DNA from: Spirochaetota bacterium
GTDB lineage: Bacteria > Spirochaetota > Spirochaetia > Treponematales > UBA12059
Direction of reading: 5' to 3'
Length of the DNA stretch: 42,364 nt
NCBI GenBank assembly: GCA_029548805.1
Contig: JAKPMS010000177.1
Location: forward strand, 1 to 42,364
Below the pieces are notes generated by a model, which saw nothing but the letters and a program-made list of their open reading frames with translations, did no database searches and was not told the DNA's origin. Shown here one piece after another: positions 1 through 42,364 of this stretch. Every line of letters starts with the position of its first letter. The stretch's first letter is position 1. Both the position numbers and the translations under genes were made by a program.

Positions 1-2
1 GA

Positions 3-1313
3 ATCGTTATTGATGACCTTGATGAGCAGTATATTATCGTTTTGTTTGGTGGAAAGAGCTTGATCTATGATATTAAGGATAGAAGATTCCTTGGAGAACA
101 CAGGGAAGTAAGGCAAATCATTAATGATACCGTTACGCTATATTCGATTCGTAATGGCAGACTGATAACCGAAGAAAAAAGCAGCTTTGATATTTGGTAT
201 GCGGAGACAAAGAATCGTTACTTCAACTTAGTCTTTAGGCCAGCACTAGCTCCTGGAGAAGTGATTCAAAACGGTAAAAAAATATGGAATACTTGGAATG
301 GGTGGCCATATGAACCTAAAGACGGTGACTGTGATATTTACTTAGATCATATCCAGCAAAATATTTGTGATAATGATATGAGGTTAAACCATTTTGTGCT
401 CAACTGGATGGCTCATATCATCCAGTATCCTGAAGAGAAGAACTTCGTAGCGTTAACAATAAAGGGTGAACAGGGAACTGGAAAAACCATGTTTTTGAAG
501 CTCTTCATGAAATTGTTCGGAGATTATGGCGTTGAAATTAATAATATTGACCAGATTGCGCACCACTTTAACTCCCTGCTTCAGGATAAGCTATTTGTGT
601 ATGGTGATGAAGCATTTTGGTCTGGTGACGTTAAAATAAGGGGACAGCTAAAAAATATGATTTCGAGCATGGATATGAACCTAACACTGAAAGGTAAGGA
701 TTCAGTTAAGTATGCGAACTATATGCGATTTGCTTTTACAACAAACAATCCTTGGGGAGGTCCAGTCGAAAAAGGGGAAAGACGATGGCTCTCGATTAAA
801 TGTGGAGATAAGCGAAGAAATGACTCGAGCTATTTTGTTGCCATGGAACGACAATTGGAGAATGGTGGATATAATGCGCTTATGAAGTATTTGCTGGAGC
901 GTGATTTAAACAATTGTAATTGGCGTTTGCTTGTAACGGATTCTATGATTGAAGACTTGGGTTTTACGATGACAAGGGATAATCCAATATTGAATTTTTT
1001 TGAAGATACCTTGGCCGGTGGTGTCACCGGGAGCATTATTCCTTTTGAAATGAAAACCGAAGGTTGCCTCATCGTTGGAACGCTAATTCAAGAGCTTTTA
1101 CGATATGTCAATGCCAATGGCATAAAATGGGATGTTAATAATAAGTCTGTCGGCATGAAGATGAAGGAGATATTTGGTGATGATCTTAAATCAATACCCA
1201 GAAAGATCAGAGGTAACACAGTCCGTGTTTACGATTTGGATGAAACTAGGATACTTGAGGCAATAAAAGGCTATGCAGCAAAGAGTCTGGGTACAGTCGT
1301 ACGAAAGAGGTAA
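3..1313 (+). CDS. SF3/D5-like primase-helicase of a mobile element (DUF5906/NrS-1 helicase-like), 5' end outside the window
   Basis: Frame is open to the window edge (ORF track start at 42 is only an internal TTG). Walker A GEQGTGKT, Walker B-like LFVYGDEAFW, sensor FAFTTNN, followed by GERRW. Confidence 0.8.
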   Translation: MVIDDLDEQYIIVLFGGKSLIYDIKDRRFLGEHREVRQIINDTVTLYSIRNGRLITEEKSSFDIWYAETKNRYFNLVFRPALAPGEVIQNGKKIWNTWNGWPYEPKDGDCDIYLDHIQQNICDNDMRLNHFVLNWMAHIIQYPEEKNFVALTIKGEQGTGKTMFLKLFMKLFGDYGVEINNIDQIAHHFNSLLQDKLFVYGDEAFWSGDVKIRGQLKNMISSMDMNLTLKGKDSVKYANYMRFAFTTNNPWGGPVEKGERRWLSIKCGDKRRNDSSYFVAMERQLENGGYNALMKYLLERDLNNCNWRLLVTDSMIEDLGFTMTRDNPILNFFEDTLAGGVTGSIIPFEMKTEGCLIVGTLIQELLRYVNANGIKWDVNNKSVGMKMKEIFGDDLKSIPRKIRGNTVRVYDLDETRILEAIKGYAAKSLGTVVRKR

Positions 1314-1315
1314 CA

Positions 1316-1409
1316 GGTAACCAGTAACCAATAAAAAAAAGATATATTAGAAGTTGCCTTTAGAGAGGAAGGCAGGAGGGTCGGTTAGGATATGTTACTA
1401 GTTACTAGG
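1316..1409. repeat. Imperfect inverted repeat at mobile-element end
   Basis: GGTAACCAGTAACCA (1316-1330) versus TGTTACTAGTTAC (about 1393-1405), roughly inverted, in the non-coding gap between the helicase and truncated radC. Confidence 0.4.
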
Positions 1410-1462
1410 CATTGGATGAATGGCGATAATCGATTGATGTAAAAACAATGTAGAAAAGGTTT

Positions 1463-2056
1463 TCATTTTATTAACTGAAATGACAGTAATGGAAATAGTG
1501 TCATAATAGTCATTGTGTAAAAATATGTCTTATGGACCAATATGGCGCAGGCCCGGTCCGCAACCGCTTCTGCAAAAATTTCCCGCGGATGTATTATGGT
1601 ACGGTTTATAAGCCCTACGGTTACTACCCTTACGGCTATTACATCGTGGGCCCCGTTAAGCGTGCAGCATATAAAGCGCTCCTGCTTTTTGTCGTCAAAG
1701 TGGCGTACCAGCTGCCAAGCGTCTTCCGGGCAGCTTACCCGGCGCTCCCTTACGCCGTAAAAGCGTTTCCCTAGCTCAAATGCCGCTATCAACCTGCAAG
1801 CCCTGGCCTTTCCAAGGCCCTGAATCAGCGTAAGTTCCTCGACCCCGGCTATGGATGAAGAAAAGTCCACTTTGGCCAGGATTTCCCTGGCCAGGCTTCT
1901 TACTTCTTTGCCGGCGCTTCCAGTGCCAAGTATGGCTGCTACCAGCTCATAATCGGCTACAGCCGGGGGCCCGGCTTTTTCTATCCTTTCCCTTATATCT
2001 ATGCTGTCCGAGCCTTTTTTGTATTTTTTTTCGTAGGCATTTTTGGCTTTGTCCAT
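1463..2056 (-). pseudogene. radC: radC (DNA repair protein RadC / JAB-MPN family), truncated at the HNHPSG motif by a mobile-element boundary
   Basis: Protein reads ...IIHPREIFAEAVADRACAILVH then KTYFYTMTIMTLF..., where RadC proteins continue HNHPSGD. Homology ends at about nt 1525-1531. Confidence 0.85.
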
Positions 2057-2246
2057 TTTTAGCCCTCCTTTTTATAAGGAATACGCGCTTTTAGCAGATT
2101 TTGCTTGCGTAAATTTGCTGTTTTGGCAGAAATAAGTATGGGGCAACTTTAATTTTGTTTTTCTGTTACCTGCCTGTTCCGGACGGCAAGACAAGGAGCT
2201 TTAAAGCTCACCCAACAGTGCAAAAACACTACGTTTCAAGAGTATA

Positions 2247-2525
2247 TTATTTAAACAAGTCGCTGTGTGATCCGGTCCGAGTCAGGGTTAGAACTAAAAC
2301 TTCCTGATCAATTCGGTAAACTAATAACCAGTCGTTTTGTATATGACATTCTCTGTGTCCTATCCAGTTTCCTGATAAGGCATGGTCGCAAGATGTTTTT
2401 GGGAGCGTTTCACCTTTAGCAAGCAGGCGAATGATATCATCAAGCAAATTAATATTTAGTTGGCGCTTCATAGCCCGCTTGTAGTCCTTTTTAAATTGGG
2501 ATGTCCAAATAACATCCAAGCTCAC
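2247..2525 (-). CDS. yafQ: Type II toxin, YafQ/RelE family mRNA interferase
   Basis: FKKDYKRAMKR, GHRECHIQNDWLLVYRI and TRTGSHSDLF match the YafQ-type signature; overlaps the antitoxin stop by 4 nt. Confidence 0.88.
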   Translation of the reverse strand: MSLDVIWTSQFKKDYKRAMKRQLNINLLDDIIRLLAKGETLPKTSCDHALSGNWIGHRECHIQNDWLLVYRIDQEVLVLTLTRTGSHSDLFK

Positions 2526-2794
2526 TTTTTAAGCTCCTTTAACGCCTCTTCTACATCGTTATAGCGCTTTGTATTGGGATCTATAGCAATTGCTTCAGCT
2601 TCCGACAACGCTGCAATAGTCTCCGCTTTAGGCTGGTTTATAGAAATATCAAATGGAATCCGACCTTCACGGAGTGATTGCCGAACAAAGATATTAAATG
2701 CTGTAGAAATGTTCATTCCCAACTCATTAAAGAATATATCAGCCTGCTCTTTTAGCTTCGCATCCATACGGATACTGATGTTGGTACTAGCCAT
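2522..2794 (-). CDS. dinJ: Type II antitoxin, RelB/DinJ family
   Basis: MASTNISIRMDAKLKEQADIFFNELGMNISTAFNIFVRQSLREGRIPFDI is RelB/DinJ-like. The annotated ORF extends upstream, but the Met at 2794 follows a GGAG-like site. Confidence 0.88.
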   Translation of the reverse strand: MASTNISIRMDAKLKEQADIFFNELGMNISTAFNIFVRQSLREGRIPFDISINQPKAETIAALSEAEAIAIDPNTKRYNDVEEALKELKK

Positions 2795-2928
2795 ATACTC
2801 ACCACCTTTCGTGCAGATGAATATAATATACGTAAAATGTACGAAAATATCAATATAATGCACAAATACTATATTAATATTGCAACTAAAAAGAATCATT
2901 GAAGCTGACTTTTTTTAGCCTAACTGCG

Positions 2929-2997
2929 CTCATAATTGGTCACAGCCGGGGGCCCGGCTTTTTCTATCCTTTCTCTTATATTTATGCTGTCTAAGCT
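2929..2997 (-). pseudogene. radC 5' fragment (second copy, distal piece)
   Basis: About 90% identical to 1946-2013 (GCTCATAATtGGtcACAGCCGGGGGCCCGGCTTTTTCTATCCTTT...ATGCTGTctaAGC). Confidence 0.85.
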
Positions 2998-3083
2998 GCA
3001 TAAAATACTTTAAACTGTTAAAAAGGTGTAGTGTAACATACTATGATAACAAATCATTGAAATTGTTGTATACTTATCCCGGA

Positions 3084-3875
3084 ATGAAAGAAGAACACAC
3101 AGTCATTCAATCGGTGGACAGGGCGCTGCTGCTGCTCGAGTATATCGTAGCACACCCAGAAAAAAAGCTGACACTCACCGAGCTCGCCAAGGTCATGGAT
3201 CTGGACAAAAGTTCGGTGTTCAGGATACTCGCTACCCTGGCGCGGCATGGATTGGTTAGGCAAGAAGAGGGAAAGAAGCTGTACAAACCGGGTTTCGGAA
3301 TTTTTGGACTGGCTTCTTCGCTTTATGAGCAATTAAAACTCCCTATTGTTGTCTCGCCGTATCTGCGGGAGATCGCAAGGAAGACCCAGGAAAATGCCCA
3401 CCTGGCTGTCAGGTCGGGCACCCGGGCAGTGTTCATTGACCGGGAGCAGGGGACCAACCGTATTCTAACCAACACGAATATCGGCGACACGGAAGAGCTT
3501 TACTGTACGGCAGTGGGCAAGTGCCTTATCAGCGATTATTCGCGGGACGAACTGGAGATTCTTTTCGCCGGTCAGTCGTTTACGCGCTTTACCGAAAGAA
3601 CGATCACCAACCTGGATTCTCTGGATAGGGAATTGGGCGAGGTAAAAGCCAAGGGTTACGGGTTTGACAACGAGGAATACGAGCCGAATGTGGTCTGCCT
3701 GGCCTGTCCTATCATCAATTACCAAGGCAAGATCATTGCGGCTATAGGCATTTCTAGTACCAAAGAAAGCGGGCTGCGCGACCTTGATAGGAATATCGGC
3801 ATCATACGCAAAGCTGCGGAAGCGATAAACAAACTGCTCTCAGGAACCGAAGTTACAGACAAAACAGTTTCTTGA
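3084..3875 (+). CDS. IclR family transcriptional regulator
   Basis: N-terminal HTH (SVDRALLLLEYIVAHPEKKLTLTELAKVMDLDKSSVFRILATLARHGLV) plus C-terminal effector domain (YCTAVGKCLIS...GYGFDNEEYEPNVVCLACPI). Start moved to Met at 3084. Confidence 0.92.
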   Translation: MKEEHTVIQSVDRALLLLEYIVAHPEKKLTLTELAKVMDLDKSSVFRILATLARHGLVRQEEGKKLYKPGFGIFGLASSLYEQLKLPIVVSPYLREIARKTQENAHLAVRSGTRAVFIDREQGTNRILTNTNIGDTEELYCTAVGKCLISDYSRDELEILFAGQSFTRFTERTITNLDSLDRELGEVKAKGYGFDNEEYEPNVVCLACPIINYQGKIIAAIGISSTKESGLRDLDRNIGIIRKAAEAINKLLSGTEVTDKTVS

Positions 3876-5388
3876 GCTTTAGGGCAGTTTGCACCGGTCC
3901 CGTCAGCTTGAGCTTGCCGTGGAGATAGGCTGATTCGATCGCATGCTTGCCCAAGAGTATGCCCGCCCAGACAGCGGCCTGAGTCTTGATTACGATGCTG
4001 GGATTAGGCGGAAGCTTATCCTCATCCACATAAGCCCCACCACCGCGAATAATGATGGACATACGCTTAGTTCCGCCTAAAAATGCCGCTCCGCTAAGTT
4101 CCAAGCCGACCTCGATGTCCTCCCGCATAGGCCTCGTAGCGTTAATCCTGGAAGGCAGGTCCCGAGTGAGCCTAACAGCCAGGCTGGAAGTTTCTTCGGC
4201 TGCCTTGGTGGATGCTAGCTCGGAGCTCCTGTCAATAGCTTCGGCGCCAGCAGTCTCTAAAAGCATTTTTTTTGCGGCCTGGGCTTTCCGCAATTCGCCC
4301 TGCTTTTTAAGATATACCGACAGAGGCGAGAGCATGGATCCATCCGAAGCCATCCAAACTTCTCTGCCCTTCTGAGCCGAAGCAGCGATAGCCAGGTTGA
4401 TCGAGAGAATTTCCATGGCTTGGGGAAAGCTAAGACATGGCTTTTCCTCTCCCCGAATAGCCCTGATAAAATTCCATGCCGAGCCTATAAAGCCCAGTTT
4501 CCAATCCGAAGGAATGTTGAAGTGGCGCCATCCGTCTCCGGAATATAGGCTCACCGAGGGACCACTCAACATAGTACCTGTGCAGCGGTTGATCTTTATC
4601 AGACCGCCTGAACCGAATACCTCGATCCACTCGTCGTTGGCGTAATAATTGGAGGGTATTTCCATATCCTGGCTGTACACATACTCGCAAACGCCAAAGG
4701 CTTCCCGGTCCCTGTATTTCCACATGATGGTGGCGGGGGAATCTATCACTGAGTCGCTTGTACCAATCCAGGCCGATACTTTTTGTATAGGTCCTAAAAG
4801 GAAGCGGGCCGTGGACCATAGGTGATGGCCATGGTCGAAGGTCTGCATTCCCCGGCCTTCGGCAAACTCCTTGAGCCTCCAAGCCCAGGCAGAAGGGGGA
4901 ACCTGCCATCCGCCCTTTCCGCCTGCTATCAGCTTGATAGAGATGGATGAGGGGCTGCCTATGAAGCCTTCATTGATAACCTGAGCGGCAAACCGGATGG
5001 GAGGATAGAAGATGTAGTTTTCGGTCACCTTGCAGACGGTTGTGGCCGAGGCGGCGGCGTTCACAAGTCTATGGGCACCCGCCCGGTCAATGGTCATGGG
5101 TTTCTGTAAGGCGAGGTGCTTTCCGGCGGCTATAGCGTCCAGGCTTATTTCCACGTGGGAAGTATGAGGTGTGAGAACTTCCACCGCATCCACAGCGGGG
5201 TCCTCCAACAGCCTCCGATAATCTGTGTAGTGTGCTTTGGCCCCCCATTCGCTGTGGCGGCGCAGGGCTGTTCTTTCATCGGCATCGCAGACTGCTGCTA
5301 TGTGGACTCCCGGAATTCTCCGATAGCCCTCGTAGGCCATGTCGGCGATCCTTCCGCACCCGATAATGCCGATTCCTATCCTGTCCAT
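3853..5388 (-). CDS. Gfo/Idh/MocA family oxidoreductase with C-terminal SCP2-like domain
   Basis: Rossmann N-terminus MDRIGIGIIGCGRIADMAYEGYRRIPGVHIAAVCDAD, LALQKPMTID motif, and a C-terminal extension ending IVIKTQAAVWAGILLGKHAIESAYLHGKLKLTGPVQTALKLKKLF. Confidence 0.85.
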   Translation of the reverse strand: MDRIGIGIIGCGRIADMAYEGYRRIPGVHIAAVCDADERTALRRHSEWGAKAHYTDYRRLLEDPAVDAVEVLTPHTSHVEISLDAIAAGKHLALQKPMTIDRAGAHRLVNAAASATTVCKVTENYIFYPPIRFAAQVINEGFIGSPSSISIKLIAGGKGGWQVPPSAWAWRLKEFAEGRGMQTFDHGHHLWSTARFLLGPIQKVSAWIGTSDSVIDSPATIMWKYRDREAFGVCEYVYSQDMEIPSNYYANDEWIEVFGSGGLIKINRCTGTMLSGPSVSLYSGDGWRHFNIPSDWKLGFIGSAWNFIRAIRGEEKPCLSFPQAMEILSINLAIAASAQKGREVWMASDGSMLSPLSVYLKKQGELRKAQAAKKMLLETAGAEAIDRSSELASTKAAEETSSLAVRLTRDLPSRINATRPMREDIEVGLELSGAAFLGGTKRMSIIIRGGGAYVDEDKLPPNPSIVIKTQAAVWAGILLGKHAIESAYLHGKLKLTGPVQTALKLKKLFCL

Positions 5389-5438
5389 TTGCCACTCCTT
5401 TTTCACGCTTTTCTACCGCGCGAGCTTCTACCGCGTTT

Positions 5439-7454
5439 CTATCGTCTGAATTCGCTCTGAACCCTTTGGGCTATTGCTGCTGGAGACAGTTTAAAGTGTT
5501 CCAGGAGCTGATCATAGGTTGCAGAATGGATAAATTGACGTTCTCCCTTGGAATCCAGGGTATTGAGTGCTATTATGTGTCCGACTTCCTCTTTACCATA
5601 TAACGTTTCCTTGGTCTTTTTAAATAAAAACCCGTTATTCTGCTCCGCCAGGATGACAAGCTTTCCGCTCCGAGCCATAGCAGCCATCATTTTGGGATCG
5701 AAAGAGGGCATGTCGATCACCCCCGCTGCAATGCCCTCTTTTTCAAGAAGGGTGGCAGCAGTCAGAGCCTCGTACACTCCCCGGCCGGCCGATATGATCA
5801 CCGCCTGGTCTTCATCTCCTCCTCGCAAGCTGTAGCCATTTCCGTAGTCGAAAACGAAATCTGAGCCGTAGAGCACTGTCGAGGCAGTGCGCATGATCCT
5901 GGCGTAAATCAGGCCCCTGTTGCCTTCCATGACCCACTTTATAAAACCGATAAGCTGGTTGGGGCAGGAAATATCGACAATTTTAAGATGGGCCAATTCG
6001 CTAAACAAAAGCGCGTCATCATTGCCCATGTGGGTGGAGCCGTTGGTTTTGGTTTCAAAGTTTGGGGCGGTGGCCAGGAAGGTCAGGTCCAGATTGTGGC
6101 CCTTTGAAAGCCAGCCTGACGACTCTATCACCTCCTGGCGTTCCTGGTAGCCGATGGCTATACGACGCATCACTCTCCAATCAAAAAAGGGACAGAAGGT
6201 GCTCACCCAGGTGTTGTTGCCCAGCACGGCCAGCGCTTCGCCTATGTTGATCATGTTAGATTCTGCCACCCCGACATTGAAAGCCTTTGTTGAATCGGCC
6301 CAAGCCAGGCCGCCTTCCAGGCCGCTGGTAGATGCAAGATCGGCGTCCACTGTTGCAACTTTCCCGGAGCGGCCATACTCCTTCATGCATTCGCTGACAA
6401 CCCAGTTGGCCGCATAAGAGCGGGATGGATCGAGAACCGGGAGCCGCTTTGGATCATAGGGAATGCGCTTGTCCCTAGCTTGGGCTTTCCTTACCCGCGC
6501 GCTGGCCCTCTCGACGCCGATGCCCAAGGATCTGCCTTTAGCTTCCAATTCGGCGGCATCTTTGGGAGATAGGGAAGCAAGAACCTCCTGGTATCGCTCG
6601 ATGCGCAGCTGTTTTCGCTGCTCCTGGAACTTTATCTCCTGGGCCGCGATCTCTAAGAGAATATCTACTTTGTGGCTTGCGCAAAAACTGGAAAAACCTC
6701 CAGAACCCTTTCTGGTGCGGCATAGAATTGCGCTGGGCTTTCCGTTGCGGGGGCTCTGCTTGAAATCGCCTAAGGCTTGGAGAATGGCCGGATAATCCGT
6801 GCTGTCCACAGTGGCCACTTTCCAGCCAAAGGATTCAAACCAGCCTTCGATGTTGTTCATAGGGAAGGCTGTGGCCTGAGGATTGTCCAGTTGGCCTCCG
6901 TTGATGTCCACCATGAGGCAGAGGTTGTCAACTTTCTTTGCCCCCGCAAACATCACAGCCTCCCAGATCATGCCCGCCTGAATCTCTCCGTCACCGGTAA
7001 GGCAGAATACGTCGAAGCGCGGGTCCTCCTTGCCAGCCATGGCAAAGCCCTGGGCTACTCCCAATCCGTGCCCTTCCGGTCCCGTGGCAATGTGGATACC
7101 AGCCAGAAGCGGCCCCGGATGGCCGTTTAGTATGCTTTCGTAGGAGCGGGAATTCTTGAGCAGGGCCTTGTCAAAATAGCCTAAGTCGGCATAGACCGAA
7201 GCCAGGGCAGCCACAGCATGGCCTTTGCTGAGCACGAACATGTCCTGTCCCAGCCTGGTTGGCTCCTCCACCGAATACCGCATGTATCCTCCGTAGTAGA
7301 GGGCTACCAGGGGCACTACCGCCGAAAAAGCCCCGCCTATGTGGATTCCCCTATCCACTGCGTCTCTGCCCTGTTCAAGACACAGTATTCGTATCTCCGA
7401 GTCTTTGATCCTCAAAAGAGAGGCTAACCCTTCATTCGTGTTGCTAAATTCCAT
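5439..7454 (-). CDS. Transketolase (fused N- and C-terminal halves)
   Basis: TPP-binding region GHPGPLLAGIHIATGPEGHGLGVAQGFAMAGK...CLTGDGEIQAGMIWEA and pyrimidine domain FNVGVAESNMINIGEALAVLGN. Start set to MEFSN. Confidence 0.88.
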   Translation of the reverse strand: MEFSNTNEGLASLLRIKDSEIRILCLEQGRDAVDRGIHIGGAFSAVVPLVALYYGGYMRYSVEEPTRLGQDMFVLSKGHAVAALASVYADLGYFDKALLKNSRSYESILNGHPGPLLAGIHIATGPEGHGLGVAQGFAMAGKEDPRFDVFCLTGDGEIQAGMIWEAVMFAGAKKVDNLCLMVDINGGQLDNPQATAFPMNNIEGWFESFGWKVATVDSTDYPAILQALGDFKQSPRNGKPSAILCRTRKGSGGFSSFCASHKVDILLEIAAQEIKFQEQRKQLRIERYQEVLASLSPKDAAELEAKGRSLGIGVERASARVRKAQARDKRIPYDPKRLPVLDPSRSYAANWVVSECMKEYGRSGKVATVDADLASTSGLEGGLAWADSTKAFNVGVAESNMINIGEALAVLGNNTWVSTFCPFFDWRVMRRIAIGYQERQEVIESSGWLSKGHNLDLTFLATAPNFETKTNGSTHMGNDDALLFSELAHLKIVDISCPNQLIGFIKWVMEGNRGLIYARIMRTASTVLYGSDFVFDYGNGYSLRGGDEDQAVIISAGRGVYEALTAATLLEKEGIAAGVIDMPSFDPKMMAAMARSGKLVILAEQNNGFLFKKTKETLYGKEEVGHIIALNTLDSKGERQFIHSATYDQLLEHFKLSPAAIAQRVQSEFRR

Positions 7455-7455
7455 T

Positions 7456-8091
7456 TCAAGCCCTCCCCAAGCGCGCTCGTGCGGCATGCTTAATCTCATC
7501 CTTTCCAGAAGATTCCAGATCCACCAGCCCCTGCGCAGCAAGATACTTGAGGGATGGGAGAACGATGCTATCTGGAAGGGTTAAGATGATCTGGGAAAAA
7601 TCCTTGTGGGTCGCGGCAGATATTGCTTTGAGTGCCTCCCGGGATTCTTTCTGAGGCTCCCTTCGCTCTGCGGGGTATCCCGAGCCCCATTCGCCGGTAA
7701 AAAGCTTATCTAAGATAAACTGGATATTGAGCTCCCCAGCCCAGCCGTAGCCTTGGTTGAGGGCGAGGGAGACACAGTTGCCGCTGTTGATCCGGGCAAA
7801 TAGCAGCGCATCCAGTGGCGAGAGAAGATGACCGCAGAACATGCCGGGATATTGCATGACGGAATTTAGATAGCCCTGTCCGGTACCGCAGCCTCCTACC
7901 ACTAGGTCGACGATATCGAGATGAATCAGAAGCGCGGACATGAAGCCAGTGTGGGTGTAGAGCAGTTGAGGCTCTTGGCTCTTGCTCTTCATGCCTGCAT
8001 TGATAATTGAAAGACCGCGGCCTTCCAGCCCCGCCATTATGGCAGGGTTTTTGTCCGCAGAACTGACTTCGTTTATTACCGCTACTCGCAT
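7456..8091 (-). CDS. RpiB/LacA/LacB family sugar(-phosphate) isomerase
   Basis: MRVAVINEVSSADKNPAIM..., VDLVVGGCGTGQGYLNSVMQYPGMFCGHLLSPLDALLFARINSGNCVSLALN. Confidence 0.8.
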   Translation of the reverse strand: MRVAVINEVSSADKNPAIMAGLEGRGLSIINAGMKSKSQEPQLLYTHTGFMSALLIHLDIVDLVVGGCGTGQGYLNSVMQYPGMFCGHLLSPLDALLFARINSGNCVSLALNQGYGWAGELNIQFILDKLFTGEWGSGYPAERREPQKESREALKAISAATHKDFSQIILTLPDSIVLPSLKYLAAQGLVDLESSGKDEIKHAARARLGRA

Positions 8092-8193
8092 TATTGCCCC
8101 CTTGCTTATTCTGTTTGCAAAGCATTGTCTGCTAATACTGCTTATGATGCACGCCTATCCTATTGTCTGGAACTGCGGCCCCGCAGCGCTCTC

Positions 8194-10077
8194 TCAAAGC
8201 CCTATCCGATGGTGCTCCTTCTGTACTTCCTCGCACCAGGGCCCGACATTCCAATTGCCAAAAACTCCCAGCCCGCCCAGTTCGTCGTCGCCCAGATAGA
8301 CAGGCAGAGATATCACGGATAGACCGTCGTAGGCGTAGGCCTGCTCTAGGGCTTTGGTAAAGGAAAGCGAATCGTAACCGCCAAAAACCGCGTTCACGCC
8401 CTTGACCGACCCGGCCAGGGCGACATAATCGATCTGTACTGTATCGCTCGTTCGGTAGGCATTCTGGTACTGGGCTTTCTGTAGACCGGCAATGGCCGCC
8501 ATACTCCTGTTGTCAAAAACAATTAGGCAGCCCCGCGCTCCATGCTCCACCCCATCGAATAGAATTTGGGGCGTCATGGTAAAGCTGCCGTCACCAGAGA
8601 AGGCAAAGGTGTAGACAGGGCGATCCGCCAAGGCCGTGCAAAGAAGGGCGCTTGAAGCCAAGCCCATATAAGAAGCCCCCGTATCTGAGTAGGTGAGGCC
8701 ATAATCTTCATCCTCAACCACCTGGAATCCGTTGGCCTGTACATCGCCCGCGTCAAAGTAGCGCGCGGCACCCTTTTCAAGGGCAAAGCGGTAGGCTATT
8801 TCTATGGCCGCGGGCTGGGTGAGAACTTCTCTCCCCCATACTGGATCGAAGAGCCTCGGATTTGTAAAACGCAGTTTTTTGAACTCCTGCCACTCGGCCT
8901 TTTTGGCCATATTTGCCTTTAGCCATGGCGAAACTCCGGTTTTAGGAGAAAATCCTGCTTCTTTAAGCTGATCGATCCAGCTGCGAAGGTTCTGTTTTGC
9001 ATCTCCAATAAGCGCAACGCTTCGATTGTAGTGTCCCGCGTCTACTGCCCTGGTATTGAAGTTAATCACCGACTTTGCCTTTTTCCATGCCGTGCCAGAA
9101 CAGTCCCACTGGCATACAGCCCTCGCTCCTATTACTATTGCCAGCTCGGCTTCGTTCATAGCAAAATTTCCGCAGATACTTCCTTTGGAGCCGCCCACTG
9201 CCATACAACGTTGGGCGGAATAAGGAACCACCCCGCTCATCTTGGCCCCAGGGACTATCACCGCGTCCAGTAATTTTGCCAACTCCAAAACCTCGGGACC
9301 GCAGGATCTTGCCCCTCCGCCTAATTTTATGGTGATAGCTTTGGCGGATCGAGCCAGCTCGGTGGCTCTGGCATAGACATCCAGATCCACGCATGCCGCC
9401 GAGGTGAAGCGGGGAGCCTCGGGAAGCTCCAGAAGGTTGCAGGCTTTCATGATCGACGCCTGGGTATTCATGGGTAGAAGAAGGAAGAATGGCCCTGGAA
9501 ACTCGGGATTAAAAACCGTCGCCGCTCCCAGCCTGAGGGCGGTGAACAGCGAATCGGGCGTGTGGAGCTGGTAGCCCGAGCCCATGGTGTTCACCAGGGA
9601 CAAAAAGCTGCCCTGGCGCGAAATAGGAATCTGCTGCATGTTCGGGCCTTCGTCGTGGGTGGTTTCGTCCCCATATATATGGTAGACACCGATCCCATTG
9701 GAGGCCGAGGCTAGGGCCCCGGCGTATGCGTGAAGTGCTCCCGGGCCGATAGAAGTCACCACCGCCGCCGTTTCGTTGTAATGCCATTTGAGCATTGTGG
9801 CGCAGTGGGCAGCCTCGGTTTCATTCCGGAGATTCCACATCTTCAGCAGTCCCGCAGCCTCGTAGACGGAAAGCAGCTCTCCTAAGGCCGTGCTTCCATG
9901 GCCGAAGACGCCCAAGAATTTTCGCACCCCCTGGTTTAATAACCCTATGACCAGAGCTTCTACCATCGAGACAGCCTGAAACTGGGGCAAGTCCCCATTC
10001 TCCACCGCGGCTCGGACGCTGCCGTTTTTAGCGATCGCCCTGGCTCGGAATTCCATATCTTTCATATCTGTATTCAT
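8194..10077 (-). CDS. Thiamine pyrophosphate-dependent enzyme, IolD-like / acetolactate-synthase superfamily
   Basis: N-terminal PYR domain (GVFGHGSTALGELLSVYE...NETEAAHCATMLKWHYN...SIGPGALHAYAGALASASNGIGVYHIYGDET) and TPP-binding domain (TFAFSGDGSFTMTPQILFDGVEHGARGCLIVFDN). Confidence 0.82.
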   Translation of the reverse strand: MNTDMKDMEFRARAIAKNGSVRAAVENGDLPQFQAVSMVEALVIGLLNQGVRKFLGVFGHGSTALGELLSVYEAAGLLKMWNLRNETEAAHCATMLKWHYNETAAVVTSIGPGALHAYAGALASASNGIGVYHIYGDETTHDEGPNMQQIPISRQGSFLSLVNTMGSGYQLHTPDSLFTALRLGAATVFNPEFPGPFFLLLPMNTQASIMKACNLLELPEAPRFTSAACVDLDVYARATELARSAKAITIKLGGGARSCGPEVLELAKLLDAVIVPGAKMSGVVPYSAQRCMAVGGSKGSICGNFAMNEAELAIVIGARAVCQWDCSGTAWKKAKSVINFNTRAVDAGHYNRSVALIGDAKQNLRSWIDQLKEAGFSPKTGVSPWLKANMAKKAEWQEFKKLRFTNPRLFDPVWGREVLTQPAAIEIAYRFALEKGAARYFDAGDVQANGFQVVEDEDYGLTYSDTGASYMGLASSALLCTALADRPVYTFAFSGDGSFTMTPQILFDGVEHGARGCLIVFDNRSMAAIAGLQKAQYQNAYRTSDTVQIDYVALAGSVKGVNAVFGGYDSLSFTKALEQAYAYDGLSVISLPVYLGDDELGGLGVFGNWNVGPWCEEVQKEHHRIGL

Positions 10078-10238
10078 CGTACTGTTACCCCTCGATAAGC
10101 GCTATGGTCAAGGCCATGCTTTATATTGGCTATTGTACAAGTGCATTTATTATAAGTCAACAAAAACGAAGAATTTTATTGATAGCTTAAACTGCGCCCT
10201 TTTGTAAACTCAATATTTTTCAGCTGTTTAAGCTTTAT

Positions 10239-10281
10239 TAAGCTTTTTTGTACTTCTTTTCGCAGGAATTTTTGGCTTTGT
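10239..10281 (-). pseudogene. radC 5' fragment (second copy, start-codon-proximal piece)
   Basis: AGCTTTTTTGTACTTCTTTTCGCAGGAATTTTTGGCTTTGTCCAT is nearly identical to 2011-2056. Homology continues into the upstream region to about 10347. Confidence 0.82.
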
Positions 10282-10434
10282 CCATTTTTAGCCCTCCTTT
10301 TTATGAGGAATTCGCGCTTTTAACAGATTTTGCTTGCGTAAATTTGCATTTTGCGTGTATAAGGTTTAATTATTACAATTTTGTTTCAGTACCGCCTGCC
10401 TTTTTTGAGACAGCGGGATGTGTAAGGAGCTTTA

Positions 10435-11010
10435 ATGAAAAGTATTAAGGGTACTCAAACCGAAAAAAATTTGATGGCGGCATTTTCTGGCGAATCCCAG
10501 GCAAGAAACCGCTATACCTATTATGCAAGCAAGGCCCGGGACGAAGGCTATATGCAAATTTCAGCCATTTTTGAAGAAACTGCCAACCAGGAAAAGGAAC
10601 ATGCCAAAAGGCTTTTCAAGTTTATGGAAGGCGGAGAAATAAGCATATCCGGCACTTATCCAGCTGGCCCGGCAGGAACTACAAGCCAGAACCTGTATGA
10701 AGCGGCTCACGGCGAAAACTACGAGTGGCAGACCATGTATCCTGATTTTGCCAAAACAGCCAGGGCAGAAGGTTTTGAAGCCATTGCCTGCGTCTTTGAA
10801 GCCATTGCCGTTGCAGAAAAGCAGCATGCAAAGCGCTACGAAAAACTTAAAGCCAACGTAGACAACGGCAAGGTGTTCAAATCCGAAAAAACCGCTGTAT
10901 GGCAGTGCCGCAACTGCGGTTATATTGTAGAAGCTGCAGAAGCACCAAAGATGTGCGCTGCCTGTGCCCACGCACAATCGTATTTTGAACTGATTTCCGA
11001 GAATTGGTAA
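10435..11010 (+). CDS. rbr: Rubrerythrin
   Basis: [60 protein letters not shown] plus C-terminal rubredoxin-like CRNCGY...CAAC; AAGGAG ribosome-binding site. Confidence 0.96.
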
Positions 11011-11036
11011 AAACTACTATAATAGGGGGGTCTGTT

Positions 11037-11414
11037 ATGGAATTGTTGCAAGTTTACAAGTGTTCCAAGTGCGGCAACATTGTAGAATTGGTTCATGTTG
11101 GTGGAGGACAGCTGGTTTGCTGTGGAGAGCCCATGAAGCTCCTTACAGAAAATACCAGTGACGGCGCCAAAGAAAAACATGTTCCTGTTATTGAAAAGGT
11201 TCCCGGAGGATGGAGGGTAACAGTTGGCGCTGTAGTTCATCCCATGGAAGAAAAACACTATATTGAATGGATTGAGCTTATTGCCGATGGCAAGGTATAC
11301 CGCAGCCATCTGAAACCCGGAGACAAACCCGAAGCTACTTTCATGGTGGAAGCCACCAAGCTTGTAGCTAGGGAATATTGCAACCTGCACGGCTTATGGA
11401 AGGCCGAGGTATAG
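11037..11414 (+). CDS. dfx: Desulfoferrodoxin / superoxide reductase
   Basis: [36 protein letters not shown] desulforedoxin domain, [26 protein letters not shown] and CNLHGLWK metal-binding motifs. Confidence 0.96.
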
Positions 11415-11422
11415 GAGGAGAA

Positions 11423-11584
11423 ATGCAAAAATACATTTGTGATGTATGCGGTTATATTTATGACCCCGCAGTAGGCGATCCTGACGGCAATGTCCCAGCC
11501 GGCACCGCCTTTGCCAACCTTCCCGCAGAATGGGTATGCCCCCTTTGCGGTGCTGACAAGGACAGTTTCAGTCCGGTAGACTGA
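11423..11584 (+). CDS. rd: Rubredoxin
   Basis: [53 protein letters not shown]. Confidence 0.96.
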
Positions 11585-11620
11585 GCTGATTGCAGCTTTT
11601 AAGCTTAGTTTGATATTATG

Positions 11621-11656
11621 AAAGCCGGTAGCCGATAATGGTTTCCGGCTTTTTTA
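11621..11656 (+). terminator. Rho-independent terminator
   Basis: AAGCCGG...CCGGCTTTTTT after the rubredoxin stop codon. Confidence 0.8.
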
Positions 11657-11668
11657 TTTGGAGGTTCC

Positions 11669-11959
11669 ATGATTTCCAGAGAAGATTTTGTTTTCACAAT
11701 TGGTTTTGAAAAAGATGCAGCCATAGTGGACAGCAAGGCCAGGAGCAAATATGGACACATGGACTCCATGGCTCTTGCCAGAGAGGGGCTGTTCAGAGCT
11801 GCGTTTGCAAGCACTCTATATTCAAAAGACGATAACGAGTTCAGGGCTTTTGCAGAATATTATAATTCCGTCGCCGCCAGCAATTATTCAAAACCGGAAG
11901 ATTTCATGCGCCTTTTTGGCGTAAAAGAAGAAAATATAAAAAAAGTTTTGTCTCTTTGA
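11669..11959 (+). CDS. Conserved hypothetical protein (96 aa)
   Basis: Intact ORF with ribosome-binding site (GGAGG) and its own promoter-sized spacer; no domain recognised. Confidence 0.7.
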   Translation: MISREDFVFTIGFEKDAAIVDSKARSKYGHMDSMALAREGLFRAAFASTLYSKDDNEFRAFAEYYNSVAASNYSKPEDFMRLFGVKEENIKKVLSL

Positions 11960-12068
11960 GTCTGGTCATGTTTTACGCTTTAGTCCTGTTCTGCTCGAAA
12001 CAATATATGGTATAGAACTGAAAAACCACTAAGATTCGGGGAAGCAGCCGTTTTCACAAGGAGTTTTT

Positions 12069-13841
12069 ATGGCGTATAAAAAGTTATGGAGTTTGGTTCT
12101 GCTTATTGCTATTCTTTTGGTGCTTTTGGCCTGCGCGGCCAGCCCTTCCAAGGCTGCTTACAGGCTGGAAGAGGAAGGCATTGCCTTGGACAGAAAAGAA
12201 GGCAAGGAAGCCAAAGTTTTGCCTGAATATGAACTGAGCCCACCTAGCCCGGCATTGTCAGACAGCGCTTTATACTCAAAAACGGCGGCTGGAAGCTCCA
12301 TCCCATCGCCTGCCCCAGGCTCTTCCGGTTTAAAAGCGGGTTATTCCGATGACAACAGCCAGTTTGGCTATTTTGTGGATTTTTTAGACAAATACAAAGA
12401 TGTTGAGCACTATTCATACAATATATCCGAGAGGATCAGCCTTAAAATATCCGACAGCAACGGCAAGTCCATTGCAAATGCAAGGCTGAACCTTAGCGCC
12501 GGCGGAAAAAAGCTGCTTTCCGGTTTAAGCTATGCCGACGGCAGCTTTCGTTTTTATCCGGCTGCGCTGGGAGAGAAGTACAGCGAATATGAAGCAGAAG
12601 TGGCATACGGAAAAAGCTCTGTAAAAGCAAGCATAAACAGGGACGGCCCCAGGCTTGTAGAAATAAAAGTGCCTGCAAGCAGGCTGATACCGGATCCTTT
12701 GCCATTGGATGTGCTTTTTGTGCTGGATACCACCGGCTCCATGGGCGAAGAGATTGAAAGGCTCAAAGCCACCATAGATATAATCCATGACAATTTGCAG
12801 GGGCTAAAACCCAATACCCTTGTGCGCTTCGGGCTTGTGTTGTACAAAGACAGGGGTGATGAATATATTACCAAAATTGTCCCCTTTACAGCCGATGTAG
12901 GGGAATTCCGCAAGCAGCTTGCGCCGGTAAGGGCTGGCGGCGGCGGAGATGGGCCAGAAGACCTGGAATCTGCCCTGGATGACGCGGTCAATAAAATGAA
13001 CTGGAACAAAGATGGCCTAAGGCTTGCTTTTGTCATTACCGATGCGGAAGCACATCTGGATTACGGCAGGGAATACAATTATATAAAAGCGGCTCTGGAT
13101 GCAAAAGCCATGGGCATAAAGCTTTTCAGTATTGGCACGGGCGGTTTGCCCCTGGCTGGCGAATACCTGTTGCGGCAAATCTCCCAGCTTAGCGATGCTA
13201 AATATATTTTTCTTACTTATGGCGAAAGGGGCGAGTCGGAAGGCGGGGCGCCCGGTTCTGTAAGCCACCATACTGGGTCCAACTTCCAGACAGACAAGCT
13301 GGAAGCCATAATAATCCGCTTTGTAAAAGAAGAAGCAGCTTACCTGAGCGACCATCCCCTTTTTGCAGAGGACGATTACTACAGCGCGCAAAAAATTGAC
13401 AGCGAAGAACGTGATGAAACGCTTTCTAAGCTGTTCAAGGATGCCCTGGGCAGCCTTGCGGACTACTCCACTTATCGCATAAGCGCTGAAAGCACTTGTG
13501 CTATTCTGCCGGTATTTGCAGCAGACAGTGATACAAGCCTTGCTGCGGAATATTTTGCGGAAAGGCTTATGCTGGCAGCTGCAGAGCTGAAGCGCTGGCG
13601 CACGGTGGAGCGCAAGGACTTCCAGAAAATACTGGAGGAGCTGGAGCTTCAGCTTTCGGGTATTACTGACCCGGCCAAAAGTGCGGAGCTGGGCAAAATT
13701 CTTGGAGCCGAGCTTACAGTAGTGCCAAGCCTGTTTAAACGGGCTGATTCCTACGAGCTCTTTTTAAGGCTTATACGGGTATCCACAGCAGAAGTGCTGG
13801 CTGTAAGCAGGGCAAAAATTGCATTTGAGCTTGGCCTTTAA
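12069..13841 (+). CDS. VWA-domain lipoprotein with C-terminal CsgG/FlgO-like region
   Basis: Lipoprotein signal LLVLLACAASP; VWA MIDAS DVLFVLDTTGSMGEE; C-terminus RWRTVERKDFQKILEELELQLSGITDPAKSAELGKILGAELTVV. Confidence 0.85.
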   Translation: MAYKKLWSLVLLIAILLVLLACAASPSKAAYRLEEEGIALDRKEGKEAKVLPEYELSPPSPALSDSALYSKTAAGSSIPSPAPGSSGLKAGYSDDNSQFGYFVDFLDKYKDVEHYSYNISERISLKISDSNGKSIANARLNLSAGGKKLLSGLSYADGSFRFYPAALGEKYSEYEAEVAYGKSSVKASINRDGPRLVEIKVPASRLIPDPLPLDVLFVLDTTGSMGEEIERLKATIDIIHDNLQGLKPNTLVRFGLVLYKDRGDEYITKIVPFTADVGEFRKQLAPVRAGGGGDGPEDLESALDDAVNKMNWNKDGLRLAFVITDAEAHLDYGREYNYIKAALDAKAMGIKLFSIGTGGLPLAGEYLLRQISQLSDAKYIFLTYGERGESEGGAPGSVSHHTGSNFQTDKLEAIIIRFVKEEAAYLSDHPLFAEDDYYSAQKIDSEERDETLSKLFKDALGSLADYSTYRISAESTCAILPVFAADSDTSLAAEYFAERLMLAAAELKRWRTVERKDFQKILEELELQLSGITDPAKSAELGKILGAELTVVPSLFKRADSYELFLRLIRVSTAEVLAVSRAKIAFELGL

Positions 13842-13858
13842 GAAAGGCGAATGGACAC

Positions 13859-15289
13859 ATGGCGGCAAAAAAGGAAAAAACCGTTTTTGAGTGCACAAGC
13901 TGCTCGCACAGAGAAGCAAAATGGCTGGGACGTTGTCCTTCATGCGGAGAATGGAACAGCCTTAAAGAAGTGGCTGTCCATCCGGGCATGGACAGCCCGC
14001 GAGGCTTTGGCAGCCATGGCAGATTTTCTGTTCCTCTGGATGCCATAAACCCGGAAGAAGGGGCCCGCTTTTCTTCCGGGCTGGCAGAAGTGGACAGGGT
14101 GCTTGGCGGCGGTATCATGAAAGGCTCCAGTGTGCTCATTGGCGGAGAACCCGGTATTGGCAAAAGCACCCTGCTTCTGGAAATAGCGGCCAAAGCCGAA
14201 ACTGGCGGACGGGTTTTGTACATATCCGGAGAAGAAAGTGCCGCACAATTAAGGCTCAGGGCGGACAGGCTGGGGCTTAAGCGCAAAAATATGGAGGTGT
14301 TGTGCACCGGCAGCCTGTCAGAAGCCATCATGGCTTTGGACAGGGTCAAACCCGGCTTGTTTGTTGTGGACTCGCTGCAGACCCTGAGGGCAGCCGACGC
14401 AGGCGCCGTTCCCGGTACCAGCAATCAGGTCAAATACTGCGCACTAGAACTGGCCGACTGGGCACGCGAGCACGGATCAGCCAGCTTTCTTGTGGCACAT
14501 GTTACAAAGGACGGCCTTATAGCCGGCCCAAAAGCTGCAGAACATACAGTGGACGTGGTGCTTCTTTTTGAGCAGAGCGACAGCGATGTAAGATTTTTGC
14601 GCTCCGTAAAAAACCGTTTTGGCTCTACCGACGAACTTGGGCTTTTTACCATGACAGAAAGCGGTTTAAAGGAGCTGAACGACCCATCGGGAATTTTCCT
14701 GGAGTTCAGGGAAGCGGGGCCTCCCCCCGGCACAGCTGTGGCTGCTAGCTGGGAAGGCAGCAGGGCCTTTTTGGTGGAAATTCAGGCTTTGACTGTGCCC
14801 GGCAAGGCCAGTCTGTCAAGAATATACTCCGAACGGATAGAGCCGGCCAGGGTGGCGCGTATAGCCGCAGTTCTGGAAAAGCACGCAAAGCTGGGTTTTT
14901 CCGACCAGGACATTTATGTTAATGTTAGCGGAGGCATTAGGCTGGTGGAGCCGGGGGTGGACCTGGCATTGGCTGCTGCCCTGTATTCCGCCCGTACCGG
15001 AATGCCTTTGCCAAAGGCTTGCGCCCTTTTTGGAGAGCTTACCCTGGCCGGCGAACTAAGGCCGGTCAGACGCATGCCGGGCAGGGCAAGGGCAGCCAGG
15101 GCCATGGGGCTAAACAGGGTGATAGGCCCTGCAGACAAGGGGGCCGAGCCGGGGCAGCGGGGCAGCCATGCCAACAAGCAAGCAAGCGAAGCGGGCCATG
15201 GTGGCGCCAATACTTCAGCCCTGCCCGAGGACGGCTGGGAAGAAAAGCTGGACCTTGCATCAGCTGTCACTTCCCTTTTTTTACGCTAA
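13859..15289 (+). CDS. radA: DNA repair protein RadA/Sms
   Basis: Zinc finger CTSCSHREAKWLGRCPSC, Walker A GGEPGIGKST, KNRFGSTDELGLF motif, Lon-like C-terminal domain. Confidence 0.96.
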   Translation: MAAKKEKTVFECTSCSHREAKWLGRCPSCGEWNSLKEVAVHPGMDSPRGFGSHGRFSVPLDAINPEEGARFSSGLAEVDRVLGGGIMKGSSVLIGGEPGIGKSTLLLEIAAKAETGGRVLYISGEESAAQLRLRADRLGLKRKNMEVLCTGSLSEAIMALDRVKPGLFVVDSLQTLRAADAGAVPGTSNQVKYCALELADWAREHGSASFLVAHVTKDGLIAGPKAAEHTVDVVLLFEQSDSDVRFLRSVKNRFGSTDELGLFTMTESGLKELNDPSGIFLEFREAGPPPGTAVAASWEGSRAFLVEIQALTVPGKASLSRIYSERIEPARVARIAAVLEKHAKLGFSDQDIYVNVSGGIRLVEPGVDLALAAALYSARTGMPLPKACALFGELTLAGELRPVRRMPGRARAARAMGLNRVIGPADKGAEPGQRGSHANKQASEAGHGGANTSALPEDGWEEKLDLASAVTSLFLR

Positions 15290-15311
15290 CAACCATTTGT
15301 GGAGCAATAAC

Positions 15312-17279
15312 ATGAAATACGAGTCCGGAACAAAAAGACTTTTTGGAATAGCTGTTCCCCTGTCTGCGCTGAATACGGAAAACTCCTGGAGGCTTGGAGA
15401 ATATCCGGACCTTGCGGCTTTTGCCGGGCTGGCCAAAAAGCTGGGAGCCGGAATTATACAGCTTCTGCCCCTTAATGATACCGGCAGCCAGTCTTCGCCT
15501 TATTCCGCACTGTCAGCCTTTGCGCTGCATCCATTGTACATCAGGGCTTCCGATTTGCCCGAGGCTGCTGCCTGCCCCAAGGCCGTTGCGGAATTGTCTG
15601 CCTTTGCAGCCAAAGCAAAAAAGGGCGAGCGCTTTCCGTACGAAGCCGCTTTAAAAAACAAGCTAGAAGCGTTAAGAGAAATTTATGACACATCTGAAAA
15701 GGGCATACTGCATGATGCGGAACTTAAGCGCTTTATTCAAAAAAAGCCGTGGATAAAAAGCTATGCCGTTTACAAACAGCTGAAGGCAGCCAATTCCGAA
15801 AAATCATGGAAGGACTGGCCCTTGTACAGAAACCCATCCATGTCCGATCTGGCTGCATTGTGGCAGGATTCATCCCGGCATAAGGAGCTGATGTTTTATG
15901 CATGGCTTCAGTACCGTGCAGCAGAACAGTTTTCTCTGGTTGCAGAAGCTGTGCACAAAATGGGCATTGAGCTTTTGGGCGACCTGCCCATTTTGATGAA
16001 CGAAGACTCTGCTGATGTATGGGCCGACAGGCAAAACTTTGACACAAGCATGAAAGCAGGCGCGCCGCCGGACATGTATTCGGATGCGGGACAAAACTGG
16101 GGCTTTCCGCTTTACAATTGGGCCGCCATGAAGGAGTCCGGGCACAGCTTCTGGAAAGCGCGAATTGCGGAGGCTGCCAACTACTATTCGGCATACAGGA
16201 TAGACCATGTTTTGGGCTTTTTCAGGATTTGGGCTCTGGAAGAAAAGGAGGAGTCCGGCAGGCTTGGCCGCTATATTCCGGGTTTGCTGATAAAAAAAGA
16301 AGAGCTGTTAAAACTTGGTTTTTCTGATGAGCGCATAACATGGCTGTCGGAACCCCATATTTATGGCTTTGAGCTTAGGGAAAAGCTTGCCCATCCGGAG
16401 CATATTGAAGAGCTTGCACTAAAGCGGATGGAAAATGAGGATTTGTATCTTTTCAATGCGGAAATACGCGGAGAAGCCGATATTTCTGCCCTGGCTTTGC
16501 AAGCGGATGCCAAGGACTTTCTTAAAAATTGCTGGCATAACCGGGCTTTCCTCAAAGTAAAAGAAAATGATGACGCGTCTTTCTATACTCCTGTTTGGAC
16601 CATGGAGCAAAGCAGGTCGTGGAACAGCCTGTCAGCAGAAGAGAAGGGCAGCATTCGGCAGCTACTGGACAGCAAATTGCAGCCGGTGGAAAAAACCTGG
16701 GAGGAACAGGGCACGGAACTTTTGTCCATGCTAAAAGAAGCTTCGGACATGCTGCCATGCGCGGAAGATTTGGGCGCAGTACCGGATTGTGTTCCCGTGG
16801 TGCTTGAAAAACTGGGCATACCGGGCTTGAGGATTCCAAGATGGATGCGCCACTGGAAGAAAGCTGGCCAGCCTTTTGTGGATCTGGCCGAATATGACGA
16901 ATTATCCGTTTGTACGCCAAGCGTTCACGATACCTCAACCCTCAGGGCATGGTGGGACAAGGAAGAAGGCAAGGAAGAATTTGTAAAAATTCTGGCTGCA
17001 GATTTTGCTTCCATCCCGCAAAAGCTGGATACGGAAACGCAAGAAATTGTTTTAAAGGCTTTGGCCGGCTGCAAGTCCAGGCTGTTTGTAGTGCAGCTTC
17101 AGGATATTCTGGATCTTGACGATATTTATAGAACTGTCAATCCGGAAGCTGACAGGATAAATGTGCCCGGTACTCTCAATGACTTTAATTGGACCTGGAA
17201 GATGCCAATTGGAATTAACAGCTTGTTTATGGATGAAGCATGGTGCAAACTGGTTTCTGGTATAGCCGCTAGAGAGTGA
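15312..17279 (+). CDS. malQ: 4-alpha-glucanotransferase (amylomaltase)
   Basis: GH77 features: LGAGIIQLLPLNDTGSQSSPYSALSAFALHPLYI, YRIDHVLGFFRIWALE, AEDLGAVPDCVPVVLEKLGIPGLRIPRW, PSVHDTSTLRAWW. Start reset to Met at 15312. Confidence 0.94.
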   Translation: MKYESGTKRLFGIAVPLSALNTENSWRLGEYPDLAAFAGLAKKLGAGIIQLLPLNDTGSQSSPYSALSAFALHPLYIRASDLPEAAACPKAVAELSAFAAKAKKGERFPYEAALKNKLEALREIYDTSEKGILHDAELKRFIQKKPWIKSYAVYKQLKAANSEKSWKDWPLYRNPSMSDLAALWQDSSRHKELMFYAWLQYRAAEQFSLVAEAVHKMGIELLGDLPILMNEDSADVWADRQNFDTSMKAGAPPDMYSDAGQNWGFPLYNWAAMKESGHSFWKARIAEAANYYSAYRIDHVLGFFRIWALEEKEESGRLGRYIPGLLIKKEELLKLGFSDERITWLSEPHIYGFELREKLAHPEHIEELALKRMENEDLYLFNAEIRGEADISALALQADAKDFLKNCWHNRAFLKVKENDDASFYTPVWTMEQSRSWNSLSAEEKGSIRQLLDSKLQPVEKTWEEQGTELLSMLKEASDMLPCAEDLGAVPDCVPVVLEKLGIPGLRIPRWMRHWKKAGQPFVDLAEYDELSVCTPSVHDTSTLRAWWDKEEGKEEFVKILAADFASIPQKLDTETQEIVLKALAGCKSRLFVVQLQDILDLDDIYRTVNPEADRINVPGTLNDFNWTWKMPIGINSLFMDEAWCKLVSGIAARE

Positions 17280-17342
17280 TGAAAAGTCTCAAAGTTTTAT
17301 AGTATTATTTGAATATTGCATTTGGACAAGAGGTGCTTAAAA

Positions 17343-19586
17343 ATGGAAGAAAGCAGCCTGGAGCATACAGAAAGCAATATGTATTACAAGCAGCGTTACG
17401 AGGAGCTTGTACATGCCTTGCCGGATATTGTATACGAATTGAATCCTGATGGCGTAATCACATTTATAAGCGAATCGGTTTTTTTGATAGGCTATACTCC
17501 GGATGAGCTTGTAGGAAAGCATTTTTCGGTAATGCTGGATGAAGATGATGCCGCAATTGTGGACAGGGACAAGGTTCTGCAAGAGTATGCCGGCCTTAAA
17601 ACGGGAGACGGAATAAGTCCGAAGCTGTTTAACGAACGGCGGGGTATTGCCAGGCGGACCTGGGACCTTGAAGTAAAAATCAAAAGGAAACCCGGAAAAA
17701 GATACAATACAGAAGAGTTTATAGGTTCTGTTACAGCCTACGGGGAAATATCCGCAGCTGGCTCTTACAGCAGGGACGAAAAAAGAATTTTCCGGGGAAC
17801 TGTCGGTATTATAAGGGATGTAACACTAAAGCGAAAATCAGAAGAAATGCTCAGAAAACTGTACCAGGCGGTTGACCAAATTCCTGTGGGAGTTTTCATT
17901 CTTGATCACGGATTGCTTGTAAACTATGTAAACCCCGCGTTTTTTCTTTATAGCGGTTTTTCGCCCGCTGATATCATTGGCAAAGACCTGTTTGCCTTGC
18001 TGGACATTCCTGATAAAAAGTCCTCCGTAATGAAATCCATGCTATATGCCGGCTTTGACAGTCATGAGCTTATTAACATAAACACAAAGTCAGGAACCCG
18101 GCTGTGGATGGATTTTTCCCTGTATCCTGTACGCAGCCTTTCGAGTGTCATTACCCATGCCATAGTTGTTGCGGACAACATAAATTCCAGAATAGTCATG
18201 GAAGAGGCTTTGGACAAGGCCAATGCGGATAGACTGAAGGCGGAACAGGAAAAGGCCTGTTTTTTGGACAGTATCAGCAGGGATTTAAAAACACCGTTAT
18301 TAAATATTATTAACTCTGCCAGCTTGCTGCAAACAGACAGGGCCGACAAAATTGCAGATGACATAAACAGCAATGCCAATGCATTGATGGATGTGTTTAA
18401 GGGTATGCTGGATTATATCATAGCAGAAAACCGGCCTGGCGGAATAACTGAACCGGAATTTTCTTTTGCCAGTTTTATGAAAGAAGCATGCGGCCCTTAT
18501 ACACGGGCTGCGGAAAAAAAGGGCATGGCCTTTAATCCGGGTGCATTTCCTGATGTAGAACTTAAGACTGAGCCGGAACGCCTAAGGCGCATTCTGGAAA
18601 TAGTGCTGGACGAAGCTTTCAGGCTGGCTGACGGCAATTCCGTCCAGCTTGTATCGTTTTTGAAAAAACAGAACGGAAAAACGGCCGGTTTGGAAATAAA
18701 AGTAAGCGCATTGTTCGGATACAATGCCCTGGAAGACAAATTGGCAAATGCTGGACTGTCTTTGGCCAAACGTATTCTGGAAAGCAGGGGCGGGAGTTTG
18801 AAGCTGGATGACAGCGTGATGGACGAAAAAGCTATTGTCATTACACTTCCTCCGGATATGATTTCCGGCAGCAAGGATGAGCACTTTTACGAAACTGATA
18901 CAGAAAAGGAAGTATGTGAAAGATACAGCCTGCTTCTTGTGGATGACAATGAAGTATACCTTGAATACATCCGAACCCTTTTGGAGAACCTGGGTTATCA
19001 GGTTTATAGCGCCATTGGTGCGGCTGAAGCCCTAAAATTGCTGGAAACACATATAATTGATGTTGCTCTCCTTGACCTTCTTATGCCCGGCTATTCCGGC
19101 TTGGAGCTTGCAAAAGTGATGCGCAGCTACCATGGCATAAAATATTCTCCAAAAATGCCAATTTTTGCGCTAAGCGCCATGGAAAACCTTAAAAACCTTG
19201 ATGGCGGCGTTTTTGACGAGGTGTTTGACAAGCCTTTTGACATAAACAAGTTGTCCGGAACCATTTTATCCTATATGGAAAAGCTGGAGAGTCAGGCAAT
19301 AGCCTCCATAAGCAATATGGCCGGCGGAAATTCGGAGCTTATCGCCAAAACCAGACTGGAAGCCCAAACATCTTTGTCAGTTTTGGAAATAGCTTTAAAA
19401 AGCTCCAACATTATAAGAATCGATATTAAAAATGAAGCCATCAGATTAAAAAAGCTCTTGGTTTTGTTTGCAAACCATTATATGACAAATTTGGCAAGCA
19501 TGTTTATTGAGCATTATTCCATTGACAACAGAAAGATGCTGTTGAACATTTTGGCCAGATTGAACATGATACTTGCTAAATTTTAA
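17343..19586 (+). CDS. PAS-PAS-degenerate histidine kinase-receiver hybrid protein
   Basis: Two PAS domains (LPDIVYELNPDGVITFIS; IPVGVFILDHGLLVNYVNPAF), H-box-like SISRDLKTPL, receiver LLLVDDNEVYL...ALLDLLMPGYSG...FDKPFD. Confidence 0.88.
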   Translation: MEESSLEHTESNMYYKQRYEELVHALPDIVYELNPDGVITFISESVFLIGYTPDELVGKHFSVMLDEDDAAIVDRDKVLQEYAGLKTGDGISPKLFNERRGIARRTWDLEVKIKRKPGKRYNTEEFIGSVTAYGEISAAGSYSRDEKRIFRGTVGIIRDVTLKRKSEEMLRKLYQAVDQIPVGVFILDHGLLVNYVNPAFFLYSGFSPADIIGKDLFALLDIPDKKSSVMKSMLYAGFDSHELININTKSGTRLWMDFSLYPVRSLSSVITHAIVVADNINSRIVMEEALDKANADRLKAEQEKACFLDSISRDLKTPLLNIINSASLLQTDRADKIADDINSNANALMDVFKGMLDYIIAENRPGGITEPEFSFASFMKEACGPYTRAAEKKGMAFNPGAFPDVELKTEPERLRRILEIVLDEAFRLADGNSVQLVSFLKKQNGKTAGLEIKVSALFGYNALEDKLANAGLSLAKRILESRGGSLKLDDSVMDEKAIVITLPPDMISGSKDEHFYETDTEKEVCERYSLLLVDDNEVYLEYIRTLLENLGYQVYSAIGAAEALKLLETHIIDVALLDLLMPGYSGLELAKVMRSYHGIKYSPKMPIFALSAMENLKNLDGGVFDEVFDKPFDINKLSGTILSYMEKLESQAIASISNMAGGNSELIAKTRLEAQTSLSVLEIALKSSNIIRIDIKNEAIRLKKLLVLFANHYMTNLASMFIEHYSIDNRKMLLNILARLNMILAKF

Positions 19587-19671
19587 AAAATTCATTGCTT
19601 GCCCATTTATACGAGATTATAATCATGTTTTACAGTTAAAACCCGAAAGGGTTGGAGTCAGGAGTAAAAAG

Positions 19672-20619
19672 GTGTTTCAGAAACAAGTTATGATGCGCCG
19701 GGTGCTGTATGCGCTTGTGCCAATTATATTGTTGGCACTTTGGCAGTACGGATTAAGATTTTTATTGATCCTGCTTACAAGCCTTGTGGTGGGTGTTTTA
19801 ACAGAATATTTGTTCAAAAAGAAAAAAGGCGGCAAGGTAAGCGAGGCTGTACTGGTCAGTTCGGTTCTTTTTGCACTGTCCATGCCGCCGGCAGCTCCTC
19901 TTTGGATAGTAGCCATTGGTATTGCTTTTGGCGTGTTCATGGCCAAGGAGGTATATGGCGGCTTTGGGCGAAATGTTTTCAATCCTGCCATAGCCGGGCG
20001 GCTGTTTGTATACATTTCCTTTGCAGGCGTGCTTGGAGCTTCCTTTTTTGTTCCTGGCGGCTTTGGCAGGAATGCCGGCAGCGCTTTTGGCGCTCTGGAC
20101 GGCATGTCCACGGCCACACCCCTGGCTTTAATGCGGGGCGGCCATAGACTGCCGTTGCTTGACTATATAAGCGGCATGCGGCCGGGTTCGTCCGGAGAAT
20201 CGGGCACAGTTCTGATACTGGCTGCCGCTGTTTATCTTGTGGCCACCAAAACAGCCCAGTGGCGCCTTGTTGTATCCACAGTACTTGGCGGCGCGGTTTT
20301 ATCCATGGTTTTGTGGTTCTCCGGAATTAAGCAGGCTCTGCCGCCGGAAGCCATGCTGGCCGGAAGCTTCCTGTTTGTTGCGGTTTTTATGTCTACAGAT
20401 CCGGTTACTGCGCCCAAAAAGCCGGCAGCACAATGGGCTTATGGCATTCTTATAGGCATAACAATAGTCATAATCAGAAGCTTCAGCCTGTTTCCCGAAG
20501 GGACCAGTTTTGCAATACTCCTTGGCAACAGCTTTGCCAGCCTTTTTGACAGAACGGTTGCATCGCGGCAGGCTGCAAAAAAGTCAGGCACAGATAGCGC
20601 AAAGGAGGTACAGAAATGA
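19672..20619 (+). CDS. nqrB: Na+-translocating NADH:quinone reductase subunit B / RnfD family
   Basis: FGRNVFNPAIAGR, DGMSTATPLAL (FMN-threonyl site), multiple TM helices, FMSTDPVTAP. Start could be GTG 19672 or ATG 19690. Confidence 0.88.
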   Translation: MFQKQVMMRRVLYALVPIILLALWQYGLRFLLILLTSLVVGVLTEYLFKKKKGGKVSEAVLVSSVLFALSMPPAAPLWIVAIGIAFGVFMAKEVYGGFGRNVFNPAIAGRLFVYISFAGVLGASFFVPGGFGRNAGSAFGALDGMSTATPLALMRGGHRLPLLDYISGMRPGSSGESGTVLILAAAVYLVATKTAQWRLVVSTVLGGAVLSMVLWFSGIKQALPPEAMLAGSFLFVAVFMSTDPVTAPKKPAAQWAYGILIGITIVIIRSFSLFPEGTSFAILLGNSFASLFDRTVASRQAAKKSGTDSAKEVQK

Positions 20620-21230
20620 AAAAGGATTCCATAGCCTATGTGGTTGTATTCACTTTTGTTATCTGTGCCGTCTTTGTAGGAGTTCTGGCCATAGCCAACG
20701 AAAGCACAAAAGCGGCTGCATCGGCCAACAAGGAGTTTGCATTGCAGTCTGCGGTGCTTGGGGCTTTTGGAATAAGCTATACCGACAAGGCCGATGCCTC
20801 AAGCAAGTATAAAAGTTCGGTAAACGAAACAGTCTCCGCCGGAGGCAGGGCATGGAAGGCCAGGCTGGACAATCAGGATTACAGCGCTGTGGAGGCTGCC
20901 GGCCCGGGCTTGTGGGGCACTATTACAGTAATTCTGGCAGCCAGCCCTGACGGAGAAAGGGTAAGGGGCATACGGCTTGTTTCCCAGAATGAAACCCCCG
21001 GCCTTGGCGGCCGTATAGAAGAAACATGGTTCCTTGGCCAGTACGAAGGAGAAAAGTCTGCAGCCGGCAAAATTGCCATGAAGGCAGGTGCCGAATCCAG
21101 CGGCAAGGCAGACCCGGACAAGGAAAACAGCCGGGTAGAGGGCATTTCCGGCGCAACAAGAACCAGCCAGGCCTTTGGTGATCTTGTGGAAAGCGCTCTA
21201 GCCAAAATTAAAGCGATGGGGGGCAAATAA
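20616..21230 (+). CDS. nqrC: Na+-translocating NADH:quinone reductase subunit C / RnfG family
   Basis: N-terminal TM helix, GLGGRIEETWFLGQY, EGISGATRTSQAF covalent-FMN motif. Confidence 0.9.
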   Translation: MKKDSIAYVVVFTFVICAVFVGVLAIANESTKAAASANKEFALQSAVLGAFGISYTDKADASSKYKSSVNETVSAGGRAWKARLDNQDYSAVEAAGPGLWGTITVILAASPDGERVRGIRLVSQNETPGLGGRIEETWFLGQYEGEKSAAGKIAMKAGAESSGKADPDKENSRVEGISGATRTSQAFGDLVESALAKIKAMGGK

Positions 21231-21871
21231 TGGCCAAAAGCAAGACAGCCGCCATACTTAAAGACAATCTGTGGACCAATAACCCTATCTTTATACAGAT
21301 ATTGGGAATTTGTTCCACCCTGGCTGTTACAAACAACCTTGTAAACACGCTTATAATGACTGTGGGTGTATCCCTTACAACCGCTTTTTCCAGCTTTACC
21401 CTTGCAGGCATACAAAAGCTTATCCCCCGCAAGGTAAGGATGATAGTGCAGGTTGTGGTAATATCCTTCTATGTAATACTAATAGACATAATTTTGCGGG
21501 CATATTTTCCGGATGCATCCAAACAGTTGGGTCCATATGTGGGCCTTATAATTACCAACTGCATTATCATGGGCAGGGCGGAGGCATTTGCCCAGGCCAA
21601 TCCTCCGGGGCTGTCCTTCTGGGACGGTCTTACCAGCGGCCTTGGGTATATGGCAGTGTTGTTGGCCATAGCCTTTGTACGCGAACTTTTGGGCTTTGGC
21701 AGCCTGTTTGGCATAAAAGTTCTTCCGGAAAGCTTTGTTCCTTGGACCATAATGATTATGGCGCCAAGCGCTTTCTTCCTTGTAGCCATGGTCATGTGGT
21801 GGGCCAAATCCGTTCAGGCAGGCAAGGCCCAGCCCAAGGCTTCTTCCAAACCCCAGGAGGCAAAAAAATGA
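21230..21871 (+). CDS. nqrD: Na+-translocating NADH:quinone reductase subunit D / RnfE family
   Basis: LWTNNPIFIQILGICSTLAVTNNLVNTLIM, LIITNCIIMGRAEAFAQANPPGLSFWDG. Confidence 0.92.
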   Translation: MAKSKTAAILKDNLWTNNPIFIQILGICSTLAVTNNLVNTLIMTVGVSLTTAFSSFTLAGIQKLIPRKVRMIVQVVVISFYVILIDIILRAYFPDASKQLGPYVGLIITNCIIMGRAEAFAQANPPGLSFWDGLTSGLGYMAVLLAIAFVRELLGFGSLFGIKVLPESFVPWTIMIMAPSAFFLVAMVMWWAKSVQAGKAQPKASSKPQEAKK

Positions 21872-22461
21872 TGCCGCTAGTAAATCCGTTTACCCTGTTT
21901 TTTGCATCCATTTTTACCAGCAACATACTTCTTTCCAACTTTCTTGGCATGTGCTCCTTTATATCCATATCCAAAGACTGGAAAAGCTCCTTTGGACTTG
22001 GAATGGCAGTTACTGTGGTAATGACAGTAACAACGCTGTTAAGCTGGCTGGTGCTTCATTACATAATAATGCCTCTTGGCCTGGATTATTTGTCATTTAT
22101 TGTATTTATTGTTGTAATAGCGGCTGTAGTACAGATACTGGAAATGATAATTGACCGGGCAAGCCCTGCCCTTTACATGAGCCTTGGCATATTTCTGCCG
22201 CTTATAACCGTAAACTGCGCCATTTTGGGTGCAATACTGTTTATGCAGATAAGAAATTACGGGCTGATGCAGTCTGTAGCCTTTGGCGCCGGTTCAGGTC
22301 TGGGCTGGTGGCTGGCCATAATGCTTCTTGCGGCAATCAGGGAAAGAATAGACAAAAACCCCGTGCCTGCCGGCCTTAAAGGTCCGGGCATCACCATGAT
22401 AACCATAGGCTTTATGGCCATGGCTTTTATCGGCTTTTCCGGCATGATAGCGGTACAGTAA
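21868..22461 (+). CDS. nqrE: Na+-translocating NADH:quinone reductase subunit E / RnfA family
   Basis: NPFTLFFASIFTSNILLSNFLGMCSFISISKDWKSSFGLG, LPLITVNCAILGAILF; ATGA overlap with nqrD. Confidence 0.92.
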   Translation: MMPLVNPFTLFFASIFTSNILLSNFLGMCSFISISKDWKSSFGLGMAVTVVMTVTTLLSWLVLHYIIMPLGLDYLSFIVFIVVIAAVVQILEMIIDRASPALYMSLGIFLPLITVNCAILGAILFMQIRNYGLMQSVAFGAGSGLGWWLAIMLLAAIRERIDKNPVPAGLKGPGITMITIGFMAMAFIGFSGMIAVQ

Positions 22462-22471
22462 GGAGGCACAG

Positions 22472-23593
22472 GTGAATCCGGTAGTTTTGGGACCTCTTGT
22501 AGTATCCGGTATATCAGCAATTCTGGCTTTTGTAATAGCAGTGGTGGACAAGTTTGTAAATGATTACGGAGAAGTGTCCATCGACATAAATCACGGAAAG
22601 AAAAGCCTTAAGGTAAGGGGCGGCTCCATGCTTTTGGGCACTCTTGCCGGCGAAAATATTTTTGTACCATCAGCTTGCGGCGGCAGGGGCTCCTGCGGAG
22701 CGTGCAAGGTAAGGGTGCTTTCAGACGTGGGGCCAATGCTGCCCACAGAAACGCCCTACATGAACCAGGAAGAAATAGCCAACAATGTGCGACTTTCATG
22801 CCAGATCAAGCTTAAAAAAGACATAGCCATAGAGCTGTCAGAAGAGATTTTCAGCGTAAAAAAATACAAAAGCAAAGTGATAAGCCACAAGGACCTCACT
22901 TATGACATAAAAGAAACCGTATTCAAACTGGATGGCGCTGATAAAATTGAGTTTAAGAGCGGCCAATATGTACAGATTGTTGTTCCTCCCTATGGCGAAA
23001 TAAAAGAGAGCGTGCAGCGGGCTTATTCCATGTCCAGCAAGCCGGGAGACCAGGACAGGGTAGAGCTGTTGACCCGACTAGTACCGGGCGGCATAGCCAC
23101 CACCTACATGCACAAGTTTATGAAGGAAGGGGACACGGTGGAGCTTGTTGGCCCATTTGGCGATTTCCATGTGCATGACACTCCTGCTACCATGGTATGC
23201 GTGGCTGGCGGTTCGGGAATGGCTCCTTTCAAAAGCATGTTCTGGGACCTGTTTACAACAGGCTCCTTCCCGGAAAAAGAAATATGGTACTTTTTTGGGG
23301 CAAGAACAACAAGAGACATGTTTTATCTTGATGAGCTTAGGGAACTCGAGAAAAAATGGCCCCGCTTCCATTTTGTGCCCGCGCTTTCCGAGCCAAAGGC
23401 GGAAGAAAACTGGCAGGGCGAAAGCGGCCTTATTACTGTAGTGCTCGAGCGCTTTATTAAAGAAAAAATTGCCAAAGACAAGGGACTTGAGGGTTATTTG
23501 TGCGGAAGCCCGGGCATGATAGACGCGTGCATTGCTGTAATGACCCACAATGGTATATCGGAGTCGGACATTTACTATGACAAATTTGCCTGA
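22472..23593 (+). CDS. nqrF: Na+-translocating NADH:quinone reductase subunit F
   Basis: N-terminal TM helix, 2Fe-2S motif SACGGRGSCGACKVRV...LSCQIKL, FAD/NAD-binding RAYSMSSKPGD and CVAGGSGMAPFKSMF, C-terminal CGSPGMIDACI. Confidence 0.95.
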   Translation: MNPVVLGPLVVSGISAILAFVIAVVDKFVNDYGEVSIDINHGKKSLKVRGGSMLLGTLAGENIFVPSACGGRGSCGACKVRVLSDVGPMLPTETPYMNQEEIANNVRLSCQIKLKKDIAIELSEEIFSVKKYKSKVISHKDLTYDIKETVFKLDGADKIEFKSGQYVQIVVPPYGEIKESVQRAYSMSSKPGDQDRVELLTRLVPGGIATTYMHKFMKEGDTVELVGPFGDFHVHDTPATMVCVAGGSGMAPFKSMFWDLFTTGSFPEKEIWYFFGARTTRDMFYLDELRELEKKWPRFHFVPALSEPKAEENWQGESGLITVVLERFIKEKIAKDKGLEGYLCGSPGMIDACIAVMTHNGISESDIYYDKFA

Positions 23594-23606
23594 GCGGAGG
23601 TAGAAA

Positions 23607-24056
23607 ATGAAAAATACCCAAGCCGAATTGGCCGCGCACGAAAGAATGAAGCCCGGCATCATTACAGCTCTTGGCTTTCTTGGGAAGGATGACAGGAGCC
23701 TTGCAGACATAATAGCGGCAGACCAGGAAGCATGGCGCCGTGCCGGAGTGGATCCAGATGATGCAGTCGCCTTTCTGGAAAAACTGCGTGACGAAGGGCA
23801 GAGAGGCCTTGGAGAGCCCATAAGTGTTGGCCGCCGCTGGGTGGTCAGTTCAGGTGACGCTCGCGGAGTTTTACCCTGCCCATACGAAGATGGCAGCTAT
23901 CATAAAAATTCCATAGAAGTCATGGATGAAAAAACCGGCAACCATATAGTTTATTCCGACCTGTCAATACATCTTTTAAAAGCTCACCGTTTCTGTCAGG
24001 GCAAGGGCAGCTTTTTCCGTCTTGACCCGGAAATTGTGGCAGCCATGATGGACTGA
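23607..24056 (+). CDS. Hypothetical protein (149 aa), last gene of the nqr cluster
   Basis: Intact ORF with GGAGG ribosome-binding site 13 nt downstream of nqrF; no family recognised. Confidence 0.75.
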   Translation: MKNTQAELAAHERMKPGIITALGFLGKDDRSLADIIAADQEAWRRAGVDPDDAVAFLEKLRDEGQRGLGEPISVGRRWVVSSGDARGVLPCPYEDGSYHKNSIEVMDEKTGNHIVYSDLSIHLLKAHRFCQGKGSFFRLDPEIVAAMMD

Positions 24057-24099
24057 CAGCTTGTTGCGCAGTTTGCGTCGCAAACTGCGCAACAAGCTG
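24057..24099. terminator. Perfect 21-bp-arm palindrome between convergent genes, likely bidirectional terminator
   Basis: CAGCTTGTTGCGCAGTTTGCG-T-CGCAAACTGCGCAACAAGCTG; arms are exact reverse complements. Confidence 0.7.
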
Positions 24100-24108
24100 T
24101 TTTGCCGC

Positions 24109-25215
24109 TTAAGCCATAGAACTGCGGCTTACGCTGGCTTTGTCAAAACTGGCCATGTCACGCATAATGCTGCATGCAACATCGGCCAGCTTCATGGCCA
24201 GAGCCGCCCCTGTGCCTTCGCCAAGACGCATGCCCATATCCAGAACAGGTTCCAGTCCTAAGTTTTTTACAGCACAGGCCTGGGCTTTTTCTACGGATTT
24301 GTGCCCTATAAAAAGGTAATCCCTTATTTTGGGCTCCAGTGCCCAGGCGCAAAGCCCTGCAGCAGTGGAAATAAGCCCGTCCAGCATTACCGGGATGCCC
24401 AGTGCTGCTGCTGCAATGGCGGCTCCGCTCATACCGGCTATTTCATATCCTCCCACCCGCTGCATGGCTTCCATAGCTGTTGCGCCATCCAGTTTGTGCA
24501 GCTCGTATACCCTGCGCAGAACCTGGCGTTTGTGTTCAAGACCTTTGTCATCCAGCCCGGTACCTCGGCCAACCAGTTCAGCTATGCTTTCAACTCCTGT
24601 TCTGCAAACAGATGCTGTAAGGAGTACGGCGGACGAGCTGTTGCCTATTCCCATTTCTCCCAGCCCAAGCATGTCTACCGGCCTTTTGGCATGGGCTTCA
24701 TAAAAGGCTTCCATGCCTCCCTTTATGGCCTGCTCAAGTTCCATGGCTGTCATGGCTTCTGCCCTGGAGCAATTTCTGGTGCCGCGCCTGACTTTTTTGT
24801 CAATTATACCAGAACTCGTTTCAGAAGAGCCTGCTTCCGAATAAACAAACTCAGCATCTACGCCCATGTCCACAACATAAAGGCCGATTCCCAGTTCCCT
24901 GCAGATTACATTTATGGCAGCACCGCCAGCCGCAAAATTGGCCACCATCTGGGCACTTACTTCTTTGGGGTAGGCTGACACGCCCTCTTCCGACAAGCCG
25001 TGGTCGGCTGCAAAGGTAAGTACAAGCTTGTTTTCCAGCTTTGGCCGGCTGGTTCCCTGTATAAGGCTTAGCTTTACAGCCAAAGCTTCCAGTTTGCCAA
25101 GCGAGCCCAAAGGCTTGGTTTTGTTGTCCATTTCGCGCCATAAGGCTGCTTCAAGGCTTCTGTCAAGCGCATTTACTTTGGGTAAAAAAGAAAATGCCGG
25201 TTTGGAATTGCCCAT
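24109..25215 (-). CDS. cobT: Nicotinate-nucleotide--dimethylbenzimidazole phosphoribosyltransferase
   Basis: NKTKPLGSLGKLEALAVKLSLIQG, TFAADHGLSEEGVSAYPKEVSAQMVANFAAGGAAINVI, GLGEMGIGNSSSAVLL. Start 25215 or 25233. Confidence 0.95.
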   Translation of the reverse strand: MGNSKPAFSFLPKVNALDRSLEAALWREMDNKTKPLGSLGKLEALAVKLSLIQGTSRPKLENKLVLTFAADHGLSEEGVSAYPKEVSAQMVANFAAGGAAINVICRELGIGLYVVDMGVDAEFVYSEAGSSETSSGIIDKKVRRGTRNCSRAEAMTAMELEQAIKGGMEAFYEAHAKRPVDMLGLGEMGIGNSSSAVLLTASVCRTGVESIAELVGRGTGLDDKGLEHKRQVLRRVYELHKLDGATAMEAMQRVGGYEIAGMSGAAIAAAALGIPVMLDGLISTAAGLCAWALEPKIRDYLFIGHKSVEKAQACAVKNLGLEPVLDMGMRLGEGTGAALAMKLADVACSIMRDMASFDKASVSRSSMA

Positions 25216-25369
25216 ACATGCTCCTTTGTGCATGGCTGGGCTGAGTGTTTATTAAAGGAATTGTTTTTGCGCATAGCCCGCCTGCAATTGTATTTGATAC
25301 CGCCAAAGAGGCATGGCAGTACCATAACGATTTCAGGCTGCTTCCAGCGGCAGACATGACAGATCAGAT

Positions 25370-25404
25370 CTGTTCAGACTTTGTCTGTTCAGACTTTGTC
25401 TGAA
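25370..25404 (-). repeat. Tandem 15-bp repeat forming TTT-loop hairpins between riboswitch and cobT
   Basis: CTGTTCAGACTTTGT x2 followed by CTGAA; TTCAGAC-TTT-GTCTGAA is a perfect 7-bp hairpin (25388-25404). Confidence 0.75.
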
Positions 25405-25407
25405 TGA

Positions 25408-25560
25408 CAAGGCAGGTCTTCTGACTTGCGGATCATACTACTAGCTGCGCCTTCCCGTCTTAATAACAGTGGCATTTTGCAGCTTTTGTCCCCGCTTACA
25501 GCAACGGCTGGCATGTCCCGGAATTGCACCGGGTTCCCTGGCACCTTGACAGCTAATTAT
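25408..25560 (-). promoter_or_regulatory. Cobalamin riboswitch upstream of cobT
   Basis: Minus strand reads GGGAACCCGGTGCAATTCCGGGACATGCC...CCGTTGCTGTAAGCGG...GCCACTG...GGGAAGGCGC...GATCCGCAAGTCAGAAGACCTGCC, matching the cobalamin element with its B12 box. Confidence 0.93.
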
Positions 25561-25592
25561 TACTATAAAATTGCAGCTTTGTAAACGCTTGC

Positions 25593-26960
25593 TTGTTGCA
25601 TAAAAAGCTTATGTCAATGCACAATGAAAGGATGAGCAAAAAGCCTGCAAGGAGCCATGCCTATATACCCCAGAAACTTTTTCTGGCTTTTGAACTTTTT
25701 ACCCAGCAGGAAATGGCCAACCATGCGGCAGCTGGTGCATACGGTTTTTTGTTGTCGGCCATTCCCGCAATTTTGGTTATTATTTTTATTTCTTCACGCA
25801 TAATGACTTCTTTTGATCCCAAAGCCATACTTGCGCCGCTGGAGCCTTTTCTTGGCGCTTTTGGAGGCAAGGAATCCATAACGGCTTTTCTGGCCAAGCC
25901 TCTAGCCAGCTTTACGGGTGTGTTCGGCTTTATAAACCTTGTATGGGCTGCAAGGCTTTTTATAGTTTCTGTCCAGAGGGGAATAAGGGTAGTATATGGG
26001 GACTCGGACAAGTCCGGGGCAGTCAGGGATAATATACTCACTTTTGGCTTGGAGCTGCTTGTAATACTGGTTATAGTTTTGATCATATCCATAAGCCAGC
26101 TGGCCAGGATGGCAATGGCTGGTTTGTCCTGGCTGCCTGTTGCATTCATTTTCAATTCCGCTTTAAAGCTTGTTTTTCACCTGCTGCCGGCACTGTCACT
26201 GTGGACTTTTGTTTTTATCACTTATGCCAGGCTGCCCCTTGTAAAACCCAAAATAAAAACAGTAGCATTAAGTTCGGTCTTGTGTGTGGCATCGTATATA
26301 GTTTTGGCTTCTTTGCTGAATTTGATTCTTAATGCGGAGAAATACGGGCTTTTGTACGGCATACTGGGCAGCCTGGTAGCCGGACTTATAAAAGTATACT
26401 TTTTTTTCTGGCTTTATTTTTATTTTTCCGAGCTATGCTACACCATCGAATACTTTGACAGCCTTTTGTTTGCCAGGTTTTATGAATTTGTACTTAAAAA
26501 CAAGGAAACGGGCAGACTTGAAAAAAAGCTGTTCAGAAACCCGGAAAGGCTTTTTATGCGGCATTCCAGGTTTTATCCAAGCGGCAGCACCATCTTTTGC
26601 AAAGGCGATACAGACAGCAGCATTTATTATCTTTACAAGGGGAGCATAAGCATTTTTCTTTCTTTTCCGGACTGTGAATGCCAAAAAAACAAAAAAGTAA
26701 ACTGGAATCAGGTAACTAAAGCACAGGCTTTTTCCGAAATAAAAGAAGGGGAGTTTTTTGGAGAAATGGCTTTTATACTGCATAAACCCCGTTCTGCTTT
26801 TGCTATTGCCAGAGAAGACAGTACGGTTTTTGAGCTAAATCCAAAAATGTTCAGCAATTTTCTTGAACAAAATTCTAACGCGGCAAAAGCTTTGAACGAA
26901 TTGCTGGCAGCCAGGCTCCGGGAAAACAATGACCTGTACCTGGGGGCAGAAAAGCAGTGA
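25593..26960 (+). CDS. YihY/BrkB-type membrane protein fused to a C-terminal cyclic-nucleotide-binding domain
   Basis: Multi-TM YihY-like N-terminus (AAGAYGFLLSAIPAILVIIFI...LVWAARLF); C-terminus FYPSGSTIFCKGDTDSSIYYLYKGSISIFL...FSEIKEGEFFGEMAFILHKPRSAFAIA. Start codon uncertain. Confidence 0.85.
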   Translation: MLHKKLMSMHNERMSKKPARSHAYIPQKLFLAFELFTQQEMANHAAAGAYGFLLSAIPAILVIIFISSRIMTSFDPKAILAPLEPFLGAFGGKESITAFLAKPLASFTGVFGFINLVWAARLFIVSVQRGIRVVYGDSDKSGAVRDNILTFGLELLVILVIVLIISISQLARMAMAGLSWLPVAFIFNSALKLVFHLLPALSLWTFVFITYARLPLVKPKIKTVALSSVLCVASYIVLASLLNLILNAEKYGLLYGILGSLVAGLIKVYFFFWLYFYFSELCYTIEYFDSLLFARFYEFVLKNKETGRLEKKLFRNPERLFMRHSRFYPSGSTIFCKGDTDSSIYYLYKGSISIFLSFPDCECQKNKKVNWNQVTKAQAFSEIKEGEFFGEMAFILHKPRSAFAIAREDSTVFELNPKMFSNFLEQNSNAAKALNELLAARLRENNDLYLGAEKQ

Positions 26961-27487
26961 GGCTTTTAATAGTTTCCGACAGCCATGGAGATTACAAAAG
27001 CATCATGGCAGTTTTAAGGCTGCTTGGCCGCTCTGTTCAGGGGCTTGTACATTTGGGCGATGGCTCCGGAGATGTAAGGGATGCATTTCGTACAGGGGTT
27101 CCGGTCATTCCGTACTGGGGCGTAAAGGGCAATGTGGATTCCGATTCCAAAGTGCCATTGTTCAGGCAAATAGAAGCAGGGGGCAAAAAGATACTTCTGG
27201 CACATGGCCATCGCTATCCACTGGGGCAGGACCTTTACAGCCTGGTAAGAATAGCCAAAGAGGCAAAAGCCAATGCCTTTTTTTATGGACACACCCATAT
27301 TCCGCATTACGAAGAGCGATCGGGCATAGTGCTGATGAATCCCGGCAGTATTTCCAGGCCCAGGGGACCCTGGGGGCCCAGTTTTGCCATAATAGAAGCC
27401 AGCCCATTATCAAGTTACCTCGATGTCAAAATTTACGAACTGTTTATTAGGCAGCAAAAAGCCAGCCTAAGGGCAATTCACTTGTAA
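26957..27487 (+). CDS. YfcE/MJ0936-type metallophosphoesterase
   Basis: MRLLIVSDSHGDYKS, VHLGDGSGDV, GVKGNVD, LLAHGHRY, FYGHTHIPH, MNPGSISRPRG. Confidence 0.93.
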   Translation: MRLLIVSDSHGDYKSIMAVLRLLGRSVQGLVHLGDGSGDVRDAFRTGVPVIPYWGVKGNVDSDSKVPLFRQIEAGGKKILLAHGHRYPLGQDLYSLVRIAKEAKANAFFYGHTHIPHYEERSGIVLMNPGSISRPRGPWGPSFAIIEASPLSSYLDVKIYELFIRQQKASLRAIHL

Positions 27488-27528
27488 CAAGCTTGCCAAA
27501 TTTGAGTATTTCTTTAATACTTGGAAAC

Positions 27529-28209
27529 ATGAAAACAAAAAAAGCTGTAAAAACGCATAAAAAGGCCTGGCTTATTGCAGGCCTTATCCTGGCTGTGCTG
27601 TTTGTTTCAGCCGGAATTTATATTGGCATAAGCTTTGCCCGTGCTCCCAAGCCCATGGAAGTGGAAGCATCATTCAGATTGTATTTTGAAAAGCTGTCTG
27701 CTTCGGGCAAAATCGTGCTTCTGGAGGCAAGGGAGCATCTGCTTCTGAAAGAAACCACCATAGGCCTGCTTTTTGGGGATTCCAAGCTGGGCAGGTTTTT
27801 GGGTATACGTTCCGACGCAACGGTGGAAGCTTCCGCATGGGCTGATATAAGCTTTGTCATAGACCTGTATGCGCCAGAATCCTGGGCTGTGCGCTATGAT
27901 CCCAAAAATGGGGGCAGACTCATACTTGCCGCTCCTCCCCTGTCCATGCTAACGCCCGCAGTCCTGACAGACAGCATAGAAATTCGCAGCCTTGAAAAGT
28001 CCATTTTTCTGAACCAGGCAAAGCTGGAGGCTTCCGCGCTGAAAGGTCTTACAACCCGCTTTGTGGAAGCCGCTTCGGCAATGTTGCGCGAACCGGAAAT
28101 ACGCAGCCGGGCATATGCGTCTCTGGAGGCTCTGGTAAAACTGTTTGTGGACAATGCCGGGCTCAAGGCAGAAAGCCTGGAAATAAGTTTTGCCCCTCCG
28201 GAAGACTGA
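27529..28209 (+). CDS. Membrane-anchored conserved hypothetical protein
   Basis: Single N-terminal TM helix (AWLIAGLILAVLFVSAGIYIGISF) and soluble domain; start taken at ATG 27529. Confidence 0.65.
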   Translation: MKTKKAVKTHKKAWLIAGLILAVLFVSAGIYIGISFARAPKPMEVEASFRLYFEKLSASGKIVLLEAREHLLLKETTIGLLFGDSKLGRFLGIRSDATVEASAWADISFVIDLYAPESWAVRYDPKNGGRLILAAPPLSMLTPAVLTDSIEIRSLEKSIFLNQAKLEASALKGLTTRFVEAASAMLREPEIRSRAYASLEALVKLFVDNAGLKAESLEISFAPPED

Positions 28210-28224
28210 AGCAAGCCAGGTTTA

Positions 28225-28821
28225 ATGAAAAGGATAATACTGTCCGGGCCAAGCGCTTCTGGAAAAACAGCCACAATGCTGTTGCTGGAGAAAATGGCTA
28301 TGGATGAGGGCTGCAATATTGCAGGGCTTATATGCAGCCCGGTATTTGCGGATGGCATAAAAATAGCAATAGAATGGAAAGCTGCGTGCGCTGGAGCCAA
28401 GGCCGGCATTTTAGCGCAGCTTGCGTCCGATGCTGCCGGCAAAACACAAGGCCGCCCTTATATAGATGGAGAAAAGCTTAATTTTGGCAAGTGGCTTTTT
28501 GACATAAGGGAATTGGACAAAGCCGACAGGCAGCTGCACGAATCCATATTGCTGGCAGCAGGGGCAGATCATCCGGTACTTGTTTTGGCGGATGAAATAG
28601 GCCCGCTGGAATTAAAGTGGCAGTCGGGCTTTTACAATAGCTTTTTGGAGATGGACAGGCTTGGAGCCGGGCTTAAGCTTTGTATGCTTGTTGCTGCCAG
28701 GCCTGATATTTCTGAAATGCTTAAAATCAGATGGCCCGATTCCCAAATTGTCCATCTGGAATACGGAAAGGCCCGTGAATGTGCCAGTCAAATTCATGGA
28801 ACATTTTGCCAGTTTCTCTAA
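28225..28821 (+). CDS. THEP1-like nucleoside triphosphatase / P-loop NTPase
   Basis: Walker A GPSASGKTA; Walker B VLVLADEIGPLEL, typical of the NTPase_1/THEP1 family. Confidence 0.78.
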   Translation: MKRIILSGPSASGKTATMLLLEKMAMDEGCNIAGLICSPVFADGIKIAIEWKAACAGAKAGILAQLASDAAGKTQGRPYIDGEKLNFGKWLFDIRELDKADRQLHESILLAAGADHPVLVLADEIGPLELKWQSGFYNSFLEMDRLGAGLKLCMLVAARPDISEMLKIRWPDSQIVHLEYGKARECASQIHGTFCQFL

Positions 28822-28838
28822 GCTTGGAGCTATGCCGG

Positions 28839-29546
28839 CTAATCTGCCTTTTTAATGTTGAGCAGGGAAATACTTCTTCCGTCCTTTGAATACACCAAAT
28901 GCCTGTTCAATGGGTCGCTAATGGATTCTCCCCGGTAAAAAAATACATAGTAGTATTCTCCCGGTGGCAGCTTTAATTCCAGCTCATAGCGCCCGGGCTT
29001 TGTTTCTTCCAGCTCGTGAATAAAAGGATCCCACCCGTTAAAAGAGCCGGCTACTGTTATTCTCTGTCCTGGAGCAGCCTCAAAATAGAAGTTTGCCCTT
29101 TCTTCTCCGCCCGGCTCCCACACTCCGGCTACAGTTTTGGGCCGCTCCGGAAGGCTGGCGAGGGACAGGGCCGACCCGGTTTGCGGATCCCTGTAAAAGG
29201 CCGGATTTTTGGGATCGGCTGTCCATAAGCCGTCAAAAATCAGCCTGTACTGTACAAGCGAAGCAGCCCCATAGGGCAGGGGGACGGCCAGCACAAATAT
29301 GCCATAGCGGTTAATCTCAAAGGCATGGACGCTGGCCCATGCTTCATAAGAAAAAGCTGCTCCTACATAGCGATATGGTCCTTGAGCGCTTAAAACAAGA
29401 TGGTCTTCCACTATTGCGGGAGCCTTGGCTTCCTTCAGCCCGGAAAGATACAAATGGAGATTGACCGAGCTTACATCAAAGGCGGCAACAGAAAAAAGTT
29501 GCGAAAAAAACAGCGCTGCAAGGATTATTTTTCCCTTATTCATCAC
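28839..29546 (-). CDS. Secreted protein with C-terminal CBM48/glycogen-binding-like (E-set) domain
   Basis: Signal peptide IILAALFFSQLFSVAAF; ANFYFEAAPGQRITVAGSFNGWDPFIHELEETKPGRYELELKLPPGEYYYVFFYRGESISDPLNRHLVY. Confidence 0.78.
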   Translation of the reverse strand: MMNKGKIILAALFFSQLFSVAAFDVSSVNLHLYLSGLKEAKAPAIVEDHLVLSAQGPYRYVGAAFSYEAWASVHAFEINRYGIFVLAVPLPYGAASLVQYRLIFDGLWTADPKNPAFYRDPQTGSALSLASLPERPKTVAGVWEPGGEERANFYFEAAPGQRITVAGSFNGWDPFIHELEETKPGRYELELKLPPGEYYYVFFYRGESISDPLNRHLVYSKDGRSISLLNIKKAD

Positions 29547-29676
29547 TTGTCCTTGAAAAAAGCTGGTACTCCATTCAAATGTAAATATCGGCTTGTCAGG
29601 ATATGAACTTGATTGGCCAAAAACTCATTTCGTCCTATACAATAATAAAAATATTCCGTTATTATAAGCATAGGTC

Positions 29677-32600
29677 ATGCCAAATTTACAGGAAATAGAA
29701 AGATTCAAGGACTCGATAAAAAGCCTGGGCAAGGAAGCAGAGGTTTTGGTCCGCTGGGGAGAAAGCTGGCAGGATACAAAAGCGCCCGAATCAGGGGTTC
29801 CCGACGATCTGGCTTCCCTTTTGGACCTGGATGATGCAAGTGCTTTGGAAGATAGTACTACTTTTGACACTGAGCTCGCCGGTGGTGAAAACGACGCAGC
29901 CGGCCAGGCCATGGACGACATCTTTGGCGACAGTGCGTCTGGCCAGGTCCCTGACGGTCAACCAGAAGATGACTTTTCGTCATTTTTAGAAAGCATGCAA
30001 CTGGATGAACAGACTGCAGAAGCTAAACCGGCAGGTTATGAACCAGCAGGTTATGAACCGGCAGGTTATGAACCGGCGGAAGCTGAAGCTATTGATGACG
30101 GCTTTGAAATGCCCGCGTCTTTCCAGGATGAATCCGGAGACTTTTCCATCCCTGATGAATTGGAAGAACAACCGCTTTCCGAAAGCTTTTTCGGCTCTGC
30201 CGGCGGCTCTGCCGGCGGCTCTGCCGGCGGTTCTGCCGGTGATGATTTGGCCAAGGCCGATGCGGATGGCATTGGCACCGTTGACGGCGGATTTGGCGAT
30301 CTTTCTGGCGATACCGCGGATGCCATACCCGACTTGCCCGAAGATGACTTTTCAGTTCCTTCCGGGCTGACGGAAGGACTTTTTGCCGACGGCGGGGCTG
30401 CAGAAGACAGTGCTTCTTCCGAATTGGACTCCTTCAGTTTTGATGAACCGGACTCTGATTTGGGTGCTCCGGATGCTTCCGCTCAAGCCGATGAATTAAG
30501 CTTTTCTTTTGAGCCTGAAAGCAGTAAAGGCGATGCTTTTGACCATTTCAGCATGGATGAGCAGCTGCCATCAGAGCCTGCAGCGGAAAGTGCCGCTTTG
30601 GGCTCGGGGGCGGACGGGCTGGATGAGCAGCTTATGTCCCTGGACAGCGAATTATCCGGAATGGACACTTTTTCTCTGGAAGACAGCTGGGATGGCAGCT
30701 TCAGCATACCCGGTTTTGAGATGGGTACTGAGCCTTCGGCTGCGCCATCGGCAAAGCTATCGGCCAAAGCGGCAAAAAAACCGACAGGCCTGGCAGACGC
30801 CTTTGCCGGCGAGGCTGCCATGCCAAGGGAAGAAAAGCAGGCCCGGAAGGTTGAACTGAGCGAGTCACAGGTGGATGCGCTTCAGGATACCCTTTTATCC
30901 TATCCGCTGAACCTGCGCCTGGCGGTTGAGGATATAATTGCAAACGAAAGAGGCAGCCTTGCCCAACAGGCGGATCTGGTCTGGCTGTTGGTGGAAGGTG
31001 CCCTGGCCAAAGATGCGGCAAAGCTGGCCAGCAGGATACTGAAGCGCTATATAGAAGTTCCTTCCGGGTTTGCCAAGCGCAGCGGTGCCATTTTTGTAGC
31101 TGACAAGAATTCCTTCAGATATATTTTTGTCCATAGCGTTTTGCCCATTTTGCAGACCCTGGCCCTTGTTGCTGCTGCCACCGCCTTTGTGTTTTTTTTG
31201 GGGTACAGGTTTGTATACAGGCCTGTCAATGCCAATTCCCTGTATTCGGAAGGGCGCAGGCAGATATATACCAACAACTATGCGGAATCCATGACCTATT
31301 TTGACAAGGCTGTAAAACTTTGGCAAATGAAGCATTGGTATTACCGTTATGCAGAAGCGTTCAAGAAGGAGAACCAGCGCGCAAGAGCAGAGGAAATTTA
31401 CAAACGGCTCCTTGGATACTGGCCAAAGGAAAAGCGCGCGGCCCTGGATTATGCGGGAATGGAATCTGAATATTACGATTATGCCAAAACAGAGCGCATA
31501 CTGCAGGAGCATATTCTGGACAGGCTGTATTTTGACAGAGAAGCCCTGACCCTTATGGCAAAGAACTACCTGGATTGGGCCGATTCAGAAGAACAGGCCT
31601 ATAATCCGCCGGAGCATGAAAAGATAAGAAACATTTACGAGAAAGCCAGGCTCCAGATTGCTACCCTTATGGAACGCCATGGACGGACAGACAGCAACAT
31701 GGAAATGATGCTTCTTTACCTTATGCGTACCGACAGGTTTTTTGATACTGACAAGCGCAAGGATGTTATGCCGTTTGTGGATTATGCCCTTGACAACAAA
31801 AAGCTGAAATGGCGGGCGGATACCCTGGCCGAGCTTGGCAATTATCTCCTCGACAAGGGCGAGCTCGAAAATGTAAGTAAAATACTCCTTAAGGCAGTGG
31901 ATGCCGACGGAAGCCTGCCTGAGGCCCATGCCGCTATGGCCAGATGGAACAGGATTGCCAGGTTTCCAAAGGATGAGCTTAAAGCACTGGAATACGCCGC
32001 CCGTTTTTACAAGGAAACAAACGAAAAAACCGGACTGGTTTCAAAACGCCTAAAAACATGGATTTTGTCCATGATGAGGCTTGGAGAGCTCCGTTTGGCA
32101 GACGGAAGAAGCCTTGACGCGGAAGACGCCTACAGGACAGCAATAGAGAATTACGAAAGGGCTGTCAAATCAAGAATTTTCAGGCCTGAAGCGCGTTTTG
32201 GCAGAGCTTACTCCCTGCTTGCGGACATTTATTACATGGACAGGATGGATTTTGCCGGAGCCTTGAACTTTTATGAGCGGGCGGAGAAGGATGGCTATAC
32301 AAGCCCGGAAACGGATTACAGAAGAGGCTACATACACTACAACGCCCAAGGGAACGAGTTTTCACAAGCGTTAAGATATTTTTACAGGGCAGGGCTGGAC
32401 AGGGATGCAAGCCCTTACCTCGTGCTTGCTACAGCAAATGCGCTGTACGAAAGGGGCGACTACTTTGCATCGACCGGGTATTACTCCACCCTTGTCAAAC
32501 GCCTCCAGTTTGAGCTTGACACCATAGATTTGCCAAGCCCCCAGCAAAGGCCTTCGCACAAGGAAATGGTGGAACTGCTAATGGTAGCCAAAAACAACCT

Positions 32601-32859
32601 TGGCGCATCCGTTTACAGGGTCGCTGAACGGATGGGTGACGGGCGCCGCAGGGCAGAAGCAATGCTGGAGTTTTCTGAATCTGCCAGATACTTTGACTCC
32701 ATGTCCAGGGACTTTACAAGCATGGTAAGATCCGATTCAAAAAACCTGGGCTTTTTGAACAATGATTTTGTGCTTCACCCGCAGCGGGGCATAGATATCA
32801 GCATTTATAAGGTCATACCTGCAGAGATGGATTATCCCCAGGGCTCGGGCAAGAACTAG
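29677..32859 (+). CDS. flcA: Large TPR protein, probable periplasmic flagellar collar protein (FlcA-like)
   Basis: N-terminus MPNLQEIERFKDSIKSLGKEAEVLVRWGE, acidic low-complexity region, single TM segment (LPILQTLALVAAATAFVFFLGYRFVY), C-terminal TPR-like array. FlcA assignment is from memory of spirochaete architecture. Confidence 0.65.
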   Translation: MPNLQEIERFKDSIKSLGKEAEVLVRWGESWQDTKAPESGVPDDLASLLDLDDASALEDSTTFDTELAGGENDAAGQAMDDIFGDSASGQVPDGQPEDDFSSFLESMQLDEQTAEAKPAGYEPAGYEPAGYEPAEAEAIDDGFEMPASFQDESGDFSIPDELEEQPLSESFFGSAGGSAGGSAGGSAGDDLAKADADGIGTVDGGFGDLSGDTADAIPDLPEDDFSVPSGLTEGLFADGGAAEDSASSELDSFSFDEPDSDLGAPDASAQADELSFSFEPESSKGDAFDHFSMDEQLPSEPAAESAALGSGADGLDEQLMSLDSELSGMDTFSLEDSWDGSFSIPGFEMGTEPSAAPSAKLSAKAAKKPTGLADAFAGEAAMPREEKQARKVELSESQVDALQDTLLSYPLNLRLAVEDIIANERGSLAQQADLVWLLVEGALAKDAAKLASRILKRYIEVPSGFAKRSGAIFVADKNSFRYIFVHSVLPILQTLALVAAATAFVFFLGYRFVYRPVNANSLYSEGRRQIYTNNYAESMTYFDKAVKLWQMKHWYYRYAEAFKKENQRARAEEIYKRLLGYWPKEKRAALDYAGMESEYYDYAKTERILQEHILDRLYFDREALTLMAKNYLDWADSEEQAYNPPEHEKIRNIYEKARLQIATLMERHGRTDSNMEMMLLYLMRTDRFFDTDKRKDVMPFVDYALDNKKLKWRADTLAELGNYLLDKGELENVSKILLKAVDADGSLPEAHAAMARWNRIARFPKDELKALEYAARFYKETNEKTGLVSKRLKTWILSMMRLGELRLADGRSLDAEDAYRTAIENYERAVKSRIFRPEARFGRAYSLLADIYYMDRMDFAGALNFYERAEKDGYTSPETDYRRGYIHYNAQGNEFSQALRYFYRAGLDRDASPYLVLATANALYERGDYFASTGYYSTLVKRLQFELDTIDLPSPQQRPSHKEMVELLMVAKNNLGASVYRVAERMGDGRRRAEAMLEFSESARYFDSMSRDFTSMVRSDSKNLGFLNNDFVLHPQRGIDISIYKVIPAEMDYPQGSGKN
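30028..30075 (+). repeat. Coding 15-bp tandem repeat (PAGYE x3 plus partial)
   Basis: CCGGCAGGTTATGAA / CCAGCAGGTTATGAA / CCGGCAGGTTATGAA / CCG... Confidence 0.95.
30193..30240 (+). repeat. Coding 12-bp tandem repeat (GSAG x4)
   Basis: GGCTCTGCCGGC x3 plus GGTTCTGCCGGT. Confidence 0.95.
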
Positions 32860-32867
32860 GATATAAC

Positions 32868-34715
32868 ATGACAAAAATAAAGAATCAGGACAGCGGAAAG
32901 CTCCGTATCGGAGATCATTGGAACGCAATAACCATCATAGCCCTTTCCCAGAATAATCCTTTAAAGGCAATTGCAGAGTTTGTAGAAAACTCGATAGATG
33001 CAGAGGCCAAAAATGTAACAATAGTCCGGGGCAAAACAAAAAATGAACAATACCTTAAAATTTCTGATGACGGGAAGGGCATTGACGATCTTGGCTATGT
33101 GGCAACGCATATAGGAGATTCAATAAAAAGACAGTTAAAAAAGAGGGGCGAAAAGGGAATTCAGGGAGAGTTTGGCATTGGGCTGTTGTCTTTCTGGACT
33201 GTAGGCGAGACACTGAACCTTACTTCACGGGGCAGCGACGGGCAAACCAGAACTATGAAGCTTGTGAAAGGTGATCCGTCGTATGCAATAAGGGATTCCG
33301 GACTGTTGATGGAGAAGCCCGGCACGGAGCTTTTGGTCAGCCCCATTTTGCCTGGGGTACGGCTTCTTTCCGGTGAAAAAATCCAGAACTTTCTGGCATC
33401 TGAGCTGAGGGATCGGATTATAAAAAGCGGAATAAACATACGTATAGTGGATCATGGTTCCCGGCTGGATCTTTTAGTAAAACCAAGAAGTTTCAAAGGC
33501 ATACTGATTCATGGGCTTCCCGAACCCAAAAGCCCCCATGGAGAAATTTATCTGGAACTGTATTTTTGTGAGCCATCTCCAGAAAGCACAATAGGCCTGT
33601 ACAAGCAGGGAACCAGGGTTATTTCGGATATAACAAGGCTTGATCATTTTTCAAAAGCGCCCTGGAACAGCCGCTATATAGAAGGCTTGATAGATTCGCC
33701 TTTTTTGCAACTGACCCCCGGCACCAGGGATGGTGTTATTCAGGATGCCGCATTTGACTCGCTTTGTATAGCATTGGAAGAAATAGAAGAAAAGCTTCTT
33801 TCAATGCTGGAAGAACGAAAAAAGGCGGAAGAAGAAAAAGCCAGCAAGCAGATACTGAACAAGCTTGCCAAAGCTTTCCGGGAAGCCTTTTTACGCTTGC
33901 CGGATGAGGAATACGGCTGGCTGGCTGCAAGAGTAAGGGAAAAAAGGGCAGACGGAGACAAGAAGGCCAAAACCATGATTCCGGTAGAAGCTGACGGCAT
34001 ACATCAACGTGATAAAATTTCTGATGCGGAAACCGGTGCAGACAATCCGGAAGTTTTTGGAGAAACAGACGCATATTTGGGTGAACATATTGCAGAAGAA
34101 AAGGCGGGTAGTCAAAAGGAGTTTTTTGATTATGCCGGGCCGCTTCATAAACTGATGATAGCTCCGCAGGTATCAGTTATTGCCATTTCTTCAAGCAAAA
34201 AACTGAAAGCGCTAGCCAGGGACAAGGTCGGGAGGCTTATAGACAGCGGGTTAACTTACAAATGGCGTATAATGGATGGGGCAGGCAGCTTAAGCGTTAC
34301 AGACGGAGCCTTTACTCAATATGATGCCAGTGAGGACCCGGGCCTTGTATATATTGAACTGCGGGCAAAACAGGAAGAAAACCTGTTGGTAGCCAATGCT
34401 GTCATTACTGTAACTGCAGAACTGGCCCATAAGTCCCAGGGTAGTGCAAATAAAAAAGGTCTTCCTGGCTATACATACAAACGGGCTCCGGGAGAGCTGT
34501 GGCGTTCCCGTTATTGCCCGGACCAGTCGCTAATATATATTAACAACGGACACGCCGATTTTGTATATGCTTCAAGGCATGCATCCAGCAAATTGCGCTA
34601 TATTACAAGGCTTTTTGCAAAAGAGCTGGTGCTAGCCAACTTTCCTGAAGCTGACAAGGAAGAAATTCTAGAAAGACTGGTTGAGCTGTCTCTTTATACC
34701 GAAGAAAACTTGTAG
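32868..34715 (+). CDS. GHKL (HSP90/MutL/MORC-like) ATPase
   Basis: IAEFVENSIDAEAKNVTI (N-box), KISDDGKGIDDL (G1 box), GIQGEFGIGLLSFWTVGETLNLTSRG (G2 box), conserved C-terminal WRSRYCPDQSLIYINNGHADFVYA...KLRYITRLFAKELVLANFP. Confidence 0.85.
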   Translation: MTKIKNQDSGKLRIGDHWNAITIIALSQNNPLKAIAEFVENSIDAEAKNVTIVRGKTKNEQYLKISDDGKGIDDLGYVATHIGDSIKRQLKKRGEKGIQGEFGIGLLSFWTVGETLNLTSRGSDGQTRTMKLVKGDPSYAIRDSGLLMEKPGTELLVSPILPGVRLLSGEKIQNFLASELRDRIIKSGINIRIVDHGSRLDLLVKPRSFKGILIHGLPEPKSPHGEIYLELYFCEPSPESTIGLYKQGTRVISDITRLDHFSKAPWNSRYIEGLIDSPFLQLTPGTRDGVIQDAAFDSLCIALEEIEEKLLSMLEERKKAEEEKASKQILNKLAKAFREAFLRLPDEEYGWLAARVREKRADGDKKAKTMIPVEADGIHQRDKISDAETGADNPEVFGETDAYLGEHIAEEKAGSQKEFFDYAGPLHKLMIAPQVSVIAISSSKKLKALARDKVGRLIDSGLTYKWRIMDGAGSLSVTDGAFTQYDASEDPGLVYIELRAKQEENLLVANAVITVTAELAHKSQGSANKKGLPGYTYKRAPGELWRSRYCPDQSLIYINNGHADFVYASRHASSKLRYITRLFAKELVLANFPEADKEEILERLVELSLYTEENL

Positions 34716-34740
34716 AGACTAGTATCAGCAACAACAGAGG

Positions 34741-34768
34741 ACCTCTAAAAACTTCAGTTTTTAGAGGT
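34741..34768. terminator. 12-bp hairpin between convergent genes
   Basis: ACCTCTAAAAAC-TTCA-GTTTTTAGAGGT. Confidence 0.65.
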
Positions 34769-34787
34769 GCCCAACATTCCTTTTAAA

Positions 34788-35981
34788 TCAATAGCATATT
34801 CCCAGCATGGCCTTTGCAAGCAATTCAACGGCAAGCTTTCTTTTGGAAACCCAGTGGTTTTCTGACAGTTTTTCCGCAAGGCTTTCTTCTTTTGGTATGG
34901 GCTTTGATTTTTTAGCCAGGCTGCAAAGCTTTTTAAAATCATAAAGCGTAAAACGCTCAATGCCGTTCCGGATTGCCATGTCTTCTACCAGTGCAATTGC
35001 AAAATCGGCATAATCATATTTTTCCGGAAGACCCAGCTGCGGGGCCAGTTTAGGAATTACTTTTTCAAACAGCATGCGCTGAGGCGGGTATTCGGCAATG
35101 CCCAGCAGTTTGGCCGCCTCCGCAATTTTTTTGCCGTCCACAGCCATAAGCCGCATAGCAAGTTTGTCCCTGTCCAAGGGTTGTATGTAATAGTGCTTTC
35201 CGGGCAGCTTCCTTGCAAAACGCAGACCGTCAAAATATCCCAGCTTCACGTTTGCCTGGCAGTTTTCTTTTGTAAAGAGGAACATGCTGCCCAAATTTTC
35301 TGTTGAGCTTATGGTTTTGATGTTGTGGTAGTCATCCAGGTTTCTGACAAGACCGGGGGCATGGGTTCTTATCACTATTATGTCGTCATAGCCTTTTTTA
35401 TATAAAAGGTTCACAGGAACGTTGTTGTAAAGACCGCCGTCAAGGTATATTTTTTCGTTTATTTTCTGGGGGCGCAAACCGGGAACAGAAGCGCTTGCCA
35501 TTATATAGCTTACAAGCTGGCCCCGGGGGATGTCCTCAAGCATCAGCTCCAGGGCTTTGCGTTCCGTTAGAGATACTGTAACAAGGCCAAAGTCCTTGCC
35601 GGAGCTTCGAATTTTGTCCTCGTCCAGGTATTTTTCCAGATAGCTTCTTATTTTGTCGGTATTGATGCCGCGGCCGCTTATTATTTTGGCAAGGGCCCTT
35701 TTTATGTTGGCTGGAAAGCCGGCATTTATCCTTACTTCGTCAGGCTTTATAAGCTGCAGAAGGTATTGTTCCTCTTCGTCGAACAACTGGTCCATGGATA
35801 TGTTTTCCCACAGTTCCATGGCCAGTTCAAAATCTCCCTGGGCCAAAACTGCAGCATTTATTGCACCGATGGATGTTCCCACATAGGCGTTAAAGTCGTA
35901 GCCGTTTTCAAAAAGTGCCTTTACCACGCCCATGTGGTAAGAGCCCTTTGCTCCGCCGCCCTCCAGAACCAAGCCTTTCAT
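34788..35981 (-). CDS. Patatin-like phospholipase
   Basis: MKGLVLEGGGAKGSYHMGVVKAL, nucleophile motif GTSIGA, DGGLYNNVPVNLL. Confidence 0.94.
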   Translation of the reverse strand: MKGLVLEGGGAKGSYHMGVVKALFENGYDFNAYVGTSIGAINAAVLAQGDFELAMELWENISMDQLFDEEEQYLLQLIKPDEVRINAGFPANIKRALAKIISGRGINTDKIRSYLEKYLDEDKIRSSGKDFGLVTVSLTERKALELMLEDIPRGQLVSYIMASASVPGLRPQKINEKIYLDGGLYNNVPVNLLYKKGYDDIIVIRTHAPGLVRNLDDYHNIKTISSTENLGSMFLFTKENCQANVKLGYFDGLRFARKLPGKHYYIQPLDRDKLAMRLMAVDGKKIAEAAKLLGIAEYPPQRMLFEKVIPKLAPQLGLPEKYDYADFAIALVEDMAIRNGIERFTLYDFKKLCSLAKKSKPIPKEESLAEKLSENHWVSKRKLAVELLAKAMLGICY

Positions 35982-36075
35982 GCCAAGCCTCCTTTTCCTG
36001 TATCAAATATATGAACTTGCATTTTTGCAGTCAAACTGATGCGGGATGGGGCTGGCAGTTAAATGCGCTGCACGC

Positions 36076-37086
36076 TCAGGCAGGGTTTATGCGTTTTGTT
36101 TTAATAAGCCATTCCAGGGTATCCCTGACCGTCTCCTCAAAAGGCCTCGGTTTATAACCAAGCTCGCGTTCTGCCTTTTTATGAGAGAAAAGGGAATTTT
36201 CTGAAAGAGTATATACGGAGTACTTGTTGAACAGCGGAATGCGGCCATTAAGCTTGTACCACAGGGCATATAGCGGAAGAAGCATACGGACAAAGGCCAC
36301 AGTAAAAAACCTGCGTACCGGCTTTTTACCGCTCAGGCTGTAAAGCAGGCCCAGGAATTCCGGAATGCTTACATAGCGGTTGGCAAGGATATAGCCCTCG
36401 CCGCTTATCCCTTTTTCCGCACAGCTGGCTATTCCGGACGCCACATCGCGTACATCCACAAAGTCATAACCTCCGCTCATCCCGAAAGGCAGGCGCCCTT
36501 TGTAATAGTCCACCAGGACTTCTGTAATATAACCCCTGCCATAGTCCCATATACCGCATATTCCGCTGGGATATACGATAGAAACATCCAGCCCTGCCTG
36601 GGCGGCATTTTTGACATATGCAGTGGCTTCTGCCTTGGTTTTTGCGTATGGACCTACTACAAGAGCCGGGTCGCTTATTTCGGGTTCCGCCATAAACTGC
36701 CCTTTTGGCGCCAAAGGAATGGTATGGACCGAGCTGACATATACAAGCTTTTTAAGCTGCCTTTTGGCGCATTCGTCCACTATGCGTTTTGTGCCGCCAA
36801 CGTTTACCTCATACATAAGCTTGCTGTATCTGGAGTCGGTGTTGACTATGCCTGCACAATGGATGAGCCTGGCTTCTTTGGGATCAATTCCGTTAAAAAA
36901 TCTGTCCAGAGTGTTGCCGGAAAGAAGATCGCCTTCAACAATTTCCACTTCCGGCGGAAGTTCCTTGGCGGCTTTGTCGCCCGGCAAAACGAGGGCACGA
37001 ACCTTTTTGCCCCGGGATAACAGTTCTTGAATAACTGCAAAGCCAAGATGCCCGGCAGCTCCGGTTACCATATAAGGTTCATTCAT
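36076..37086 (-). CDS. NAD(P)-dependent epimerase/dehydratase (extended SDR)
   Basis: MVTGAAGHLGFAVIQELLSRG, IHCAGIV, YVSSVHTIPL, YAKTKAEAT, IVYPSGICG. Confidence 0.92.
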   Translation of the reverse strand: MNEPYMVTGAAGHLGFAVIQELLSRGKKVRALVLPGDKAAKELPPEVEIVEGDLLSGNTLDRFFNGIDPKEARLIHCAGIVNTDSRYSKLMYEVNVGGTKRIVDECAKRQLKKLVYVSSVHTIPLAPKGQFMAEPEISDPALVVGPYAKTKAEATAYVKNAAQAGLDVSIVYPSGICGIWDYGRGYITEVLVDYYKGRLPFGMSGGYDFVDVRDVASGIASCAEKGISGEGYILANRYVSIPEFLGLLYSLSGKKPVRRFFTVAFVRMLLPLYALWYKLNGRIPLFNKYSVYTLSENSLFSHKKAERELGYKPRPFEETVRDTLEWLIKTKRINPA

Positions 37087-37096
37087 AAGTTCCCCC

Positions 37097-37120
37097 TTAA
37101 ACAAACACTATGTTGTTTAA
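37097..37120. promoter_or_regulatory. Candidate TetR operator
   Basis: Perfect inverted repeat TTAAACAA-ACACTATG-TTGTTTAA between divergent SDR and TetR genes. Confidence 0.6.
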
Positions 37121-37241
37121 AAATCTGTATGTTTAATATAGTTCTTGATGTATAATAGACAAGCTCCATTATAAGGTGCTATTGTAAGTAATTGTACAAA
37201 ACACATATAGCCTGTCCATAACTGAACAAAAGAGGCAAAAT

Positions 37242-37826
37242 ATGGTAGACGGCCAAATGGATTACAGGGTGCGCTTTACACGCGATCTGTTGCGAAAAAG
37301 CCTGTTAAAGCTTATGAAGACCATACCCATTGGAGAAATATCTGTTACCGAGCTTTGCGCTGTGGCCAAAATAAACAGGGGCACCTTTTACAGGCATTAT
37401 GCCACACCTTATGAGCTTTTACGACGAATACAGGAAGATCTGTATGAAACCATACGGAATCTTGTGGAAGGCGCCGCCTCCGGGAATGAGCTGACCACCA
37501 TGCTTGAAAACTTGTTCAGCGCAATAGAAGCAAACAGCGACATATGCAGGATTTTATTCAGCGAAAACGGGGACAAGGATTTTTTGCGCAGCATAGTTAA
37601 CATTGCCCATGACAAGGCCATTGCGGAATGGAAAAGGCAGTTTCGCAAAAGCGAACATGAACGATACCGCCTAGCCTATGTATTTGTAGTTGGCGGTAGC
37701 CTTTCCCTTATACAGGAATGGATAGATGGAGGTTTTAAGGAAAGCCCCAAAGAAATGGCCCGCTTTATCGACTCCCTTACATCAACAGGTATCAATGGTG
37801 AGTTTTCAGACAAAAAGAGGTATTAA
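37242..37826 (+). CDS. TetR/AcrR family transcriptional regulator
   Basis: RVRFTRDLLRKSLLKLMKTIPIGEISVTELCAVAKINRGTFYRHYATPYELLRRI. Confidence 0.92.
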   Translation: MVDGQMDYRVRFTRDLLRKSLLKLMKTIPIGEISVTELCAVAKINRGTFYRHYATPYELLRRIQEDLYETIRNLVEGAASGNELTTMLENLFSAIEANSDICRILFSENGDKDFLRSIVNIAHDKAIAEWKRQFRKSEHERYRLAYVFVVGGSLSLIQEWIDGGFKESPKEMARFIDSLTSTGINGEFSDKKRY

Positions 37827-37889
37827 AAAAGGTGTTTTGATGGCCAAAATATAGTTTTAGGAATACAATCTCTTTTAGGAGAAGCCGAA

Positions 37890-39206
37890 TTGAAAAACAT
37901 ACACAAAAATGTCATTTTTTTGGGGCTTTTTTGCGCATGCCTGGCAATGCCTGGCGCTTGGGAAGACCACAGTACCCTTAGCTTTACCGCCCTGTCTGCT
38001 ACGGAGCTGGAAAACCGGCATGTAGCTATAAGGAGCCTGTCAGATTTTGTGAACGACAACGAAGCCGGGCTAGAAAAACTGTTTGCCGAACTGGAAGACT
38101 GGTGCGCAAAAAATATAAAGGACTATCCGCCCCTGCCAAAGGAGCTGTCCTTTTCCGAAAATAGTTCAGTTTCTCCGGAGCAGCGCATAATGATGGCCCT
38201 TAGGGTCAATCCGGACTACAAAATCCGTTATTACCGCAAGGCCATCCCTGAAGAAACAGCATCCGGTGGGGTAGAACTGCCCTTTGCTGAGCTGGCCCAT
38301 ACTGTTTACAATTATGAAGGCGCCCATTTTTACAGTCATGAAGCGGGAGACAGCATGGACGCACTTAGCGTTCTGGCAACTGCATCCGATGAGCCGGATT
38401 ACGGGCTGGATATTGGCCTTTTTAAGGACAATGACAGCTGGTACGGCAAGCTTTACGGTTTTGGCGAGCAGTCTTTTGGCGACCCAAGGCTGGTTTACGG
38501 CTCACAAGCGCCTTTTCACATGGGTTTTTACAACGAAGCCGGGATAGTTTATGCAGCCGCTCCTTCCATGAAGAGGGTTTATCCTGAACTCAGAACCGTA
38601 CAATTCAGCAGGCTGGCACGCTTTGCCATGGCTGCGGGCGAAGATTACTGGGCTTACCGCTTTATGGGTTGGGGGCTGCATTATCTGCAAGACCAGCTTA
38701 TGCCATACCATGCAAGCATAATGCCCGGCAGTTCGGCCGCTTATCTGGTTTGGGTCGGCCTTCTGGACATAATGGGCGTGCATGGCCCCTACAACAAGGT
38801 GTTAAAGGAAGTTTCGGACAAGCACATGCTTCTGGAACTCCTGCAACTGCAAATCCTGTATGATGCCTATAAAGACAAGGCAAAGGGCAATGTCATTTTG
38901 GCTGCGCTCCAAGGCAAGTCCGACAAGCGGGAAGCCTATGAAATAAGCCACTTGAGCAAGAAAGCCGGCAAAGCTTCCAAAAAGGCCGGAAATAGCATCA
39001 GCAAGGCTCTTGGCAAAATTATAAAAAACAAGGCTGCCTTTGAATCCATCAATACCTTGTATGAAGTAAAAGGCAGGGACATATACTCTGTTGCCTATGA
39101 ACCGGGGACTAAGCAATACCAGGTTTTTGAAAGCATTTTGCTGGACTTGCTGGAGAATGTTGGCGCATATTCCAGGGCCTGGCTGGATTACTGCCTGTCG
39201 GATTGA
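37890..39206 (+). CDS. Secreted S1/P1 nuclease / zinc-dependent phospholipase C-like protein
   Basis: Signal peptide followed by AWEDHSTLSFTAL; GAHFYSHEAGD; HYLQDQLMPYHASI (H-x3-D-x-x-x-P-x-H like S1/P1 and PLC). TTG start with AGGAG upstream. Confidence 0.68.
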   Translation: MKNIHKNVIFLGLFCACLAMPGAWEDHSTLSFTALSATELENRHVAIRSLSDFVNDNEAGLEKLFAELEDWCAKNIKDYPPLPKELSFSENSSVSPEQRIMMALRVNPDYKIRYYRKAIPEETASGGVELPFAELAHTVYNYEGAHFYSHEAGDSMDALSVLATASDEPDYGLDIGLFKDNDSWYGKLYGFGEQSFGDPRLVYGSQAPFHMGFYNEAGIVYAAAPSMKRVYPELRTVQFSRLARFAMAAGEDYWAYRFMGWGLHYLQDQLMPYHASIMPGSSAAYLVWVGLLDIMGVHGPYNKVLKEVSDKHMLLELLQLQILYDAYKDKAKGNVILAALQGKSDKREAYEISHLSKKAGKASKKAGNSISKALGKIIKNKAAFESINTLYEVKGRDIYSVAYEPGTKQYQVFESILLDLLENVGAYSRAWLDYCLSD

Positions 39207-39217
39207 CGCTTGGCTTT

Positions 39218-39787
39218 CTAAAAGCTCTGGCCCCAAGTCCCTTTAAAAATGACTTCCGACATGGGCTTCCTGGTTCTTGGGCCTTCCTCTTCTGCAATTT
39301 GGGACGGGGTAAGTATTTCCATATCTTCTTTTGTCCCTGGCATTCCAACAATAATAAGAGTTATTACAATTTGGTCCTTGGGTATGTCCAGGGCCTTTCT
39401 AACCTTGGATACCTTATAACCCGCTATGGGATGTGCAATAAGCCCGATTGCCGTTGCCTGTGCCATTAGCGCCATGGAATATAGGCCCGCATCAAAAAGG
39501 GCATAGTCGCGCCCTTCATCCAGGCGGCAGTCATCAGCCTCTTTGGCTGTTATAACAATTATGGCAGGAGCTTTTTGTGCCCAGGCATTTCCTGTGGCCA
39601 ATGCTTCCCTCAGGGCCGGAAGGCTGTTCTCTTCTGTGGCCGCTACAATACGCCAGCTCTGGCTGTTAAAACATGAAGGAGCCAGGGTACCGGCTTCCAG
39701 TATCAGTTCAAGAGCGCCATCCGGCAGTTTTGCACTGGATATGGCTCTTTTGGCGCGGCGTTCTGTAAGTGCTTTAAGTAATTCCAT
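39218..39787 (-). CDS. Nitroreductase family protein
   Basis: RRAKRAISSAKLPDGALELILEAGTLAPSCFNSQSWRIV, ALMAQATAIGLIAHPIAGYKVSKVRKALDIP. Confidence 0.92.
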   Translation of the reverse strand: MELLKALTERRAKRAISSAKLPDGALELILEAGTLAPSCFNSQSWRIVAATEENSLPALREALATGNAWAQKAPAIIVITAKEADDCRLDEGRDYALFDAGLYSMALMAQATAIGLIAHPIAGYKVSKVRKALDIPKDQIVITLIIVGMPGTKEDMEILTPSQIAEEEGPRTRKPMSEVIFKGTWGQSF

Positions 39788-39805
39788 TATATCTTATTCC
39801 TTATC

Positions 39806-39930
39806 TAGTTCCCCAAATCTTATTGTTAAAGGCAGTTTTGCAAAAAACACTACCAAGTATTGTATAGTCTTGCATGGCATCATACAACATATAGTAGTAA
39901 TAACAGCTAACCCTAAGATTTGGGGAACTA
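39806..39930 (-). repeat. Dispersed ~125-bp repeat with 17-bp perfect terminal inverted repeats, copy 1
   Basis: TAGTTCCCCAAATCTTA ... TAAGATTTGGGGAACTA; reverse complement aligns end to end with 41713-41836. Confidence 0.88.
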
Positions 39931-39931
39931 C

Positions 39932-40813
39932 TTATTTTTTATTGGCTAAAGACAGAAGTCTGTCTTCAGCTTCGTCTATGTCTTCATCCGGGGTGGATGC
40001 CCCGGCGCTTAAGCCAATATTTTTGTATGCAGAAAAGCTTGCGTCTATGTCGCCGGCTTTTTCTGCATGCATGGTTTTGACTCCAAGGCTGGCAGCCAAT
40101 TCTGCCAGACGCTTGGTGTTGGCTGAATTGCGGCCCCCAACCACCACTATGGCATCCACCCTGCCTTTGAATGCAAGCACCGCCGCCCGTCGTTTGCGGC
40201 TGGATGAACAAATACCGCCCGCATCAAACAAGTCGGGCTGCCTTGATACAATAAGCTCCCTGATGGCTATGTATTCATCTTCCGAAAAAGTCGTCTGGGC
40301 CACCAAAGCCATAGGCCTGTCGAATGGCAGGGATGCGGCTTCGTTTGCACTGGACACTATAATGCTGCCGGGAGCATGGCCAGCTACCCCAAGGGTTTCT
40401 CCGTGGCCCTTGTCCCCGGCCACTATTACCAGCCGGCCGGCTGCTGCCTGGGCGGCGGCTGCCTTTTGGTTGGCAGCTACTTTGGGACAGGTGGCGTCTA
40501 TCACTTCTGCCCCTGCAGCCTTTATGGCTTTGATTATGTCCGGCGCAGCGCCATGGGAGCGTATTACCACCATGCTGCCTTGCAAGGCTCCCGGCACAAG
40601 GCGCTCCGGAGCTATACAGCCATCTTCATTGTCCAGCCTCGCCATACCCAGCGCTGCAAGGCGGCTTGTTACCCGGGGGTTATGTACTATGTCTCCCAGC
40701 ACCCATGCTTTGCGAGCACTGGTTTTTGCATCAATAGCTGCTTTTTCTGCCAGCTCTACAGCCCTTCTTACACCGGGGCAAAAGCCCAGGGTTTCTGCTC
40801 TTATTACTTCCAT
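39932..40813 (-). CDS. ispH: 4-hydroxy-3-methylbut-2-enyl diphosphate reductase
   Basis: AETLGFCPGVRRAVELAEKAA, VIRSHGAAPDII, VIDATCPKV, FSEDEYIAI, DAGGICSSSRKRRAAV. Confidence 0.95.
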   Translation of the reverse strand: MEVIRAETLGFCPGVRRAVELAEKAAIDAKTSARKAWVLGDIVHNPRVTSRLAALGMARLDNEDGCIAPERLVPGALQGSMVVIRSHGAAPDIIKAIKAAGAEVIDATCPKVAANQKAAAAQAAAGRLVIVAGDKGHGETLGVAGHAPGSIIVSSANEAASLPFDRPMALVAQTTFSEDEYIAIRELIVSRQPDLFDAGGICSSSRKRRAAVLAFKGRVDAIVVVGGRNSANTKRLAELAASLGVKTMHAEKAGDIDASFSAYKNIGLSAGASTPDEDIDEAEDRLLSLANKK

Positions 40814-40841
40814 ATCAGATGAGCTTGCTTAAAAAAAGCTG

Positions 40842-41543
40842 TTACGCCAGTTCCAGGGCAATTTCCATCATGGCTTTAAAGGTATTTTGCCTTTCTTCTG
40901 CCGTGGTTTCTTCATGGGTGACTATGCTGTCGCTTACAGTAAGAAGGGTTAGCGCTTTTGCCCTGTATTTGGCAGCTATTGTATATAATGCGCTTGTTTC
41001 CATCTCTACTGCCAAAACATTGTATGCTGCCCACATCTTCCAGGCATTGGGATCATCTCCGTAGAAACTGTCGGAGGTAAGAATATTGCCTGCCTTTAGT
41101 TCTATACCCCTGGCTTTGGCTGCATCCCATGCCTTTTGCATAAGGCCAAAATCGGCTATGGGGGCATAGTCAAGACCGCTGAAGCGTATCCTGTTTACGT
41201 TGGAATCGGTACAGGAAGCCTGGGCCATTATGACGTCCCTGATTTTTATTTCCGGCTGCATTGCCCCGCAGGAGCCTATGCGTATCAGGTTTTTTACCCC
41301 GTATTGGGCTATAAGTTCGGTAACATATATGGAAATGGAAGGAACCCCCATGCCCGTGCCTTGCACAGAAACCCTTTTGCCTTTGTAAGTCCCAGTGTAG
41401 CCGAACATGTTGCGTACTGTATTGTAGCAAACAGGCTGCTCAAGAAAGGTTTCCGCAATGAATTTGGCCCTTAATGGGTCTCCCGGAAGCAAAATAGTCT
41501 CCGCAATATCACCTTTTTTTGCTCCGTTATGGGGTGTTGCCAT
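40842..41543 (-). CDS. deoD: Purine-nucleoside phosphorylase, DeoD type
   Basis: [78 protein letters not shown]. Confidence 0.97.
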
Positions 41544-41712
41544 TTTTTACTCCTGTAAAGCCGATAATTTTTTTCCCTTCTGGCCTGTTGGTTTAAGGGT
41601 TTTTCTTAATATAAACCAGCAGTCTACAGCTGCTGTTGTGCCTGCTGCTTCAATTTTGTAAGAAGGTACTGACAATATACCGCGTTAGTCTACAAGAAGC
41701 ACTATTTTTTCA

Positions 41713-41836
41713 TAGTTCCTAGAAGATTAGTGTAAGCTCTTTTGGCTACCATATGTTGTATGATGCCCTTCTTGCCTATACAATATATGCCAATATATTT
41801 GTAAAAATGCGCTTTACAACAAGATTTGGGGAACTA
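41713..41836 (+). repeat. Dispersed ~125-bp repeat, copy 2
   Basis: TAGTTCCTAGAAGATTAG...CATATGTTGTATGATGCCC...CTATACAATA...AAGATTTGGGGAACTA; homologous to copy 1 in reverse orientation. Confidence 0.85.
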
Positions 41837-41953
41837 GATGTTTTTTTATTGAAAATTTGCATTCCGCATAACTATAATATAAATAAACTTTGTTGTTTTT
41901 ACACCCCGTGCACTACCGGATAACAACAGTTTTTACTATGGAGGTAAACAAAA

Positions 41954-42364
41954 ATGTCAAATTTCAAGCGGGCTGGTGCTGTTATATCAGCAGCCCTAAT
42001 GCTTGCAATTCTTGTATCCTGTTTTTCCCTGCCAGGCTTGGGCAGCTTTAATCCTCTTGGGGATTTACAGGACAGGGCTTCTGCCAGAGCTTCCGGGGAA
42101 TTGTCTTCTGCTATTGGCCTTAGCGGAATGACACGGCAGATGATGTTCAACATGCTTTATGCCCAGATCTTTTTTGTTGGCGGTTTTGGAGCGGATCTGT
42201 ATGAACTGGCAGAAAGCCAGGGTACAGTATGGCGCATACAAAGCTTTGACGAAGACGGAAGGTCCGAAATTGTAGAGGCAGAAAGGGCTTTGCTAAAAAG
42301 AATGCCCAATGGAGACGGCTGGTGGTATCTGGGCTGGAAAAGCGGCGGAGAGCTAGATCGGAAG
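41954..42364 (+). CDS. Putative lipoprotein, truncated at window end
   Basis: MSNFKRAGAVISAALMLAILVSCFSLPGLGSFNPLGDLQDRASAR... with lipobox LVSC and GGAGG ribosome-binding site; open to the window edge. Confidence 0.8.
   Translation, partial: MSNFKRAGAVISAALMLAILVSCFSLPGLGSFNPLGDLQDRASARASGELSSAIGLSGMTRQMMFNMLYAQIFFVGGFGADLYELAESQGTVWRIQSFDEDGRSEIVEAERALLKRMPNGDGWWYLGWKSGGELDRK

Follow-up and report, generated by a model that had tools for sequence, protein, structure and literature searches.

A probable lineage-specific pseudo-histidine kinase in a spirochaete genome: predicted loss of kinase function with retention of the receiver

What remains of a hybrid histidine kinase once its kinase core has decayed is the question raised by a gene of a Treponematales spirochaete (Spirochaetota bacterium, UBA12059; GCA_029548805.1). 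The window, which here means the whole stretch of 42,364 nucleotides that was analysed, is one contig (JAKPMS010000177.1) of a 2.39 Mb genome that is 94.6% complete. The gene occupies positions 17343..19586 of the forward strand as an unbroken open reading frame, with a GAGG preceding the ATG at 17343 and a stop at 19586, and the encoded pseudo-hybrid-histidine kinase of 747 amino acids has the layout PAS-PAS-HisKA-(HATPase)-REC-helical tail. Two PAS domains are matched by Pfam. PAS1 (residues 14-171; 17382..17855, +) is the best conserved module of the protein and is followed by PAS2 (residues 172-285; 17856..18197, +).

The kinase core is made up of eroded HisKA/DHp helices (residues 286-362; 18198..18428, +) and an eroded HATPase-like region (residues 363-505; 18429..18857, +). 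The H-box of the protein reads DSISRDLKTPL, and the phospho-acceptor His is replaced by Arg313 (codon AGG, 18279..18281, +), just as an earlier sequence-only reading of the gene had reported. AGG differs from the His codons CAC and CAT at all three positions, and a sequencing error was ruled out by these three base changes together with the loss of several other motifs in a frame that is open. The same reading had found the N-box without its Asn and no G1 box, and both observations hold, with Glu424 at the Asn position of VLDEAFRLADG and SALFGYN where DTGxG is expected. The F-box and ATP lid are shortened by a deletion of some 20 residues relative to orthologs. There is no His at all within residues 286-505, which rules out a substitute acceptor in the core; a nearby replacement His beside an intact ATP-binding domain, the finding named in advance as fatal to a non-catalytic interpretation, is thus not what the protein contains. 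Comparison with the domain families, which had also been proposed, gives a HisKA score of 25.1 bits, under the curated cut-off of 26.9 bits, and no match to HATPase_c (PF02518) up to E = 10. Intact orthologs score 77-98 bits against HATPase_c, and a partly eroded ortholog described below scores 31 bits. From these motifs it is near certain that kinase activity has been lost.

The receiver domain (residues 528-650; 18924..19292, +) presents a different picture. The Pfam match to Response_reg is clear at 58.1 bits, and the acidic pair Asp534/Asp535, the predicted phospho-acceptor Asp578 (codon GAC, 19074..19076, +), Ser611 and Lys630 are all kept. The earlier claim of an intact receiver is upheld at this level, and retention of a phosphorylatable domain is supported by its active-site residues. 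The receiver is followed by a helical C-terminal tail (residues 651-747; 19293..19583, +), a feature absent from the earlier reading. The tail forms a helical bundle in the structural model and could be a degenerate HPt domain; no match to Hpt (PF01627) was obtained for the tail of this protein or for those of seven orthologs, and no HPt-like His motif was seen in the tail sequence here. AlphaFold2 models built with 13 sequences reached only moderate confidence (mean pLDDT 69 and 68, pTM ~0.36). In these the eroded core can still be made out, with two long helices and an alpha/beta domain (block pLDDT ~48-84), and within the limits of a moderate-confidence model it matches solved sensor kinases including DivL (4q20) with a target TM-score of 0.58-0.65 and HK853 with a TM-score of ~0.45-0.53.

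Orthologs were recognised by sequence and by shared upstream gene order. Of seven further genus members searched, six have one, as do many genomes elsewhere in the family and order. Those relatives that bear names come from metagenome assemblies of spirochaetes, HGW-Spirochaetae-3 and SZUA-370 among them, and the nearest relative is only ~45% identical. It had been proposed that conservation of the Arg in relatives be checked, and it is not conserved: in an alignment of 38 sequences, this gene included, the H-box His is kept in 35, and Arg occurs in this gene alone, the other two exceptions being G004 (Gln) and G039 (Ser). Within the genome itself the remaining 11 HisKA domains all have the His, leaving this gene the sole exception of 12. 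Since 35 of the 38 orthologs keep the His, the family is one of ordinary hybrid kinases of which this gene is an eroded ortholog, and most simply the intact form would be ancestral and the loss of the His specific to this lineage. Intact orthologs, for example those of Spirochaetae bacterium HGW-Spirochaetae-3 (L101) and Spirochaetes bacterium SZUA-370 (L099), share with this gene PAS1, PAS2, the receiver, the tail and the radA-malQ upstream neighbours, but they still carry the THELx, DNAxxYT and DTGxG boxes and, at the N-terminus, a domain that resembles a receiver, and they are followed by a stand-alone receiver gene, all of which are lacking here.

The ortholog of G004 (L012, G004:C27:3731-5941) belongs to the same genus. 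It has Gln in TQELREP, an N-box reading IEDAVRTT, a G1 region reading GVGQGAEGG and a shortened lid, and its receiver keeps 25 of 25 conserved residues. By its motifs this is a second, independent kinase loss, milder and partial, with a predicted intact receiver. The distant ortholog of G039 (L037, G039:C32:53555-55513), where the alignment places Ser at the His position, has lost its N-terminal domain as well as key residues of the receiver, while the ATP-site boxes are partly kept.

The distribution of change along the protein is uneven. Residues conserved in the family are kept here at 53 of 58 positions in PAS1, 14 of 18 in PAS2, 13 of 18 in HisKA, 10 of 26 in HATPase and 22 of 25 in the receiver (PAS1 plus receiver against HATPase, Fisher p = 2.7e-7). 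When the tree topology was fixed from PAS1, PAS2 and the receiver, the terminal branch of this gene took up 18.0% of tree length in the kinase core, 11.9% in PAS2, 6.9% in the tail, 6.4% in the receiver and 5.2% in PAS1; the corresponding values for the branch of G004 were 5.1% for the core and 0.9-1.6% for the other parts. The excess distance of PAS1 and the receiver to genus mates, over that between the mates, is about that of malQ and radA. PAS1 and the receiver therefore follow the genome baseline as defined by these two neighbours, and it is exceeded by the core and in part by PAS2; on the alignment erosion is mainly in the kinase core. The excess in the kinase part, shared partly by PAS2, which also diverged faster than in relatives, joins the missing His, N-box, G1 box and lid in bearing out the proposal of a non-catalytic kinase. 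In the tree the gene falls outside the clade of its genus (85% support), possibly as an effect of its long branch. At 0.05 substitutions per site a simulation of neutral change left the frame free of stops with a probability of 0.035, and at 0.1 with one of 0.0025. The divergence of the core is far above the level beyond which a neutral frame would be unlikely to stay open, and selection has therefore held the frame after the core was released, for much of that time. The open frame thus argues against an old pseudogene, though not against a recent one.

Two further losses had escaped the earlier reading. Orthologs carry ~140 additional N-terminal residues, the first part of which is receiver-like (beta-alpha repeats) in a model of an intact ortholog, and this domain is missing from the protein. 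In most family members examined, G004 included, a stand-alone receiver gene lies directly downstream of the ortholog; such CheY-like loci follow the hybrid kinase at L083 (5917-6417), L084 (10158-10583), L089 (12907-13281) and others. Here that gene is missing, and a search of this genome for a relocated cognate copy found none, the best match being the receiver of another hybrid kinase. The genome is small by comparison with other genus members (2.39 Mb against 2.6-3.9 Mb), GC content is 48% in the window and 43% in the gene against ~62-67% in homologous regions of genus mates, and its proteins are more diverged; within its genus it gives the impression of a genome that has diverged and been reduced. 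The hybrid kinase system is dispensable, because the gene is absent from near-complete genomes belonging to two of the family's genera.

Hybrid kinases without the acceptor His but with a retained receiver are known from a few other bacteria, and the present one would descend from an intact ancestor, its loss being specific to the lineage. CCNA_03265 (CC_3162) of Caulobacter crescentus lacks the conserved His and keeps the receiver Asp, as here, and its authors proposed trans-phosphorylation or heterodimerisation (PMC11481889). The likeness is one of description, and CCNA_03265 has a nearby candidate acceptor His (H151), whereas the core described here has no His and has lost the ATP site too. 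DivL, also of C. crescentus, is a pseudo-histidine kinase that has several PAS domains, lacks autokinase activity and, as here, has its acceptor residue replaced (PMC4211667). Its substitution is a Tyr conserved in nearly all DivL orthologs, and it senses phosphorylated DivK, whereas the Arg found here is lineage-specific and a receiver is attached. RcsD of enterobacteria is likewise hybrid-type, lacks the kinase-domain His and is linked to a partner kinase (PMC3762810). It keeps a working HPt, whereas the present protein keeps a receiver and has a tail without a recognisable HPt His. Autophosphorylation of RcsD, long called His-less, was reported in one study in which the responsible residues were not identified (PMC3762810), and caution is therefore needed over calling kinases dead from sequence alone.

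Phosphorylation of the receiver in trans, or a scaffold role, is a reasonable inference from these features, and we regard it as on balance probable that the protein is a pseudo-histidine kinase whose Asp578, provided that it is still in use, takes its phosphate from another protein, making it a sensor-coupled receiver and not a kinase. The ancestor would have been a hybrid kinase (receiver-like domain, PAS, PAS, HisKA, HATPase, REC, helical tail) widespread in this spirochaete order, from which autokinase function was lost in this lineage while PAS1, the receiver and the unbroken frame were retained. The PAS domains may still sense, the DHp helices may still dimerise the protein, and Asp578 would take phosphate from, or drain the phosphate of, another kinase or an HPt protein. 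That such an arrangement can work is shown by a published experiment with a kinase-dead GacS(H294A) chimera, which was served in trans through its transplanted receiver (PMC8175716). Counted against this reading are the missing cognate receiver, which looks like the dismantling of a pathway, the acceleration of PAS2 and the dispensability of the gene. The same facts lend themselves to the possible, though distinctly less probable, explanation that the gene is a decaying remnant of a pathway being lost in a reduced and diverged genome, its frame not yet broken. The kinase core, the N-terminal domain and the stand-alone receiver have gone together, the genome is smaller than those of its genus mates and other family members have no copy, all of which would fit decay; the intact 747-codon frame, in the face of so much divergence in the core, and the conservation of PAS1 and receiver near the genome baseline would not.

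It is rather improbable that function resides in the eroded DHp/HATPase core itself, which would then bind a response regulator or another kinase in the manner of DivL or RetS, with the receiver secondary. DivL does work without kinase activity (PMC4211667), and the DHp helices are still predicted here in a core whose model resembles DivL, but this structural match comes from the moderate-confidence model, the core is the fastest-changing part relative to orthologs, and the cognate receiver gene is gone. A role as phosphatase only is very unlikely. The residues that follow the lost His, Asp-Leu-Lys-Thr (314-317), conform to E/DxxT/N, the motif of HisKA phosphatases, and might strip phosphate from a response regulator; many HisKA-type phosphatases, however, use the nucleotide site, which is not intact here, the cognate regulator is missing, and G004, the parallel case, no longer has the motif (QELRE). 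The notion of a kinase kept active by a displaced His can, as far as sequence allows, practically be dismissed: displacement was suggested for the Caulobacter protein of the same type (PMC11481889), and here it found no support in a core with neither His nor N-box, G1 box or lid.

Candidate phosphate donors for Asp578 in the genome are the 11 other HisKA proteins, an HPt domain on a hybrid at C73 and a HisKA_2-like kinase on C116. At L002 (G000:C116, ~200-1740) a 513-codon frame encodes a HisKA_2-like/HATPase kinase with an N-terminal extension and the same type of PAS1; it lies near a thioredoxin reductase-like gene, and relatives of its PAS domain occur in many of the genomes searched.

Few pseudo-histidine kinases have been tested, and a single genus with intact, half-eroded (G004) and fully eroded orthologs offers a natural series in which to ask what a hybrid kinase does after its kinase is gone and whether its receiver can be coupled to a different donor. 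We offer it tentatively, as something short of probable, that conversion of this hybrid kinase into a phosphate acceptor under sensor control has happened repeatedly in this spirochaete group. The core would have been released from selection with PAS1 and receiver still constrained, and the former kinase would now serve as a sink or adaptor that is gated by a signal and supplied by a second kinase. If this were true in two lineages of one genus, conversion from kinase to receiver would be a repeatable evolutionary route.

The surroundings of the gene are partly conserved. The upstream order of a VWA gene, radA (a label assigned from AAA/Lon-like domains), malQ (4-alpha-glucanotransferase; 15168..17279, +) and the kinase is common to the genus and part of the family. 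On the downstream side an nqrB-like gene (19672..20619, +) follows, and the gap of ~85 bp given earlier between the kinase stop and the GTG at 19672 is indeed 85 bp. The link to nqr that this had implied does not survive comparison. The relatives have the gene behind radA-malQ and in no instance beside nqr-like genes: of those queried in frame, none lies near the ortholog in 18 regions of relatives, where the B gene was queried out of frame, and the NQR2 genes of the genus are located away from it. The 85-bp gap is therefore a local arrangement, the adjacency being peculiar to this genome among those examined, and a functional link with nqr was rejected as unsupported. A promoter scan, whether for a shared or a separate nqr promoter, gave nothing above chance, and a TATAAT whose -35 is poor (19595-19623) was not counted as promoter evidence. 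Between this TATAAT and the ribosome-binding region of the nqrB-like gene lies a small perfect hairpin, AACCC-GAAA-GGGTT (19640-19653). The Nqr-like cluster itself (19672-23593) contains B, C, D, E and F-type genes with no nqrA recognised beside it; its B and C genes are short and score 221 bits against an NCBIfam cut-off of 414 for nqrB and 77 against 144 for nqrC. There are three NQR2-type loci in the genome. Elsewhere in the window (10435-11414) a rubrerythrin and a desulfoferrodoxin gene, an oxygen-defence pair, lie adjacent to each other, as they also do in two relatives.
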